The notes below the pieces were generated by a model. It searched no databases and was not told the origin of the DNA. It saw nothing but the letters and a program-made list of their open reading frames with translations. Of a stretch of 64,000 nt of DNA, positions 1 to 64,000 are shown piece after piece. The DNA comes from Clostridia bacterium (lineage in GTDB: Bacteria; Bacillota; Clostridia; Lutisporales; Lutisporaceae), in contig DASPIR010000034.1 in NCBI GenBank assembly GCA_035628995.1, forward strand, positions 186,001 through 250,000, given 5' to 3'. How positions within the stretch are numbered: position 1 is the first letter of the stretch; the number at the start of each line of letters is the position of its first letter. Made by a program: the position numbers and the translations under genes.

Positions 1-149
1 ATGATTGCTCCTTGTGCTCCAAAGCCTATGAATACGCCCGCGAATATACCCAGCACGAACATCTGCAAAATTGAAAGCTTTGCTTTCGCTGAACCCGAAT
101 CAGATACTGCATGTGCAATTTCTTGTGGAGTAAGCATTCTCTTCTCCAT
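1..149 (-). CDS. Formate/nitrite transporter family protein, N-terminal fragment
   Basis: Only the first 49 or so residues lie in the window; the gene runs off the left edge. The readable start (MEKRMLTPQEIAHAV, then a stretch leading into the first hydrophobic helix LQMFVLGIFAGVFIGFGAQG) matches the N-terminus of FocA/NirC-type pentameric anion channels. A GGAGGG ribosome binding site sits 8 bases before the ATG. fdhD and mobA lie directly upstream on the same strand, so formate (or nitrite) movement linked to a molybdenum formate dehydrogenase is a reasonable inference. The substrate cannot be decided from this fragment. Confidence 0.8.
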   Translation of the reverse strand, partial: MEKRMLTPQEIAHAVSDSGSAKAKLSILQMFVLGIFAGVFIGFGAQGAI

Positions 150-238
150 TCTAATAGACCCTCCGATCCAGACTTTGTGAAGAGATGTATGTAAGTCTGA
201 AATTATTACATCAATTACTGTGAAGTGTGCGCAACTAC

Positions 239-1021
239 TTAAAATATAATTCTTCCCGGGTTACTATATACATTCATCCTATGTCCGCGGGCAAAGCCGA
301 TTACCGTTATACCAAGCTGTTCTGCCAGCTCCACTGCCAAATCAGTAGGTGCTGACCTTGAAATAATAACCGGTATCCCGCCTTTAGCGGCCTTTATGAG
401 CATTTCGGAAGACACCCTGCCGCTTGTAAGCACTATCTTATCAAACAGCTTGATATTCTTCAGGGAGGCTTCCCCTATTATCTTATCCATAGCATTATGA
501 CGCCCTACGTCTTCATGGAACAATATAATGCCTGCATCAGCAGCAAGTGCCACGCTGTGAGCCCCGCCTGTACTATGGAATAGCTCTGATCTTCCATTAA
601 ATTCTCTCATAAGCTCAAGTATTGCTTGAGCGCTGATCTCAATATCGCTTGATACTTTCTTGCAGTTTATGGAATCAACCGCATTATAAAAGGCAGAGCC
701 CTTGCCGCAGCCGGTGGTCATTGTCCTCTTGCCGTGCAGGCTCTTTGCAATGATGCTGCTCTCAACTGTGCTGACCTCTATTATACCTTTTTCTTCATCT
801 ATTCGAATTTTCTCTATATCATCCTTGCTTTTTATAACACTTTCAGAAAGGAGAAACCCCACAGCCAAGCAATCAAGGCTTGAAGGCGTACAAAGCAAGG
901 TTATGAATTCCTCTCCATCCAGCATTATAGTCAGCGCATACTCTTTGACTACCATATCGACAGCCGATGATATCGTGCCGCTCTCATACTTTATTATTGA
1001 GATGTCTCTAGTCAAATCCAT
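239..1021 (-). CDS. fdhD: Formate dehydrogenase accessory sulfurtransferase FdhD
   Basis: FdhD passes sulfur from a cysteine desulfurase to the bis-MGD cofactor of formate dehydrogenase, which is needed for activity. The 260-residue length is normal. Visible motifs are the active-site loop TTGCGKGSAF with Cys105, the central TGGAHSVAL and EDVGRHNAMDK blocks, and the C-terminal ISRSAPTDLAVELA/GFARGHRMNVYS segment. Only one cysteine is present in the loop where the E. coli protein has CxxC; single-Cys versions are common in Firmicutes as far as I know. The start follows an AGGAGGTG site. It lies 10 bases after mobA and 90 bases before the formate/nitrite channel, forming a formate/molybdopterin group. 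No formate dehydrogenase structural gene is in the window. Confidence 0.93.
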   Translation of the reverse strand: MDLTRDISIIKYESGTISSAVDMVVKEYALTIMLDGEEFITLLCTPSSLDCLAVGFLLSESVIKSKDDIEKIRIDEEKGIIEVSTVESSIIAKSLHGKRTMTTGCGKGSAFYNAVDSINCKKVSSDIEISAQAILELMREFNGRSELFHSTGGAHSVALAADAGIILFHEDVGRHNAMDKIIGEASLKNIKLFDKIVLTSGRVSSEMLIKAAKGGIPVIISRSAPTDLAVELAEQLGITVIGFARGHRMNVYSNPGRIIF

Positions 1022-1031
1022 AATACACCTC

Positions 1032-1640
1032 CTATGCCTTCAAAAACCGCTCCATCAGGCTTTGATAGTCCTTAATGGTATTCACATTTGTGAACATATC
1101 CCAGTCCGGACTGAACTCCCTTGCCGCAGCCTCACTGACGTAAAGCACATTAGAATCCTGCAGCAGCAAGTTAATTTGCTTATTGCCATTTTCAATGTTC
1201 TCTTCCAGCTTTTGAAGCAAGCTTTTGGAGTAAAAAGCGTTGAAGGGCTCTATCCATTCACCCAGTCTTGTTATAACTCCATCAATCTTTCCCTCATGCT
1301 GATTTATAAGCTCCATCATGTAGTTCAGGTATTTTATGTTTATAAAGGGCATATCACAGGCTACAATATAATTATGTACGCTGCAGGAGCTTTTTAACCC
1401 TACATGTATCCCTGCCAAGGGTCCGAAGTCCTTTATCTCGTCCTCTGCCAGCTTGTATCCGTATTTCACATACTCCTCAGGCCTGCTGGTGACTATAATA
1501 ATCTCATTGAAAACCTTTTCCAGCTTTTCTGTTATCATTTCAATTATATATTTGTCACGAAGCTTGAGAAATTGTTTGTCAAAGCCCATCCTGCTGCTTT
1601 TGCCTCCGGCAAGTATTATTGCAGTTTCCATATATGCCAT
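1032..1640 (-). CDS. mobA: Molybdenum cofactor guanylyltransferase MobA
   Basis: MobA adds GMP from GTP to molybdopterin to give the guanine dinucleotide form used by formate dehydrogenase and other DMSO-reductase family enzymes. The N-terminus carries the nucleotidyltransferase signature LAGGKSSRMGFDK (about residues 10-22), followed by DFGPLAGIHVGL and CDMPF, which provides the metal-binding Asp. The length of 202 residues is typical. The start at MAYMET has GAGG 7 bases upstream; the Met at residue 4 is an alternative. It is followed by fdhD with a 10-base gap, so the two are probably co-transcribed. Confidence 0.93.
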   Translation of the reverse strand: MAYMETAIILAGGKSSRMGFDKQFLKLRDKYIIEMITEKLEKVFNEIIIVTSRPEEYVKYGYKLAEDEIKDFGPLAGIHVGLKSSCSVHNYIVACDMPFINIKYLNYMMELINQHEGKIDGVITRLGEWIEPFNAFYSKSLLQKLEENIENGNKQINLLLQDSNVLYVSEAAAREFSPDWDMFTNVNTIKDYQSLMERFLKA

Positions 1641-1674
1641 ATTGGTACCTCAAAATTAGAGCTCTCGGCTCCTC

Positions 1675-2094
1675 TTATCTCAGTGTTTTTGCTGTCTCAC
1701 GAAGCTTTCTCTGTTCATCATCCTCTGGCTCTGGAAGCACAATATTATGAGACATTTTTTTGCCGTTTTTATCCACGCATACAAAGGTTACAAAGCCATC
1801 AACCAGTATATTATCACTATCGTGCTTACATACCTTGCCATATACAGTAAGACTTGTATTCCCAGCATATACCACTCTTGTCTTAAGGGTTATTATATCT
1901 CCCTTAGTAGCAGGCCCAGAAAATTTCATTCCATGTACCTTAACGCATACTATATTTTCTGGATTCCCGTGTAAGGTGGCCGCAGCCACGAAGTTTCCTT
2001 CCACAAACCATTCAGCCATTCTGCCGGCGTATAAAGTTCCATGGTGGTTCAAATCTTCAGATTTTATAAGATGTGTTGATATATAGTGTTTCAT
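1675..2094 (-). CDS. Acyl-CoA thioesterase, hotdog fold (YkhA/BFIT type)
   Basis: This 139-residue hotdog protein has the pattern of single-domain acyl-CoA hydrolases: the NHHGTLYAGRMAEWF block (about residues 16-30, the hotdog helix with the Asn/His/Gly active-site region), then VHGMKFSGPATKGDIITLKTRV and a C-terminal FVTFVCVDKNGK strand. Family members hydrolyse fatty acyl-CoA thioesters; the chain-length preference cannot be read from sequence. An AGGAGAG site precedes the ATG. It lies between a phosphodiesterase and mobA on the same strand, with no evident functional link to either. Confidence 0.85.
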   Translation of the reverse strand: MKHYISTHLIKSEDLNHHGTLYAGRMAEWFVEGNFVAAATLHGNPENIVCVKVHGMKFSGPATKGDIITLKTRVVYAGNTSLTVYGKVCKHDSDNILVDGFVTFVCVDKNGKKMSHNIVLPEPEDDEQRKLRETAKTLR

Positions 2095-2105
2095 ATTTCA
2101 CTCTC

Positions 2106-2591
2106 CTAATCAAAATATATAATTTCTCCCTTTATATCCTCTTCCACATACAGGAGTCCCAAAGAGTACCTGGGTTCAAACCTTCTTGAAGTAGGGGAAC
2201 CGGGATTGAAGAATAGTACTCCGCCAATCACCTCATTATGAGGTTTGTGGCTATGTCCATATACCACGCAGTCCACTTTACTCCCTGCAAATTCAGCATA
2301 AGCGTTCATATATGTTCGCCCCCTGCTGGTTCCATGGGTCAATCCAATCCTTTTTCCGCTAACCTCTATTATCCTCTTTGTCCCATATTTGTCCAGCATA
2401 TCATACCCGTCATTATTACCGGCTACCACATAAACCGGTGCAATTGTCTCCAATTCAATGATAACCTCATCGATAAGGATATCCCCTGCATGCAATATCA
2501 TATCCACACCGTCAAATACCTCATATATAATATTAGGAAGCAGTCTAGCACTGCTTCTTATATGTGTATCTGAAATTATACCTATTTTCAA
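2106..2591 (-). CDS. YfcE/MJ0936-family metallophosphodiesterase
   Basis: A compact 161-residue calcineurin-like phosphoesterase. Metal-binding motifs are present in order: D-x-H (ISDTH, residues 6-10), GD (HAGDILID), GNND (VAGNNDGYD), H (LTHG) and GHSH (VYGHSHKP). Relatives are Mn-dependent phosphodiesterases with broad activity on model and cyclic nucleotides; the physiological substrate here is unknown. The start is a TTG with AGGAGG 9 bases upstream and no better in-frame ATG. Confidence 0.88.
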   Translation of the reverse strand: MKIGIISDTHIRSSARLLPNIIYEVFDGVDMILHAGDILIDEVIIELETIAPVYVVAGNNDGYDMLDKYGTKRIIEVSGKRIGLTHGTSRGRTYMNAYAEFAGSKVDCVVYGHSHKPHNEVIGGVLFFNPGSPTSRRFEPRYSLGLLYVEEDIKGEIIYFD

Positions 2592-2618
2592 CTATCATAT
2601 CCTCCTGAATAAGTAAAA

Positions 2619-3413
2619 CTACACCTGCTCCAAATCATTCCCTGCATTCAGTTCATTTACCTCATCCTTGCAGCTCTTTACCGCCAGAACTACATATAAA
2701 ATAGATATACCCCAGTATATGAGCCAGAAATTGGGTATGGGATAACCATAAAGATTGACAGCCAGCTGTATTAGCATTGGAAGTGTCAATGCATATATGC
2801 TGATATTCAGCAGGTTATTGTATTTCAGGCTGCCGTGAAGAAATGCATTCACAATCAATCCCAAAAGTGCCAGAATGACAGCATTAAGAAGCTTCCAGCC
2901 TAATACGAAAATGAAACCGAAAGCAATGAATATGAACACAATCCAGCTGAGTTTAGGTAGAAAATCCAGCACATCTTTTTTAGTCAATGTGACGCCTTTA
3001 AGCTCGGTCAAGTTGAATTCCCTGCTCTCTACCTGACTGTTTTTCAAATATACCTTGTCCTTGGTGATAAGCATTCCGCTTCCGACATCCTTCAATACAC
3101 TTGCATCCACCTGCCCTGTAGTATCTATAACGAAGGCCTCATTGGTGCTGCTGCTGATAATGTATGGCATCTTGCCTTCAAAGCTGAATTCACCATTTTC
3201 CAGCCTGAACTCCGGAATGTTGGCATTTACATTTGTAATTAGATCGTCTATAGCTATTCTGGTTGCGATAAAAGTCCTTGTTCCACTAATGAAATAAACT
3301 ATAAGAAAAAGCAGCAGCAGATATACGAAGCTTCTGCTGAACTTGTTATTCTTAATGCTTCTGTAGAACTTGAAATCAATTACACTTTCCCTCATCTGCA
3401 GGAAAAAATTCAT
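2619..3413 (-). CDS. DUF1189 family membrane protein
   Basis: About 264 residues. One hydrophobic helix lies near residues 28-45, then an extracytoplasmic domain of roughly 110 residues, then four closely spaced membrane helices (from about residue 155). The opening (FFLQMRESVIDFKFYRSI) and layout match DUF1189, an uncharacterised Firmicutes family. The start at the second Met has GGAGG at 8 bases; the first ATG would sit only 3 bases from the site. No function can be assigned. Confidence 0.75.
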   Translation of the reverse strand: MNFFLQMRESVIDFKFYRSIKNNKFSRSFVYLLLLFLIVYFISGTRTFIATRIAIDDLITNVNANIPEFRLENGEFSFEGKMPYIISSSTNEAFVIDTTGQVDASVLKDVGSGMLITKDKVYLKNSQVESREFNLTELKGVTLTKKDVLDFLPKLSWIVFIFIAFGFIFVLGWKLLNAVILALLGLIVNAFLHGSLKYNNLLNISIYALTLPMLIQLAVNLYGYPIPNFWLIYWGISILYVVLAVKSCKDEVNELNAGNDLEQV

Positions 3414-3489
3414 TTCATCCACCTCCCATGTTTACATGTACTTAAAATATTATACCAAAGGAACAGCCCCCAGGTAAACATTTATATTG

Positions 3490-4503
3490 CTATATCCCCT
3501 TTATATCTATCACTTTACCGCATTTGGAGCATAGTCCGTCATCCAGGTGCTCTATGAAAATGCCGCCGCTTCTTTTAATCAGAAGAGCTTTGCAATTGGG
3601 ACAATATGTGTTTGTATCCTCACTCTGAAGATTGCCCACATACACATATTCCAGATTATTTGCTGCTATCTTCTTAAGATTCTTCAACGTCTCTGCGCTG
3701 GTGGGTTCCTCCTTCATCTTGTACATAGGAAAGTAGCGGGATAGATGAAGTGGAATTGAGGGCTTAATAGATGCAAGCCATCTCGAAAGCTCATCCATCT
3801 CCTTTTCGCTGTCATTGCGACCCGGGACAACGAGAGTGGTGATCTCCACATGACATTTCGAGGCAGCAGCCTCTACAGTGCGCTTCACATATTCAAGGCT
3901 CCCTCCGCAGACATCCCGGTAATATTCCTCTGTAAAGCCCTTTACATCAATATTCATTGCATCAATATAAGGCAGCAGCTCAGATAGCGGCTTTTCACCC
4001 ATATAACCGTTGGTTACAAGTACGTTTCTATAGCCCTTGCCCTTAATGTACCTGGCAGTATCTAATACATACTCATACCAAATACTAGGCTCATTGTAAG
4101 TGTAAGCTATTCCTACACATTCCTCTTCCTGCCTGCACAAGCTAAGCAGATAGGCTTCGGAGGCTTCGTACAAGTTCCCCTCCCCTGCTTCCTCCACTGC
4201 GCCGCGCTGTGCAATGTGGTAGTTCTGGCAAAAGCTGCATCTAAAGTTGCAGCCAACAGTGCCCAAGGAAAGTATGTATTTACCGGGGAAGAAATGGTAC
4301 AGCGGCTTTTTCTCCACTGGGTCCATTGCAACAGCAGAAATCTTTCCATAATTATGAGTGTAAAGGGTGCCTTCGATATTGTTTCTTACCCTGCATATCC
4401 CATATTTTCCCGGTGCAATGGTGCATTCGTGGGGACACAGCCTGCAGACCACATTCTGCCCTTCAAGCTTTTCATAATGCATTGCTTCTTTTAATTGACC
4501 CAT
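3490..4503 (-). CDS. amrS: AmmeMemoRadiSam system radical SAM enzyme
   Basis: A 337-residue radical SAM protein with the cluster motif CNFRCSFC (Cys85, Cys89, Cys92) and an N-terminal Cys-rich segment (CRLCPHEC...GICRVR) typical of the AmmeMemoRadiSam enzyme and of pyruvate formate-lyase activase relatives. The C-terminus carries two CxxC pairs (CPNC and CSKC) likely to bind zinc or iron. It is followed directly by the MEMO-AMMECR1 fusion gene; this three-part set is widespread in anaerobes, but its reaction is still unknown to me. The ATG has GGAGTG upstream. Confidence 0.92.
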   Translation of the reverse strand: MGQLKEAMHYEKLEGQNVVCRLCPHECTIAPGKYGICRVRNNIEGTLYTHNYGKISAVAMDPVEKKPLYHFFPGKYILSLGTVGCNFRCSFCQNYHIAQRGAVEEAGEGNLYEASEAYLLSLCRQEEECVGIAYTYNEPSIWYEYVLDTARYIKGKGYRNVLVTNGYMGEKPLSELLPYIDAMNIDVKGFTEEYYRDVCGGSLEYVKRTVEAAASKCHVEITTLVVPGRNDSEKEMDELSRWLASIKPSIPLHLSRYFPMYKMKEEPTSAETLKNLKKIAANNLEYVYVGNLQSEDTNTYCPNCKALLIKRSGGIFIEHLDDGLCSKCGKVIDIKGI

Positions 4504-4522
4504 AATGTATCACTCCATATAC

Positions 4523-5884
4523 TTAATAGTGCCTTACAACCTCAAAACGTTCCATCTCATAGGCTTCTCCGCTTCTTATGCCCGCTTTCTGAAGTGAGAT
4601 ATCCACCTGATAATCAACTGTGTCTACCCCTTCAAGATTGGGAAGCAGCAAGCCAGACCTGCGTCCACTCCTTACAATCACCCCATATTTCTTCACGTCC
4701 AGCTCCTCTTTTGAGCTGATAGGCGTGGGCTCCATAAGGACATCCACAGAGTAATCCAGTTCATCAAGCTCATCTTCTTCTACAGGGGGAAACCTCGGGT
4801 CCCTGGTACCTGCGCTGACGGCATTCTGTATGATTTCCATAGCAATGCTGATAGTGGTTGGTCCTATAGTGCCGATGCAGCCTCGGAGCTCGCCGTATTT
4901 CTTGAGTGAAACAAAGACTCCCGCCCTTTCAGTGAGCATTTCAGCAGGCAAGTCTTTTGGCCCATGAATCTGCTTTCCTGTACGGACATATGTCTCTAGT
5001 GTTTCTATAGCCAACTTAACATAGGGGTCACTGCTTTTTACCGGCTTCTTGCCATCACAAGCCAAGGCATGGAGCTCTGCTATACAATAGCCTACTCCGA
5101 AAGGACCTTCGTAGGATAATATATCGCCCTTGACACTGCAGCCATCCAAACAGCCCATAAGCACCAGTGTGGAGTTGTAGCCGCACTCGCCTGCTGACTC
5201 CAAAAGCTCATCCGACATAGACATCAGCTCTTTTACTTCTCCTGACTTGATTATCTCTAAGTATTTTTCATCAAACTCTGAACCTCTGGGATCATAGCCC
5301 GCTGGAGCATCCTCTGTAAGTCTGTGTGAAAGATCGCCACTTGCTATTACAACTACTTTCCTGTCGAGCTCTGCTGCCGCATCCCTTATAGCTATGCCAA
5401 GCTTGTAATGCTGTTCTCTGGAAAGTAAGCTGTATGTGATATGTACCAGTTTGAATTCCTTATATCTCTTGCTTATGAAATAGAGGGGAACCATAGCTCC
5501 GTGGTCGAGTCCCGGTTCAAGCCCGTAGGTTTTTTTAACGTCTTCCTGCATTGGAACGCAATATGTTTTTTTCTTATCTGCCTGCTCCAATATTTTATCC
5601 ACCAATTCCAAATCATTGTCAAAGCCCAGCTTTACCCCCGCGGCTCCAAATCTTGCCAGACTCCCCTCCAGCCTTTCATCTGATGCAATGGTCATTGCAT
5701 CCTTTAGCAATGTACCATGAGGTGTGATGATGACAATTGTATCCGGCTGCATATCTGCTATATGCTCTGCAGCCTTCATGGCACCATCAATTGAGTTTTT
5801 CACCCTTCCGGTTTCCTCCTTCCCCACTTCCTCAATCATTATAGGTGGATGAGGAAAAATGAATGCACCCGCTATATTGCCCAT
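4523..5884 (-). CDS. MEMO-like / AMMECR1 fusion (AmmeMemoRadiSam proteins B and A)
   Basis: This 453-residue protein joins two partners of the AmmeMemoRadiSam set. Residues 1 to about 265 are MEMO-like, a fold related to extradiol dioxygenases, with FPHPPIMIEEVG, the TPHG segment, GLDHGAMVPLYF and ASGDLSH supplying candidate metal-binding His residues. About 280-450 is AMMECR1 (GVFVSLKKYGELRGCIGTI, RDPRFPPVEEDEL). The fusion implies that A and B act together, with the adjacent radical SAM enzyme as third component. The start chosen has GAAGGAG 8 bases upstream; a TTG six codons earlier overlaps that site. The true substrate is unknown. Confidence 0.92.
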   Translation of the reverse strand: MGNIAGAFIFPHPPIMIEEVGKEETGRVKNSIDGAMKAAEHIADMQPDTIVIITPHGTLLKDAMTIASDERLEGSLARFGAAGVKLGFDNDLELVDKILEQADKKKTYCVPMQEDVKKTYGLEPGLDHGAMVPLYFISKRYKEFKLVHITYSLLSREQHYKLGIAIRDAAAELDRKVVVIASGDLSHRLTEDAPAGYDPRGSEFDEKYLEIIKSGEVKELMSMSDELLESAGECGYNSTLVLMGCLDGCSVKGDILSYEGPFGVGYCIAELHALACDGKKPVKSSDPYVKLAIETLETYVRTGKQIHGPKDLPAEMLTERAGVFVSLKKYGELRGCIGTIGPTTISIAMEIIQNAVSAGTRDPRFPPVEEDELDELDYSVDVLMEPTPISSKEELDVKKYGVIVRSGRRSGLLLPNLEGVDTVDYQVDISLQKAGIRSGEAYEMERFEVVRHY

Positions 5885-5980
5885 ATTCTGCACTCCTTCC
5901 AATACTTCTGAGTTTTAATATTGGTATGTTCCCCTGCTTGGCAGCGATTAATTCGTAACCATTCCAGAAAATAGATTATG

Positions 5981-6020
5981 AAAAAGGAAGCTGGGAGAGT
6001 TAACTCCTAGCTTCCTTTTT
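5981..6020 (-). terminator. Rho-independent terminator after the FMN-binding protein gene
   Basis: A 17-base-pair hairpin (arms 5981-5997 and 6004-6020, 6-base loop) with an A-run that reads as U-run on the minus strand. The stem includes the stop codon and last codons of the gene ending at 6007, so termination is built into the coding end. Confidence 0.85.
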
Positions 6021-6489
6021 TTCCTGTGATTTCATCTATATCCAGCCTAAGAATTCCTACTCCTTCATAAACGCCGTCGTTTTTCAGCAGCCTTGCTTTT
6101 ACCGGCTCCGGCACTTCTTCCAGGTGATCAATCAAAGTGACTAATGCATGCTTCTTCTCCTCCAGGTCTTCCACTAAATTCATGTTCCCCCAAAAAACAG
6201 CAGAGGCGTATTTGTGCTCGCACTCTCCAGCCATATAGCCCCCATCTACTATCACAGTAGCGCATACCTTGGGGTTTTCCTTTACAAAATCAATCTTCAA
6301 GCCGGTCTTGGCACTGTGAAAATAAAGTGAGTTTCTGCCCTCATCGTACCCATAGCTCAATGTGACTATATAAGGTTCGTTATTCCTGCACATTGAGATG
6401 ACTGCATATTTGCCATTCTTTAGGATACCGGCCAGTTCCTCTTTGTCGGTAATCTCACGTTCCAACTTCCTCATATGATACTTCATCAT
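6007..6489 (-). CDS. Pyridoxamine 5'-phosphate oxidase-like FMN-binding protein (NimA-like)
   Basis: About 160 residues with the split-barrel flavin-binding pattern: MRKLEREITDKEELAGIL at the front, then GKYAVISMCRNNEPYIVTLSYGYD, LYFHSAKTGLKIDF and ENPKVCATVIVDGGYM. This resembles the NimA/PPOX-like family, which binds FMN or heme and reduces unknown substrates. The start at the internal ATG has GAGG 9 bases before it; the earlier ATG overlaps that site. It is a single-gene unit ended by a clear terminator. Confidence 0.82.
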   Translation of the reverse strand: MMKYHMRKLEREITDKEELAGILKNGKYAVISMCRNNEPYIVTLSYGYDEGRNSLYFHSAKTGLKIDFVKENPKVCATVIVDGGYMAGECEHKYASAVFWGNMNLVEDLEEKKHALVTLIDHLEEVPEPVKARLLKNDGVYEGVGILRLDIDEITGKKGS

Positions 6490-6892
6490 CTGTTTCCACC
6501 TCATTCTTCATACTTTAAGCCTCTAACTAATATTATAGTATTATCGTATGTTTTTTAACAGCATACAAATTCATATATATGAAATTACTGTAAAATATCA
6601 TATACTTTTCCTTTGACATCATACCTTCGAATCAATATAATACTTTAATGTATTATTAATTATTATGAAATAACCGTCCATTTGATTGGGAGATTCCACG
6701 TTGCAAGAACCGACCGCTCTAGCGATTTAATATAAAATGGAAATTTCCGTAAAGAAATATGCTATTTTTTTAACGTAAAATTTGAAAACCTATCGCATTT
6801 GTGAAATATATATTATATAATAATAATGAATATTATTATATTAATATTTTTTTGTTCCTTAATTAATTTAATATATACAAGGGGGTATTATC
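6490..6892. other. Divergent AT-rich intergenic region upstream of the NDH-2 fusion
   Basis: No open frame of note. A short mixed-composition block at about 6675-6760 is surrounded by very AT-rich sequence. A perfect TATAAT is at 6816-6821, but I find no acceptable -35 at 16-18 bases, so I do not call a promoter. The GGGGG ribosome binding site of the downstream gene is at its end. Confidence 0.4.
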
Positions 6893-8692
6893 TTGTCAGA
6901 CTTGAAAAAAATAGTCATACTTGGCGCAGGCTATGCTGGCGTCGAAGCAGCAAAGGTTCTGAGCAAGAAGTTTAAGAAGGATCACAGCGTTGAAATCACA
7001 TTAATTAATGACAATCCTTTCCAGACTCTTCTCACTGAGCTGCATGAAATCGCAGGCCATAGAACAGAAAAGGAAAGCGTAATGGTAGATCTTTATAACG
7101 TATTTAAGGCTACCAAAGTTAATTTTGTAAGAGACAGAATCGAAAGCATCGATTACGAAGCAAAAACTCTTACATCAAACAAGGAAACATACAAATATGA
7201 TTACCTTGTAATTGGTTGTGGGGCTGAACCGGCATACTTCGGAATTGAAGGTGTTAAAGAATATGGTTTTACCATATGGTCGCTTAAAGATGCATTAAAA
7301 ATCAGAGAGCATGTTGAGAAGAGCTTCGAGACAGCAAGGGATGAAAGAGATGTAACAAAGAGAAAAGAACTTCTCAGCTTTGTTGTTGCCGGTGCAGGCT
7401 TCACAGGAATCGAAACTGTAGGTGAACTTTTCGAGTGGAAAGACGTTTTATGCGATAAATACGGAATCAATCCAAGTGAAGTTGGTATATACAATGTAGA
7501 AGCGATGCCAACAATACTGCCAATCTTGAGACCAAGCCTGCAGAAAAAAGCTGCAGATTTCCTTACAAAAAAAGGCGTAAAGCTAATGACAAACTCGCCT
7601 ATAGTTAAGGCAACACCTGAAGGCATAGTACTCAAAGATGGACAGGAAATAAAAACAAAAACTCTTATCTGGACTTGCGGTGTACAGGGCAACAGCTTCA
7701 CCGTATCAACAGGTCTTACTCAAGGTAAGAGGAACAGAGTACAGGTTAATGATTACATGCAGAGCATGGACAAAGAAGAAGTTTATCTTGTTGGTGACAA
7801 CGCATATTACGAAATAGATGGAAAGCCGATACCTCAGATAGTTGAAACAGCTTTGCAGACAGGCGAATGTGCCGCTCACAACATTGCAGCTGCTATAACT
7901 AAAACTGAAAAGAAAAAATTCGCACTTAATACTCACGGTTTCATGGTTTCCATCGGAAGCCACTACTGTGTAGCAGAACTTATGGGTACTCCACTGTCAG
8001 GTTTCTTGGCTATGGCTTCCAAGCACTTGGTTAACCTCCATTATTTATGGGGTGTTGGCGGCTTGAGACTCGTATGGAACTACATGCTCCATGAATTCTT
8101 CCACATGAAGAACAACAGGTCATTCGTAGGCGGACACTTGGCACATAAAACACATACTTCATGGGCAGTGCTTCTTCGTTTATTCGTAGGCGTAATGTGG
8201 CTCATCGAAGGTATTAAGAAAGTTCAGGAAGGTTGGTTGGATCCTGCTGTTATTAAGATAGTACAGGTTGCAGGAACTTCAGGAGCATCAGCAGCAGAAG
8301 GTACCGAAGGCGCTGCACAGGCAGCTGCTCCGGTAGTGACACCAATACTTGCAAGTCCTCCAGCATTCTACCAATGGTTTACAGATGCAGTAGTAGCACC
8401 TAATGCATACTTGTTCCAATTAGCAGTTACATTCACTGAAATCGGAATAGGCTTGGCATTGATTGCCGGACTCTTTGTATTCTTTGCATCATTTGCTTCT
8501 TTATTCATGGTTGGAAACTTTGTTCTGTCAGCTATGGCAGGCTATGATATACTTTGGTACTTCTTCGCAGCTATCGCTCTTATGGGTGGCGCTGGCGGAG
8601 CATTCAGCCTCGACTACTATGTACAGCCATGGATCAAGAAAGCTTGGAAAAAAACGAACTTCGCACGTGGAAGCTATTTATACTTCGATTAA
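6893..8692 (+). CDS. Type II NADH dehydrogenase fused to a DoxX-like membrane domain
   Basis: A 599-residue flavoprotein. Residues 1 to about 410 are an NDH-2-like pyridine nucleotide-disulfide oxidoreductase: FAD-binding VILGAGYAGVEAAK (about 8-21), NAD-binding FVVAGAGFTGIE, and the FAD-contact segment YLVGDNAYY. NDH-2 enzymes pass electrons from NADH to quinone without pumping protons. From about 420 the chain becomes membrane-spanning with DoxX-like character (LLRLFVGVMWLIEGIKKV; FTEIGIGLALIAGLF). A linker near 465-485 is rich in Ala and Glu. The start is TTG with a GGGGG site 8 bases upstream. It is monocistronic, with a terminator directly after. Confidence 0.88.
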   Translation: MSDLKKIVILGAGYAGVEAAKVLSKKFKKDHSVEITLINDNPFQTLLTELHEIAGHRTEKESVMVDLYNVFKATKVNFVRDRIESIDYEAKTLTSNKETYKYDYLVIGCGAEPAYFGIEGVKEYGFTIWSLKDALKIREHVEKSFETARDERDVTKRKELLSFVVAGAGFTGIETVGELFEWKDVLCDKYGINPSEVGIYNVEAMPTILPILRPSLQKKAADFLTKKGVKLMTNSPIVKATPEGIVLKDGQEIKTKTLIWTCGVQGNSFTVSTGLTQGKRNRVQVNDYMQSMDKEEVYLVGDNAYYEIDGKPIPQIVETALQTGECAAHNIAAAITKTEKKKFALNTHGFMVSIGSHYCVAELMGTPLSGFLAMASKHLVNLHYLWGVGGLRLVWNYMLHEFFHMKNNRSFVGGHLAHKTHTSWAVLLRLFVGVMWLIEGIKKVQEGWLDPAVIKIVQVAGTSGASAAEGTEGAAQAAAPVVTPILASPPAFYQWFTDAVVAPNAYLFQLAVTFTEIGIGLALIAGLFVFFASFASLFMVGNFVLSAMAGYDILWYFFAAIALMGGAGGAFSLDYYVQPWIKKAWKKTNFARGSYLYFD

Positions 8693-8695
8693 TAA

Positions 8696-8739
8696 AAAAG
8701 GCTTCTATTAAAGCATTTTAACAACTAAGGAAGCCTTTT
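8696..8739 (+). terminator. Rho-independent terminator after the NDH-2 fusion gene
   Basis: The arms AAAAGGCTT (8696-8704) and AAGCCTTTT (8731-8739) pair perfectly, starting 4 bases after the stop codon. Confidence 0.75.
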
Positions 8740-8811
8740 ATGAAATGCACTTAACGGAAAGTGAAACATTAATGAAATTTATACTTTCCTATGCATTATA
8801 ACTAATGATTT

Positions 8812-8850
8812 AAAAAATTAAACACCAGATTCCTGGTGTTTAATTTTTTT
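8812..8850. terminator. Strong bidirectional hairpin terminator between the NDH-2 and Mop genes
   Basis: A perfect 17-base-pair stem (8812-8828 with 8833-8849) around a 4-base loop ATTC, with A-run and T-run at the two ends. It is a second, stronger stop downstream of 8692 and isolates the Mop-like gene. Confidence 0.85.
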
Positions 8851-8919
8851 GCTTTTATTTGGGAATAATATATATAAGCTTTGCTATAAGAAAATCAATG
8901 TTTTAAGGAGTGAATTATT

Positions 8920-9138
8920 ATGGAAGCAGGAGTAAGAAATAAAGTAACCGGTGAAATTGAGGAGATAAAATCCGATGAAATCATGGCAGAGGTCAAGATG
9001 AGGGGCACATGAAACGACAATACAATGAGATTCACGTCCGTGATGACGAGAGAAAGCCTTGACGATGCTGGTTTTAAAAAAGGCGACACAGTTGAAGCTT
9101 TAGTTAAAGCAATAAATGTAGTATTTGTGAAACATTAA
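8920..9138 (+). CDS. Mop/TOBE-domain molybdate-binding protein with an in-frame UGA (candidate selenoprotein)
   Basis: An ATG at 8920 with AAGGAG 8-9 bases upstream opens a frame encoding MEAGVRNKVTGEIEEIKSDE...VKMRGT. It meets UGA as codon 31 (9010-9012), then continues in the same frame as NDNTMRFTSVMTRESLDDAGF...VEALVKAINVVFVKH to TAA at 9136. The two halves together make one full molbindin-like TOBE domain of 72 residues, which binds molybdate or tungstate. Either UGA is read as selenocysteine or this is a fresh nonsense mutation. Short stems follow the UGA: 9032-9035 with 9040-9043, or alternatively 9035-9038 with 9045-9048 plus a mismatch-separated extension. Both put a G-containing loop 24-27 bases downstream, within the usual bacterial SECIS range, but they are weak. 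Formate and molybdenum genes nearby fit a genome that uses selenocysteine. Confidence 0.6.
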
Positions 9139-9172
9139 TAATAGCCGGAGCTTAATATCTCCGGCTATTATT
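9137..9172. terminator. Bidirectional terminator between the Mop gene and helD
   Basis: A perfect 14-base-pair stem (9137-9150 with 9159-9172), loop of 8, with the GC core GCCGGAG and AT-rich ends. It begins inside the TAA stop of the Mop gene and also lies just beyond the end of the convergent helicase gene. Confidence 0.85.
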
Positions 9173-9183
9173 ATGAAGTTTTG

Positions 9184-11457
9184 TCAGTTCTTCTCTTTTA
9201 TATGCTTGTAAAGCTCTCCATCGATTTCTCTAATGATTGAAGAAAGCTCCCCTTGATAATATATTATTAACCTATGCAATGCTCTAGTACAAAGTGTATA
9301 CAAGAGTTTTCTGTCTCCTTCGGCATTATAATTCCCCTCATTAGCCCCATATACCAATACAGCATCAAACTCCAGGCCCTTGCATAGGTAAGAAGGGAGA
9401 ATATTCACACCTTTCTTGTACATATCATCGTCTTTTGCAACCATGCTGATTTCAATTACTCCTTTAAGCAGCTTATATATCTGACTGCATTCCTCTGAGG
9501 TCTTGCACAGTATTGCTATGGAATCCATACCGCATCCAAGCAGCTCTTTAATATCAGCTGTTAATCGCTCTTTTACTTCACATGCCTCACTTAGGCCAAC
9601 CACTTCCGGGAGCTTCCCCGCCCTGTTCAGGCCTTCTATTTCCTTATCAGATGGAAGCATTGCCTTTGTGAACTCAGTGATTTCTCTTGTGGACCGATAG
9701 GATTTGCTCAATCTGAGTACAGCCGAGTCAGCTCTTCCGAACACATCAGCAATTGCATCAAAGCTGACAGATTTTCTGTAAGGAATCATCAACTGATTCA
9801 TATCTCCAAGTATTGTAAAGCTGCTTCCCGGAAACAGCCTCTTTAGAATCTCATACTGCAAAGGACTATAGTCCTGAGCTTCATCCACTACCACATGCTT
9901 GATGTCCGTTGTATCAGGCATGTCGTCTATTATGCATTTCAAATATGCAAGTACAGCAGAATCTTCATAGTTCATAACCCTGCTATTAAAATTGTCAATT
10001 GAATACCTTCTTATATCCTTAAGCTCATCCTCCTTCAGTCCAAAAGCCTTTCCTGATTCAAAATAGAAATCGCTCTCGAAAAAATTGCGATAAGCGTCGT
10101 ATAAATCAACTTTGGTCATCCTGAATACTTTATCTCTTACTCCACTGAATTCCCTCCGGAGCTCCAGTCTTAATAATGCTGCCGCTTCCCTGGCTGTGCT
10201 ATTGGAGTTATCAGCCTTCCTTTTCAGTTCAATCTTCTTTATCTCCTGGACTTTTGCCAATAGATAAAAGGCTCTCTCCCTCACAGCAGCCAAGCGCTTA
10301 TTTACGGGAATACCCTTACTGCATGCATTATATACCTTCCTCAATTCGCTGCCTTTAATAGCAGTCTTCCCATCATAATAAATATTGCAAAGGTACTCTG
10401 CATTATCTGACAGCTCTCCAGCGAACTGCCTCACAGCATCAAGAAATTCTCTCGAATTCTTATACATGTAGCCTTTTCTCCTAATCTCATCAAAACGGCT
10501 GTTCTTATGTGATAAAAGATATTCCATATGATCATTCAGACTCTCGGTCCTGAACCCTCTCTTTATGAGCTTGGTTATATATTCTTCAAAGGTCGTCTGT
10601 ATGACATTGCTCTCTCCCAACTCCGGCAGTACATTCGAGATATAATCATTAAAAATATGGCTTGGAGAAAATATTACTATATTACTTGAGGTAAGATTCC
10701 TATCCTTATACAGCAGGTAGGCTATCCGGTGCAAGGCTATGGAGGTTTTGCCGCTTCCAGCTGCACCCTGTACAATAAGCACGCTGCCCTCATCAAATCT
10801 TATAACTTTATTTTGTTCCTTCTGTATCGTTGTTACAATGCTTTTCATTTTTTCACTTGCATTGCCGCTCAATATCTCCTGAAGTATTTCATCATCAATC
10901 TTCACTGAACTGTCGAACATAGACAGCAGCTTTGAGTTCTTTATTTTAAACTGTCTGTTTAAAGATACATCCCCATGGACTGAGCCCTCATGAGTCTTGT
11001 ACTCTGCCTTCCCATTCTCATATTCATAGAAAACACTTGATATTGGCGCTCTCCAGTCATGTATAACCACTTCCATAGTATCAGTGTTAATGAATGAATA
11101 TAGACCAATATATATACTATCAATAGACTTATTGCCGTCCTCCATGAAATCAATCCTGGCAAAATACGGTGTGCACAGCAGCCTTCTATATTTATCAAGC
11201 AGAACTTTTGTAAATCTGTAGCTGTTCTCTTCATTTTTTATTGATGCTATATATTGGGTTGCTTCAATCATAGCTTCAGTCTCATTGCTCCCAAACCCAT
11301 GTCTTGCGTTCTCCCACATATTTTTTCTTATAGATATTATCTCGCTTTTATAGCTATTTACTTCATTATCCTTCTTATCAATCTCTGCTTCCAGCAGTCC
11401 GCAAACCTCATTCAGATGGCTTTGTTCATATCTGTAGTCCGGATGTATTATGTCCAT
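9184..11457 (-). CDS. HelD-like superfamily I helicase (RNA polymerase recycling)
   Basis: About 757 residues. After an N-terminal coiled region (about 1-100) comes the HelD-specific block HDWRAPISSVFYEY, then Walker A GAAGSGKTS, the DEAQDYSPLQYE motif II, GDMNQLM and SKSYRSTREI, and the C-terminal motif-VI region LCTRALHRL. HelD proteins bind RNA polymerase and use ATP to release it from nucleic acid. The start MDIIHPDYRYE has GGGGGAG 6 bases upstream; an earlier ATG 11 codons before lacks a site. It stands alone, convergent with the Mop gene. Confidence 0.88.
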   Translation of the reverse strand: MDIIHPDYRYEQSHLNEVCGLLEAEIDKKDNEVNSYKSEIISIRKNMWENARHGFGSNETEAMIEATQYIASIKNEENSYRFTKVLLDKYRRLLCTPYFARIDFMEDGNKSIDSIYIGLYSFINTDTMEVVIHDWRAPISSVFYEYENGKAEYKTHEGSVHGDVSLNRQFKIKNSKLLSMFDSSVKIDDEILQEILSGNASEKMKSIVTTIQKEQNKVIRFDEGSVLIVQGAAGSGKTSIALHRIAYLLYKDRNLTSSNIVIFSPSHIFNDYISNVLPELGESNVIQTTFEEYITKLIKRGFRTESLNDHMEYLLSHKNSRFDEIRRKGYMYKNSREFLDAVRQFAGELSDNAEYLCNIYYDGKTAIKGSELRKVYNACSKGIPVNKRLAAVRERAFYLLAKVQEIKKIELKRKADNSNSTAREAAALLRLELRREFSGVRDKVFRMTKVDLYDAYRNFFESDFYFESGKAFGLKEDELKDIRRYSIDNFNSRVMNYEDSAVLAYLKCIIDDMPDTTDIKHVVVDEAQDYSPLQYEILKRLFPGSSFTILGDMNQLMIPYRKSVSFDAIADVFGRADSAVLRLSKSYRSTREITEFTKAMLPSDKEIEGLNRAGKLPEVVGLSEACEVKERLTADIKELLGCGMDSIAILCKTSEECSQIYKLLKGVIEISMVAKDDDMYKKGVNILPSYLCKGLEFDAVLVYGANEGNYNAEGDRKLLYTLCTRALHRLIIYYQGELSSIIREIDGELYKHIKEKN

Positions 11458-11599
11458 TAATTCTCCCCCGTTATTTAAATCATATGACAATAGTATATTA
11501 TACTTTTTTACACATTAGTCAAGAAAAAAGAGATAAATACAAATACAATGATAACATTATCGTATTATCAACATATACTATAGTAATAATCCAGCTATA

Positions 11600-11702
11600 T
11601 AAATCGCACAAAGAAGATTACGTTGAATAGCTGCGATTTACAACATCAATGAAAATGTTTCGCACTATTGAACTATTTTGTAATGGATTTAGTGCGAAAC
11701 AT
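11600..11702 (+). promoter_or_regulatory. Two consecutive hairpins in the leader of the CDF transporter gene
   Basis: Within the 367-base gap between helD and the CDF gene lie two perfect inverted repeats: 9 bp (11600-11608 with 11632-11640) and 13 bp (11655-11667 with 11690-11702). Neither is followed by a U-run in the plus direction. They could fold in the 5' leader of the transporter mRNA or act as DNA operators. They do not match the NiCo or yybP-ykoY metal riboswitches I know. The rest of the gap is AT-rich without genes. Confidence 0.4.
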
Positions 11703-11824
11703 ATAAATCAGTGAATTGACAAGCGCAGTATTGTGCTGGGTCTATCAATAGACAATGGATGCAATCCATGGGGCAATTCTTCATAGAATGTTCTGTGGAT
11801 TTTTATATTGAAAGGGATGGGCGC

Positions 11825-12691
11825 ATGCAAGCTGATAATTATAGAAAGATAAGAAAGGTGCTTTGGCTCATATTGTTTGCAAATCTTGGAGTCGCAGCAA
11901 TAAAAATAATCGCAGGCTATCTGATAAACAGCACAAGTCTCACAGCTGACGGTTTCCATTCACTTACAGACGGCTCCTCAAACATAGTGGGGCTTATCGG
12001 CATACACTTTGCTTCAAAGCCAGTCGATGAAGATCATCCATATGGGCATAGGAAATTTGAAACCTTGGCAGGCTTCCTTATCTCGGTGATGCTTTTTATA
12101 CTTGCTGCAAGGGTTATATCAAGTGCGTTCATAGGCTTTGTCAAGCCAACGGTGCCTATCGTCACATTTGAAAGTATAATTGCAATCACAGCTACATTGG
12201 CAGTGAATATCTTTGTATCCAGATACGAATATCTGCAAGGTCAAAAACTCAACAGCACAATACTGACTTCAGATTCGCTGCATACAAGAAGCGATGTATT
12301 TATATCCATAGGCGTATTATTTACTTTAGTCTGCATCAAACTCGGAATCCCGCCAGTTATTGATTCAATTGCTTCGCTGGCAGTGTCAGGCTTTGTACTC
12401 CATGCTGCCTGTGAGATTTTCAACAATACCTGCGGGGTACTGCTGGATAAGGCGGCAGTTGATCCGGATAGAATAAAGAAAATAATAATGGACTTCGAGC
12501 AGGTGAAGGACGTGCACAAGATAAGGAGCAGAGGCTGTAATAGTGAGGTATTTGTCGACCTCCATATATTGGTCGACCCAGGTATAAACATAGCGGAATC
12601 CCATATGCTCATGCACAGCATTGAGAAAAAAGTATGCTCTGAACTTAGTACTCCACTGCAAATGATCATTCATATTGAACCATTTTATTAA
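11825..12691 (+). CDS. Cation diffusion facilitator (CDF) metal efflux transporter
   Basis: A 288-residue membrane protein exporting divalent metal in exchange for protons. Family marks are ADGFHSLTDGSSN in TM2 and DSLHTRSDV in TM5, each giving an H-x3-D metal site (a Zn-like arrangement), the loop DHPYGHRKFET, and a C-terminal cytoplasmic ferredoxin-like domain (VKDVHKIRSRGCNSEVFVDLHI). The start chosen is the ATG 22 codons inside the longest frame, because homology begins there and AAGGGATGGG precedes it. The exact metal (Zn, Fe, Co, Mn) is undecided. Confidence 0.9.
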   Translation: MQADNYRKIRKVLWLILFANLGVAAIKIIAGYLINSTSLTADGFHSLTDGSSNIVGLIGIHFASKPVDEDHPYGHRKFETLAGFLISVMLFILAARVISSAFIGFVKPTVPIVTFESIIAITATLAVNIFVSRYEYLQGQKLNSTILTSDSLHTRSDVFISIGVLFTLVCIKLGIPPVIDSIASLAVSGFVLHAACEIFNNTCGVLLDKAAVDPDRIKKIIMDFEQVKDVHKIRSRGCNSEVFVDLHILVDPGINIAESHMLMHSIEKKVCSELSTPLQMIIHIEPFY

Positions 12692-12724
12692 AGTTGTTCT
12701 TTTCTATGCTCCTAATTGCTTGTA

Positions 12725-12762
12725 CAAAAAAACTTCTACAGTTATTCCTGCAGAAGTTTTTT
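12725..12762. terminator. Bidirectional terminator between the CDF gene and the DUF5050 gene
   Basis: Arms 12725-12739 and 12746-12760 pair with one A-C mismatch. An A-run and a T-run flank the stem, so it can serve both convergent genes. Confidence 0.8.
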
Positions 12763-12770
12763 AGAACAGT

Positions 12771-14612
12771 TTATTTTAGTATCTGGCTTTCTGTTCCGTT
12801 CGGTTTAATTTTGTAAACCCCGTATCGCATTCCTCCAAAGCCTTCAAAATATACCCAGTCTCCTATGATATTGGTTCTAATTGCTTTGAAATCACCAACC
12901 TTCGTCTCACCGCTGCCGTCAGTTTTTGCCTTATAAAGAATATTATAATTATCATAGTCGGTGTAGTATACCCAATCTCCCGCGATAGTGAAGTTCCAGC
13001 TGCTAATTGTGGAAATCTTCTTCCTGGCTGTTTTGCCATCCAAAGATGCTTTGTAAACACAGTTAAAGTCATTTGAATTATCACTCAAGTAATATATGCT
13101 GTTATCTGCTATTATCATTTTTCTAAAAAAATTGTTGCTCAGCTTGGATTTCTCCGTGCCATCCAACTTCATCTTGTATAATCCACGTTTTGAGCTTTCA
13201 TCATTATTGAAGTAAATCCAGTCCGCAATAATATTGATATCTTCAACTGCCTCAGTGCATAAAAGAGTCCTGCCGCTTCCATCTGTCTTCATCCTGTATA
13301 GCTTGTTCTCTGTATTATGCACATAGTATATCCAATCCCCTACAACATACATATATCTTGCAGGGTCTTCGCTGAGCTTGGTTTCCGCACTTCCGTTGTT
13401 CAAGCTTCTGTACATTTTCTCTTCAGCCATATAATATATCATGTTGCCAACTACATTGATATTATTAATTCTGTAAACGTACTTAATTATTTCTTTCCGT
13501 GAACCGTCTGTCTTTTGTCTGTATATAAGGGAGCCATCCTGATAAAACTCCCAATCGCCCTGTCTTGCTATAAATGCGTCATTCCGTAGATTCATATTAC
13601 TGTTCCCCATGGTATTTACAGCGTCTTTTATAAGTTCAGAAGTGATATCCCCAGGAGTTTTTATCAAGAAATCCTTCATCTTTTGCTTTTCTGTCCCATC
13701 TGTCTTGGCTCTATTGAAAACATCGTCTTCCCTAAAGAAAATCAAGTCATCGATTATATGTATATTGGATGCAGCACCATCATCACTTAGTTTAATCATT
13801 CCTGTTCCATCAAGCTTGACTTTGTTGAGGCTGCCATCATAGAAGTTGCTGAAGTATATCCAATCACCACTAATGTTTTTGTAATAGGTATGAATATCAT
13901 ACACCTTAGTTTTCTGGGTTCCATTGGTTTTCATCTTATATAATTTCATATCTTCCATGGGAGAAGAAAAATAAATCCAATCTCCATAGACAGTAAAGTA
14001 TGCAAATATACCACCCTGAGATATCAATTTCTTGCCGGTGCCATCAGTTTTAACTTTGGAGAGCTTTCCCCGCTCATCATAATATATATAATCTCCAACC
14101 ACAACAAATTGAGTGACATCTTTACCTGCAAGCAGCTTTTTATTCTTTCCGTCGACACCGATTCTATATAATAATGGTCTAGGGGCACCCGAAGTGTAAT
14201 AAATCCAGTTTCCTACCACATACGTACTTGCGACATATTTATCATTGCATATCCTTGTTTTGCCTGTGCCGTCAGTTTTGATTTTGTACATTGTTGAATC
14301 TTCATCGATATCTGTATAATATATCCAATCTCCTATAACATTTATATCCATTGACAAGTCATTATTTAGTTTCATATAACTGCTTCCATCTGTCTTCATC
14401 TTATAAAGCCTTCGACCATCCATATCGTTGGAAAAATATATCCATTCCCCTTGCTTTGCATAATAACCCGAGTTCGTTTGGTTGTCTTGTGTATTGCCGA
14501 CCTTATTTATGTCCCCTTGGTCTGCTTGAAGGTTTATGGCTGCGCCGTTCATTACCGTGAATAAAGTCAGAATAGCAGCGAATACCGCTAAAATAATATG
14601 TCTTCTTCTCAA
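12771..14612 (-). CDS. Secreted DUF5050 repeat protein, two sets of seven beta-propeller blades
   Basis: About 613 residues with an N-terminal signal peptide (MRRRHIILAVFAAILTLF...). The rest is 14 copies of a roughly 40-residue unit with core GDWIYY...LYKxKTDGT, as in DUF5050. I count seven units, then a linker of about 45 residues, then seven more. The sequence before unit 8 (VNTMGNSNMN...ARQGDWEFY) echoes that before unit 1 (VGNTQDNQTN...KQGEWIYF), so a whole seven-unit module was duplicated. Seven-bladed propellers are the natural reading, but the ligand is unknown. The TTG start has AAAGGAGGAG 7 bases upstream; the longer frame starting at 14663 has no site. Confidence 0.85.
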   Translation of the reverse strand: MRRRHIILAVFAAILTLFTVMNGAAINLQADQGDINKVGNTQDNQTNSGYYAKQGEWIYFSNDMDGRRLYKMKTDGSSYMKLNNDLSMDINVIGDWIYYTDIDEDSTMYKIKTDGTGKTRICNDKYVASTYVVGNWIYYTSGAPRPLLYRIGVDGKNKKLLAGKDVTQFVVVGDYIYYDERGKLSKVKTDGTGKKLISQGGIFAYFTVYGDWIYFSSPMEDMKLYKMKTNGTQKTKVYDIHTYYKNISGDWIYFSNFYDGSLNKVKLDGTGMIKLSDDGAASNIHIIDDLIFFREDDVFNRAKTDGTEKQKMKDFLIKTPGDITSELIKDAVNTMGNSNMNLRNDAFIARQGDWEFYQDGSLIYRQKTDGSRKEIIKYVYRINNINVVGNMIYYMAEEKMYRSLNNGSAETKLSEDPARYMYVVGDWIYYVHNTENKLYRMKTDGSGRTLLCTEAVEDINIIADWIYFNNDESSKRGLYKMKLDGTEKSKLSNNFFRKMIIADNSIYYLSDNSNDFNCVYKASLDGKTARKKISTISSWNFTIAGDWVYYTDYDNYNILYKAKTDGSGETKVGDFKAIRTNIIGDWVYFEGFGGMRYGVYKIKPNGTESQILK

Positions 14613-14840
14613 AATTGTACTCCTCCTTTGATATTGTAATAATCTAGAAATGGATAAATTCAATATACACTTTCCACCAATAATTACTATATGTTGATTA
14701 TAACAATAATGTAATAATATGTAACTAATGCTAAAATACTATAGGAATGCTACTGCAGACCTATAATAGTCCGCTATGTATTAAACTATAATTAAAAATC
14801 GCTTTATGTTCACTCGCCATTTTCCAATTTTTGCGCTGGT

Positions 14841-14869
14841 TTGACATATATCTTTATATGTTATATAAT
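14841..14869 (+). promoter_or_regulatory. Consensus sigma-A promoter of the riboswitch-controlled hydrolase gene
   Basis: TTGACA at 14841-14846 and TATAAT at 14864-14869 are separated by exactly 17 bases, a perfect housekeeping promoter. Transcription would begin near 14876, a few bases before the riboswitch. Confidence 0.85.
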
Positions 14870-14888
14870 ATACATTATGTAAACACAG

Positions 14889-15003
14889 ACATTCGCTGAA
14901 TCCCGGTTTTACCGGGTACGGAGGAACCAATTCTGGGGTTAATCCATGGACAACCATGGTAGGGAACCTTCTGTCCCGAACCCGACAGCTAACTTCGGAA
15001 GCT
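14889..15003 (+). ncRNA. c-di-AMP riboswitch (ydaO/yuaA class)
   Basis: The sequence carries the hallmark blocks of the ydaO class in order: CGCTGAATCCCGG, CCGGGTACGGAGGAACCAA, TGGGGTTAATCC, GGTAGGGAACCTTCTGTCCC and GAACCCGACAGCTAAC. The class binds two c-di-AMP molecules and usually shuts off expression at high ligand. Just after it, TAACTT and AAGTTA can pair close to the ribosome binding site at 15011-15018, so control could act on translation or by structure switching. I see no clear intrinsic terminator in the leader. Cell-wall hydrolases are a known target type for this class. Confidence 0.95.
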
Positions 15004-15028
15004 AAGTTATGGAAGGAGTGTATTGTGT

Positions 15029-15721
15029 ATGAAAAAGAATCTTAAGACCATTATCTGTGTTACTATTATTTCTTTGCTTCTTATTGGACAAACTATAGGT
15101 GTTTTTGCAGATACCTATTATGGGTTGCTAAAGTTTGGAAGCAGAGGTACATCTGTAGTGCAGTTGCAGCAAGCACTAAAAACCAAAGGATATCTCACGG
15201 GATCAACCGATGGGATATATGGTAAAATGACTGAAAATGCAGTAATCAAATTTCAGCAGGCTAATCATCTGAGAATCGACGGTTTTGCAGGCAGAGAAAC
15301 TCAGTCAAAGCTTTTTACTGCTGCTACAGCTGCTGCAAGAGGGACAAGCTATACAGCAACTGATCTGTATTGGCTGTCAAGAATAATTCATGCAGAAGCA
15401 GAAGCCGAGCCTTACACAGGCAAGGTTGCAGTAGGTGATGTAATTTTGAATAGAGTTAAGTCAAGCCTATTCCCAAATACAATTAAAGGCGTAATATTCG
15501 AGTATTATAAAGGTATTCCTCAGTTCAGCCCAGTTGCAGATGGTACTATTTATAATACCCCGAATGCAGATAGTATAAAAGCTGCAAAAGCTGCCATGAG
15601 TGGTACAAGCGTAGTTGGAAGCGCAACATATTTCTTCAATCCTGACAAGTCAGAAGGTACATGGATTGTTGAAAATAAAACTTTAGTAAAAAGAATTGGT
15701 GATCATGTGTTTTACAGATAA
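15029..15721 (+). CDS. SleB-like cell wall hydrolase with peptidoglycan-binding domain
   Basis: About 230 residues: a signal peptide (KNLKTIICVTIISLLLIGQ...VFA), a PG_binding_1 domain (FGSRGTSVVQLQQALKTKGY...GIYGKMTENAVIKFQQ), and a C-terminal Hydrolase_2 domain (LSRIIHAEAEAEPYTGKVAVGDVILNRVKS...FSPVADG). SleB/CwlJ domains are lytic transglycosylases of spore cortex, but relatives also act in vegetative wall or osmotic response. The catalytic Glu is likely in HAEAEAEP. The ATG at 15029 has GGAAGGAG 10 bases upstream; an in-frame TTG at 15023 is 4 bases from the site and less likely. Control by c-di-AMP is visible directly upstream. Confidence 0.9.
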   Translation: MKKNLKTIICVTIISLLLIGQTIGVFADTYYGLLKFGSRGTSVVQLQQALKTKGYLTGSTDGIYGKMTENAVIKFQQANHLRIDGFAGRETQSKLFTAATAAARGTSYTATDLYWLSRIIHAEAEAEPYTGKVAVGDVILNRVKSSLFPNTIKGVIFEYYKGIPQFSPVADGTIYNTPNADSIKAAKAAMSGTSVVGSATYFFNPDKSEGTWIVENKTLVKRIGDHVFYR

Positions 15722-15724
15722 ATA

Positions 15725-15762
15725 AAAAAACGAAGACACGAAATTTCGTGTCTTCGTTTTTT
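15725..15762. terminator. Bidirectional terminator between the hydrolase gene and trkH
   Basis: A perfect palindrome around AAATTT with about 19 paired bases, A-run on one side and T-run on the other. It lies 3 bases after the hydrolase stop and 6 bases beyond the end of trkH. Confidence 0.88.
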
Positions 15763-15768
15763 ATTTAT

Positions 15769-17220
15769 TTAAATATTAACTCTCTTCCAGAAAGAAGGTA
15801 TCCCAAGAAGTAGAATTGGATATATCTCCAGTCTCCCGATTATCATACACATGGACAAGACTATCTTGCTGAGATTTGACAGTGATGAGTAATTTCCTAC
15901 TGCACCGACCGCGCCGAAGCCAGGCCCTACATTACCCAGCGTTGCTGCCACAGAAGTTATTGTTGTTGCCCAGTCCAGGTTATCAAGGGAAACAACAAGC
16001 ACAGCTGCAATGAATATTATTATGTACATGAAAAAGAATCCCAATACCTCTGATATTGTCCTCTCTTCCACCGCTCTGCTGCCCAGTCTCACTGAATAAA
16101 CTGCCTTAGGATGTATTATTTGCAGCAGTTCTCTTTTCATAACCTTAAAGAGCAGCAGGAACCTGATATTCTTTATAGCGCCGCCTGTGGAGCCTGCACA
16201 GCCGCCAACAAACATCAGCATGAAAAGAATTATCTTGCTGAACATTCCCCACTTTTCAGTATCAGTTGATGCATAACCTGTTGTACTTATAATGGTGACA
16301 ACCTGAAAAGATGAATGCCGCAGTGATTCCCATAGGTCGCTGAATACATTCCCATAAAGGTTTATTGTGATTAAAAGAATCGATACCAACACTACTCCGG
16401 AATAAAAACGGAATTCCTCATCTTTAAAGGGTGCTTTGAGGTCACCCTTAAGCATTTGATAATATAGCGTAAAATTCGCACCGCAAATAAATGTGAATAT
16501 TGTTATGATTATCTCTACTGGTAAATTATTATAACTTCCAACACTGGAGTTCATATTGGAAAATCCTCCGGTACCAACAGTACCAAAGGTATGAATTGCT
16601 GAATCAAAAAGAGACAAACCTGCGATTTTCAGTAATATGATTTCTACAACAGTAATTACTATATATATGCCATATAGGATTTTCGCAGTTTCACCCACTC
16701 TTGGCACGATTTTACCTGGAGATGGCCCAGGGCTTTCCGCCTTCATCATCTGTACTGCACCGGCACCTGCTGAGGGCAGAATTGCTAAAGTCAGCACTAT
16801 AACACCCATTCCGCCAACCCAGTGAGTAAAGCTCCTCCAAAAAAGTATTCCCTGTGGAAGTCCCTCTATCTGAGTCAAAATACTGGCACCAGTGGTTGTA
16901 AACCCCGAGCTGGTTTCAAAAAAGCTGTCAATAAAGGAAGGTATTGCTCCGCTTATAACAAAAGGAAACGAGCCGAAAAACGAAAGGAGTATCCAGCCTA
17001 AAGCAACAATAGCAAAGCCGTCACGGGCATACATGCTCCTCTTACCAGTTTTTAAAAATAGCAATGGCGCTCCTGCTAAGCCCGTTATCAAAATGCTGAG
17101 ACCAAAAGCTGCGATATCCGTCCCATGATAATATACTGCAACTGCAAGCGAAGGCAACATCAATAATGCTTCGCATACCAGCAGCATACCAAGGATTCTT
17201 GCTACTATTCTAAAGTTCAC
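15769..17220 (-). CDS. trkH: Potassium uptake membrane subunit TrkH
   Basis: A 483-residue Trk/Ktr-type channel subunit. Four selectivity-filter-like P-loops can be seen, each with a central Gly: ETSSGFTTTGAS, HTFGTVGTGGFSN, TIISTTGYASTD and AATLGNVGPGFG, with long hydrophobic helices between. It works with the cytosolic gating protein TrkA, encoded just before it. The start is GTG with GGAGG 8 bases upstream, overlapping the trkA end; only one base separates stop and start, implying translational coupling. Confidence 0.93.
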   Translation of the reverse strand: MNFRIVARILGMLLVCEALLMLPSLAVAVYYHGTDIAAFGLSILITGLAGAPLLFLKTGKRSMYARDGFAIVALGWILLSFFGSFPFVISGAIPSFIDSFFETSSGFTTTGASILTQIEGLPQGILFWRSFTHWVGGMGVIVLTLAILPSAGAGAVQMMKAESPGPSPGKIVPRVGETAKILYGIYIVITVVEIILLKIAGLSLFDSAIHTFGTVGTGGFSNMNSSVGSYNNLPVEIIITIFTFICGANFTLYYQMLKGDLKAPFKDEEFRFYSGVVLVSILLITINLYGNVFSDLWESLRHSSFQVVTIISTTGYASTDTEKWGMFSKIILFMLMFVGGCAGSTGGAIKNIRFLLLFKVMKRELLQIIHPKAVYSVRLGSRAVEERTISEVLGFFFMYIIIFIAAVLVVSLDNLDWATTITSVAATLGNVGPGFGAVGAVGNYSSLSNLSKIVLSMCMIIGRLEIYPILLLGIPSFWKRVNI

Positions 17221-17221
17221 T

Positions 17222-18577
17222 CTATATTCCTCCTGCAGAGTTAGCCGCTACCTCATTCAAGCTGGAAATGTCCTTATTCTTCGAAATAACAATAACCCTG
17301 TCACCCTCTCTGATAATATCATTACCATGAGGTATAACGACTTCTTTTTTTCTGACAATTGTCGCTATAATAACATCTTTTGGCAGTCCAAGCTTCTTAA
17401 TTTTAGTATTAAGTATCGTGCTTGAGCTGTCTGCAATTATCTCTGTGATTTCAGCCTGTCCCTCTATAATTCTGTATAGAGATTCGACATTATTGCCACG
17501 GACAAATTTTAATATATGATTTGTCGTAATCAGCTTTGGACTTATCACGCTGTCAATACCCAAGCTTTTTATTATGTTGACATAGTTTACCCTGCTGACT
17601 TTTGCAATTACTTTTTTTACTCCGTTCTGCTTTGCCAGGAGTGCTGACATGAGGTTTTCCTCGTCCATTCCCGTCATAGCAATGAAGCCATCCATCTCAC
17701 TGATATTCTCTGATATCAGCAATTCTTCATCAGTTCCATCTCCATGTATTACAAGTACCTCCGGCAGCATCTCTGACAGCTGCACACACTTCTCTCTGTC
17801 AAACTCGATCAACTTTACCTTAATATCCATTTCTGTAAGTATCTTTGCAAGGTAAATTGTAATTCGGCCGCCTCCTGCAATCATTACGTTTCTTATCTTC
17901 TGCGGGCACCTATCTGCCAGCTTGCAGAAATTGTACAGATTGGACGGCTTGCCTATTACATATATGCTGTCATTTTCCTTAATTACAAAATCTCCATTAG
18001 GGACAATAACCTCTTCATCTCTTATTACAACCCCAATCAGAACTGCGGAAATAAGCTTGTTGCTGATATCCTTTAAGGGTTCACCAATTATCCCCATTTC
18101 CTTTGTGGCTTTTATCTCAACCATTTTTACTCTTCCCTTGGCAAAGTTCTCTACATTGATAGCGATAGGGAAGTTGAGCACATTTGCAATTTCTTCTGCT
18201 GCTGCCTGCTCCGGATTAATAATAAGATCCAAATCAAGCTCCTCCTTTAAAAGGGAAAGCTCATGAGCATATTCTGGGTCTCTTATCCTTGCTATTGTTT
18301 GCTTGACCCCAAGCTTTTTTCCCGTAAGACAGCAGACCATGTTGACCTCGTCACTGCTTGTAACAGCAATCAGCAGATCGGTAGTATCTATTCCAGCTTC
18401 CATAAGTATATTTGTACTGACGCCGCTTCCTCTGATGCAAAGCACCTCAAGGTTCTCCTCTGCTTTACTCAAAGCAGCAAGATTCTTGTCAATAATAATC
18501 ACATCATGCTTGCTCTTTGACAAGCTTTCTGCCAGGCTGTATCCGACTTTCCCGGCACCTATTATAATTATTTTCAT
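17222..18577 (-). CDS. trkA: Trk potassium transporter regulatory subunit TrkA
   Basis: A 451-residue double-RCK protein: Rossmann TrkA-N (KIIIIGAGKVGYSLAESL, residues 2-19), TrkA-C, then a second TrkA-N (VMIAGGGRITIYLAKIL, from about 228) and second TrkA-C. Bacterial full-length TrkA has this two-fold layout. It binds NAD(H)/ATP and gates TrkH. TrkA-C (RCK_C) domains of several Firmicutes bind c-di-AMP; a site cannot be proven here. It overlaps its trkH partner's signal region. Confidence 0.93.
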   Translation of the reverse strand: MKIIIIGAGKVGYSLAESLSKSKHDVIIIDKNLAALSKAEENLEVLCIRGSGVSTNILMEAGIDTTDLLIAVTSSDEVNMVCCLTGKKLGVKQTIARIRDPEYAHELSLLKEELDLDLIINPEQAAAEEIANVLNFPIAINVENFAKGRVKMVEIKATKEMGIIGEPLKDISNKLISAVLIGVVIRDEEVIVPNGDFVIKENDSIYVIGKPSNLYNFCKLADRCPQKIRNVMIAGGGRITIYLAKILTEMDIKVKLIEFDREKCVQLSEMLPEVLVIHGDGTDEELLISENISEMDGFIAMTGMDEENLMSALLAKQNGVKKVIAKVSRVNYVNIIKSLGIDSVISPKLITTNHILKFVRGNNVESLYRIIEGQAEITEIIADSSSTILNTKIKKLGLPKDVIIATIVRKKEVVIPHGNDIIREGDRVIVISKNKDISSLNEVAANSAGGI

Positions 18578-18597
18578 ACCTCAAGCCCCTTTAACTA

Positions 18598-19056
18598 TTA
18601 CATTCTGAAAAGAACACTGTTTTCAAAAACATTATTTAACTGTGTTTTAAGTCCTGTGACAATCTCCTCATCATCAGTCATCACTGCACATTCAAAGCTA
18701 GTAATTAACATATTCAAGCTGTTCAACCTGCTTGAGAATGAAAGTATAAATGCATGTCCATCTAATAATATAAGGTTATTTGTCAATGAGTTGTTAACTC
18801 GCACCTCTCCACCTGCTTTACAAATATTTCTCAGCAGGGTCAAGGATATATCGCCTTTAAAAAGCAGTTTTGGTATAATTACTTTACAAGAACTGCTGCA
18901 TTGCTTATCAATGATTAACGAAATCATATCTTCATGCAGAGATTTAGCCCATATTCCCGAAACCATAATATCCGGTTTTGGGTTAACATTAAGTAAAGCT
19001 TCCACGGTGTCTAACAGCTGCTGTTTAGTTGCCATATAGCGAATTTTACTACTCAT
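18598..19056 (-). CDS. Small uncharacterised protein, possibly a degenerate PLD-like domain, upstream of trkAH
   Basis: This 152-residue cytosolic protein starts with an AGGAGGTG site and lies 20 bases ahead of trkA. The segment VRVNNSLTNNLILLDGHAFI followed by LSFSSRLN looks like the end of a phospholipase D-like fold (normally HxKxxxxD...GSxN), but the catalytic His and Lys are absent. The final TDDEEIVTGLKTQLNNVF also fits that fold. I infer a catalytically dead PLD-like protein; function is unknown. Its position suggests a role with the Trk system, but this is only context. Confidence 0.6.
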   Translation of the reverse strand: MSSKIRYMATKQQLLDTVEALLNVNPKPDIMVSGIWAKSLHEDMISLIIDKQCSSSCKVIIPKLLFKGDISLTLLRNICKAGGEVRVNNSLTNNLILLDGHAFILSFSSRLNSLNMLITSFECAVMTDDEEIVTGLKTQLNNVFENSVLFRM

Positions 19057-19275
19057 TATCGCACCTCCTAATTTTCTTATGATTAAGAAACACTTATGCT
19101 ATAGTATCATTCTACAGATAACTGTCATTATTAGCAAGTTTAATCAATTAACAAGTTTTTACTATAAGGCTCTTCTTCTTGGATATCTGCTGAAATCTTC
19201 ATACTATCTTCATATTTCTGTCTTATGATTAAAATAACCATAACTATAGCTTTTTTTAACAGGAGGTTGTACCAT

Positions 19276-19641
19276 ATGTATAACGACACTGTGCTGGACC
19301 ATTTCTCAGATCCTAGAAATGTCGGGACAATACCTGATGCAGATGGAACCGGCAGCTCTGGCAATGCTTCCGATGGGGATAGGATAACAATTTATATTAA
19401 AGTGAAGGGCTCTACACTTATTGACGTAAAATGCAAGGTCTTTGGATGCGCAGCTGCAATAGCAGCAGGCAGTATGGTTACGCTCCTTGCAATTGGCAAA
19501 GGTCTGGAGGAAGCTCTGGAGATATCAAACGAAGGTGTAGCAGAGGCTTTGGGTGGCCTGCCGGAAAAGAAACTTTTGTGTTCCAATGTTGCAGCAACTG
19601 CGCTGCACAATGCGATATATGACTATAGAGAAAAGCTCTAA
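19276..19641 (+). CDS. IscU/NifU-N-like protein lacking one cluster cysteine
   Basis: A 121-residue IscU-fold protein (MYNDTVLDHFSDPRNVG at the front is diagnostic). Normal scaffolds bind the nascent Fe-S cluster with three cysteines. Here the first motif, usually GNPxCGD, reads GNASDGD, so Cys is replaced by Asp. The second (FGCAAAIAAGSM) and third (LLCSN) cysteines remain, but the usual His before the third is Leu. The ATG has AGGAGG 7 bases upstream; a longer frame begins 17 codons earlier without a site. It is followed 32 bases later by a ThiF/MoeB-like gene. A scaffold role is doubtful; a sulfur-carrier or regulatory role is possible. Confidence 0.8.
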   Translation: MYNDTVLDHFSDPRNVGTIPDADGTGSSGNASDGDRITIYIKVKGSTLIDVKCKVFGCAAAIAAGSMVTLLAIGKGLEEALEISNEGVAEALGGLPEKKLLCSNVAATALHNAIYDYREKL

Positions 19642-19673
19642 AGGTAAGCTTCGGCTTTTAGGAGGTGTAACAA

Positions 19674-21062
19674 TTGATACTTACAAAGGACCAGATAAAC
19701 AGATATATGAGACATATTGCAATGCCCGAAATAAGCGGCCAAGGACAGAAAAAGATTCTTGGTTCCTCGGTGGTTTTCTACTGTGAAGACTATAATAAGG
19801 AATCCCTTGCATTATATTACCTTGCAGCCTCAGGAGTGGGGCAAATTTACTGCCGCTTCAACGACGCTTCTGGCTGGGAGAAGCTTTCTGACAATCTATC
19901 GGATTTAAATAGTGATGTCAAAATCCAGCTCCTGACTGAAGAGGCTTTACAATACTCAGAGGGACAATCTGTGACTGGTATTATTGCAGGCAATCCGGGT
20001 TTTGTTAAGAAAACCTTAGAGGGCATCATAAAATCAGGCTATGATAAAAATCCTATGCCATTGATAGTATCCATGCATAATGGATGGAATGGGCTTGTAC
20101 AAACTCTCACGAGCCAGGTTAATCTTGAAGAATTCATATCAGTGATGGCAGACTATGAAGATTGCAACAGCTGCTTCGGTAATTTGGGCTGCTCTGATAA
20201 TCTGTCTGCCTACTTTTCGGGCTTGATGGCTGTTATTGAGCACCTCAAGCTGACTTTATCCCTTGGAAAACCGCTTTCCAACGCACTTTATTATGACCTT
20301 TCAGCTGTAGAGTTTGATTTTACCAGCAGCTCAGCTGATTTGCTTCATAAACTGCTGAGTACAAGGGTGATAGAAACCGACCTTACCCCTCTTGCTGATG
20401 CGAGGGTATTAATAATCGGCTGCGGCGGATTAGGCTCGACCGCTGCTTTTGCCCTTGCCGCCTTAGGTATAGGCAGCTTGGGGCTTGTAGATTTTGATAC
20501 AGTCGAAATTAGCAATCTTAACCGACAGATTATGCACTCCACCTCGAGGATTGGCATGCCTAAGGTGCAATCAGCAGAAATATTTCTCAAGCAAATAAAT
20601 CCCGATGTCAAGCTGGAAACATATAATACAAGGATTCGCAAAGGAAATGTGAATGATATCATTAGTTCATATGATATCATAATCGGAGGCCTTGATAATC
20701 TGCCAGCCAGATATATACTGAACGATGCTTGCTATGCTGCAAAGAAACCCTTGATTGAAGCCGGTGCACTTGATATTTCAGGTCTTGCAACAACTATCAT
20801 TCCTGATGAGGGACACTGCTACCGCTGTATCTTCCCAGAGACTGAAGATAATAATTCAGTGCCTTCCTGCTCCGAAACAGGCGTATTGGGCCCTGTGCCG
20901 GGGATAATGGGGATCGTAGAAGCAGCAGAAGCAATAAAACTTCTGACAGGTACCGGAAAGTCACTTAAGAACAGGATACTTCTTTTTGATGTATTTGAAA
21001 CCGACATTTATGTTGCCTCTCATGAAAAAAATAAATATTGTGAATTATGTGGGAATATATAA
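19674..21062 (+). CDS. Single-chain pseudo-E1/E1 protein of the ThiF/MoeB/HesA family
   Basis: A 462-residue protein made of two E1-like halves. The N-terminal half (about 5-215) keeps the entry motif RYMRHIAMPEISGQGQ, the SCFGNLG and LMAVIEHLKL elements, but its nucleotide loop is lost (VVFYCEDYNKES). The C-terminal half (about 230-462) is catalytic: ATP loop IIGCGGLGST (248-257), DTVEISNLNRQ, GGLDNLPAR with Asp341, candidate Cys399 in PSCSETGVLGPVPG, and Zn cysteines C382/C385 and C456/C459. E1-like enzymes adenylate a ubiquitin-like sulfur carrier C-terminus; no such carrier is seen here. The TTG start has AGGAGGTG 7 bases upstream. Confidence 0.85.
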   Translation: MILTKDQINRYMRHIAMPEISGQGQKKILGSSVVFYCEDYNKESLALYYLAASGVGQIYCRFNDASGWEKLSDNLSDLNSDVKIQLLTEEALQYSEGQSVTGIIAGNPGFVKKTLEGIIKSGYDKNPMPLIVSMHNGWNGLVQTLTSQVNLEEFISVMADYEDCNSCFGNLGCSDNLSAYFSGLMAVIEHLKLTLSLGKPLSNALYYDLSAVEFDFTSSSADLLHKLLSTRVIETDLTPLADARVLIIGCGGLGSTAAFALAALGIGSLGLVDFDTVEISNLNRQIMHSTSRIGMPKVQSAEIFLKQINPDVKLETYNTRIRKGNVNDIISSYDIIIGGLDNLPARYILNDACYAAKKPLIEAGALDISGLATTIIPDEGHCYRCIFPETEDNNSVPSCSETGVLGPVPGIMGIVEAAEAIKLLTGTGKSLKNRILLFDVFETDIYVASHEKNKYCELCGNI

Positions 21063-21134
21063 AGAATCCGTCAGATATGAGATACAAGACTCGAGGCCCG
21101 AGAAAGTCAGGGTATTCCTTACGGGTATAGGTAC

Positions 21135-21235
21135 GAAAACCACGGAATACACGGATGTTCCACGGAATCACACGGTAACTAATATTATTTATCCGCCGTG
21201 AATTCAGTGGGTTTCAGTGTCTTCAGTGGTTCCCG
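21135..21235. repeat. Imperfect inverted repeat with short-period arms
   Basis: Between the convergent ThiF-like and cysK genes, the left arm (21135-21175) repeats CACGGAAT/CACACGG units. The right arm (21193-21235), read in reverse, gives ACCACTGAAGACACTGAA and similar. The arms match at most positions with differences at regular spacing, so a long hairpin with periodic mismatches could form. I see no ORF of note. It may act as terminator or be a dispersed repeat. Confidence 0.65.
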
Positions 21236-21267
21236 TCGATTCGTTCCCTTATTACGTTTTTTATTTA

Positions 21268-22203
21268 TTACAGCTGCTGAAACAGAACTGTTGAAAGGTA
21301 GCGCTCCCCAGTATCCGGCAGAAGTACAATAATGTTTTTCCCTGAGTTTTCAGGTCTCTTGGCAACCTCGGTTGCTGCATGCAGTGCAGCTCCTGAGGAT
21401 ATACCCATCAGCAAGCCTTCTGTTCCCGCAAGCTTTCTAGCGGCAGCAAAAGCTTCTTCATTTTTCACTCTGAAAATCTCATCAATAACGTCTTTATTCA
21501 GTATGACAGGAACAAAACCTGCTCCTATTCCCTGAAGCTTATGAGGACCCGGGTTGCCCCCTGATAATACAGGAGAGTCATCTGGCTCCACTGCGATAAT
21601 CTTTATATTCGGGTTCTTAGCTTTAAGTGCTTCGCCAACTCCCGTGATAGTTCCACCAGTACCAACTCCGGCGATGAATATATCTACCTGACCATCTGTA
21701 TCTCTCCAAATCTCTTCTGCAGTTGTACTTCTGTGAATCTCCGGGTTAGCCGGATTCTTAAACTGCTGTGGCATAAAAGCGGCAGGAGTTTCTGCAACCA
21801 GTTCTTCAGCTTTCTTTATTGCCCCTTTCATTCCTTCAGCGCCGGGAGTAAGGACCAGCTCTGCTCCAAGTGCTGAAAGGAGGCTTCTCCTTTCAATGCT
21901 CATTGTATCCGGCATAGTAAGAATAAGCTTATACCCCTTTGCTGCCGAAACAAATGCCAGAGCTATTCCAGTATTGCCGCTTGTAGGCTCGATTATTACT
22001 GTATTCTTATTAATAAGCCCCTTATCTTCAGCGTCTTTAATCATTGCATAGCCTATTCTGTCCTTGACGCTTCCTCCAGGATTGAAATATTCGAGCTTGG
22101 CAATAATTTTCCCATTGACGCCATTTTGCTCATTGTAATTCACAATTTCCAGAAGTGGTGTATTACCTATAAGTTCAGTAATACTTTTTGATACTTTTCT
22201 CAT
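21268..22203 (-). CDS. cysK: Cysteine synthase (O-acetylserine sulfhydrylase) CysK
   Basis: A 311-residue PLP enzyme making cysteine from O-acetylserine and sulfide. Visible are [14 protein letters not shown], the PLP-lysine motif [12 protein letters not shown] (Lys about 47), [11 protein letters not shown], the glycine loop GTGGTITG, and [18 protein letters not shown] site precedes ATG. The CymR-like regulator gene lies directly upstream; in Bacillus, CymR and CysK form a repressor complex that senses O-acetylserine, so the pairing is meaningful. Confidence 0.96.
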
Positions 22204-22267
22204 GATTATTTACCTCCAAAATAAATATTATTTTTCCTATTTGAATAGTATGCTTTTGTTTAAAAAA

Positions 22268-22714
22268 TTATATGTAATACATATCAGCTTGTTTGTTTGT
22301 CATCTTTTTATATTCATTCATCAAATCTTCCAAATTGATCTTATCTACTACGTCATTGATACTGGAATTTATTGTGTTCCAAACCTTTTCCCTTATACAG
22401 TCTTCAATTTTATCGTTGGTTTTTTCCTCCAAGCTTTTCTCATCTATTATAGAAAGATTCCCCTCCAGAGCCCTTAACACCGCACCAACGGTAATGCTTG
22501 CAGGTCTATCCGCTAATGCATACCCACCCTGCGCTCCTTTGATGCTATTGATTAATCCTGCTTTTCTCAGTGTCGAGAAAACCTGCTCCAGATAACCTTC
22601 AGATACGTTCTGCCTTTCGGCTATGCTTTTCAAGGATAAATGATCTCCTGCCGAATATACAGCAAGGTCAACCATTGCTCTCAATCCATATCTGCCTTTT
22701 GTCGAAATCTTCAT
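22268..22714 (-). CDS. Rrf2-family transcriptional regulator, CymR-like
   Basis: About 148 residues with winged-helix DNA-binding start MKISTKGRYGLRAMVDLAVY and the dimer/wing portion SEGYLEQVFSTLRKAGLI...GAQGGYALADRP. IscR-type members carry three cysteines for an Fe-S cluster; here only one is seen (DCIREKVW), as in the cysteine regulator CymR. Adjacent cysK supports that assignment. The start is the second ATG, with GGGAG 6 bases upstream; the first ATG abuts the site. Confidence 0.85.
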   Translation of the reverse strand: MKISTKGRYGLRAMVDLAVYSAGDHLSLKSIAERQNVSEGYLEQVFSTLRKAGLINSIKGAQGGYALADRPASITVGAVLRALEGNLSIIDEKSLEEKTNDKIEDCIREKVWNTINSSINDVVDKINLEDLMNEYKKMTNKQADMYYI

Positions 22715-22792
22715 TTGCATCTCCCACTATACCCATAGGTTTTATTCTATATTTATTATATCACCCATATTTATCTAATGCAAGCACTTTTA

Positions 22793-24625
22793 TTATGCCT
22801 TGTCTTTAAACAATACCAGTCTAGCTGAATTTCCTACAACAAAGACTGAACCTGCATTATGCACCAAAGCACCTGCTACCGGTCCGAGCAGACCCCAAGC
22901 CGCCAGCAGCACAGCAGTGAGGTTTATTATTGTTGATAGCATCAGATTAATATTAATAGTTCTTACTGTCTTTCTGCTAAGAGCAAACACAAATGGAAGT
23001 TTACTTAAATCATCCTTTAAAAGAGCGACATTAGCCGCTTCAATGGCAGCGTCAATGCCCTTCTGTCCCATGGCAACCCCCACATCTGCGCTGACTAATG
23101 CAGGTGCATCATTTATTCCATCCCCTACCATAAGAACCTTATCGCCGTTCTGCTTTAAGCCATTGACCTTATCCAGCTTTTGGTCCGGAAGAAGTTCATA
23201 ATAGTAATCCTCGATATGCACTTTAGAAGCAATACTTGCAGCTGTATCCTTATTGTCACCTGTCAGGAGCAATATATGCTCAACATATTGGTAAAGCTCT
23301 TTAACGATGCTGCCAGCATTTTCTCTTACTGCATCCGATACCTGTATAATGCCAATAATTTCACCCTTGAAATATACATAGCTATTATTTGCCGCTTCAA
23401 GTTCAGGCAGATCAAAGCTATTATTATCAGAGGCCTGTCGGATAAAGTTCAAATTGCCTACATGAACCATATCCTTATTTATTCGCCCTTCAACACCTAA
23501 TCCACGATGATATGAAAACTCGTTAACTTCCAATAATGAGATTTCTCCAGTCTGAGCCCTCTTCACAATTGCATCAGATACCGGATGGGAGGAATGTACC
23601 TCAAGACTTGCAGCCAGTTGTAACACTTCATCATCTGTATGTGTGCCAAGTGCAAATATTTTTTCAACCTGCAATTCACCCTTGGTAATAGTACCTGTCT
23701 TATCAAAAGCAATGATATTGATTTTATTTACTTTCTCAAAAACATCTGCATCCTTTATAAGTACGCCTTGTCTTGCTGCATTGCCTATAGCTGCAACAAT
23801 GGCTGTAGGCGTCGCCAATACAAGCGCGCAAGGGCAGAATACAATTAGTATGGTTACTGCTCTGATAATGTCCCCAGTCACAAAGTAAGTTAAAGCTGCA
23901 AAGGTCAAACTGCTTGGTACAAGCCAGTTAGCCCATTTGTCTGTAATCCTTACAATCGGTGACTTGGTTGTTTCAGCCTGCTGCACCAGATGTATGATCT
24001 TTGAAATAAGTGTATCCTCCGAGGCCTTTGACACTTTTATCTCCAAAGAACCATTCTGGTTCATGGTGCTGGTGTATACTTCGTCACCAACTCCTTTTTC
24101 CGCAGGTACAGATTCACCTGTTATGGATGACTGATCCACTGATGAACTGCCGTTTACCACTATCCCGTCAGCAGGAATACTCTCCCCTGGCCTTACAAAA
24201 ACAATATCGCCTATAGCTATTTCCGAGAGTGGCTTGTTGATATACTCATCCTTTACCTTAACCATTGCTGTGTCTGGTACAAGCTTCCTGAGCTTTGCTA
24301 CTGCATTTCTCGATTTTGCCACTGTCCAATTTTCCAATAATTCGCCCAGCATCATTATGAATACAACTTCACCTGCTGCAAAATACTCTCCAATTGCCAG
24401 GGATGCAATTAATGCGATACTTACCAGAAAACCGACCTTCATATCTCGACCCTTGATAAAGGCTATCATAGCATTTTTTATAATAGGATATCCCCCAAGC
24501 ACTGCTGCAATAATCGCCACATCGAATTCCACCAATTCCTTGAACCAGCCAAACCAGCTCGCTATAACAAAGAACCCGCACACTGCCGTTAAATAATGCT
24601 CCTCATATCTTTTAAGGTGTCCCAT
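22793..24625 (-). CDS. Heavy-metal P1B-type ATPase
   Basis: A 610-residue metal pump. Motifs in order: TGES (SITGESVPAEKG), the membrane metal motif CPCALVLATPTA, the phosphorylation site DKTGTITKG, HP locus SSHPVSDAIV, and GDGINDAPALVSADVGVAMG. No N-terminal metal-binding domain is visible; the chain starts directly with the first membrane helices. CPC with no His-rich tail suits Cd/Zn/Pb (CadA/ZntA) or Co export, but copper cannot be excluded from sequence alone. The GGGGGG site lies just before the ATG. Confidence 0.9.
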   Translation of the reverse strand: MGHLKRYEEHYLTAVCGFFVIASWFGWFKELVEFDVAIIAAVLGGYPIIKNAMIAFIKGRDMKVGFLVSIALIASLAIGEYFAAGEVVFIMMLGELLENWTVAKSRNAVAKLRKLVPDTAMVKVKDEYINKPLSEIAIGDIVFVRPGESIPADGIVVNGSSSVDQSSITGESVPAEKGVGDEVYTSTMNQNGSLEIKVSKASEDTLISKIIHLVQQAETTKSPIVRITDKWANWLVPSSLTFAALTYFVTGDIIRAVTILIVFCPCALVLATPTAIVAAIGNAARQGVLIKDADVFEKVNKINIIAFDKTGTITKGELQVEKIFALGTHTDDEVLQLAASLEVHSSHPVSDAIVKRAQTGEISLLEVNEFSYHRGLGVEGRINKDMVHVGNLNFIRQASDNNSFDLPELEAANNSYVYFKGEIIGIIQVSDAVRENAGSIVKELYQYVEHILLLTGDNKDTAASIASKVHIEDYYYELLPDQKLDKVNGLKQNGDKVLMVGDGINDAPALVSADVGVAMGQKGIDAAIEAANVALLKDDLSKLPFVFALSRKTVRTININLMLSTIINLTAVLLAAWGLLGPVAGALVHNAGSVFVVGNSARLVLFKDKA

Positions 24626-24755
24626 AGTATCCCCCCCTGCTTTAGAAAGCTATCCAATGCCTTTTTAAAGCTGAGTAGTTCTCTTTATATCTACTCAACA
24701 CTATCACAATAATAATACCATATCCAAAGAAGTAGGATAAGATTTAAAAATAAAA

Positions 24756-24785
24756 GGATATAGCAACATTCCCGTTACTATATCC
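24756..24785 (-). terminator. Terminator after tRNA-Glu
   Basis: A 12-pair hairpin with one mismatch (24756-24767 with 24774-24785), followed on the minus strand by TTTTATTTTT. It is just past the tRNA 3' end. Confidence 0.75.
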
Positions 24786-24798
24786 ATAGAATCATAAG

Positions 24799-24873
24799 TG
24801 GTGACCCATAGGGGATTCGAACCCCTGTAGCCGCCGTGAGAGGGCGGTGTCTTAACCGCTTGACCAATGGGCC
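24799..24873 (-). tRNA. tRNA-Glu (anticodon CTC)
   Basis: Read on the minus strand it folds into a 75-base tRNA with encoded CCA (24799-24801). The acceptor stem GGCCCAT pairs with ATGGGTC (one G-U), the anticodon stem CCGCC/GGCGG encloses loop CTCTCAC with anticodon CTC, and the T arm is CAGGGGTTCGAATCCCCT. It decodes GAG. The gene sits 11 bases after the stop of the iron-sulfur protein gene and is followed by its own terminator, so it may be cotranscribed with the long upstream operon. Confidence 0.95.
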
Positions 24874-24884
24874 TTGGTGGTTAA

Positions 24885-25862
24885 CTAGAAACGTTTGAAC
24901 TTGAATGCTGCTCTGTTAAATACTGAAGCTATACCTTTGGGAAATGCCTCACTGAAATTTAATATATCCAGGAGAAAATGCCGTGTTTCTGAAACACCAT
25001 CTCTATTGAAGCTGCCATAGCAAGTTGCACAATAGGTATAGATAGTACCCAGGTCTTTCTCCTTGAGTTTTTCCACAAGCTTTTGCGGAATATCCTTATC
25101 TCTGCATGCCACTAGGCCGCCCAACCCACAGCATTGTACATCCTGAATCAGATTCAGCCTTGCATCCTTCCCAATTAATTTTGAAATATTGTTTAAAAGC
25201 TCCATATCTTTACGGTCCGGACATGGTATAAAAACATTATAGCAGCTGTTAATCCTGTCATTTCTTATTCCTAATTCATAAAGCTTGGAATAGATATCTA
25301 CAACCTCAACCTCCAATTTATCCTTCAAAAAGTAATAACAATTCGGGCAGACAGTAACCAACTGCCTTACCCCCATCGCAGCCAATCTTTTATTGATTCC
25401 GCCTACTATACTTTCCGCTTCTTTGTTCATGCCCAGCTCTGATATCGGCTTGCCGCAGCAGTCAAATACAACCCCTGCATCAAGCTTATCCTTGAGAAGC
25501 TCAATTAGTTTTGTAGCAGCATTTGGGAAGAATGAAGGAAAGTTGCAGCCAGGGAACAATACTGTTTCCTTCTTGCCTCCACTGTAATTCTTAAATAGGT
25601 AATTTCTTTTTTCCAACAGAACACTTGAGTAAAACTTCCTTTCTAACCTGCGCTCACTATGTCTCTGCTCTCTAAGCTCCAGCACCAGCTTCCTTCCATC
25701 TATTCCTGCCGGGCACTTCGAGCTGCAATCTCCACAAAGTAGACATTCATAACACAGATCAGGTTTTTTCTCTTTAAGCTCTGATAAATCAATATCGTTC
25801 TTTTTAAGAAATTCACAATTTTCCTTGCAGTTGCCACACTTTATGCAATCCTCAATATCCAT
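24885..25862 (-). CDS. Iron-sulfur protein with ferredoxin and two CCG domains (GlpC/HdrD-like)
   Basis: A 325-residue redox protein. Two [4Fe-4S] ferredoxin motifs lie at the front (CIKCGNCKENC, residues 6-16; CYECLLCGDCSSKCP, about 37-51). Two cysteine-rich CCG domains follow (FPGCNFP...CCGKP...CPNCYY and IPCPDR...CCGLGG...CATCYG). Such proteins pass electrons between a flavoenzyme and a quinone or disulfide. It is the last protein gene of the Ydj/Ynj-like operon. The partner is unknown. The ATG has GGAGAAT upstream. Confidence 0.85.
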   Translation of the reverse strand: MDIEDCIKCGNCKENCEFLKKNDIDLSELKEKKPDLCYECLLCGDCSSKCPAGIDGRKLVLELREQRHSERRLERKFYSSVLLEKRNYLFKNYSGGKKETVLFPGCNFPSFFPNAATKLIELLKDKLDAGVVFDCCGKPISELGMNKEAESIVGGINKRLAAMGVRQLVTVCPNCYYFLKDKLEVEVVDIYSKLYELGIRNDRINSCYNVFIPCPDRKDMELLNNISKLIGKDARLNLIQDVQCCGLGGLVACRDKDIPQKLVEKLKEKDLGTIYTYCATCYGSFNRDGVSETRHFLLDILNFSEAFPKGIASVFNRAAFKFKRF

Positions 25863-25872
25863 GCTTATTCTC

Positions 25873-26877
25873 CTATATAAAGTATCTATTCTCCATCATA
25901 CCCAGGTAGTCCAGGCTAAGGTAGTCTTTTATTTTTTTAAAAGTATCATCATTTTTTATCAGCTTATCTTTACTGCTATACTGCACCCACGCCATTGAAC
26001 ACCACGTAATGCCGCGCAGACAGTTAAAAGGCAGATATAATTGCACTTTGTCAAGCAGCTCGTTAAACCGGTCAGCTTCACCAGTCTTTTCAGCATATTT
26101 CTTCAGAAACTCTGACTGTTGTTCATTAGTAAGTATTATATCTGTCTTCCAAAAAGTAGTCGTTGGAGCAAGAAAGTGTGCCAAATCCTGTGCAGCCTCC
26201 CCAAGTATCGACTTTTCCCAATCAATTAAGCAGCATTTCTCCATATCATCATTAATTATGAAATTTCCCGAATTCACTTCTGTATTTATTATGCAGAGCT
26301 TCTTATCCCTGCCCTCCGCCTTGGAGAGTTTGCTTTCAATAATATGAATCAGCCTGCTAATTATGTTTTTTACTTCTTTATCAGCTGTAGAAGAATTTAT
26401 GTACACTTCTGCCATGGTTTTGCATTCGTCCAGCATCGCCCCCAATGGATTGGATGGTTTGACCAGGAATTCTGCATTTTCAATGCTGCATTTATGTATA
26501 TCTGCAAAAATTGAGGCTGCCTTGGCCATATCCACATTATAGTCTAATGCGCGTCCTTGCAGGTACTGCATTACAAGCACTCCGAAGGGCAGCATGTCCT
26601 TGGCATCGTCCAGATAGTAGGCCTTTGGCGTTCGCTGAGTCCTCTCCAGTGCTTTTAATGCCTTATATTCATACTCTATCTGGTTTTTCAACTTCATCTG
26701 GCTTGCTGTGTTTACTCGGAATACAAACTTGTCTCCCGAATCAGGGTGATCAAATGTGTAATTAATGTTATACTCTCCTCTGGCCAGGGGTTCGAGTACC
26801 AATCCCATATTGCTTTTTATATTCATCCCTGCCTTGAACCGGTCACTGTTCACATATTTATTCAGCGTTATTTCCAT
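25873..26877 (-). CDS. Aminoglycoside phosphotransferase/choline kinase-fold protein with altered catalytic loop
   Basis: About 334 residues of APH-type kinase fold: LEPLARGEYNINYTF (nucleotide loop), VFRVN, PFGVLVMQYLQGRALD, and IDWEKSILGEAAQDLAHFL (metal-binding Asp). The catalytic loop normally reads HxDxxxxN; here it is NTEVNSGN, so His is Asn and the catalytic Asp is Glu. It may be a divergent small-molecule kinase or have lost catalysis. It overlaps the preceding gene by 20 bases, confirming tight coupling in the operon. The exact start is uncertain; a longer frame reaches 26925. Confidence 0.75.
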   Translation of the reverse strand: MEITLNKYVNSDRFKAGMNIKSNMGLVLEPLARGEYNINYTFDHPDSGDKFVFRVNTASQMKLKNQIEYEYKALKALERTQRTPKAYYLDDAKDMLPFGVLVMQYLQGRALDYNVDMAKAASIFADIHKCSIENAEFLVKPSNPLGAMLDECKTMAEVYINSSTADKEVKNIISRLIHIIESKLSKAEGRDKKLCIINTEVNSGNFIINDDMEKCCLIDWEKSILGEAAQDLAHFLAPTTTFWKTDIILTNEQQSEFLKKYAEKTGEADRFNELLDKVQLYLPFNCLRGITWCSMAWVQYSSKDKLIKNDDTFKKIKDYLSLDYLGMMENRYFI

Positions 26878-27568
26878 ATGCTTTATATTCTCCTTCAGCC
26901 TCACACTCCAGCAATCCTGCCTCAATCAGAAACATCCTGGTGTAATTTGGTATCTGACTGAACTTTATTTCATTCATATCAATCATAAACTGCAGATCTT
27001 TAAAAGTATCAATGTCGTACCATTCCTTTATAAGTGAATAACTCACACCCAAAGTCCTAATGTGCTGCAGGGTGTTTTCAAACACAGATTTTACACCATA
27101 GAAAGTATTATCAAATACTTCATTATAGGCTTTTGTCATGCCAATCAGGTAATATCCCCCATCAAGCGTAGGTCCTATTACTATTTCATTGTCATCCAGC
27201 AGCTTTAGAGCAGTGTTGAGCATTTCTTCCGATACCGTAGGAATATCGGTTCCAATAAGCAGACACTTGTCATAGCCCTCACTCAAACACTCCTTGATAG
27301 CCTGATGCATTCTATTCCCCAAGCCCCCATCGCACTGCGGTCTTAGTAGAGCTTCACTGCCTAAAATTGCACTAAGCTTATACCTATATTTTTCTGGTGT
27401 AAAGTATACAAATACATCTGCATCAACTAATGCAGCAGTTTCATATATATCTTTTAAGAAGCACGTATGCAGCTTAGCACATTGCTCCGGCGTGAAATGA
27501 GTCTCCAGCCGTGTTTTAGTTTTGCCAGGCAACGGTACTCTTGTCATCAGTATTAGTGCACTTTTCAT
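26858..27568 (-). CDS. TIGR04282/DUF2064 family GT-A glycosyltransferase-like protein
   Basis: A 236-residue nucleotide-sugar transferase-like protein. The opening MKSALILMTRVPLPGKTKTRL, LIGTDIPTVS (the DxD-like acidic site) and GPTLDGGYYLIGM define the family. It is named after arsenosugar gene clusters, but no ArsM/ArsS-like gene is in this window, so arsenic is not implied. It is 3 bases downstream of the second glycosyltransferase, with GAGGT before ATG. The substrate is unknown. Confidence 0.85.
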   Translation of the reverse strand: MKSALILMTRVPLPGKTKTRLETHFTPEQCAKLHTCFLKDIYETAALVDADVFVYFTPEKYRYKLSAILGSEALLRPQCDGGLGNRMHQAIKECLSEGYDKCLLIGTDIPTVSEEMLNTALKLLDDNEIVIGPTLDGGYYLIGMTKAYNEVFDNTFYGVKSVFENTLQHIRTLGVSYSLIKEWYDIDTFKDLQFMIDMNEIKFSQIPNYTRMFLIEAGLLECEAEGEYKAYGNNAE

Positions 27569-27571
27569 CAG

Positions 27572-28246
27572 TTACCTCACGTCCTTGTATATCTGGTATA
27601 ATTCCTCTGGGCTTTTACCTAACCAATACAGTATTTTCATTCTATGCATAAAGAGAATAGTACGCAAGATACCCTTCTTCTCAAACCTTCTTGCCGACGT
27701 CACAATAGTATTCTTCAGCAGTTTTATCTTGACCGCCTTCCTCAGCCTATTGGAAAACTCCATATCTTCCATAATCGGAATATAGAGAAATCCACCCGTG
27801 CTGTGAAATATATCCTTTCTTACGAACATGCCCTGATCACCGAAAATAATGCCAAAAAGCTTTACTCTAAGGTTCGACAAATATGCAATAATTGAAAGCA
27901 GCCATTGCTTCTTGTCAAATTTCATAGTGAAGCAACCAGCCGCAAATCCTGATGCTATAGCTTCCTGTACACTCTTTAATGCATTCCTTTCCAGAATGCT
28001 GTCACAGTGTAAAAACAGCAGCACATCACCAGTCGCGTGCTCTGCACCCTTATTCATCTGTATGCCTCTGCCTATGTCTGAACTGATTGCAATATAGTTC
28101 GACGGTATCAGCTCTTGTGTGCCATCCTTGCTTCCACCGTCTACAAATATTACTTCCTTGTCTCCCTTAAGCTCTTTCAACATCTCCACCAGCTTGCATA
28201 TGCTTTTTGACTCATTTAAAATTGGGATTATTATTGAAGTCTTCAT
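27572..28246 (-). CDS. TIGR04283 family glycosyltransferase (GT2)
   Basis: A 224-residue family-2 glycosyltransferase: KTSIIIPILNESKSI, VDGGSKDGT, the acidic motif in FLHCDSIL, and GDQGMFVRKDIF. There is no long membrane anchor. TIGR04283 and TIGR04282 genes are commonly paired, here adjacent. The ATG follows immediately on the stop of the ABC ATPase gene, with GGGGGA as ribosome site inside that gene's last codons, so translation is coupled to the transporter. Confidence 0.88.
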   Translation of the reverse strand: MKTSIIIPILNESKSICKLVEMLKELKGDKEVIFVDGGSKDGTQELIPSNYIAISSDIGRGIQMNKGAEHATGDVLLFLHCDSILERNALKSVQEAIASGFAAGCFTMKFDKKQWLLSIIAYLSNLRVKLFGIIFGDQGMFVRKDIFHSTGGFLYIPIMEDMEFSNRLRKAVKIKLLKNTIVTSARRFEKKGILRTILFMHRMKILYWLGKSPEELYQIYKDVR

Positions 28247-29272
28247 TTATTCCCCCGACATTATGCATTCAACAGGAATGTTTATAAAAACCTCCTGCCC
28301 AATGTTATATTCGCTATTCCCACTCAGAGCAAGTATATTGAGAGGTGTGCCATTAACCAGAACCGAATAATTCATTTTTTCTCCCATGAAAAACTTGCTC
28401 TGGATTACCCCCTTAATATAATCAACTGCAGCAATGCTGCTTACACCAATTGATTCAGGCCTCACTGCATATATAATATTCTTATCTATACCTTCATCCG
28501 AAAATTCCAAACCAATCTGAGAATAAAACCTGCCACTCCTTCTATACCCTTCAATTAAGTTCAAATCTCCCATAAATCTTGCTACGAATAGGTCCGCTGG
28601 TGATTTGTAAACCTCAGCCGGTGTGCCGCACTGTGCCGCAGTGCCATCGTGCAAAACCAATATATTGTCCGAAAGCTGCATTGCCTCTTTTCTATCATGT
28701 GTGACCATAATTGTAGTCATTTCAATTTGTTTCTGCAGTCTTTTAATGAATTCACACATTTCGCTTCTCAGATTTGTATCCAAATTGGAAAAGGGTTCAT
28801 CCATGAGAATTGCTTTAGGTTCAGCCACAAGTGCCCTTGCAATTGCCACCCTTTGCTTTTGGCCCCCTGAGAGTTCATGGGGATATTTGTCCCCCATCCC
28901 GCTGAGCTGAACCAACTCAAGGTATTCCAATGCAATACTTCTTTTTTTCTTTTCCTCCATACCCTTCATCTTAAGGCTGAACTCCACATTGTCCCTGGCA
29001 TTCAGATGAGGAAACAGCAAATAGTCCTGAAAAACCATAGCTATGCTGCGCTTCTGAGTCAGTGTATTTGAAATATCGCATTGTTCCAACGTAATCTTGC
29101 CACTATCCTGTTTTATAAGACCTGCAATTATCTTTAGCAAAGTAGTCTTTCCGCAGCCTGATTCCCCCAGAATGCTTAGAAACTCCCCTTTATTAACCTG
29201 AAAGCTTATCTTGTCCAGTATTTTTTTGTTATTATAGCTTTTTTCAATTGCTTCAACGGCTAAATAATACAT
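28247..29272 (-). CDS. ABC transporter ATP-binding protein (YnjD-like)
   Basis: About 341 residues. Walker A GESGCGKTT, signature LSGGQKQR, Walker B AILMDEPFSNLD and switch HDRKEAMQ are intact. The C-terminal 110 or so residues form a TOBE/OB-type domain, as in PotA/FbpC-type ATPases. It powers the two permeases encoded just upstream. The ATG with AGGTGAG is chosen; an in-frame GTG three codons earlier overlaps the site. Confidence 0.92.
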   Translation of the reverse strand: MYYLAVEAIEKSYNNKKILDKISFQVNKGEFLSILGESGCGKTTLLKIIAGLIKQDSGKITLEQCDISNTLTQKRSIAMVFQDYLLFPHLNARDNVEFSLKMKGMEEKKKRSIALEYLELVQLSGMGDKYPHELSGGQKQRVAIARALVAEPKAILMDEPFSNLDTNLRSEMCEFIKRLQKQIEMTTIMVTHDRKEAMQLSDNILVLHDGTAAQCGTPAEVYKSPADLFVARFMGDLNLIEGYRRSGRFYSQIGLEFSDEGIDKNIIYAVRPESIGVSSIAAVDYIKGVIQSKFFMGEKMNYSVLVNGTPLNILALSGNSEYNIGQEVFINIPVECIMSGE

Positions 29273-29281
29273 ATTTCTCAC

Positions 29282-30067
29282 CTACAAATTTATATAATAA
29301 TCATTTTTGTTATTTCCGCTCAAATATCTTTCTATTAAAAACGTTGCAATCATTGCTGTTAAGATAAAAACCATACTGTATACCGAAACCTCAGACCTGT
29401 TCCCGCTTTGCATAACCGGAAACAAGAGTATCGGAAGAGTCTTTATCGTACCTCCCCCAATTAGAAAAGTCAGCAGGTACTGGCTGAAGGATACAATAAA
29501 TACAAGCACAGCAGATAAAGACAACGCCGGTTTCATATTTGGCAAATATATATGCAATATAACATCAAAGGTGTTTGCCCCGAGTATCTTTGCCTGCTCA
29601 CCCAGCCCCCTGCCCAGAAGATCAAAATTGGAGGTAAGTATTTTAATTGCATAAGGCACAGTAGGTATCAGCTGACACAATACAACCCCAATAAAGGTAT
29701 CAGTGAGTCCCCATTTGAGATAGACAAGATGAAGCCCTATCGAAATGCTTATGGAAGGGATTATTAGCGGCATAAGGAGCATTATCCAAATAAAAGTTCT
29801 TCCCTTAAAAGCATATTGTGATATAGCAAATGCAGCAGGCAGGCTGACAGCCATTGCTAAAAGCGTTACTGAAATAGAAATACCCAAGCTGATTGCCAGT
29901 GAAAGAATAAATTCCTTTTGCCCCAATATCTGCTGCCAAGTATTCAACGAAAGCTGCTGGGGTAAAATATTAGGCCACTGAAGCCTTTGAGTCAGAGACC
30001 ATAAAAACAAGAATATCAACGGGATTGTTATGCATGCTCCCATAATAAACAATATTGTCTTTTTCAT
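29282..30067 (-). CDS. ABC transporter permease, second half of a YnjC-type importer
   Basis: A 261-residue binding-protein-dependent permease with six predicted helices. The EAA loop lies near GEQAKILGANTFDVILHIYLPNMKPAL. E. coli YnjC is a single chain of about twice this size with two permease halves; here they are separate genes (this and the one at 30086). GGAGCG precedes the ATG. Confidence 0.9.
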   Translation of the reverse strand: MKKTILFIMGACITIPLIFLFLWSLTQRLQWPNILPQQLSLNTWQQILGQKEFILSLAISLGISISVTLLAMAVSLPAAFAISQYAFKGRTFIWIMLLMPLIIPSISISIGLHLVYLKWGLTDTFIGVVLCQLIPTVPYAIKILTSNFDLLGRGLGEQAKILGANTFDVILHIYLPNMKPALSLSAVLVFIVSFSQYLLTFLIGGGTIKTLPILLFPVMQSGNRSEVSVYSMVFILTAMIATFLIERYLSGNNKNDYYINL

Positions 30068-30085
30068 AACCGCTCCAATATGTAT

Positions 30086-30955
30086 TTAAATTATATTCTT
30101 CATATCAGCCATAGCTTTTACTGCTTTGCTGTATGCATATAAAGCCAATAAGCATATAACCGTTATAAGAATATTCACAGCCATCGTTTCCGGCCTATTC
30201 TTCAGATCTGGAGATAAATAACTTATATATCCCAGTACAGGCAATGCCTTTGGATATGATGGGCCAATCAGAAAAGGCACTTCAAATGCTCCAAAGTTAA
30301 AAGCGAATAGTATTGAGAAAGTAGATAGGATAGATGGCAAGGTAAGGGGCACAAGTACGTTCATAATATACTGCAGTTCGCTGGCGCCAAGATTGTAGGC
30401 TGAATCGTAAAACTTAGCGCCTATTGTTTTCATTGTTGCATATAGTACTAAAGCTGCGAAAGGAACTTCCTTCCACACATAAGTTATGATTATCCCCATG
30501 CCCATGCTGTCAAAGACCATTTGCGGAAATGCTTCCTGACCGTGCAGCAGTCCCATAGTCCCCATTACTCTTGACAGACCACCGCTCTGTGAAAACATGA
30601 GGAAAACTAAAAATGCCGCAGTGAAATGGGGTATGAGCAGAGGAAGTCTCACCAGCTTTTGCACCAGTGCCTCTTCCTTTGTCTTTGAAAGTGCGTAGGC
30701 AGCAATAAACCCAAGTATTATAGTTAACACTGTCGATATCACAGCTGTCTGCATACTGAAAATCAGCGAATCCAGAAAAGTCCTATCTTTCAATACAGAG
30801 AAAAAATATTTCAAAGTAATACTGTTCAATCCAAGGGCAGGAATATACCCAAGGCTTTGTACTACTAATATGAAAATTGAAAGCAGCATCGGCAGTACAA
30901 ACAACACCGCCAAAGGAGCCAATAAAATATACGGCATCAATTTATCTTTGAACAT
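30086..30955 (-). CDS. ABC transporter permease, first half of a YnjC-type importer
   Basis: About 289 residues with six membrane helices and the EAA loop YDSAYNLGASELQYIMNVLVPLTLPSIL. It pairs with the next permease. The start is uncertain. ATG at 30955 (MFKDKLMPY) begins just before the first helix, with GGGGAG further upstream than usual. A longer frame from 30994 overlaps the end of the binding-protein gene and has a poorer site. Confidence 0.88.
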   Translation of the reverse strand: MFKDKLMPYILLAPLAVLFVLPMLLSIFILVVQSLGYIPALGLNSITLKYFFSVLKDRTFLDSLIFSMQTAVISTVLTIILGFIAAYALSKTKEEALVQKLVRLPLLIPHFTAAFLVFLMFSQSGGLSRVMGTMGLLHGQEAFPQMVFDSMGMGIIITYVWKEVPFAALVLYATMKTIGAKFYDSAYNLGASELQYIMNVLVPLTLPSILSTFSILFAFNFGAFEVPFLIGPSYPKALPVLGYISYLSPDLKNRPETMAVNILITVICLLALYAYSKAVKAMADMKNII

Positions 30956-30960
30956 ATAGG

Positions 30961-32205
30961 TTATTTCTTCTCCCCTGCAATATTTTTCATCCATAACTCT
31001 TCTATCTCAGGCACATGCTTTGAAGGAATCTCTGGCGCCCTGTGTTCTGCAAGCTCCTGCTGATCCATAGCCGCACTTCCCAGATCAAGTTCTGAGAGCT
31101 TTGCTTTTTCATCTTTGCTTAGACTTGTGGGGTCAAAGACCGGCAAATCGCCCCAGTTCTGAGGCTCCAACTTGGATAGCTGTGCATCGAAGCTTTCAAG
31201 AAAATTCGCGACAACCAAAGCACCAGCCTTATTTCCGGCATTTTGTGGTACTGCTAAAAAGTGTGTATTGCTTATAGTTCCTTCTTCCAGCACAAAGGTT
31301 TTTGTATCTTTGGGGAATACTCCCTCTATAACATCTCCAGAAGGCTTTAAAGGCATATATGTCATCGTCATCAAGACTTCACCATCAGCAAACATGCTGT
31401 CCAACTGGCCAATAGTCGAGGGGTAGGTATTACCCTCTCTCCACAAATACGGTTTGACGCTATTTAGAAAATCCCATGCAGGCTGCAGGCTGCCTTTGAT
31501 TTCCTTGTCGTCTATGCTCATATATTGCTGATACCCGCCAGTTGTCATGTACATAATATTTCTTACAAAAGCACTTCCGGTGAAATCCGGCGGAGCAGGG
31601 TAGGTAAACTTGCCCGGGTTCTGTTTTACAAACTCCACCAGCTCATTCAGATTCTTAGGTGGATTTTTCACCTTGCCGCTGTCATACACCAATACCAGCT
31701 GCGCCCTTCCATAAGGCACCTCATAACCCTCTGTAGGATAGCCGAAATCCAAAGTGTTGTCTGGTGTATTTGGATTTACATATTTATTGAAATTAGGAAG
31801 CTTTGTGGCAAAAGGTCCATACAACATTCCATTTTCCTTTGCTGCATAGAAGTTTTCCCCATTTATCCAAAGCAAATCTATGCTTCCTTTTTCCTTGCCG
31901 GCCTGCTTCTCGCTTGCCAGCTTGTTCATGAAATCTTCTGCATTCATCGGAACTCTATTGATTTTAATCCCGTAATTTCTTTCTACGTTTTCAGCAGCAT
32001 AGCTATCTATCCAGTTATTTATTCTTGTGTCTCCGCCCCACATATAGAAGTTCACAGCAGTACCCTCAGCAGCTTTGGTTATTTCATCCCAAGACATATC
32101 GTCCAGATCTGCTGAACCAACATTTGTCTTATTAGAACAACCAGCTGTGCTAAATAAAGAAAGTAATGCGATAATTGCCATATATAGTATAATACTCTTT
32201 TTCAT
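30961..32205 (-). CDS. YnjB-type extracellular solute-binding lipoprotein
   Basis: A 414-residue periplasmic-binding-protein homologue with a signal peptide and a Cys after STAG (residue 23), suggesting lipid anchoring, though the lipobox lacks the usual Leu. The sequence SWDEITKAAEGTAVNFYMWGGDTRINNW and DLLWINGENFYAAKENG closely follows E. coli YnjB. The ligand of YnjB is not known to me. It lies ahead of two permeases and the ATPase, completing the importer. Confidence 0.9.
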   Translation of the reverse strand: MKKSIILYMAIIALLSLFSTAGCSNKTNVGSADLDDMSWDEITKAAEGTAVNFYMWGGDTRINNWIDSYAAENVERNYGIKINRVPMNAEDFMNKLASEKQAGKEKGSIDLLWINGENFYAAKENGMLYGPFATKLPNFNKYVNPNTPDNTLDFGYPTEGYEVPYGRAQLVLVYDSGKVKNPPKNLNELVEFVKQNPGKFTYPAPPDFTGSAFVRNIMYMTTGGYQQYMSIDDKEIKGSLQPAWDFLNSVKPYLWREGNTYPSTIGQLDSMFADGEVLMTMTYMPLKPSGDVIEGVFPKDTKTFVLEEGTISNTHFLAVPQNAGNKAGALVVANFLESFDAQLSKLEPQNWGDLPVFDPTSLSKDEKAKLSELDLGSAAMDQQELAEHRAPEIPSKHVPEIEELWMKNIAGEKK

Positions 32206-32217
32206 CTAATACCCCCA

Positions 32218-32634
32218 CTAACTGGTCTTCTTTTGCCTCTCATTCAGAGCCAAGGCAACAGTTCCCAATAGTAAAACGGTCACAATGATTGCATTTATTA
32301 TAGAAAAGCTGATCCCCGTTGCCTTTATACCTTCCCTCACAATAGCGGCAGGTACAATTGCAAGCCGGTCAAAACCTAGAACTATAAATGCTGCAATTGA
32401 ACACACAATTAAATTGACCACCGTAGATTTGAGATTTAGCCTATCTACAAACTTATATTCATGCCTTAAAGCCCCGATTACTAAAACTAAAAGAAACACT
32501 AAAGCCATGAGCAGCGGTATTATATACCCGATATTCATCCTCATTTCCAGCCAGGTGTTTTGAAATGCCATCACTGCTGCAAGCATCCCCCATATAAAAC
32601 TGTTATAAAGCAGCTTCACAATCCTCATCAACAA
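32218..32634 (-). CDS. Small four-helix membrane protein in the Ydj/Ynj operon
   Basis: A 138-residue protein with four hydrophobic segments (about 10-26, 36-52, 70-86, 110-128) and a basic C-terminus (NERQKKTS). I do not recognise the family. It lies between the YdjY-like lipoprotein and the YnjB-like binding protein, 12 bases from the latter, so it probably belongs to the same transport or redox system. Confidence 0.7.
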   Translation of the reverse strand: MLMRIVKLLYNSFIWGMLAAVMAFQNTWLEMRMNIGYIIPLLMALVFLLVLVIGALRHEYKFVDRLNLKSTVVNLIVCSIAAFIVLGFDRLAIVPAAIVREGIKATGISFSIINAIIVTVLLLGTVALALNERQKKTS

Positions 32635-32723
32635 CTTGATAAGCCTCCCAGTAAAATCAATATAGGTACGAGATTTACTCCCGCACCTGATGCTTTTTAG
32701 CGCTGAAAATTCCAGTCTTCCGA

Positions 32724-33353
32724 TTACTCGGCCAATCTGAAAATAACTGTAACTGTTGTTCCATCCTTCGGCAATACATCTTTGTTGCTTGTGAACTTCA
32801 CTGTATCTGACTCGCCGAATGCATAGCTTGAGTTACTTGTTATACCCACTGGGCAGCTGTCAAGACATAAGATGCAGCCGGTGTTTTTAGACTTTGCATT
32901 TTCGATGTTTCCGCCAAATCTGATATCCATTGGTCTTGGGTCACTGGAAATAATAATATCATTGAAAGGAATCTCCTTGCCAAGGCCTTCCCAAGTAACA
33001 AATACATTAAGCTTTGTTCCTTCGATTTTTACGCCCTTTCCTTTGTCATCCAATTTAACGTTATTTGCGCCCTTAGCTCCAATAGATGCCAATGCATCAT
33101 TGAAATCCTTTTCACTTCCTATTGCTCTCAATACTGACTTCTCACCATTTGAACCATCCTTGAACACTACTCCGTGCCTGGTTGCTTCTGTAAAATACTT
33201 TCCATTAACTGTTGTCAGAAGGCTAACTTCCTTCTTGTCCTTATCTACAACCATTGCCTCGCTGCTTGCGGGTGCTGCCGGCTTTCCAGTACAACCCGCT
33301 ACCAGAGCTAACACTAATAAAATACATAAAGAAATTGATAATACCTTTTTCAT
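32724..33353 (-). CDS. YdjY-domain lipoprotein
   Basis: A 209-residue lipoprotein with perfect lipobox LVAGC (Cys20). The domain carries VNGKYFTEATRHGVVFKDG, DIRFGGNIENAK and the cysteine segment TGCILCLDSCPVGITSNSSY (CxxCxxxC), all hallmarks of YdjY, annotated in E. coli as possibly iron-sulfur. It lies in the same operon as TVP38 and YnjB homologues, as in E. coli. The Cys cluster outside the membrane could bind metal or form disulfides. Confidence 0.88.
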   Translation of the reverse strand: MKKVLSISLCILLVLALVAGCTGKPAAPASSEAMVVDKDKKEVSLLTTVNGKYFTEATRHGVVFKDGSNGEKSVLRAIGSEKDFNDALASIGAKGANNVKLDDKGKGVKIEGTKLNVFVTWEGLGKEIPFNDIIISSDPRPMDIRFGGNIENAKSKNTGCILCLDSCPVGITSNSSYAFGESDTVKFTSNKDVLPKDGTTVTVIFRLAE

Positions 33354-33424
33354 TTTTGTTTCTCCCCCTTGCTCTTGTTGTTTAATATTGCAATAAATGC
33401 TGCTTTACCAGCATTTACAACATA

Positions 33425-34120
33425 CTATAATAAAACGTTTTCATTAGGCTCTACATTTGCCTCATTAATGGCCTTTCCCTGTATACCTCGAAGTGTGATC
33501 TTTTTCTTTGCATAGTAGGATATTATAGACAGCGCAAGCAATGCGAAGATTGAACAAATGAATTTCCATGAGTAAATGTCAACTGCCTTATCTCCCAGAT
33601 TCGTATATACCAAAACCCCGGGGATGATACCCAAAACTGTAGCTGTTATAAAATCTCTATATCTTATCTTTGACAATCCTGCACCATAGCTAATAATATC
33701 AAAAGGTATCAACGGTATGAATCTTAAAACAAGTATAAGAAGAAAGCCCCGCTTTTCTACTCCGTCCTCAAACCATTGAGCTTTATGCTTTATCAGTCTT
33801 TCAACCACATCTCTGCCAAAGTTCCTTGAAATGTAAAAGGATAACGTACCTCCAAATGCTGCGCCAATTATCGTATATATCGTACCCCAATACAGACCGA
33901 ATACCACTCCCCCTGCTATTGCCAGTATGGAGTCAGGAAACAGTGTTAATGGAATCAACGTAAACATAAGAATATATATGACAGATGCAAACACCCCAAA
34001 TGAGAGAATGTAACTTTTTACACCTTCCAATGTAGTATTTTTATATAACCCACATATATTGCAGAGTAATAGTAATGCAGCCAGAACCAAAAATATAATA
34101 ATTAGCTTCTTATTTTTCAT
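33425..34120 (-). CDS. TVP38/TMEM64 (DedA-superfamily) membrane protein, YdjX/YdjZ-like
   Basis: About 231 residues with the VTT-domain pattern: LFPDSILAIAGGVVFGLYWG, IGAAFGGTLSFYISRNFGR and LRFIPLIPFDIISYGAGLS. Members sit in the inner membrane and some act in lipid or undecaprenyl-phosphate scrambling. E. coli has two such genes (ydjX, ydjZ) flanking ydjY; here the second is divergent at 34326. The start at MKNKK is chosen because the upstream longer frame lacks a ribosome site. Confidence 0.88.
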   Translation of the reverse strand: MKNKKLIIIFLVLAALLLLCNICGLYKNTTLEGVKSYILSFGVFASVIYILMFTLIPLTLFPDSILAIAGGVVFGLYWGTIYTIIGAAFGGTLSFYISRNFGRDVVERLIKHKAQWFEDGVEKRGFLLILVLRFIPLIPFDIISYGAGLSKIRYRDFITATVLGIIPGVLVYTNLGDKAVDIYSWKFICSIFALLALSIISYYAKKKITLRGIQGKAINEANVEPNENVLL

Positions 34121-34270
34121 ACCATCACTTCTCGCAATTACTAGTCTGCTAAACATAAACAGCCATTAATAAGATATCATAAAACAAATGTTCAAAGTAC
34201 ACATATAGATATTTATTATCTTCCGCTATGTCTTCATTGATTTTATCTATTCGAAGCATGTGCCGTAATA

Positions 34271-34279
34271 TGCTATAAT
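34271..34279 (+). promoter_or_regulatory. Probable extended -10 promoter of the divergent TVP38 gene
   Basis: TGCTATAAT fits an extended -10 (TGnTATAAT) about 45 bases before the GGGGG site of the gene starting at 34326. No good -35 is seen. It lies in the 205-base divergent gap between the two TVP38 genes. Confidence 0.45.
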
Positions 34280-34325
34280 TGCAGCGTTGTATTATATAAT
34301 ACTATGTAGGGGGTATGATTGTCTT

Positions 34326-35030
34326 ATGGATAAGAATAGAATAAATCTTATGATAAAAGTCGGGGTATTGGCAGCTTGTATTCTGGCATACTTGTTTGTT
34401 AAACCCTTGAATACTGCGATAAATCAGGCATTTTTCATGCTTAGGATGGTAAACGTTGATGCTATAAAGGAATATATCTTATCCTTTGGGATATGGGCTC
34501 CGATTATTTCTTTCTTGTTGATGGTTTTCCAATCACTAGTTGCACCGCTGCCAGCGTTTGTGATCACATTTGCAAATGCAGGCTTGTTCGGATGGTGGAA
34601 AGGTGCGATTTTATCTTGGTCCAGCGCAATGGTTGGTGCAATTCTGTGCTTTTGCATAGCAAAGTTTTATGGTCGTAATGTTGTTGAAAAGCTCACAAGC
34701 AAATACGCCTTGGAAAGTGTGGATGCCTTCTTTGATAAGTACGGGAAATATGCAATACTTATTGCCAGATTGCTGCCTTTTATATCCTTTGATATAGTCA
34801 GTTATGCAGCAGGCCTGACCTCAATGAGCTTCTGGTCATTCTTCTGGGCAACAGGACTTGGACAGCTGCCGGCGACAATCGTATATTCCTATGTAGGCGG
34901 TATGCTGGTAGGAAGCGTCAAGACCTTTGTAATGGGGCTCCTAATGCTCTTCGCATTGAGCATCCTGGTATTCATGATTAAGCAAATATGGCAAGAGAAA
35001 AATAAACTACAAGTAAAAGTGAATAAATAA
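34326..35030 (+). CDS. TVP38/TMEM64 membrane protein, second YdjX/YdjZ-like copy
   Basis: About 234 residues with the same VTT layout as the divergent copy (PLPAFVITFANAGLFGWWKG, AKFYGRNVVEKL, ARLLPFISFDIVSYAAGLTS). The pair is related but clearly distinct. The ATG 13 codons inside the longest frame is used since GGGGG lies 12 bases upstream and homology begins there. It is followed by a perfect terminator hairpin. Confidence 0.88.
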   Translation: MDKNRINLMIKVGVLAACILAYLFVKPLNTAINQAFFMLRMVNVDAIKEYILSFGIWAPIISFLLMVFQSLVAPLPAFVITFANAGLFGWWKGAILSWSSAMVGAILCFCIAKFYGRNVVEKLTSKYALESVDAFFDKYGKYAILIARLLPFISFDIVSYAAGLTSMSFWSFFWATGLGQLPATIVYSYVGGMLVGSVKTFVMGLLMLFALSILVFMIKQIWQEKNKLQVKVNK

Positions 35031-35079
35031 TAATAAAAGCGAGGCAGTTCACACAGTGAACTGCCTCGCTTTTATTATT
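35029..35079. terminator. Bidirectional terminator after the second TVP38 gene
   Basis: A perfect 24-base-pair stem (35029-35052 with 35056-35079), loop ACA. It lies between the TVP38 gene and the small secreted-peptide gene, which is convergent with it. Confidence 0.9.
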
Positions 35080-35096
35080 ACTGCTGTTGTTGCGTT

Positions 35097-35282
35097 TTAT
35101 TCGTTGCATTCCGCCATTTTAGCACATTCAGAAACGCCTTTATCCATCGCTTTGGCACAAGCAGCAACTGACTTGCCGCCTTTTTCCGTTGCCATGACAG
35201 ATACTGCATTATCAGCAAATACTGATATTGAGGTAGCGGTCATAATCATAACTGCCAAGGATACTGCAATCAGCTTCTTCAT
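35097..35282 (-). CDS. Small secreted three-cysteine protein
   Basis: About 61 residues: a signal peptide MKKLIAVSLAVMIMTATSISVFA with a good cleavage site (VFA|DN), then a mature peptide of about 38 residues with Cys in AACAKAMDKG, SECAKMA and AECNE. GGAGG lies 8 bases before the ATG. I do not recognise the family. An odd cysteine count suggests dimerisation, metal binding or modification. It stands alone, convergent with the TVP38 gene. Confidence 0.75.
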   Translation of the reverse strand: MKKLIAVSLAVMIMTATSISVFADNAVSVMATEKGGKSVAACAKAMDKGVSECAKMAECNE

Positions 35283-35388
35283 AGTTAATACCTCCAATAC
35301 ATTGTGTTTATTTTGCTTCCTATATATCTATGCTAAACGGAGGGTACCATTTATCATAGATTCATTATAATTCAATAATATGGAGGTT

Positions 35389-35943
35389 TTATGAAGAAAA
35401 CATTACATCTTTCTTGTATAATCTGTAATAGAAAAATGGTTTTACTTCAGTATCCCCTGAGTTTTGAATCATTTTTGTTTCCAGTTTTGAGAAACCACCT
35501 TTCTCTACTACTCTCTGAGAAGGAAAATTATCAAGCTCTACAATAGCAATTAGATATTCAATTTCTGTATTATTGAAAACCCATTCAGTCATAGCTTTTG
35601 CAGCTTCACTAATGAAACCTTGGTTACAATATTCCTCTGAAATATAATATGCAATTTCAATTTCGTTATCTACTTCTTCTTTTGGCCCGATTCCAACAAG
35701 CCCAATGATTTTACCATCTGTCTTGAGTGATACAGCTAACATGATTCTAATACTCCGAGGATCAGGAACTAAATAACACTTCTCAAACCATTTTATCCCT
35801 TCTTTTAGATTTTCTACCGAAACTCCCCAGTCTGGCATCCATTTTAGAACATATTCCTGATTACATATATTGTGGAGCTCGTTAGTATCTGCCTGCTTGA
35901 ACTGTCTCAAATTAAGCCTCGCTGTTTCAATTTGTATCGTCAT
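35389..35943 (-). CDS. GNAT-family N-acetyltransferase (RimJ/RimL type)
   Basis: About 184 residues. The front ETARLNLRQFKQADTNEL and the acetyl-CoA region EIAYYISEEYCNQGFISEAAKAM are typical of ribosomal-protein Ser/Ala acetyltransferase relatives, which have broad small-molecule or protein substrates. The start MTIQIE has GAGGG 7 bases upstream. No functional neighbour is evident. Confidence 0.85.
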   Translation of the reverse strand: MTIQIETARLNLRQFKQADTNELHNICNQEYVLKWMPDWGVSVENLKEGIKWFEKCYLVPDPRSIRIMLAVSLKTDGKIIGLVGIGPKEEVDNEIEIAYYISEEYCNQGFISEAAKAMTEWVFNNTEIEYLIAIVELDNFPSQRVVEKGGFSKLETKMIQNSGDTEVKPFFYYRLYKKDVMFSS

Positions 35944-35957
35944 TAATATCCCTCTTC

Positions 35958-36146
35958 TCATAGTCTTAAGCTGCCATTTCTTATCTCTATTACTTCTCCA
36001 ATAAAGCTTACTTCATCTCCATTTACTGCTATTCCATCACAATCACTGCAACAATATATTCTTGTATCTCTTTGGCAACCCAGCCACATCAATACTTTTT
36101 GACATCAATATGCTGCCTGCACTGACTCCAATCAACACACCACCGT
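35958..36146 (-). pseudogene. Remnant of a peptidase S51-like (peptidase E) gene
   Basis: On the minus strand, GGVLIGVSAGSILMSKSIDV is encoded, containing the GxSAGS nucleophile elbow of peptidase E-type enzymes, then the frame stops. In another frame nearby, DGIAVNGDEVSFIGEVIEIR runs to a TGA at 35958-35960, like the C-terminus of the same family. The two parts, the missing N-terminus and the missing middle point to a decayed gene between two acetyltransferase genes. Confidence 0.55.
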
Positions 36147-36192
36147 TTAGAACGCATCAACAAATGCCAGTAATTAACCTGCACTAAAAACT

Positions 36193-36633
36193 CTATTTCA
36201 ATCTCTTATAATATACTAGCTCTGGATCGCCCTCATCCAACCCCTCAATATATCCACAGCTTACATAACCACAACTAGACAATAACCCCTGCATTGCTAG
36301 GTTTGATTTGTTTGTTGAAGTAAAGACTTTCTCTGTAGTACATACTTTCTCAACATGTTCAAGAAGGTGAGTGCCGACCTTCAGCCTTCTGTAAGAGTTA
36401 TCAACAACCAATAAGCCTATAAATCCATTTTCATAAAAAGTATAGTTCAATATAATAAACCCGACAATCTTATCTTCTGCTATAGCCTTATAACACTCGT
36501 TTCTCAGTATTGACTCCGCAATAAACTTCCCTCTTGTTCTAAATCCATAAATAGACTCGTCAATATCCAGGATAGTATTAAATTCATCTATATTTGCTTG
36601 GCATACTATAATGGACTTCTCCATCTTTTCCAT
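36193..36633 (-). CDS. GNAT-family N-acetyltransferase
   Basis: A 146-residue GNAT protein. It has the segments EDKIVGFIILNYTFYENGFIGLLVVDNSYRRLKVGTHLLEHVEK split over the acetyl-CoA motif (RRLKVGTHLL, about 84-93), and a C-terminal CGYVSCGYIEGLDEGDPELVYYKR. The substrate is unknown. The S51 remnant on one side suggests a region of gene turnover. Confidence 0.82.
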   Translation of the reverse strand: MEKMEKSIIVCQANIDEFNTILDIDESIYGFRTRGKFIAESILRNECYKAIAEDKIVGFIILNYTFYENGFIGLLVVDNSYRRLKVGTHLLEHVEKVCTTEKVFTSTNKSNLAMQGLLSSCGYVSCGYIEGLDEGDPELVYYKRLK

Positions 36634-36787
36634 ATAATCACTTCCTCAAAAACTAAGATGATATGTACAATTCATGAAAGCTAGTCAATTATTGTTTATT
36701 CTTGCCTTATATTTCGCAGGTTTCATTCCATATTATACCACATACTTGCATATATGGTAAAAAGCGTGGATGGCTAAATAGAAAACA

Positions 36788-36812
36788 GGATGTAGATTTA
36801 TAATCTACATCC
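36788..36812 (-). terminator. Terminator of the Ktr potassium operon
   Basis: GGATGTAGAT and ATCTACATCC form a 10-bp stem. On the minus strand it is followed by a T-rich run (TGTTTTCTATTT). It lies about 50 bases after the ktrA stop. Confidence 0.65.
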
Positions 36813-36860
36813 CAGCTATTCTGTGTCCTTAAAAAGAATAGTATCTGACATTAGGAGAAT

Positions 36861-37499
36861 CTAAAGTTTATCTATGTCGCTTTTTGATCCGATAACTACC
36901 AAAATGTCATTGTTATTAACAATATAATCAGCTGTAGGTGACACATTTATCTTATTTCCGTTTTTTATTGCAATGATATTAATGCCATGCTTCACTCTAA
37001 CATTCAATTCTTTCAATGTCTTGCCCTCCCAACGCTTAGGCGGGTTTATTTCTATAATTGTATAATCCGGCGATAACTCAATATAGTCAATTATATTGGT
37101 AGAGACCAGATTATGCGCAGCTCTTACACCCATATCCAGCTCAGGGAATACTACCCTATCAGCTCCCAGCTTAGTCAATACTCTTGCATGCAGTTCATTT
37201 TGAGCTTTGGCAAGTATATACTTTATCCCCATCTCCTTAAGCATCTGTGTCACAAGAATACTAGACTCCAGGTTTCTGCCGGTAGAAACGACTGCCGCAT
37301 CGAAGTTCTTTATCCCCGCCGCTTTTAAGACATTTTCATCAGTCACATCTCCAACTATGGCATATGTAATATGGTTAGATATACTCTGTATCAAACCCTC
37401 ATTTTCATCTATCGCCAGTACTTCGTGCCCTAATTCATAGAGGGTCTTTGCCACGCTTTGTCCAAACCTGCCAAGACCCAGTATCACAAATGACTGCAT
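36861..37499 (-). CDS. ktrA: Potassium uptake regulatory subunit KtrA
   Basis: A 212-residue single-RCK protein: nucleotide-binding FVILGLGRFGQSVAKTL (residues 4-20) and AIDENEG, then a C-terminal RCK_C domain (LKELNVRVKHGINIIAIKNG). It gates KtrB, encoded 14 bases upstream. RCK_C domains of KtrA in Firmicutes are known c-di-AMP receptors; whether this one is cannot be read directly. Confidence 0.92.
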   Translation of the reverse strand: MQSFVILGLGRFGQSVAKTLYELGHEVLAIDENEGLIQSISNHITYAIVGDVTDENVLKAAGIKNFDAAVVSTGRNLESSILVTQMLKEMGIKYILAKAQNELHARVLTKLGADRVVFPELDMGVRAAHNLVSTNIIDYIELSPDYTIIEINPPKRWEGKTLKELNVRVKHGINIIAIKNGNKINVSPTADYIVNNNDILVVIGSKSDIDKL

Positions 37500-37513
37500 A
37501 GAAATCCTCCTGC

Positions 37514-38857
37514 TTACCCTACCATTACTTTTGCTTCGGGATATTTAAGCCTTACCTCTGATTTTTGCATTCTCACAGTAACTGCCATAACCATGGTTAG
37601 AACACCCACTCTTCCCAGAAACATTGTAATAATCAGTGCTGCCTTGCCTACACTGCTGAGTATCGGGGTGATCCCCAGGGATAATCCTACAGTTCCGAAT
37701 GCGGAAGTCGCTTCAAACAAATACTCTGTCAATGTTGCCTTCTCAGAAATGGATAATACAAGTGTTGTGCTAATAACAACAACAAGACCTAATACGAAAA
37801 CAGCCAGAGATCTAAGTATAATATCAATCTCCACTCTCTTTCTAAATATATTAACTTCTCTGCGCCCTCGCAGAACTGAAATTACAGAAAACAAAAGTAC
37901 ACCTGCAGTAGCAGTCTTAATCCCACCGGCTGTTGATCCTGGTGATCCGCCTATAAACATAAGAACAATAGTCATCAGCTTTGAAGCATTAGTCAAATCA
38001 GGCAGGGATAAGGTGTTAAAGCCTGCTGTCCTTGGAGATACCGACTGAAACATTGATGCCAGTATTTTTCCTTTGAAGCTGAGAGGCTGCAAAGTTTTAG
38101 CGTTTGAATACTCCATCGCCAGAAAAAATATGAATCCGAAGATTAACAATATGGCTGTCACCACTAGAACCAATTTAGTATGCAGTCTTAGCCCATAAAA
38201 GTTCCTAGTTTTGTATACGTCCTCCCAAACAGCGAAGCCCAATCCCCCTATAATAATTAATGACATAATCGTAATGTTTACCATAGGATCCTCCACGTAG
38301 GACGTAAGGCTGGAAAACTGCCCGTAATCTCCCATAAGATCGAAGCCTGCATTACAGAATGCTGAAATCGAATGAAATATTCCTCTGTAGATACCGTTTT
38401 TTAATCCAAACTGGCCCACAAACCTTATAGACAGGATAATTGCTCCTAAGCCTTCAAAGATAAGGGTACCTAATAGAATATCTTTGATAAGCTTAACCAT
38501 ACCTTGGGGGCTATTCTGGTTTAAGGACTCCGCAATAAGTAATCTCTCTTTGAAAGAAATTCTGCGCCCTATCACCAGTGAAAACAGTGTTGCTAAAGTC
38601 ATGAAGCCCAAACCGCCCACTTGTATAAGCGTGAGAATAACTATTTGTCCAAAGACAGACCAGTGTATATAGGTATCCACAACTACCAGTCCTGTAACAC
38701 ATACTGCCGATGTTGCTGTAAAAAGTGCATTGATAAAACCTATACTGTGTCCATCCTTTGATGAAATGGGGAGATTCAGCAATATGCTTCCAACAACTAT
38801 AATTGCGGCAAATCCTATAACGATTGCTTGTGTTTGATTTATCTTAAAAAGTCTCAT
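37514..38857 (-). CDS. ktrB: Potassium uptake membrane subunit KtrB
   Basis: A 447-residue Trk/Ktr/HKT channel with four P-loops, including TATSAVCVTGLVV, AFCNAGFDLMG, VSPRTAGFNTLS and SAFGTVGLSLG, each supplying a filter Gly. It is a second K+ system beside TrkH in this window. Its start overlaps the stop of the TrkA-N gene by one base (TAATG), showing coupling. Confidence 0.93.
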   Translation of the reverse strand: MRLFKINQTQAIVIGFAAIIVVGSILLNLPISSKDGHSIGFINALFTATSAVCVTGLVVVDTYIHWSVFGQIVILTLIQVGGLGFMTLATLFSLVIGRRISFKERLLIAESLNQNSPQGMVKLIKDILLGTLIFEGLGAIILSIRFVGQFGLKNGIYRGIFHSISAFCNAGFDLMGDYGQFSSLTSYVEDPMVNITIMSLIIIGGLGFAVWEDVYKTRNFYGLRLHTKLVLVVTAILLIFGFIFFLAMEYSNAKTLQPLSFKGKILASMFQSVSPRTAGFNTLSLPDLTNASKLMTIVLMFIGGSPGSTAGGIKTATAGVLLFSVISVLRGRREVNIFRKRVEIDIILRSLAVFVLGLVVVISTTLVLSISEKATLTEYLFEATSAFGTVGLSLGITPILSSVGKAALIITMFLGRVGVLTMVMAVTVRMQKSEVRLKYPEAKVMVG

Positions 38858-39258
38858 TACTTTTCACTATCCAAGTTAACAAGATTAAGTGCAGCAAATG
38901 CACTGTTAATAGCAATATCTATACCCACTTGTTCAAACTTCTTGGCATATTTAGGGTTATTTACCTTTGTTATTGTCTTTTTATTACTAAAATTGTTCTT
39001 TATATATAAACAAGATTCGAGGTTATCGAGATCATTATCCATTAGAGCTATGAATACATCCGACTCTGAGACACTGGGCTGTGAAAGGACATCTGCGTCT
39101 GAACCTGCACCTGAGATAGTTTTTACCCCAAGTTCTTTAAACCTTTTCATATTAGCTCCACTTTCCTGCCTGATAATATTTACTCTATGATTAAATAACA
39201 GGAGAATTCTCGCTAGAGCAAAGCCTAGTTCGCCTCCTTCAATAATTGTCACTACCAT
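38857..39258 (-). CDS. Stand-alone TrkA-N (RCK N-domain) protein
   Basis: A 133-residue Rossmann-type protein: VVTIIEGGELGFALARIL at the front (GxGxxG-like but reading EGGELG), AGSDADVLSQPSVSESDVFIALMDND, then KKTITKVNNPKYAKKFEQVGID. There is no RCK_C domain. It lies between a two-component pair and ktrB, so it may be an extra gating or sensing subunit for the Ktr channel. The nucleotide loop is atypical and binding is uncertain. Confidence 0.85.
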   Translation of the reverse strand: MVVTIIEGGELGFALARILLLFNHRVNIIRQESGANMKRFKELGVKTISGAGSDADVLSQPSVSESDVFIALMDNDLDNLESCLYIKNNFSNKKTITKVNNPKYAKKFEQVGIDIAINSAFAALNLVNLDSEK

Positions 39259-39277
39259 TTGAAGTCCCCCCCACCAT

Positions 39278-39862
39278 TTAACTATTAAATATTAGATAAG
39301 TCTTATAAAACCTGTCTGAGCTTTCCTTATTCCCCATACCTTGGTATGCCATGCTAATAAGGTAGTAAACTTCAGGATTATCAATTTCCTTTGAAATAAT
39401 TGTTTTGAGCATACTAAGAGCATCAGTAAAAGCACCTATACGAATTAATTCTCTCGATTGTTTAAGTACACATTCTGTTTGCCCTAATATACTGTTATCT
39501 TCAAGCTGATTCGTTAATTCACTCAATACTGCTTTGATTTTCTCAGCAGTGAACGGCTTTTGAATATAAGTAACCGCTCCCAGCTTTGTGCATTCTACAG
39601 CATTCTTAACAGTCGCATATGCAGTTATAATAATAACCGGTGTTTCTATCCCCATTTCCCTGATGCTTTTTAAAACCTCCGTACCACTCAGCTTCGACAT
39701 CTTTATATCCAGAAACGCAAGATCGTACTTACTCTTTCCAAACATTTTCAAAGCCTCTTGTCCGTCACTGGCGGTTTCCACCTGATAGCCTTCATGTTCC
39801 AGACACTTAGTTAAAAGCATTCGGATATTTTTTGTATCATCAATAATCAAAATTCTTTTCAC
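39278..39862 (-). CDS. Response regulator with TPR-like C-terminus and no DNA-binding domain
   Basis: A 194-residue receiver protein: acidic pair IIDD (residues 7-9), phosphoacceptor Asp52 (AFLDIKM), Thr80 (IIITAYA) and Lys102 (QKPF). The C-terminal 70 residues (SRELIRIGAFTDALSMLKTIIS...YYLISMAYQGMGN) look like one or two TPR helices, not an HTH. Output is therefore probably by protein contact. Its gene overlaps that of the histidine kinase by 23 bases and leads into TrkA-N/ktrB. Confidence 0.88.
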   Translation of the reverse strand: MKRILIIDDTKNIRMLLTKCLEHEGYQVETASDGQEALKMFGKSKYDLAFLDIKMSKLSGTEVLKSIREMGIETPVIIITAYATVKNAVECTKLGAVTYIQKPFTAEKIKAVLSELTNQLEDNSILGQTECVLKQSRELIRIGAFTDALSMLKTIISKEIDNPEVYYLISMAYQGMGNKESSDRFYKTYLIFNS

Positions 39863-41702
39863 TTGGTACCTCCAAAAAACTTAATGGTAAGGTGAATGTA
39901 AATGTACTGCCGGTATCTAATTCACTTTCACACCATATTTCCCCCCCATGGGTATTGATTATCTCTTTAACAACAGCCAACCCCAGACCTGTTCCGCGGG
40001 CTTCCAGATCCTGCTCCTTTACCTGAACATACTTGTCAAAAATTTTCTCACGGAACTCTTCAGGAATGCCAATCCCGGTGTCTGTTACCGAAACATTCAT
40101 CTTTTCGTTTTTTATAAAAGCATTAATAATTATTTCATCGCCCGTATCGGTATATTTTAGTGCATTACTTATAAGATTGTTGAGAACCCAGGTAATCCTC
40201 TCATAGTCGGCAATAACCTTTGGCATATTCTCTTCAAAGCCAGTATTGATGCTTACATTTTTATGCGCTGCTTGTATTGCAAACTGCTTTACTGAATTAT
40301 TTATAATAGCATCGATTGCGTATGGTTCTATATTAAAAACTGAACTGCCTGACTCAATTTTCGATAATTCAAGAAGGTCGTTGACAAGCTTTGTAAGCCG
40401 TTCACCATCTTCCTTTATGGTACTTAATACATCTTGCTGGTCCTCGTTTAAAATACCCATACTCCCATCAAGTACCATACTTGTCCCCATCATAATTGAT
40501 GTCAGCGGCGTTTTAAACTCGTGGGATATTGTCGAAACAAAGTCTGTTCTGGCTTTTTCAAGCTGTTTTAATTGTGTTACATCCTTCAGAAGTATAATTA
40601 GACCCGTAACCTTGGACTCCATGCCCTTTATCATGGTTACTATTACATTAAAATAGAATTCTTCTTCTTGCTCTATTTTAATAATCTTATCATTCATTTC
40701 CACCTTGTCCTCAAAGGCATTTGAAATTATCTCGAAGATTTCTTCATTTCTTATTGCTTCTAGGAAATGCTTTTTAAGTACCTTTTCTTCTTCTATTCCA
40801 AAAAATATTTCGCAAGTATCGTTCAATAGCAAAATCCTATAAGACGTATCAAGTACAATTAATGGATCAGGTATGCTTTTAACTATGGCCAACGACTTGT
40901 TTTTTTCTGTCATAAGCTTACCTATCGCACTCTGGTCATATTGGTGAAGTCTTTTCGTCATTTTGTTGAACTCTATGGAAAGGTCTCCTATTTCATCTTC
41001 GGCAACAATGTTGATTTGTTGATTCCAATTTCCCGCCTTCACTGATTTTACTATTTTAGTCAATGTGTCCAACGGTTTCATAAATCTATTAGTGAAGTGT
41101 ATCGATAGCATGAGACCTCCTATAACAGCTAAGGTTGAAAGCATAAGTATTACATACATGGACTCATGAGCACTTTTGGTAGCATCATCCTTTGCAGTAA
41201 ACATGCCCACCTCATTTAAATGTATAAGCCTGCGCAGCTCGCTTTTGATTTTTACAAACTGTGGCATCATTTCAGTATCATAAAAATAGGCAGACTTATT
41301 TGCTCCTTCCGTATTCCTGATTTCCTGCAGCTTGGAAAAGAGCATCGAATAATCCACGTACTCTTTGTTAACATCATCCAACAACTCTTTTTCCCCTGGC
41401 TCGGTAATATTATTGCTCTCTGTCATAAACCACTTCATAAATTCATTGCTGTTTTGAGTAAATAGCTCAATACCTTTCTCTATATCAACATTAATATAAA
41501 TCAAGGCAGCACTGTCTTGACGCTCAAACGCCTCCAGCATATAGGATATTGCACTTATACTTCTGTAGTTGTCTACCATTAATCCATCAATAGACTTACT
41601 CAATCTATATAAATTCCATACAGATGCCGACCCTATCACAGTTATCATAATCACTAGACAGATATAAACCAGCGTAATTTTTCCTTTAAGTGTTTTTACC
41701 AT
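39840..41702 (-). CDS. Membrane sensor histidine kinase (HAMP, PAS, HisKA, HATPase)
   Basis: About 620 residues. Membrane helices near 8-30 and 183-205 bound a helical extracellular sensor with four-helix-bundle character. HAMP follows (KPLDTLTKIVKSVKAGNW), then PAS (IPDPLIVLDTSYRILLLND), HisKA with His394 in STISHEFKTPLTS, and HATPase with NNLISNALKYT, DTGIGIP and GTGLGLAVV. It pairs with the next gene and heads an apparent K+ operon. Start ATG has GAGGAG 7 bases upstream. Confidence 0.92.
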   Translation of the reverse strand: MVKTLKGKITLVYICLVIMITVIGSASVWNLYRLSKSIDGLMVDNYRSISAISYMLEAFERQDSAALIYINVDIEKGIELFTQNSNEFMKWFMTESNNITEPGEKELLDDVNKEYVDYSMLFSKLQEIRNTEGANKSAYFYDTEMMPQFVKIKSELRRLIHLNEVGMFTAKDDATKSAHESMYVILMLSTLAVIGGLMLSIHFTNRFMKPLDTLTKIVKSVKAGNWNQQINIVAEDEIGDLSIEFNKMTKRLHQYDQSAIGKLMTEKNKSLAIVKSIPDPLIVLDTSYRILLLNDTCEIFFGIEEEKVLKKHFLEAIRNEEIFEIISNAFEDKVEMNDKIIKIEQEEEFYFNVIVTMIKGMESKVTGLIILLKDVTQLKQLEKARTDFVSTISHEFKTPLTSIMMGTSMVLDGSMGILNEDQQDVLSTIKEDGERLTKLVNDLLELSKIESGSSVFNIEPYAIDAIINNSVKQFAIQAAHKNVSINTGFEENMPKVIADYERITWVLNNLISNALKYTDTGDEIIINAFIKNEKMNVSVTDTGIGIPEEFREKIFDKYVQVKEQDLEARGTGLGLAVVKEIINTHGGEIWCESELDTGSTFTFTLPLSFLEVPSEKNFDY

Positions 41703-42033
41703 AGCTATTCTCCTCATCCATAATAAATGGATTCATAATAAGTATAGGCTAGAAAGCCTATACAATCAAAGCTTTGCACTAATAGAAAGGCGTAAAAACC
41801 GGAGATAATACCACGAGAATAATAGATAATCTATTCCTATGCTTACTGGTACATCTGCTAATAGCGTATGCTCAACTTCTTAGATTTCTATTATTATGGG
41901 CAGCTATATGCGCTTACAATCATATTCAATATACCTATAATAAAAAACACCTCACATGCAATATAGTTGAACTATAGAACATATAAGATGTTTCTTCTTA
42001 CTTAGTATTTGTAGTTACTTTTATGTATCACTA
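41703..42033. other. Intergenic region with palindrome and terminator
   Basis: Upstream of the kinase gene is a 9-bp inverted repeat GTATAGGCT/AGCCTATAC (about 41741-41763) that could be an operator or hairpin. At 41942-41994 lies the terminator of the next gene on the minus strand. It has a 14-pair outer stem using several G-U pairs, an inner stem CTATAGTT/AACTATA, and a U-run. I see no gene between them. Confidence 0.55.
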
Positions 42034-44127
42034 CTATTTAGTCTTTATTTCCTGTACTCCTGATACGGAGCTGTCTGCATCCATTGTAAATGAGCTTTTA
42101 ACTTTCTCATTAGCAAAGTAGATGTTTCCAGTAACCTTATTCTTTGTTAAATTGAAGTTCTCAGCTTCAACATAAATGTCTCCAACGAAGAATCCATACT
42201 GGAGAGTAGTGTATGGGCTCTTTATTGTTAATGATGGTGCTGTTAAAGTAAATGAATGGGTTGCTCTCTTTTTGTCTTTTGGATCGTTATGAGTGTAAAG
42301 ACCTATCTTACGCTTAAGAGCCTTTGTTTTGTCATTCTTATCATAGAATGTGCCTTCAACTACAAGATTCTTATCTGTAGTAAGGTCTGTTATAGGAACA
42401 ATTATCCAATAGCCATTTTTGCTTATTGCTTTTTCAAAAGCTGCTGCAGTTTGTACTTGTGTAGGAGTTGCAGTTGATACTGCATCTACATCAAATAATA
42501 TCTGCTTTCCTGTTATAGAGCTTGTAGCATCCATTGTGAATGTATCTTTAGCAGCCTGAGTTGTGAAATATACATTTCCGTCAACTTTAGCAGATACTAA
42601 CTTGAAGTTGCTTGCTGCAACGTAAAGATCCCCTTTGAAAGTACCCTTTGAGATGTTAGCATTTGTACTCTTTATTGTTAATTTTGGTGCTGTCAAAGTG
42701 AAACTAGCTGTAGTCTTATGATTTTCATCTTGAGTATAAAGAGCTACTTTACGTGTTACAACAGGTGGAACCTTTTTGTTATAAGTGTCACCATCTAAAA
42801 CAAGTGGTTTATCATAAGTTAAATCTTTTAATGCACAAATAATCCATGGGCCATTTTTGCCTAAAGATTTTTCAAATTCAGCTTCTTTATATGTTATCGA
42901 AGCTGTTGAAACTGCATCTATTGTGTCTACTGTTGGTTCGATAGATTTTATTGCTGTAACAATTGCTTTAACATATCCGTCTGTATCTACCAGAGTGGAT
43001 CCGCTAACTGCATCAACCATACCTGTCTTAGTAGTTCCTGCAAGCTTCTTAAGCAAATCTGATGCTGATTTTCCAGAAACATATGATCTGATTGCTGCTA
43101 ATGACTCGTCAACAGGTGTTGTAGCTTTAGCCTTTTCAGCCATGTTTTTGCTGTACTGAGCTGCGTTAGCAAGCTTGGAACCCAATACTTTGCCTTCAGC
43201 AAAGTTCTTGCCGAAATCAGCATCTGAGTTCGGAACTCCTACTGAAGTAGCTTTATCCATAACCTGGTAATCGTCAATTATTGAACCGACGATTTTGTTG
43301 TCTGACATTGCAACTGCTGCAAGTGTGAAGCATTTTGTTCCGTGTGCAGCGAATTCAGCTTTTGCAAGTCTTACGGAATTTGCTATTTTCTCATCTACCT
43401 GAACTGCTGTAGCCTTTTTAGCTTCTTTTGCAGCTGCAACGATAGCTGATAAGTAACCATGTGTATCAACCAATGTAGCACCGCTTACTGCATCTACCAT
43501 TGCTTCTTTTGTAGTTGCTGCAAGTTTTGCTTCAAGTTCTGCTACTGTTTTTCCTGTAGCATATTTTTCAATAGCGTCCATTGACTTGTCAACTGGTGTT
43601 GTTGCACCAGCTGCTTCTTTCATGTGCTCACTGTAAGCCTCTGCATTTGCTCTCTTGGAGCCTAAAACTTTGCCTTCTGCGAAGTTCTTGCCGAAATCAA
43701 CACTTGAATTCGGAACTCCTACTGAAGTGGCTTTGTCCATTACCTGATAATCATCAATTATTGCATCGACGATCTTATCGCCTGCCATTGCTACTATTGC
43801 TACTGTGAAACTCCTTGTTCCATGAGCAGCGAATTCAGCTTTACCAATTGTTACAGGAACTGTCTTAACAACAACTGGAGCTGGAGCTGGAGCAGGAGCA
43901 GGTGTTACTACTGGCGCTGGCTTTGGTGCTGGCGCTGGCTTTGGTGCCGGCGCTGGCTTCGGTGCCGGTGCTGGTGTTGGCTTTGGTGCTGGCTTAGCAG
44001 GTGTAGTGGTAGTTTCTCCTGTAGCTGCTGAAACAGCATCTACGCCGTATGGTCCCATATGTGGGCCGGCCAATAGAACTGAGAGTAAAAACACAGCTGC
44101 TAATAGATAAGATAATGTTTTTTTCAA
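42034..44127 (-). CDS. Secreted repeat protein with Pro-rich linker and SGAT-like (FMN-bind) motifs
   Basis: A 697-residue exported protein: signal peptide (KKTLSYLLAAVFLLSVLLAG), an APKPAP-rich linker (about 43-90), two related domains of about 140 residues (KAEFAAHGT...DDYQVMDKATSVGVPN...VDAVSGATLVDT and ...VDAVSGSTLVDT), then two related beta-rich domains (FEKSLGKNGPWIICALKDLT and FEKAISKNGYWIIVPITDLT). The SGAT and SGST ends resemble the FMN_bind flavinylation site, where Thr carries FMN. DAVS-x-A/S-T/S occurs five times at domain edges. It might be a covalent flavoprotein at the cell surface; this is inference. Confidence 0.75.
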   Translation of the reverse strand: MKKTLSYLLAAVFLLSVLLAGPHMGPYGVDAVSAATGETTTTPAKPAPKPTPAPAPKPAPAPKPAPAPKPAPVVTPAPAPAPAPVVVKTVPVTIGKAEFAAHGTRSFTVAIVAMAGDKIVDAIIDDYQVMDKATSVGVPNSSVDFGKNFAEGKVLGSKRANAEAYSEHMKEAAGATTPVDKSMDAIEKYATGKTVAELEAKLAATTKEAMVDAVSGATLVDTHGYLSAIVAAAKEAKKATAVQVDEKIANSVRLAKAEFAAHGTKCFTLAAVAMSDNKIVGSIIDDYQVMDKATSVGVPNSDADFGKNFAEGKVLGSKLANAAQYSKNMAEKAKATTPVDESLAAIRSYVSGKSASDLLKKLAGTTKTGMVDAVSGSTLVDTDGYVKAIVTAIKSIEPTVDTIDAVSTASITYKEAEFEKSLGKNGPWIICALKDLTYDKPLVLDGDTYNKKVPPVVTRKVALYTQDENHKTTASFTLTAPKLTIKSTNANISKGTFKGDLYVAASNFKLVSAKVDGNVYFTTQAAKDTFTMDATSSITGKQILFDVDAVSTATPTQVQTAAAFEKAISKNGYWIIVPITDLTTDKNLVVEGTFYDKNDKTKALKRKIGLYTHNDPKDKKRATHSFTLTAPSLTIKSPYTTLQYGFFVGDIYVEAENFNLTKNKVTGNIYFANEKVKSSFTMDADSSVSGVQEIKTK

Positions 44128-44387
44128 CTAAATACCCTCCTTGATTATGGTTTATAGATTCCATTTCTACAAAATAAAGTACCCTTTCGACAGTTTGTTA
44201 GTTGATAGCTTGCCTGTTAATTATCAAACTATGAAAAAGATTATTATTGTGTAGAAATATTAACAATTATATTATAGCAATATCATAGCCAAAAGTACAT
44301 GTATAATTAGGAATTTTTTTCTCTATTTATAGAAAATGTAACGCTTGGAAACCTCCGAAAAAGCACTTGTCCTTTAGACTATAGATT

Positions 44388-44451
44388 TAGTGCTTTACAC
44401 AAAGATGTGACCTCCTTAATTTTAGGGGTCACATCTTTGTGTAAGGCACTA
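44388..44451. repeat. 27-base-pair hairpin in the intergenic region
   Basis: 44388-44414 pairs with 44425-44451 with only G-U exceptions (three), loop of 10. There is no U-run on either side, so it is not a standard terminator. A competing 8-bp pair (AAAGCACT at 44370-44377 with AGTGCTTT at 44389-44396) overlaps it. The remaining sequence of the 44128-44500 gap is AT-rich and without genes. It could be a MITE-like element or a regulatory RNA structure. Confidence 0.6.
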
Positions 44452-44500
44452 TTAACAAATTTATTGAGTCTTTCTATCTTCTTATGAGAGTGTTGCATCA

Positions 44501-45127
44501 CTACTGATACATATTTTTACTATTACCATCAACTGAGACTTGATACTGCTGTGCTAGTTGGCTTACGCGCGCTTGATCCTCCGGAACAACCTGATACATA
44601 TTGCCAATCTTAGTGGTCATTTGCTGATTCGCTTGTTCTAACGGATAATATCCTTTTTCGACCATATACTGCCATACATCATATGCATGAGAACTGCTCA
44701 TTAGAAATGCTGTTTCTAAAAAGCCACGAATCTCCGGATTGGCTGCATCCATTGCTGACCAAGCATATTCTCGACCTGAGCGTTTTAAAGTAAGCAAGTA
44801 TGCAGTGGCCATTTCCCTGTCATTCATATCACTTATAGTAGTTCTAGGCTGAACTGGCGGATATTGAGCAACTTTTGATTGTGTGTAGCTTGGCAGGTTT
44901 CCCTGGATTTTAAATCTCGGAAGCTCTTTTTGGGCGCCCTGTTGATTATTAATAAACTCTACTTTCATATTATAATCACGGACATGATAGGGAAAATGCC
45001 TTTCAAATATTGTTCTTAGCTCGGGGTCAGTGACATGATCAAGCATATAGGCCATGTTAGTGATACTGTTCACACAGCTCATAGCCAATTCATGCATATC
45101 GTGCAATTCGTGTGCTGCTAATTGCAT
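44501..45127 (-). CDS. CotF-like spore coat protein
   Basis: About 208 residues with the Coat_F pattern: two helical ferritin-like halves (HELHDMHELAMSCVNSITNMAYMLDHVTDPELRTIFERHF split over the first, and NDREMATAYLLTLKRSGREYAWSAMDAANPEIRGFL for the second) and a Gln-rich tail (QANQQMTTK). It is likely deposited in the spore coat. The start MQLAAHE has GGAGG 10 bases upstream; the longer frame has no site. cwlD, another spore gene, lies next. Confidence 0.8.
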   Translation of the reverse strand: MQLAAHELHDMHELAMSCVNSITNMAYMLDHVTDPELRTIFERHFPYHVRDYNMKVEFINNQQGAQKELPRFKIQGNLPSYTQSKVAQYPPVQPRTTISDMNDREMATAYLLTLKRSGREYAWSAMDAANPEIRGFLETAFLMSSSHAYDVWQYMVEKGYYPLEQANQQMTTKIGNMYQVVPEDQARVSQLAQQYQVSVDGNSKNMYQ

Positions 45128-45209
45128 AGCAATAATTCCTCCTTGTGTGATATTTGTACAATAAGGATAATTTATGCTTTCTTTTCCCACTTTATACATA
45201 ATCGGCTAA

Positions 45210-45944
45210 CTAATTTACCGTTCTCTGTTCACCCTCCATATACTTCACAATGCCAACAAATATACTCCAGGCGACCTTCTCTTGATAGTGTTCATCATCC
45301 AATAGATGCTCCTCTTCATGGTTTGAGAGGAAACCGCATTCTATAAGGGCTCCTGGCATATTGTTGTTTTTCAATATATATACTGAGTCAGTCGGTTTTG
45401 CCTTTCTGTTGTTCCCTCTATTCAGCACCTTTATAACCTCGTTCTGGATTACCTCTGCCAGCTTCCTGGACTTATCGTCATTCTTCAGGTAAAAGGTTTG
45501 GGCTCCATAATACTGAGATTCTGTAAAGCTGTTTAAATGAATGCTTATTAGAATATCAGCCCCACAGCTGTTAATCAATGCATGTCGGTTTTTCAGATCC
45601 TCGCTTTTCCTTGTTTCTCTTCCATTTCCACCCTCAGTGTAGAGACCTGAGTCGTCTTCCCTTATCATAATGGCTGTACCGCCGCCCTGCTCTACCAGCC
45701 TTCTTAGCTTCAGTGCAATCTTAAGGTTGACTTCCTCTTCAGTAATCCCGCTATCCCCCGATGCCCCAGGGTCCCGTCCTCCATGCCCTGCGTCTATAAC
45801 CACAACTGCACTCCTTATGGGAAGAGAAAACGCCGTCGTGGTAGTTTTACTTATAAAGCCTATGCTAATTAGCAATGCCAACACCCACATGAATTTGAAA
45901 ATATACCTCCCAGCTTTGCTTCTATCAATTATATAGAGTCTCAA
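45210..45944 (-). CDS. cwlD: N-acetylmuramoyl-L-alanine amidase CwlD
   Basis: About 244 residues: one membrane anchor (FKFMWVLALLISIGFIS), then an Amidase_3 zinc domain with VVVIDAGHGGRDPGA (His), EEEVNLKIALKL (Glu), ISIHLNSF (His) and ALIECGFLSN (catalytic Glu). CwlD removes peptide side chains during muramic-delta-lactam formation in the spore cortex. The TTG at 45944 has GGAGG 8 bases upstream; a GTG three codons earlier overlaps the site. Confidence 0.92.
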   Translation of the reverse strand: MRLYIIDRSKAGRYIFKFMWVLALLISIGFISKTTTTAFSLPIRSAVVVIDAGHGGRDPGASGDSGITEEEVNLKIALKLRRLVEQGGGTAIMIREDDSGLYTEGGNGRETRKSEDLKNRHALINSCGADILISIHLNSFTESQYYGAQTFYLKNDDKSRKLAEVIQNEVIKVLNRGNNRKAKPTDSVYILKNNNMPGALIECGFLSNHEEEHLLDDEHYQEKVAWSIFVGIVKYMEGEQRTVN

Positions 45945-46173
45945 CCCGCACACCTCCGTACATGCTAACTTAACTGCATTAAATTGCCGTTTATTTTATG
46001 ATATTCACCTGGCTTTTTATAAAGAACATAGATTCTTGCTAAACTTTTATGTAAATAAACACCCCGTTTATACATGACTTATAAAAATTATGTAAACTTA
46101 CGGTATATTGACTTTTCAAAAATCTAGCTGATACTTACAATAGGTAAAGGTATGGGGAATGGGTCTTACGAAA

Positions 46174-46180
46174 TGTCGAA
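46174..46180 (+). promoter_or_regulatory. Possible Spo0A box
   Basis: TGTCGAA at 46174-46180 is the exact core of the 0A box, located about 130 bases upstream of the hypothetical gene at 46308 in a 363-base gap. A seven-base match can occur by chance, so this is only suggestive. The rest of the gap is AT-rich with no clear gene. Confidence 0.3.
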
Positions 46181-46307
46181 ACTAGTGATAAACTACAAAT
46201 ATGATGAATAGTGTAATATTGATAAAGTTGAGTCTGGTTACCACTTATACTTTTAAAGGTTAATACTACAAGTTAAACTATATCTTAATATCAAAGGAAG
46301 GTAATTT

Positions 46308-46895
46308 ATGAAAAATAAAGTAACCTTTATTGTTTTAGCAATAATAGTTGTTTCACTATTTTTGGTGGTTAAATTTAGCAACAGTGCTAAAACAATAGAA
46401 GAGGCAATAACCACCCCAGGTTCAAAGCCAATAAATATTATACATGAGGAAAAAACAGATAAAGGAAGCATAGTATTTTATAATCATTTAGGTGAGAATG
46501 ATTTATCAACCGCCTTTGTAAAAAAGAACATAAGCGGGTATAAGACTGTTTACAGTGGTATCCAAGGGGACATGAAATTAGTTTTAAATAAATATGGAGT
46601 ATCATACCAATATTTTCCTGGCATAGTAGAAACCTCACTCCCGATATATTTCGGAATTATTGGCAATCCCGATATTAGACAAGTAAAGATTATAGAAAAG
46701 AAAAGAAATATTGAAGACCAAGCGAAAATTATTAATGCTAAAGACATAAGAATATGGCTTATATATATGAGTAAATTTGAGGGTTCAGACTTTGAAATCC
46801 TTGGTATTTCAGCAGATGGTAAGGAATTAACTAGAATAGATGATAATATTTCACCCTACTATGCAGATCAAAAACCATTTAAAAGTACCTATTAG
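46308..46895 (+). CDS. Hypothetical membrane-anchored protein
   Basis: A 195-residue protein with one N-terminal hydrophobic helix (VTFIVLAIIVVSLFLVV) and an outside domain of mixed beta/alpha composition (IHEEKTDKGSIVFYNHLGEN, VYSGIQGDMKLVLNKYGVSYQ, SLPIYFGIIGNPDI). I do not recognise the family. GGAAGG lies 6 bases before the ATG. It lies between spore genes and aminopeptidases and seems monocistronic. Confidence 0.75.
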   Translation: MKNKVTFIVLAIIVVSLFLVVKFSNSAKTIEEAITTPGSKPINIIHEEKTDKGSIVFYNHLGENDLSTAFVKKNISGYKTVYSGIQGDMKLVLNKYGVSYQYFPGIVETSLPIYFGIIGNPDIRQVKIIEKKRNIEDQAKIINAKDIRIWLIYMSKFEGSDFEILGISADGKELTRIDDNISPYYADQKPFKSTY

Positions 46896-46994
46896 CAATT
46901 AATAACTTCACTCTTATGCTTCAAGTTTGAGTTACCATTTAATATGTTATAATGTTCTGTGTATATCTAATTCAAGTTCTGGAGGTTGTGTGAA

Positions 46995-48098
46995 TTGGTT
47001 GACGAAGGACTTAATAAAATGGCCAAGGTGCTGGTGGATTACTCTCTCTCCATTAAGGAGGGTGACAAGTTGCTTATCCAAGGACATGAAATAACAATAC
47101 CCCTTATTAAGGAAGTATATAAGGAAGCCCTTATTAGAGGTGCACACCCCGACGTACGAGTGCTTGTTGAGGAGCTTCAGGAAATATTATATAAATATGG
47201 AAACGATGAGCAGATAAAATATGTTTCACCCGTGATACAATGCAGTACAGAGAAGTATAATGCAACTTTAAGAATCGGCGGCAGTTATCACAGCAAACCG
47301 CTTCTAAATATTGACTCTGCTAAGATAAGAAGCTTGGAGGCTTCCCGCAGGAAGCTAGGTGCTGCCCAGCAAAGAAGAACGCTGGAAGGCAACCTGCGCT
47401 GGAGTTTAACCTATTTTCCCACTACTGCAGGCGCAATGGAAGCGAATATGTCACTTTCGGAATATGAGGATTTTGTTTTCTCAGCATGTTTTATAGACAA
47501 AGATGACCCAATAGCAGAGTGGAGTAAACTCAAAGCAGATCAGCAGAGAATTGTGGATTTCCTGATGAAAAAGAATCATATTAGAATGATTGCCAAGGAT
47601 ACCGACCTTTCTTTAAAGGTTGGAGGCAGAACCTGGATAAACAGCTGCGGAACAACAAACATGCCAAGCGGTGAGGTTTTTACCGGTCCTGTTGAGGATT
47701 CACTGAACGGGTATATACGCTATACTTTTCCTGCAATAAGGTCAGGAACTCAGGTGGAGGATGTTCTACTGAACTTTGAAAATGGCAGGGTTGTTAAAGC
47801 TAATGCAAAGCGGGGTGCAGACTATCTTAATGCAATGATAAATATGGATGAAGGCTCATGTTATGCAGGTGAGTTTGCCTTTGGAACAAACTACGGTATA
47901 AAACGCTTCACCAATAATATACTGTATGATGAAAAAATCGGCGGCACTATACATATTGCACTGGGCACGGCATATCCCGCAACCGGCTCCAAAAATGAAT
48001 CAGGGCTGCATTGGGATATGTTATGTGATATGAGAGACGGCGGAGAGGTCTACGCCGATGGTGAACTCATATATAAGAATGGAAAGTTTATTTTTTAG
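46995..48098 (+). CDS. M29-family aminopeptidase, first tandem copy
   Basis: A 367-residue metallo-aminopeptidase of the AmpS/PepS family. The metal-binding C-terminal part is intact: EDVLLNFENGRVV, GEFAFGTNYGIK, DEKIGGTIHIALG and HWDMLCDM. These enzymes cleave N-terminal residues using two divalent metals. The start TTG at 46995 has GGAGG 9 bases upstream, and MVDEGLNKMAKVL aligns with the next gene's MVDARLTKLAKVL; an earlier TTG abuts the ribosome site. Confidence 0.9.
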   Translation: MVDEGLNKMAKVLVDYSLSIKEGDKLLIQGHEITIPLIKEVYKEALIRGAHPDVRVLVEELQEILYKYGNDEQIKYVSPVIQCSTEKYNATLRIGGSYHSKPLLNIDSAKIRSLEASRRKLGAAQQRRTLEGNLRWSLTYFPTTAGAMEANMSLSEYEDFVFSACFIDKDDPIAEWSKLKADQQRIVDFLMKKNHIRMIAKDTDLSLKVGGRTWINSCGTTNMPSGEVFTGPVEDSLNGYIRYTFPAIRSGTQVEDVLLNFENGRVVKANAKRGADYLNAMINMDEGSCYAGEFAFGTNYGIKRFTNNILYDEKIGGTIHIALGTAYPATGSKNESGLHWDMLCDMRDGGEVYADGELIYKNGKFIF

Positions 48099-48113
48099 AG
48101 GGGAGACGATATT

Positions 48114-49214
48114 ATGGTGGATGCAAGATTAACCAAGCTTGCCAAGGTACTAGTAAATTACAGTCTAAAGCTGAAGAAAGGAGATCTGTTTGTAATTGAG
48201 GGCAATACCATCTGTGAGCCTCTTGCTCTTGAAGTTTACAAGGAAGCTCTTGCAGCAGGAGCCAATCCAATCCTGATGCCTAACTTTGAGGCATATAAGG
48301 AAATATTGCTGAGGAATGGCAGCGAGGAGCAAATAACATATTCCAACCCACTTGGCATTGAGATGATGAAAAGAGCCGATGCTATGCTCACCATATGGGC
48401 AGAAATAAACACCAAGGCCCTTACATCCATTGATCCAATCAGGCTTAACCTTATATCAAGGGGCAGAAAGCAGATGATGGATATATTCCATGAGCGTTTG
48501 GAAAAAGGTGAAATGCGATGGTGCGGCACCCAGTACCCAACCTATGCATCAGCTATGGATGCAAACATGTCCCTTACTGAATATGAGGAATTTGTATTCA
48601 GTTCCGGCTATATGGATTTCCCAGACCCAACAAAAGAATGGCTGAGAATTCATGATGAGCAGCAGAGGTTGGTAGATTACTTGAATACCAAGGAGAAAAT
48701 CGAGGTTAAGTCTAAGGATACACACCTGACCTTCAATGCGGCGGGCAGGAAATGGGAGAACTGCGACGGTACTGTTAACTTCCCCGATGGCGAGGTATTC
48801 ACCAGCCCCGTTGAGGATTCAATGAATGGCCATGTGAGGTTCTCCTATCCTGCAATTTACATGAACAGAGAAGTGGAAGATGTGGAACTTACCTTTGAGA
48901 ATGGAAGGGTTGTGTCAGCCAAAGCAAAAAAAGATGAAGCCTTCTTAAATGAGATGCTGAAAACGGATGAGGGTGCCAAAGCTGTTGGCGAATTCGCCAT
49001 TGGCACCAACTATAATATAAAGCAATTCACAAAGAATACACTCTTTGATGAAAAAATAGGCGGAACCATACATATTGCTGTAGGAGCCAGTGTCGGGGAA
49101 ACAGGGGGCAAAAACAAGTCAGCCATCCACTGGGATATGATATGCGACATGAGTGAAGGCGAAATATTCGCCGACGGTGAACTATTCTATAAGGATGGAA
49201 AGTGGATAGTATAA
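48114..49214 (+). CDS. M29-family aminopeptidase, second tandem copy
   Basis: A 366-residue paralogue of the preceding gene, alignable without major gaps over its whole length, with the same metal-site blocks (EDVELTFENGRVV, GEFAIGTNYNIK, DEKIGGTIHIAVG, HWDMICDM). It starts 15 bases after the first copy's stop with a GAGGGGAG site. The tandem duplication suggests divided substrate preference or a heterodimer; both are inference. Confidence 0.9.
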   Translation: MVDARLTKLAKVLVNYSLKLKKGDLFVIEGNTICEPLALEVYKEALAAGANPILMPNFEAYKEILLRNGSEEQITYSNPLGIEMMKRADAMLTIWAEINTKALTSIDPIRLNLISRGRKQMMDIFHERLEKGEMRWCGTQYPTYASAMDANMSLTEYEEFVFSSGYMDFPDPTKEWLRIHDEQQRLVDYLNTKEKIEVKSKDTHLTFNAAGRKWENCDGTVNFPDGEVFTSPVEDSMNGHVRFSYPAIYMNREVEDVELTFENGRVVSAKAKKDEAFLNEMLKTDEGAKAVGEFAIGTNYNIKQFTKNTLFDEKIGGTIHIAVGASVGETGGKNKSAIHWDMICDMSEGEIFADGELFYKDGKWIV

Positions 49215-49232
49215 ATATTTCATAGTTAAAAA

Positions 49233-49272
49233 TAAAAACGCCTTACGGCTATAAAAACCTACGGCGTTTTTT
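49233..49272 (+). terminator. Terminator after the aminopeptidase pair
   Basis: AAAAACGCC (49234-49242) pairs with GGCGTTTTT (49263-49271) and ends in a T-run, starting about 20 bases after the stop codon. Confidence 0.75.
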
Positions 49273-49330
49273 GTTGAGTCACAGCCCTCTGCAAAGCTTC
49301 TTATATATTCGGCATTGTCCCTCCAAATAC

Positions 49331-49912
49331 TTATTCGGCGAAGCTTTCTCTCAATCTGCGCCCGGCCTCATGGGCTTCAAACTGTATATCTGCCCTATCC
49401 CTGACATGATTATTATCTACATTAGAGACAAGCAAACTCCCTATAATCTCTGTATTTATGCACTTATAGAATAGCTCAAAAACCTTGATAGTACAACCAA
49501 AATAGCTTCTTTCCTCCGGTTCTCCCGCAGTACATGCAATATAACCAATCCTATGCTTTTTAGATATTAAGCTGCTGTTTGTCTTATACTTGCTTGCCCA
49601 GACAGCCTGGCACCTATCAATAAGCTTCTTAAGATCAGAAGTTACTGTATGAAAATATACTGGTGACGATGATATAACAATATCTGCTCTATCAATAGCT
49701 TGATAAACTTGCTGCATTTCATCCTTAATGACGCATCGGCCCAGCTTGTAACAGCCTTCACAAGCGGTGCAGCTTTTTATACCCTGAGAGGAAGCATATA
49801 TCTTCTCCACGCTTACTCCATCTCTCCCAATACCCTCAAGCATCTTATCAATCAGCATATCGCTGTTTTGATTTCTTCTATGACTTCCATATATGGCCAA
49901 AACGTTTATCAT
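49331..49912 (-). CDS. Iron-sulfur flavoprotein-like NAD(P)H/FMN reductase
   Basis: A 193-residue flavodoxin-fold protein. FMN-binding loop IYGSHRRNQNSDML (about 7-20) is followed by the compact cysteine motif CTACEGCYKLGRC (C-x2-C-x2-C-x5-C, about 48-60), which is the 4Fe-4S motif of iron-sulfur flavoproteins (Isf) of methanogens and clostridia. SSPVYFHTVTSDLKKLIDR marks the flavodoxin core. It may transfer electrons to an unknown partner. It stands alone. Confidence 0.85.
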   Translation of the reverse strand: MINVLAIYGSHRRNQNSDMLIDKMLEGIGRDGVSVEKIYASSQGIKSCTACEGCYKLGRCVIKDEMQQVYQAIDRADIVISSSPVYFHTVTSDLKKLIDRCQAVWASKYKTNSSLISKKHRIGYIACTAGEPEERSYFGCTIKVFELFYKCINTEIIGSLLVSNVDNNHVRDRADIQFEAHEAGRRLRESFAE

Positions 49913-49964
49913 TATGTATGTTTACCCTCTCTTCTGTATAAATCTTCGTAGTCATGCCCTAATT

Positions 49965-49995
49965 CGCGGAACTCGAAACGCGTAACGCGCAACCA
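49965..49995. repeat. Heptamer repeat array, half element
   Basis: Units of 7 in a row: GGAACTC, GAAACGC, GTAACGC, GCAACCA. The preceding CTTCGTAGTCATGCCC resembles the centre of the other heptamer elements in this window, but the opposite arm is missing. It lies between the MazG-like and flavoprotein genes. Confidence 0.65.
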
Positions 49996-50015
49996 TTGCC
50001 CCAGCGTCCATCACA

Positions 50016-50435
50016 TTAGCCCTTTATATATCCTTTCCTTATTAGCTTCTCAATATGACTCTGAACCTTCCCTTGAATATCTATAGAGTAGCTTTCTTCC
50101 AATACAAACATCATGGAAATCGCTACTTGAGCCACGTCGAGCAGTTCCTCAGCTATTCTGTCAATTGCCTGCTTTTCTTCCATTTTGCAATTTTCTCCAT
50201 TTAACCCTCTGAACTTTCCAATCAGCTGTGCCAGTTCTCCTGCTTCCTCCATCAGCTTCAGGGCTGTAGACTCTATGTTGGGTTTAAGATTATTAAGTCT
50301 GGGCAAACTGATGCTCTTGAACTCTGTATCTACAAATTTATCCACAAATAATTCCCCCAATTCTTTTCCGTTTATTATTTCATGTAATTTGTTTCTTGTC
50401 CTAAATATATTCGAAACCTTGTACGGGCGATTCAT
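50016..50435 (-). CDS. MazG-like nucleotide pyrophosphohydrolase domain protein
   Basis: A 139-residue protein. The second half holds a MazG-type helical core: STALKLMEEAGELAQLIGKFR (ExxE) and RIAEELLDVAQVAISMM (ExxD), the Mg-binding residues. The N-terminal 55 residues are not recognisable. The ATG and the weak ribosome site (AGGGG) both lie inside a palindromic repeat, so the gene's start may have been created or altered by insertion of that repeat. Confidence 0.75.
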   Translation of the reverse strand: MNRPYKVSNIFRTRNKLHEIINGKELGELFVDKFVDTEFKSISLPRLNNLKPNIESTALKLMEEAGELAQLIGKFRGLNGENCKMEEKQAIDRIAEELLDVAQVAISMMFVLEESYSIDIQGKVQSHIEKLIRKGYIKG

Positions 50436-50448
50436 GAATCGCCCCTAC
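50421..50448. repeat. REP-like palindrome at the boundary of two genes
   Basis: A 28-base palindrome with one mismatch, centre ATTCATGAAT, arms GTACGGGCG and CGCCCCTAC. It contains the stop codon of the PilZ gene and the start codon and ribosome site of the MazG-like gene. It looks like a dispersed repetitive palindrome; I see no second copy in this window. Confidence 0.6.
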
Positions 50449-51086
50449 TTAAATACACTCTCATAAAGTTCTTTCTGTTTCTTCTTAAGCTGCTCCTTAA
50501 ACGTAAACATGGATATAATCTTGGTATTCTCCTCACTCATGTTGATAAATTCACAGCCCATTTCATACATTTTCGAATTAGGCACTTCACTGACTCTTCT
50601 TACTCTGGCTATGCATTCTATGAAATAATTGGCTTTGAGCTTAAAAGCAAAAACTGTATCCTTTGGTAGACAAAGATTCGTCTCTGCCAATACCCCTCCT
50701 GCACTTATATTCTTTATTACTCCATTAAACGTCTTACCTGACTTTGCTACGGAAACATTATTTATAATCATTGGCCTGGCAACAAAGCCGATTTCACAGT
50801 CTACTCTGTTAAATCTTCTTTTCTCTATTTCGCTTAACCCTTTTTCAATAGGTCTTTCTATCAAAACGCTAGTCCCATCCAGAAACTCGACCTTACTATA
50901 AAATTCATACATTTCCATATTATCAATGACAAGGCAGAGTATATCCCAGCCTTCCTTCAGAAGTCCGGTTGTCTTCACAGTCAGAGTAATAGATCTGTCA
51001 GTTATGAGTTTGATATTCCCATATACTTCGACTTCTGTAAACGCTGATATTATAACGACAAGCTGTCCCAGCTTGAACTCCATCAT
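50445..51086 (-). CDS. PilZ-domain c-di-GMP-binding protein (YcgR-like)
   Basis: A 213-residue protein with an N-terminal YcgR/FlgZ-like domain and a C-terminal PilZ domain. The c-di-GMP motifs are present: RRFNR (RxxxR, about 93-97) and NISAGG (D/NxSxxG). Related proteins adjust motility or envelope processes. A second ATG one codon later is equally possible as start. The last codons lie in the palindromic repeat. Confidence 0.88.
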   Translation of the reverse strand: MMEFKLGQLVVIISAFTEVEVYGNIKLITDRSITLTVKTTGLLKEGWDILCLVIDNMEMYEFYSKVEFLDGTSVLIERPIEKGLSEIEKRRFNRVDCEIGFVARPMIINNVSVAKSGKTFNGVIKNISAGGVLAETNLCLPKDTVFAFKLKANYFIECIARVRRVSEVPNSKMYEMGCEFINMSEENTKIISMFTFKEQLKKKQKELYESVFK

Positions 51087-51216
51087 ATGCTTCCCTCCCT
51101 GGTACAGTTCTATCTGTGACGGACATTTTATACTATTATATCAAATAGTGTTGCTAGCCGGCATTATATTTATTGTAATTTGTCGTTTTTAATATGTATA
51201 TAGTTATTTATACAAA

Positions 51217-51241
51217 AAGAGAAGGCATAATACCTTCTCTT
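51217..51241 (-). terminator. Terminator after rpsI
   Basis: AAGAGAAGG pairs with CCTTCTCTT (9 bp) and is followed on the minus strand by TTTTTGT. It lies 20 bases after the rpsI stop. Confidence 0.75.
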
Positions 51242-51260
51242 AATTTCTGTATAGCAAATA

Positions 51261-51656
51261 TTAACGTTTTGAGAACTGAGGAGCTCTTCTTGCTTTTTTG
51301 AGTCCGTACTTCTTTCTTTCCTTCATTCTTGGATCTCTTGTAAGGAATCCTGCTTTCTTAAGCATAGGTCTAAGTTCCTTATCAGCTTCCAAAAGTGCTC
51401 TGGAAATACCATGTCTTATAGCACCTGCCTGGCCTGTGAAACCACCACCAACAACATTTACCAATACATTAAATCTTGAAAGTGTTTCTGTAAGAACCAG
51501 AGGCTGTCTAACAATAAGCTTCAATGTCTCCAAACCAAAATAGTTATCTATCTCTCTATTGTTAATTACAATTTTACCTTCTCCAGGAACCAGTCTAACT
51601 CTCGCAACGGAGTGCTTTCTTCTTCCTGTTCCAAAATATTGAACCTTCTTAGCCAC
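51261..51656 (-). CDS. rpsI: 30S ribosomal protein S9
   Basis: A 131-residue S9. It has [17 protein letters not shown] near the front, [19 protein letters not shown], and the basic C-terminus [12 protein letters not shown] whose last residues reach the P-site tRNA. The start is GTG with AAAGGAGG upstream. It is two bases from the rplM stop, as in other bacteria. Confidence 0.97.
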
Positions 51657-51658
51657 AG

Positions 51659-52111
51659 TTACTTCCTCCTTTCAACTCTTACGTCAAGTTCAAGCACTTC
51701 AGGCATCTGAGCCGCATTTTCATGTTCAGCGCCCTTGTAAACTCTTAACTTTGTAAGCATTTTTCTACCTAAGCTGTTTTTAGGAAGCATACCTTTTACT
51801 GCTTCATATACGGCTTTGTCAGATCGTTCAGCCATGAACTTTCTGTATGGAGTCTCCTTCATGCTGCCAGGACGAGTTGTAACTGTCCTGTACATTTTCT
51901 GGTCAAGCTTCTTTCCAGTAAGTACAACCTTGTCGCAATTTATTATTATTACGTGATCACCTGTATCAATGTGAGGCGTATATATCGGCTTATTCTTACC
52001 TCTTAATATCTTTGCAACTTCGCTTGCAAGCCGTCCGAGAACCTTATCGGTTCCGTCAACTACATACCATTTTCTCTCAATTTTTTCGGCACTTGGTATA
52101 TAAGACTTCAT
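51659..52111 (-). CDS. rplM: 50S ribosomal protein L13
   Basis: A 150-residue L13: [24 protein letters not shown] at the front and [24 protein letters not shown] in the middle. ATG at 52111 has AAGGAG 8 bases upstream; an earlier in-frame GTG overlaps the site. It is the first gene of the rplM-rpsI pair, with its own promoter and a structured leader. Confidence 0.97.
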
Positions 52112-52356
52112 CTTCTTCACTCCTTGTCTAAATATTTCGCAAAACCCACTTTAAATCTTTAGTTCAGATTTTGCGTAAATGTTAACTTGGTTGTTATTGA
52201 ATTCGCACTATACCCAATATGGATGCTCTTATGCGTTCAATATGTCATTTATGATTGATAAAAAGTTTTTATGCGCTACGCCATTTTAATGCTGACTTTG
52301 CCGCCGGCATTCATGTTCCACTTCACAAAGCAAGCCGCTCTTTCGCATAAAAGGAG
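52112..52356 (-). promoter_or_regulatory. Structured 5' leader of rplM-rpsI
   Basis: On the minus strand the leader opens with TTTTATGCG (52344-52352), which pairs with CGCATAAAA (52267-52275), enclosing about 70 bases. Nearer the gene, CGCAAAA and TTTTGCG form another stem. This suits a ribosomal-protein autoregulatory leader, as described for L13 in Firmicutes, but I cannot confirm the motif by alignment. Confidence 0.45.
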
Positions 52357-52363
52357 TATGCTA

Positions 52364-52393
52364 TATATAATTCAACGTCACGCATGTTGTCAA
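52364..52393 (-). promoter_or_regulatory. Promoter of rplM-rpsI
   Basis: On the minus strand TTGACA (52388-52393) is followed after 18 bases by TATATA (52364-52369). The -35 is perfect and the -10 is 4 of 6. Confidence 0.6.
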
Positions 52394-52538
52394 TTCTTTT
52401 CATATAAACGTGTCGCAAGTGATTCGGGGCTATGAATCACAGTTCGCAACATATAATATTGTAATACATTGAACCACGTGTGTCAAGACAAATAACTCCA
52501 TTATGGTAAAATACCAGTGGCATTTCTTGAAGGAACTG

Positions 52539-52616
52539 GTTGCGCGTTACGAGTATGAAAGCAAGTCTTCGAAGCACTTTCTTAAATCGCGAAACACGAA
52601 ACGCGAAACGCGTAAC
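52539..52616. repeat. Heptamer inverted-arm element, copy between truA and rplM
   Basis: The left arm GTTGCGC GTTACGA (52539-52552) and right arm CGAAACA CGAAACG CGAAACG CGTAAC (to 52616) are heptamer strings in inverse orientation around a centre with CTTCGAAGCACTTTC. The arms pair three, then two bases per heptamer, with a mismatch between. Confidence 0.7.
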
Positions 52617-52639
52617 AAGACATTCATACTACCCTAGAG

Positions 52640-53380
52640 CTAATAATATACCTCTTCCAAATATAAACCGCATGCTGGAGCAGTTAAGCCAGCTCTGCTC
52701 CTGTCCCTAGACATTATTATATCCTTTATGTCATCCGGGTCAATTTTGCCAATTCCAGAATACAAAAGAGTACCAGTAATTATACGAACCATATTATATA
52801 AGAAACCGCTGCCTTTATAAATAAAGCGAATCAAATCCTTTTCTTTTTCTATAGAAATCTCATATATTGTCCTTACAGTACTAGAAACCACGCTGCCAGT
52901 GGCCATAAATGCTGAAAAATCATAAGTGCCTAAAAAAGCTTCTGCCGCTTTCTCAACCCTATCTATATCTAATCTTTCACAATACTTTACATGATATGCA
53001 TAATTTCTAAGCAGCGCAGAAGGAATTTTACTATTATTGATAAGGTAGCTGTATCTTTTCGCGATTGCGCTATGCCTCGCATGAAAATCGAGGGGCACTT
53101 CTCTTGAATCCTTTATTACAATATCCCGTGGAAGCAAACCATTCAAAGCATATAGGAACCTTTCCGGGGGTATTGAGCTGACTGTAGTAAAACTTGCTAC
53201 CTGTCCTATGGCATGTACTCCTTTATCTGTCCTGCCCGCACCGTTTATTCTAATTTTTTCACCCGTAATAGCAAGCAGTGTTTTTTCCAATGATCCCTGT
53301 ATTGAAGGACCGTTTTCCTGTATCTGCCACCCGCTGTAATTCGTCCCATCATATTCAATTATCAGCTTAATGTTTCGCAT
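52640..53380 (-). CDS. truA: tRNA pseudouridine(38-40) synthase TruA
   Basis: About 246 residues. NIKLIIEYDGTNYSGWQIQ, the catalytic Asp motif GAGRTDKGVHAIGQVA, and SYLINN and FLYNMVRIITGTLL are typical. It modifies uridines in the tRNA anticodon arm. It follows ecfT in the usual Firmicutes order. The start is uncertain by two codons (a GTG lies upstream). Confidence 0.95.
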   Translation of the reverse strand: MRNIKLIIEYDGTNYSGWQIQENGPSIQGSLEKTLLAITGEKIRINGAGRTDKGVHAIGQVASFTTVSSIPPERFLYALNGLLPRDIVIKDSREVPLDFHARHSAIAKRYSYLINNSKIPSALLRNYAYHVKYCERLDIDRVEKAAEAFLGTYDFSAFMATGSVVSSTVRTIYEISIEKEKDLIRFIYKGSGFLYNMVRIITGTLLYSGIGKIDPDDIKDIIMSRDRSRAGLTAPACGLYLEEVYY

Positions 53381-53437
53381 GCTCACATACCTACTTACTT
53401 TAAACTATTAGGAGTCTAAAACCCAAGTACTTTTTTT

Positions 53438-53513
53438 GCTTCGTGCTTCGTGCTTCGTGCTCCAGAATCCCTTCGAAGCATTACTTGAATACTCGTGGCT
53501 CGTGGCTCGTGGC
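53438..53513. repeat. Heptamer inverted-arm element, copy between ecfT and truA
   Basis: The left arm has GCTTCGT three times (from 53438), then centre CCTTCGAAGCATTACTTGAA, then right arm of GGCTCGT units (to 53513). Pairing of arms gives the pattern 3 paired, 1 not, 2 paired, 1 not, per 7. Confidence 0.75.
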
Positions 53514-53538
53514 AATACTCCAAAGAATAACCCAGGGC

Positions 53539-54330
53539 TTACCTACTCCAAATTATCAGAACACAGAATAAAGTCGTTATAAGCACAGCGCTGTAATCCC
53601 TGAACTCAAGTTTCAACTGCTTCATTCGGGTTCTTTGCTCGCCGCCTCTGTAGCATCTTGCCTCCATAGCCAGTGCTAATTCATCTGCTCTACGGAAGGC
53701 GCTGATGAATAGAGGAACTAAAAGTGGAACCATGGCTTTGGCTCTGTTTATCAGATTTCCTGTTTCGAAATCCGCTCCCCTTGCCATTTGCGCTTTCATA
53801 ATCTTATCTGTTTCCTCCAGAAGAGTTGGAATAAACCGCAGCGCAATTGTCATCATCATTGCCAGCTCATGAGCAGGCACTCCTATTTTCTTAAAGGGAT
53901 TCAGCAGCTTTTCTATACCATCTGTCAAGGCTATAGGTGATGTTGTCAAGGTCAGGAGAGATGCTCCGGTTATCAGGAATACCAGCCTCAAACCCATAAA
54001 GCCTGCTTGATATAAGCCTTCACGTGTAATTGCAAGCCCCCATTTTGAGTAAAGCACTTCCCCCTGTGTCATGAAAACATTTAGTATAACTGTCAATGAA
54101 ATTATCACAATCAATGGTTTCAGGCCTTTGAATATAAACTTCAAAGATATCTTTGAGAGTGCCAAGATCAAGCCCATGAAAGCAACAATATAAAGGTACG
54201 AAAAGTAATTCCCAACCAAAAATAATAATGTTATAAAAGCAAAGGTTATAATAATCTTAATCCTGGGGTCCAGGTTATGTATCGGGGTATCGCCTGGAAT
54301 ATACTGCCCAATCGTAATATCCTTAATCAT
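53539..54330 (-). CDS. ecfT: ECF transporter transmembrane subunit EcfT
   Basis: A 263-residue membrane scaffold of energy-coupling-factor vitamin importers: [19 protein letters not shown] front, several helices, and the coupling motif ARGADFETG, followed by AMEARCYRG (second A-R-G signature). It joins EcfA1/A2 with various S subunits encoded elsewhere. It overlaps ecfA2 by 4 bases (ATGA). Confidence 0.95.
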
Positions 54331-55184
54331 ATCTGATTACCTCTAAAGAGCTTCAAAAGCTCATTTTTTGCTTCGTCAATATTTATGCAGTCAGCAATGG
54401 AAAATCCTCTTTTTCTAAGCTCCCGTACAAGATAAGTTACTTGTGGTACGCCCAACCCAATTTTCTCAAGAGTTTCGGCTTCTTTGAATACATTTCTTGG
54501 AGTATCAAAGAATGCAATTTTACCTTTATTCATGACCAGAACCTTATCTACCAGGTTAGCTATGTCCTCCATGCTGTGCGATACTAGTATTACTGTGATT
54601 TTCTGCTTCTCATGGAGCGTCTTTATTCCACCCAGTATTTCATCTCTGCCCTTTGGATCCAGACCTGCAGCAGGTTCATCCAATATTAGTACTTTAGGCT
54701 CCATAGCCAACACTCCTGCAATTGCGACTCTTCTTTTTTGGCCGCCGCTAAGTTCAAAGGGTGATACATTGCTTATCTTATCAAAGTCCAGTCCTACAAG
54801 CCCTATTGATTCCCGGACCCTCTTGTCGACTTCAGCCTCATTCAAGCCCAAGTTATGTGGGCCGAAAGCGATATCCTTATATACAGTTTCCTCAAAGAGC
54901 TGATATTCGGGGTATTGGAAAACCAAGCCGACCTTCTGCCTGATCTTCTTCATTTGTACCTCTTTAGAATTCAACTCTGCTCCATCTATAAATATCTTAC
55001 CGCTACTGGGCTTTAAAAGCCCGTTTAAATGCTGTATGAGAGTTGACTTGCCTGAGCCTGTATGCCCTATCAGTCCGAGGAATTCTCCATCCTGTATCTC
55101 GAAGCTGATATTGTCTATGGCAACGTGCTCAAAGACTGAATCCTTCATATAAACATGGGTCAGGTTCTCTACTTTAACCGGCAT
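54327..55184 (-). CDS. ecfA2: ECF transporter ATPase EcfA2
   Basis: A 285-residue ABC ATPase with Walker [18 protein letters not shown], Walker [14 protein letters not shown] and switch SHSMED. The GQ-loop [12 protein letters not shown] is typical of EcfA2 subunits. It overlaps both ecfA1 and ecfT, so the three proteins are made in step. Confidence 0.95.
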
Positions 55185-56008
55185 AGCTCCACCACCATTT
55201 CTTCGACAGTCAGAATATCCGGGGGCAGCTTTATACCCTCCTTACTCAGCCTGTAACTCAATTCTGTAACCTGCGGAACATCAAGTCCTGCATTTTTTAC
55301 TGCTTCCACTTCCTTGAATATATCCTTTGGCTTTCCTTCCATGATGACCTTGCCGCTTTTCATTACACATATCCTGTCTGCTTTTATTGCTTCATCCATG
55401 TAGTGAGTTATCAATACTATGGTTATTCCCTCTTCTTTATTAAGCCTTACTATTGTATCCATCACTTCTTTTCTCCCTGATGGGTCAAGAAGTGCTGTAG
55501 GTTCATCAAAGATGATGCATGCTGGTTTCATGGCAATTATCCCTGCTATAGCAACTCTTTGCTTCTGACCTCCGGACAGCAGATGAGGACCGTGTGTTGT
55601 GTACTCAGTCATTTCTACCGTCTTTAAGGCTTCATCCACTCTTTTTCGTATTTCAGAAGGTTCGACCCCCAGGTTCTCAGGCCCGAAGGCTACATCTTCC
55701 TCAACAATTGTGGCTACAATTTGATTGTCAGGGTTCTGAAACACCATGCCGGCAGTCTGCCTGATATTCCACATCAGCTTTTCGTCTTTCGTATCCATTC
55801 CCTTTACATATACAGTGCCTCCACTGGGCAGCAGCAGCGCATTGAAGTGCTTTGCAAGTGTAGATTTCCCCGATCCGTTATGCCCGAGTATAGCTACAAA
55901 CTCACCCTTCTCTATAGATATATTTATATCGTCCAAAGCCATATTCGTACTGCCGCTGTGTGTGTTGTATTCAAATTTAACGTTTTGTGTACTAATCATA
56001 TTTGCCAT
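55169..56008 (-). CDS. ecfA1: ECF transporter ATPase EcfA1
   Basis: A 279-residue ABC ATPase: Walker [18 protein letters not shown], Walker [21 protein letters not shown] switch. [24 protein letters not shown] distinguishes it as EcfA1. It is the first gene of the ECF set downstream of rplQ; AAGGA precedes ATG. A heptamer repeat element separates it from rplQ. Confidence 0.95.
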
Positions 56009-56031
56009 ATTTATTCCTTCTTTATATTATG

Positions 56032-56126
56032 GTTTCGCGTTTCGCGTTTCGCGTTTCGCGTTGATAGCAGGGCTGCGAAGTCCAACCCTAGCAATCACGC
56101 GTAACTCGTAACTCGTAACCCGCAAC
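56032..56126. repeat. Heptamer inverted-arm element, copy between rplQ and ecfA1
   Basis: GTTTCGC four times exactly (56032-56059), a centre of about 37 bases with GGGCTGCGAAGTCC, then GCGTAAC, TCGTAAC, TCGTAAC, CCGCAAC (to 56126). Arms pair in the same 3-1-2-1 register as the other copies. Confidence 0.8.
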
Positions 56127-56141
56127 AATTTTCCATCCATA

Positions 56142-56165
56142 GCAAAACGGGACTAAGTAGTCACT
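56142..56165 (-). terminator. Probable terminator after rplQ
   Basis: GGGACTAAGT and ACTTAATCCC form a 10-bp stem with one mismatch; on the minus strand CGTTTTG follows. The T-run is short, so termination may be partial. Confidence 0.5.
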
Positions 56166-56201
56166 TAATCCCTGATAGTTCTATATAATTTTTGCTTGCT
56201 G

Positions 56202-56543
56202 CTATACTAGTTCCAATACAACTACTTCTGCCGCGTCGCCACGTCTTGGTGCTACCTTTGCTATTCTTGTGTAGCCACCGTTTCTTTCCTTGTACTTTGG
56301 TGCTATTTCATCAAATAACTTTTTGACTACATCTTCTTTTGTTATAAATTCTAAAGCCTGACGTTTTGCATGCAGGTCGCCGCGTTTGCCGAGAGTTATC
56401 ATCTTTTCGGCAATGCTCTGGGTTTCTTTAGCCCTAGTCTCAGTGGTCATCATTTTCCCATGCTCAAGGAATGAAGTAACTAAATTCCTAAGCATAGCTT
56501 TTCTCTGATCCGTAGGACGTCCCAGCTTTCTATATCCAGCCAT
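56202..56543 (-). CDS. rplQ: 50S ribosomal protein L17
   Basis: A 113-residue L17 with [21 protein letters not shown] at the front in two blocks ([14 protein letters not shown]), TTETRAKE and a C-terminal [13 protein letters not shown]. It is the last gene of the alpha operon, in normal order after rpoA. Confidence 0.97.
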
Positions 56544-56614
56544 TGCAATACCTCCTCTTGTATTGTATTCACTACCCTACTTATATCTTTCGGGTATAAT
56601 CATTGCTTGGAAGT

Positions 56615-57562
56615 TTAATCCTCGCTCATCTTTAAGCCTAAGCCGAGGGCTTCAAGCTTCTGCTGCACTTCTTCCAGCGATTTCTTTCCCAGATTTCTGA
56701 CCTTCATCATGTCTTCTTCTGTCCTCTGGGTAAGCTCTTCAACTGTATTTATACCGGCTCTCTTCAAGCAGTTAAAGGATCTGACTGAAAGGTCCAGCTC
56801 TTCAATAGTCATTTCAAGAACCTTTTCTTTCTTGTCCTCTTCCTTCTCTACCATTATTTCAACATTGCCAACATGCTCAGTCAAGGTTATGAATAGCTTC
56901 AAATGCTCGCTAAGTATTTTGGCGCCGAAGCTTATTGATTCATCCGGCTTTATAGTACCATTTGTCCAAACTTCAAGCACCAGCTTGTCAAAGTCAGTGA
57001 CCTGGCCTACTCTTGTATTCTCAATCAAGTAGTTGACTTTTCTAACCGGTGTGAAAATTGAATCTATCGGAATTACTCCAATTGGCTGTCCTGACTGCTT
57101 ATTCTTCTCTGATGTCTGATAGCCTCTACCCTTTTCTACAGTCATTTCCATGTAGAATCTGTGACCTTCATCCAGCGTAGCTATATGAAGGTCAGGGTTT
57201 ATGATTTCAATATCAGCATCACAGATGATATCTCCAGCCGTTATTTCTCGCTCACCCTGAACGTCTATCTTGATTATCTTGGTGTTGTCCCCGTGCATTT
57301 TCAGAGCAAGATGTTTGATATTTAATATTATCTCTATCACATCTTCTGCAACGCCAGGGACCGTGGAAAACTCATGGAGCACGCCGTCTATTTTAATAGA
57401 AGTAACAGCTACACCGGGAAGTGAAGAAAGAAGTATCCTTCTTAATGAATTCCCAAGTGTAACGCCGTAACCTCTCTCTAGAGGCTCCACAACAAACTTT
57501 CCAAAAGTAAAATCATCCGACATCTCAATGCATTCTATTTTGGGCTTTTCTATTTCAATCAT
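56615..57562 (-). CDS. rpoA: RNA polymerase alpha subunit
   Basis: A 315-residue RpoA: N-terminal domain with [22 protein letters not shown], assembly region, and C-terminal domain ([24 protein letters not shown]) that contacts UP elements and activators. Length and position between rpsD and rplQ are standard. Confidence 0.98.
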
Positions 57563-57676
57563 CCGACAAAACCCTCCTTTTATCTATAGCTTTCAAAAAC
57601 ATTCTGAGGGTAACTGATTCATTTAATTTATCAAAAAAACTACATTTTCTATTGCATATGCTACACAAAGAGCTAG

Positions 57677-58303
57677 TTATCTTGAATACAACTCGACAAT
57701 GAGATGCTCTTCTATTGGTAGGTCAATGTCTTCTCTTACTGGAAGAGCAACAACCCTTGCATCCATCATATCAGTATTTATTGACAACCATTGTGGAGCT
57801 GTCTTGCTTGCGGAGTTTTCTGCAAGCTCTTTAAACTTATCAGTACTCTTACTGCCTGGTTTTACAGCGATAAGATCATTAAGACCTACCTGATAGGATG
57901 GTATATCTACTTTCCCACCATTTACTGTGAAATGTCCATGTCTAACAAGCTGTCTAGCCTCATTCCTGGATTCACCAAAGCCCATTCTGTATACCACATT
58001 GTCAAGTCTGAGCTCCAAAAGTCTTAACAAGTTATCCCCTGTTACGCCCTTCTGTCTTTCAGCCACTTCAAAGTAGGCTCTGAACTGTTTTTCCAGTATG
58101 CCATATATTCTTCTGACCTTTTGCTTTTCTCTAAGCTGTGTACCGTAACCAGACATTTTCTTCTTGCTCTGGCCGTGCTGACCTGGAGCATATGCCCTTC
58201 TTGCAATTGCGCACTTATCTGTGTAGCAACGGTCGCCCTTTAGATAAAGCTTAGTTCCTTCACGTCTGCATAGTCTACATTTTGCACCTGTATATCTTGC
58301 CAT
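57677..58303 (-). CDS. rpsD: 30S ribosomal protein S4
   Basis: A 208-residue S4 with [16 protein letters not shown] and the four N-terminal cysteines (C9, C12, C26, C31) of the zinc-binding C+ form, plus the S4 RNA-binding domain ([20 protein letters not shown]). It is an early assembly protein and a translational repressor in many bacteria. A 115-base gap separates it from rpoA. Confidence 0.98.
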
Positions 58304-58323
58304 CTATCACACCTCCTCAATAA

Positions 58324-58722
58324 CTAAACTCTTCTACGTTTTGGTGGTCTGCAACCATTGTGAGGTATTGGAGTTACATCCTTAATAAGACTGACTTCGA
58401 GTCCTGCAGCTTGAAGTGATCTTATAGCTGCTTCTCTACCTGCGCCAGGTCCTTTTACATATACCTCTATTGTTTTAAGACCATGTTCCATTGCACCTTT
58501 AGCTGCAACTTCTGCTGCCATCTGTGCAGCAAATGGTGTGCTCTTTTTTGATCCTCTAAAGCCAAGTGAACCGGCACTGGACCAAGACAGTGCATTACCT
58601 ACGCTGTCTGTTAAGGTAACTATTGTATTGTTAAAAGTGGACTGAATATGTGCAGCTCCTCTTTCAACATGCTTTCTTTCTTTTCTCTTTCTGGTTTTCT
58701 TAGCCTTTGGCTTTGCTACCAT
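58324..58722 (-). CDS. rpsK: 30S ribosomal protein S11
   Basis: A 132-residue S11: [37 protein letters not shown] and [18 protein letters not shown] at the C-terminus are characteristic. It is in normal alpha-operon order. Confidence 0.98.
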
Positions 58723-58741
58723 TCAAGCAAACCTCCTTTAA

Positions 58742-59110
58742 CTACTTTCTTCTTACACCAACAGTTTTCTTCGGACCTTTCCTTGTCCTTGCGTTTGTCT
58801 TTGTTCTCTGTCCTCTTACTGGAAGTCCTCTTCTGTGACGTAATCCTCTGTAGCATCCTATTTCTATTAATCTTTTTATATTTAAAGCTATGTCTCTTTT
58901 TAAATCGCCTTCAACCTTAACGCTTCTATCAATTACTTCTCTTAATCTTCCGATTTCAGCTTCGGTCAAATCTTTTACTCTTGTATCAGGACTCACACCT
59001 GCTTCTGCCAAAATTCTATTTGATGTTGCTCTTCCAATACCAAATATATATGTGAGACCAATTTCTACTCGTTTGTCTCTCGGTAAGTCAACACCGGCAA
59101 TTCTCGCCAT
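58742..59110 (-). CDS. rpsM: 30S ribosomal protein S13
   Basis: A 122-residue S13 ([21 protein letters not shown] in part; [24 protein letters not shown] end). The ATG at 59110 has GGAGGT 10 bases upstream; the earlier in-frame GTG lies inside that site. Upstream is an intercistronic hairpin. Confidence 0.97.
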
Positions 59111-59157
59111 TAGTACTTGCACCTCCTAATTGGTTTTGAGTTTATACTAAAATCAAT

Positions 59158-59195
59158 AGGGAACACCCATACTTCTGTGGGTCAGCCGCGCTCCC
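59158..59195 (-). promoter_or_regulatory. Intercistronic hairpin between rpmJ and rpsM
   Basis: An inner stem ACCCA/TGGGT (59165-59169 with 59178-59182) is enclosed by GGGA/TCCC (59159-59162 with 59192-59195). The block of about 70 bases is flanked by direct repeats AATTGGTTTT (59128-59137 and 59198-59207). It may be a processing or translational control site for the alpha operon part. Confidence 0.4.
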
Positions 59196-59205
59196 AAAAT
59201 TGGTT

Positions 59206-59555
<350 letters not shown>

Positions 59556-59583
59556 AAGGTAATCAAACCTCCTGTTCCCGATA

Positions 59584-59847
59584 TCAATCAATAGATTTTA
59601 ATAGTTTCCTGATCTCGCTGTTATTTAACTTCTCTTTAGACTCCAATTTGCCTTTTACATCCTCTGCAACATAATTCAGTATCTTAAGATGCTTTATCTT
59701 CTTTTTCTTAGGCTTCTCAAGCTTTCTAATGTCCCCATCAGAAATATAGACATACTGGTCATCAATTATACACAAAACAACGAATTTGTCGTCTTTATCT
59801 CGTCCGGCAGTTGATATTACTATCTGCCCAATACTTATATCCTGCAT
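59584..59847 (-). CDS. KOW-domain RNA-binding protein (L14e-like)
   Basis: An 87-residue protein with a KOW/SH3-like start ([34 protein letters not shown] split in two strands) and a basic segment [11 protein letters not shown]. Firmicutes carry this small gene between map and infA. Its function is not established; a ribosome-associated role is likely. Confidence 0.9.
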
Positions 59848-59866
59848 ATATTCACCTTCCGATGGC

Positions 59867-60613
59867 CTACAAAAGCGTTAATATCTCCGGCTCGCCATTG
59901 GTTATAACAATTGTGTTTTCATAATGTGCTGATGGCATTCCATCAGCAGTTACTACTGTCCAACCGTCTTTTAGAACTTTAACGGCATATTTGCCCTGAT
60001 TCACCATGGGCTCAATGGCAAGTGCCATACCGACTACAAGTCGAGGCCCTTTGTTAGGCAGCCCGTAATTAGGTATCTGTGGCTCTTCATGCATGCTGGT
60101 TCCAATTCCATGACCGACAAAATCCCGAACTATGGAAAATCCGTTTAACTCCACATGCTTTTGTATCGCATGAGAGATATCCGACAGCCGGTTACCGGAC
60201 AGTGCATATTCAATCCCTTTGAAGAAGCTTTCTTCGGTCACCCTTAAAAGCCTTTTCAATTCATCGTCTATCTGCCCTATCCCATAGGATCGGGCTGCAT
60301 CCCCGTGGTAACCGTCATAAATAGCCCCAATATCGATGCCTATTATATCGCCATCCTTTAACACTATGGGACCCGGCATGCCGTGTACAACCTGTTCATT
60401 TACAGATGAACATATGCTGGCAGGAAATCCATTATAACCTTTAAATGAAGGTATCCCTCCACTTTTTCTTATATATGCTTCTGCAATTGTATCGAGTTCC
60501 ATTGTAGTAATGCCAGGTCTAATTACCTCTCTTAAGCGTTCATGGGTCTCCGCAACTATTCTGCCTGCGATTCGCATCAGTTCAATTTCTCTAGGAGATT
60601 TTATACTTATCAT
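59867..60613 (-). CDS. map: Type I methionine aminopeptidase
   Basis: A 248-residue enzyme removing initiator Met. The metal ligands appear in order: [15 protein letters not shown] (two Asp), [12 protein letters not shown] (His), LAIEPMV (Glu) and the final [14 protein letters not shown] (Glu). The start overlaps the adk end by 4 bases. Confidence 0.97.
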
Positions 60614-61260
60614 TCAAATCGCTCCAATGCTTTAATTATATCGTCAAATACTTTATCGGCATATTGCTCACCATTTACTGTAACTAGAATACCCTTTTTA
60701 TTGTAATAATCTATAAGAGGAAATGTCTGGTTCTTATATACATTCAAACGGTTTTCGACCGTTTCTATCTTGTCATCTTCTCGTGTATACAGCTTTCCTC
60801 CGCACTTGTCACAAATTTCATCCAATACGGGTCTGTAAAAGCATAAGTTATAGTTCTCGCCACAATTACTGCAGACTCTCCTGTTGGTCATTCTTTCAAT
60901 AATTGTTTTATCAGATACCTCCAGGTTTACAACTGCACGAAGCTTTTTTGCTATAATTTCAAGCTCTTTGTCTAAGGCTAACGCCTGAATCAAAGTTCTT
61001 GGGAAACCATCCAGTAGGAATCCTTCTTTGCAATCATCTTCAAGAAATCTATTTTCTACTATCTCGAGAGTCAAATCGTCGGGAACCAATAGGCCTTTCT
61101 CAATATACTTCTTTGCTTCTACACCTATTGGGGTATTTCTACTAATGTTGTCTCTAAATATATCCCCAGTGGATATGTGAGGTATTGAATACTTTTTTTC
61201 TATCCGGCTCGCCTGGGTACCTTTACCGGACCCTGGAGAACCTAACAACACTATCCTCAT
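60610..61260 (-). CDS. adk: Adenylate kinase
   Basis: A 216-residue long-form Adk: P-loop [10 protein letters not shown] (7-16), DGFPRT, and a LID with zinc-type cysteines (CSNCGENY...CDKCGGKL) as in Gram-positive enzymes. It converts ATP + AMP to 2 ADP. The ATG with GGAGAG is used; the longer frame has no site. Confidence 0.97.
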
Positions 61261-61285
61261 TTCTACTCTCCAATCCCACAATTAT

Positions 61286-62542
61286 CTATTTCAAGAAACC
61301 TTGATAATTCCTCATTACCATCTGTGCCTCAATCTGCTTTACAAAGTCCATAGCAACACCAACAACGATAAGCAGTGAAGTACTTCCGAAATACACCTTG
61401 ATACCAGTGAAGTTCATAAGGAATATAGGTACTATAGCGATAAAAGCGAGGAAAAATGCACCTACTAATGTTATTCTGTTTAATGATTTTGTTATGAAAT
61501 CGGAAGTTGGTTTTCCAGGTCTAATTCCCGGTATGAATCCGCCATACTTCTTGATGTTATTGGATACTTCTATTGGGTTGAAGGTAACTGCTGTGTAGAA
61601 GTATGTAAATCCAATAATAAGGAATGCGTATAGTATTCCATGGCCCCAAGTTCCCCAATTGAAATATGTGTTGAAGAACCTATATGCACCAGAATTCGGA
61701 AAGAACTGTGCAATCTGACCTGGGAACGCTATTAACGACATTGCGAATATAACCGGTATAACTCCGGCTTGGTTTACTTTGAGCGGAATATGAGTGCTCT
61801 GTCCGCCGTACATTCTTCTACCAACAACTCTCTTTGCATACTGTACAGGTATTCTTCTCTGGCCTTCCTGTATAAGTACAACACCCATGATTATAAGTAT
61901 TGCAAATACCACGAAAAGCACTATCTCAATGAGATTAGTTGTTTTTGCCTTGTAAAGAGAGATAAGCTTCGTAACTCCCAACGGGATTCTTGAAACTATA
62001 CCTGCAAAGATTATGAGAGATATACCATTTCCGATACCTCTTTCGTTTATCTGCTCACCGAGCCACATCAGGAATGCAGTTCCAGCTGTAAGTGAAAGTG
62101 CAACCAGCAATATTGATGCAGTATCTGTTCTCAGAAGATATCCCCTAAGTCCATAAGCTAAAGCCAGAGCCTGGATAAGTGCCAGCACAACTGTACCATA
62201 TCTTGTATACTGTGCTATCTTTCTTCGTCCATCTTCGCCTTCCTTGGCGAGAGCTTCAAGACTAGGAATAGCTATAGTTAGAAGCTGCATTATAATGGTT
62301 GCATTAATATAAGGTGTTATGTTCATTGCAAATACAGCAAAGTTTTTAAATGCTCCACCTGAAATAACATCGAAGAATCCGAGTAAACCTCCGCTATCAA
62401 TAAGCTGTGCTAGAGCATCGGTATTCATACCAGGTACAGGAATGAAGCTTCCCAGTCTGTATATAATAAGCATTCCGAGTGTGAAAAGCATTTTGAATCT
62501 CAGATCTGGTATCTTCCAAGCATTTCTTATTGTGTTAAACAC
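61286..62542 (-). CDS. secY: Preprotein translocase subunit SecY
   Basis: A 418-residue channel protein with ten helices. SecY marks include IIYRLGSFIPVPGMNTDAL, the plug region after it, ITPYINATIIMQLL and RRIPVQYAKRVVG. It is the core of the Sec translocon. It starts one base after the rplO stop. Confidence 0.98.
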   Translation of the reverse strand: MFNTIRNAWKIPDLRFKMLFTLGMLIIYRLGSFIPVPGMNTDALAQLIDSGGLLGFFDVISGGAFKNFAVFAMNITPYINATIIMQLLTIAIPSLEALAKEGEDGRRKIAQYTRYGTVVLALIQALALAYGLRGYLLRTDTASILLVALSLTAGTAFLMWLGEQINERGIGNGISLIIFAGIVSRIPLGVTKLISLYKAKTTNLIEIVLFVVFAILIIMGVVLIQEGQRRIPVQYAKRVVGRRMYGGQSTHIPLKVNQAGVIPVIFAMSLIAFPGQIAQFFPNSGAYRFFNTYFNWGTWGHGILYAFLIIGFTYFYTAVTFNPIEVSNNIKKYGGFIPGIRPGKPTSDFITKSLNRITLVGAFFLAFIAIVPIFLMNFTGIKVYFGSTSLLIVVGVAMDFVKQIEAQMVMRNYQGFLK

Positions 62543-62543
62543 C

Positions 62544-62984
62544 TTATACCACCTCTACCTTTCCTCCTGCTGCTGCGATTTTGTCTGCAGCTGTTTTGCT
62601 GAATTTATGTGCCTGTACTGTCAAATTCTTTGTAAGGTCGCCATTGCCCAGTATCTTAACTCCGCTAAGCATTGCTTTTACCAAGCCTACTTCTTTTAAC
62701 ATTTCAGGATTGACAACTGTTCCGTTGTCGAATCTTTCGAGGTCACTGAGGTTAACAACGGCATATTCTTTTCTGAATATATTCGTGAAACCAATCTTTG
62801 GAAGTCTTCTATATAGAGGCATCTGTCCGCCTTCGAAACCAAGCCTTACTCCGCCGCCAGATCTAGAATTCTGCCCTTTTTGACCTTTGCCTGCGCTCTT
62901 GCCCTGACCGGAAGCTGTACCTCTACCAATTCTCTTCTTTGATTTGGTAGAACCTTCTGCAGGTTTAAGTTCGTGTAATTTCAT
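62544..62984 (-). CDS. rplO: 50S ribosomal protein L15
   Basis: A 146-residue L15: [22 protein letters not shown] with a Gly/Lys-rich early part ([32 protein letters not shown]), then the globular [14 protein letters not shown] end. It is in standard spc-operon order. Confidence 0.98.
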
Positions 62985-63000
62985 GTTTACACCTCCTTGA

Positions 63001-63180
63001 TTACATTTCCTTTACTTCAACCAAATGTATAACCTTCTGTACCATACCTCTTATCTGAGGTGTAGCTTCATGTTCTACTTCGCTGTTAAGCTTTTTGAGT
63101 CCCAAAGCTTTTACTGTTGCGATTTGGTCATCTTTTCTTCCAATTATACTCTTTACTAATTTAACTCTTATCTTAGCCAA
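63001..63180 (-). CDS. rpmD: 50S ribosomal protein L30
   Basis: A 59-residue L30 ([20 protein letters not shown], then [38 protein letters not shown]). The start is TTG with GGAGGG 7 bases upstream, which explains why it could be missed by ATG-only searches. It lies between rpsE and rplO. Confidence 0.97.
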
Positions 63181-63192
63181 GGTTATTCCCTC

Positions 63193-63693
63193 CTAGCCTA
63201 ATATCTCTTCAACGGTTTTACCTCTGAGCTTTGCTACATCTTCAATAGTTTTTAATGAAGCCAGCCCTTGGATTGTAGCGTTTACCATATTTCTTGGATT
63301 GTTTGATCTTAAGGATTTTGTTCTGATATCCTTTATCCCTGCCAGTTCAAGAACCGCACGGGCTGGACCTCCAGCTATAACACCAGTACCTTCTTTTGCC
63401 GGCATCAGAAGCACTGTGCCTGAGCCAGAAACTCCGATAATCTCATGAGGTATTGTAGTTCCAACTATAGCTACCTTTACAAGATTCTTCTTGGCATCTT
63501 CGATACCTTTTCTAATTGCTTCAGGTATTTCTACTGATTTTCCGGTGCCAACTCCAACATAGCCATTTAAGTCTCCAACAACTACTATGGCGCTGAATCT
63601 GAAGTTTCTACCGCCTTTAACAACCTTAGCAACTCGATTTATAGCAACAACCTTTTCCTTAAGGTCAAGTTTACTTGCATCTATTGGCTGCAT
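63193..63693 (-). CDS. rpsE: 30S ribosomal protein S5
   Basis: A 166-residue S5: [21 protein letters not shown], then [22 protein letters not shown] and [19 protein letters not shown]. It contributes to decoding accuracy. GGGAGG precedes the ATG. Confidence 0.98.
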
Positions 63694-63711
63694 TTATTTC
63701 CCTCCCTTATC

Positions 63712-64000
63712 CTAGAATTCCAATCCGGCTTCTCTTGCTGCATCAGCCAGTTCCTTAACTCTTCCGTGATATATATATCCGCCTCTGTCGAAAACAACCA
63801 ACTTAATGCCAGCTTCAAGGGCCTTCTTTGCTACTAATTCGCCAACCGCTTTAGCTGCTCCTTTGTTTCCGCCATGACCTGGATTATCCTTTAACTCTTT
63901 ATCCAGAGTTGAGGCTGATACTAAAGTAACACCCTTTACGTCATCAATTATCTGAGCATATATGTTATTAAGGCTTCTATAGACATTCAATCTTGGTCTT
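63712..64000 (-). CDS. rplR: 50S ribosomal protein L18, C-terminal part
   Basis: The frame is open to the right window edge ([20 protein letters not shown]...), so the first 25 or so residues are outside. [21 protein letters not shown] and [24 protein letters not shown] are typical. L18 binds 5S rRNA. Confidence 0.97.

Follow-up and report, generated by a model that had tools for sequence, protein, structure and literature searches.

A probable selenocysteine-containing molbindin encoded through a conserved in-frame UGA codon in anaerobic Bacillota

A small gene within a 64,000-nucleotide stretch of clostridial DNA, hereafter termed the window, encodes with high probability a molbindin (Mop/TOBE protein) that contains selenocysteine (Sec), and belongs to a previously unlisted selenoprotein family of dozens of anaerobes, here termed Sec-Mop. 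Computational analysis establishes the recoding of the UGA codon, the presence of the decoding machinery, an RNA signal, purifying selection and the molbindin fold. Incorporation of Sec at UGA31 is close to certain on these grounds, in the absence of peptide or 75Se data, while the identity of the gene as a whole is asserted with slightly more reserve, with peptide, 75Se and metal data all lacking.

The open reading frame (ORF) occupies positions 8920..9138 of the forward strand, begins with ATG and ends with TAA (9136-9138), and its sole internal stop is the TGA at codon 31 (9010..9012, +), which is predicted to specify Sec based on the sequence and on the conservation of this TGA in relatives. 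The translation, MEAGVRNKVTGEIEEIKSDEIMAEVKMRGT-U-NDNTMRFTSVMTRESLDDAGFKKGDTVEALVKAINVVFVKH, comprises 72 residues with U31 and is assigned to the AGVRN clade of Mop/TOBE proteins by Pfam TOBE, homologues, an AlphaFold2 (AF2) model and fold matches in the PDB. An AAGGAG ribosome-binding site (8905..8910, +) is located 9 nt 5' of the ATG, and similar sites precede the homologues. Upstream, a T-tailed hairpin resembling an intrinsic terminator (8812..8849, +) separates the gene from an NADH-dehydrogenase-like gene, and directly 3' of the stop codon a perfect 11-bp inverted repeat (9140-9150 with 9159-9169; 9140..9169, +) is read from the sequence as a probable terminator, though a terminator scanner made no call on it and its T tail is weak. 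The preliminary description of an intact Mop/TOBE ORF with its own ribosome site, terminators and a UGA at codon 31 is thus confirmed from the sequence and by the Pfam TOBE match. An internal restart at Met36, which the same description had discounted, is rejected as well, given that this residue is not conserved and is not preceded by a ribosome site. Genes for the formate dehydrogenase sulfurtransferase FdhD (239..1021, -; Pfam PF02634) and for a MobA-like NTP transferase of Mo/W-cofactor guanylylation (1032..1640, -; Pfam PF12804) reside 7-9 kb upstream in the window and are mentioned as context only. The window also features an AMMECR1/LigB-Memo fusion beside a radical SAM protein, a pair of the AmmeMemoRadiSam type (3490-5902, -).

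The in-frame TGA is a recurrent property of this gene. Among 22 genomes of the same family, including the own genome, four carry the gene at a minimum identity of 70%, each with one in-frame TGA, and a scan of species genomes yielded 25 loci, with further relatives retrieved from class and phylum samples of 391 and 398 genomes, respectively. The loci of the scan include those of Clostridium ljungdahlii, C. drakei, Desulfosporosinus, Maledivibacter, Pelotomaculum, Sporotomaculum, Syntrophomonas wolfei and Clostridium sp. OS1-26, the latter with the gene in a complete chromosome. In-frame TGA is shared by C. ljungdahlii, C. drakei, Desulfosporosinus, Pelotomaculum, Syntrophomonas and others, and the TGA-bearing relatives include proteins of 86% identity as well as proteins of 60-72% identity from other families. 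Throughout the full-length relatives, which span many Bacillota genera, every internal stop is TGA and never TAA or TAG. The 34 distinct Sec genes fall into four architectures, namely U31 (n=5), U32 (n=11), U28+U32 (n=10) and U14+U28 (n=8), so that Sec is also found on strand 1 and in the middle of strand 2, and are accompanied by 12 orthologues without Sec. The ratio pN/pS amounts to 0.22-0.26 after the last UGA and to 0.18-0.34 before the first, and these low values on either side imply that both parts are maintained as protein by purifying selection. Orthologues with Cys in place of Sec are the usual, though not obligatory, hallmark of selenoproteins. None was found among the relatives examined, either in the 391 and 398 sampled genomes, by means of a profile with Cys substituted for Sec, or in the scan of species genomes. 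The Sec-less orthologues feature Q, K, R or other residues at the Sec positions, or lack the turn altogether, and none has Cys there. An alignment of clostridial homologues at position 31, proposed beforehand as a check for Cys or UGA, came out in favour of the proposal, as did the other suggested checks that could be run: the TGA is conserved. The one difference is that homologues without it are devoid of any redox residue.

The genome that harbours the window is equipped for Sec insertion. A model search detected SelB with 372 bits against a cut-off of 242, selA is located immediately upstream of selB and selD precedes selA, the latter two being named from the ORF sequences beside selB without a model, while a tRNA-Sec with the anticodon UCA is encoded approximately 16 kb from this cluster on the same contig. 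Thus, the sel genes whose absence would have refuted the proposal are present. SelD is itself a Sec-containing protein, with the motif SSGUAAKI and the TGA at its classic place (L042:73-1110, G000:C21), and the alpha subunit of formate dehydrogenase (FDH) contains an internal TGA, which bears out the earlier supposition of a genome with a Sec-type FDH. Beyond this genome, SelB was present in all 15 genomes with Sec-Mop of the phylum sample versus 263 of 398 in the background (P=0.0017), and likewise in the nine genomes with a Sec-less orthologue (all 24 together, P 3e-5). A match to FDH with an internal TGA occurs in 24 of the 28 genomes carrying the Sec or the Sec-less form, and 16 of 18 genomes with Sec-Mop encode AOR tungstoenzymes. 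A match to the N-domain of tungsten aldehyde ferredoxin oxidoreductase with one in-frame TGA was observed separately (G435:C19:12747-13349) and may represent either an AOR with Sec or an artefact.

Downstream of the UGA, the gene contains a stretch with frozen synonymous positions. The codons of the T/A-S-V-M-T stretch read xCG TCY GTR ATG in all 34 Sec genes, with the last Thr encoded by ACG in 30 of them, while Sec-less orthologues specify nearly the same residues by ACT/ACC/ACA/AGT, TCG/TCT, GTT/GTA, ATG and ACC/ACT. A G at the third base of the codon before TCY is found in 34/34 Sec genes versus 0/12 Sec-less ones (Fisher 3e-11, uncorrected for relatedness). This sequence is predicted to form a bacterial SECIS at 9032..9051 (+), inferred from synonymous freezing, fold z-scores and pair counts, either as UCAC[GUCC]GUGA (9032-9043) or as CGUC[CGUGAU]GACG (9035-9048) with an outer UC/GA extension. 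For the first hairpin, 98.7% of cells were paired across 19 sequences, with C-G, U-G and U-A occurring at one pair and a U-A variant with the loop GUCU in C. ljungdahlii and C. drakei; for the second, the proportion was 90.4%. Both overlap on the same frozen sequence and the data favour neither, leaving the structure ambiguous. As 37-58 of 500 within-set shuffles attained a covariation score as high as the real one and hence fail to separate either hairpin from chance, the case for a SECIS rests on synonymous freezing and folding energy rather than on covariation. With regard to energy, the hairpin region exceeds its synonymous recodings in stability in each of the Sec subtypes (z -2.7, -8.2, -9.5 and -5.6), which is not the case in Sec-less orthologues (z -0.5). 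The loop G, one of the first two loop bases, lies at +24 after the TGA of the window gene, and the same distance from the last UGA is kept in three subtypes, with 21 nt in U32. The frozen codons at this spacing support a SECIS hairpin whose loop reads GUCC or GUCU, and the SECIS-like stem with a G in its loop that had been noticed after the UGA is hence upheld, including its conservation in relatives.

The subtypes with two Sec residues differ with respect to the first UGA. The U28+U32 genes possess an extra hairpin directly after UGA32 (z -5.4), which spans variable residues, is spaced from UGA28 as a SECIS would be and looks like a private SECIS for that codon. This second hairpin, 18 nt past UGA32, is built from different bases in different species (L011, L014, L018, L021, L024, L060, L063, L066). 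In the U14+U28 genes, no energy signal for an own SECIS of UGA14 was detected (z +0.7), and some members display a GGU-containing loop approximately 16 nt after this codon. In the corresponding loci (L064-L072, codons 14-27), UGA28 follows UGA14 by 42 nt and UGA14 is without a clear SECIS of its own.

Regarding its family, the read-through protein scores 27.2 bits against Pfam TOBE (gathering cut-off 22.3) with residues 6-67 of 72 covered, and it is the only TOBE match in its 3.65 Mb genome. Against the NCBIfam Mop model TIGR00638 it attains 33.9 bits, which is below the curated cut-off of 55, and Sec-Mop is therefore classed as a clade sister to Mop rather than as canonical Mop. A tree of 61 rows separates the AGVRN clade, comprising Sec and Sec-less forms, from canonical Mop with a support of 100/100. 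Therein, the U31 and U32 types each form a single group, while the short length of the protein leaves the deeper forks poorly supported. The AF2 model of the window protein is a confident barrel (pLDDT 86.9) with strands at 7-18, 22-31 and 34-43, a helix at 44-50 and strands at 57-62 and 67-71, and its best PDB matches in Foldseek are MopII, ModE, Sporomusa Mop, ModG and Tub (TM 0.70-0.74, E ~1e-3 to 1e-2, prob 1.00).

Tub, the tungstate storage protein of Eubacterium limosum (PMC11980592; PDB 9beb, 9bed, 9bjf), is similarly a single TOBE domain of about 70 residues with the same predicted fold, and its type-2 tungstate site is composed of Ser4, Arg6, Lys60 and Ala61 together with Ser40 of the neighbouring subunit (PMC11980592). 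By alignment to Tub, the window protein retains the equivalents of Arg6, Lys60 and Ala61 (Arg6, Lys63 and Ala64), whereas Ser40 is replaced by Thr43 and Ser4 by Gly4. R6, K63, A64 and T43 are invariant in the clade, but so is Gly4, and anion binding may thus differ from that of Tub. Further differences are the one or two Sec residues, the separation from canonical Mop and, in the U31, U32 and U28+U32 types, a longer turn between strands 2 and 3. The stand-alone molybdate/tungstate molbindins MopII of Clostridium pasteurianum (1gug), which is the top Foldseek match, and Mop of Sporomusa ovata (1fr3) are comparable in kind, yet share only 26-30% identity over the structural alignment, are devoid of Sec and begin with SARN/SGRN instead of AGVRN. 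Among selenoproteins linked to molybdenum or tungsten, FdhA employs Sec as a metal ligand (PMC13188914) and co-occurs in most genomes with the Sec or the Sec-less form, but it is a catalytic enzyme of unrelated fold with a UHxP motif and a pterin cofactor. The selenoprotein MoeB, a molybdopterin-synthase adenylyltransferase (Table 1 of PMC13188914), shares the link to molybdenum cofactor metabolism and is otherwise an unrelated protein that is not a metal store.

In the AF2 model, U31 is the final residue of strand 2, preceding the turn to strand 3. Since the turn between the first two strands is at 19-21, strand partners should sum to approximately 40, which would place U31 opposite residue 9, two to three positions away from Arg6; this is inferred from hairpin registry only and does not involve distances. 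The model of the U14+U28 type (pLDDT 90.4) has strands at 7-18 and 22-29, where residue 26 is the expected partner of U14 and residue 12 that of U28, so that both side chains should face one side, again by registry and without distances. By strand registry, the sites used for Sec seem to share one face of a single sheet. The suggestion that Sec is situated in the molybdate-binding region is accordingly only loosely supported: the end of strand 2 is near the anion ligands, but Sec does not occupy any of the known ligand positions.

No conserved operon surrounds the gene: of 117 neighbouring proteins, no more than 2 belong to any one NCBIfam family. At one locus (L026), its direct neighbour to one side is a ModA/permease/WtpC transporter, with a YedE selenium transporter and a cysteine desulfurase to the other, and YedE is encoded within 5 kb of the gene in four of the 23 Sec loci whose flanks were read (L010, L021, L026, L045). 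An estimate of how often this proximity would arise by chance rests on an assumed background and 18 loci and is meaningful only to an order of magnitude. At L010 (contig JAKPAR010000098), Sec-Mop resides in a sulfur/selenium cluster of YedE, cysteine desulfurase, a NifU-like scaffold and MnmA.

Based on these features, SelB and Sec-tRNA(UCA) would decode UGA31 as Sec, directed by the predicted hairpin inside the coding sequence 20-40 nt downstream of this codon, and the 72-residue product would most likely assemble as a Mop-like oligomer. The oligomer would bind molybdate or tungstate and thereby buffer the supply to Sec-type FDH and tungsten aldehyde oxidoreductases. Binding and storage of Mo/W are considered likely in view of the fold, the retained ligands, the transporter neighbour and the co-occurrence with FDH and AOR, without metal data to support them. 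As for Sec itself, it would probably add a selenolate ligand or a redox switch to the store, a preference that rests on the two subtypes in which a pair of Sec is retained at fixed sites, apparently facing the same way; any such chemical role remains speculative, however. It is equally no more than a tentative proposal that Sec coordinates or reduces the stored Mo/W, providing a selenolate-bound pool or a chaperone for Sec-dependent FDH and tungstoenzymes, with paired Sec on one barrel face as the site in two-Sec subtypes. If true, this would constitute a selenoprotein function without a Cys counterpart.

The main rival, by virtue of Sec positions that differ among subtypes and the lack of any orthologue with Cys, holds that Sec is chemically idle and that the UGA merely ties production of the Mo/W store to the selenium supply, such that metal would be stored only when Sec-FDH can be made. 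The variation in position and number of Sec (14, 28, 31, 32) within an otherwise conserved protein, the orthologues with neither Sec nor Cys, and the frequent presence of TGA-containing FDH in the same genomes would all fit. Nevertheless, one UGA would suffice for this purpose, while two subtypes retain two; the apparent location of Sec on one face of the sheet points to a shared chemical site; and the ungated Sec-less form is also present in genomes with Sec-FDH. On balance, this explanation is considered rather unlikely. Alternatively, the fold might have been reused for a selenol reductase or a selenium carrier at the expense of Mo/W binding, as the clade-wide replacement of Tub Ser4 by Gly4, the resemblance of U-VGG-U to a two-selenol motif and the four loci with nearby YedE could suggest. 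This appears improbable, since the remaining anion-site residues are invariant, a Cys partner is absent, the single-Sec types are without a resolving residue, and the L026 locus adjoins a Mo/W transporter. A pseudogene, an assembly error or an ordinary premature stop arising by mutation of a sense codon, which a single TGA in a single draft genome would resemble, is ruled out by the recurrence of the TGA in genomes independent of one another, one of them a complete chromosome, by purifying selection after the TGA and by the RNA element. The frame would be open under any code reading UGA as sense, but decoding as Trp or another residue by recoding or suppression is considered very improbable in view of Sec-less orthologues without Trp at the site, the UGAs in the SelD and FDH of the same genome, which point to Sec use, the hairpin and the association with SelB, and the termination of 4 of 45 window ORFs of at least 200 aa in TGA (a mechanical, uncurated count), which indicates that UGA is not globally reassigned.

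The assumption that Sec had not been described in a molbindin holds against the sources consulted: among the 119 prokaryotic selenoprotein families inventoried in 2026 (PMC13188914; with the families of Haft et al. as given there), none is listed as Mop, TOBE or molbindin, and NCBIfam 20.0 contains no fitting model for the Sec-Mop family. No such selenoprotein appears in the retrieved passages of a 2022 review (PMC9312934) and of the deep-Sep paper (PMC12013277), and a full-text literature search joining molbindin/TOBE with selenoprotein, which included selenoproteome papers of 2016, 2022, 2025 and 2026 and excluded subscription papers, returned nothing relevant. Without Cys counterparts, the family departs from the rule behind most selenoprotein searches, which would consequently miss Sec-Mop, and the gene has presumably been overlooked or entered as a truncated fragment, its annotation status being unchecked. 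The family is widespread; its hosts include acetogens, sulfate reducers and syntrophs that have been studied well, culturable ones make it testable at once, and it would link selenium directly to the storage of molybdenum and tungsten instead of catalysis. Finally, within a set of five genomes (G016, G498, G537, G585, G554), Sec-Mop and canonical Mop occur together in some and two Sec-Mops are present in G554, which suggests a division of labour.
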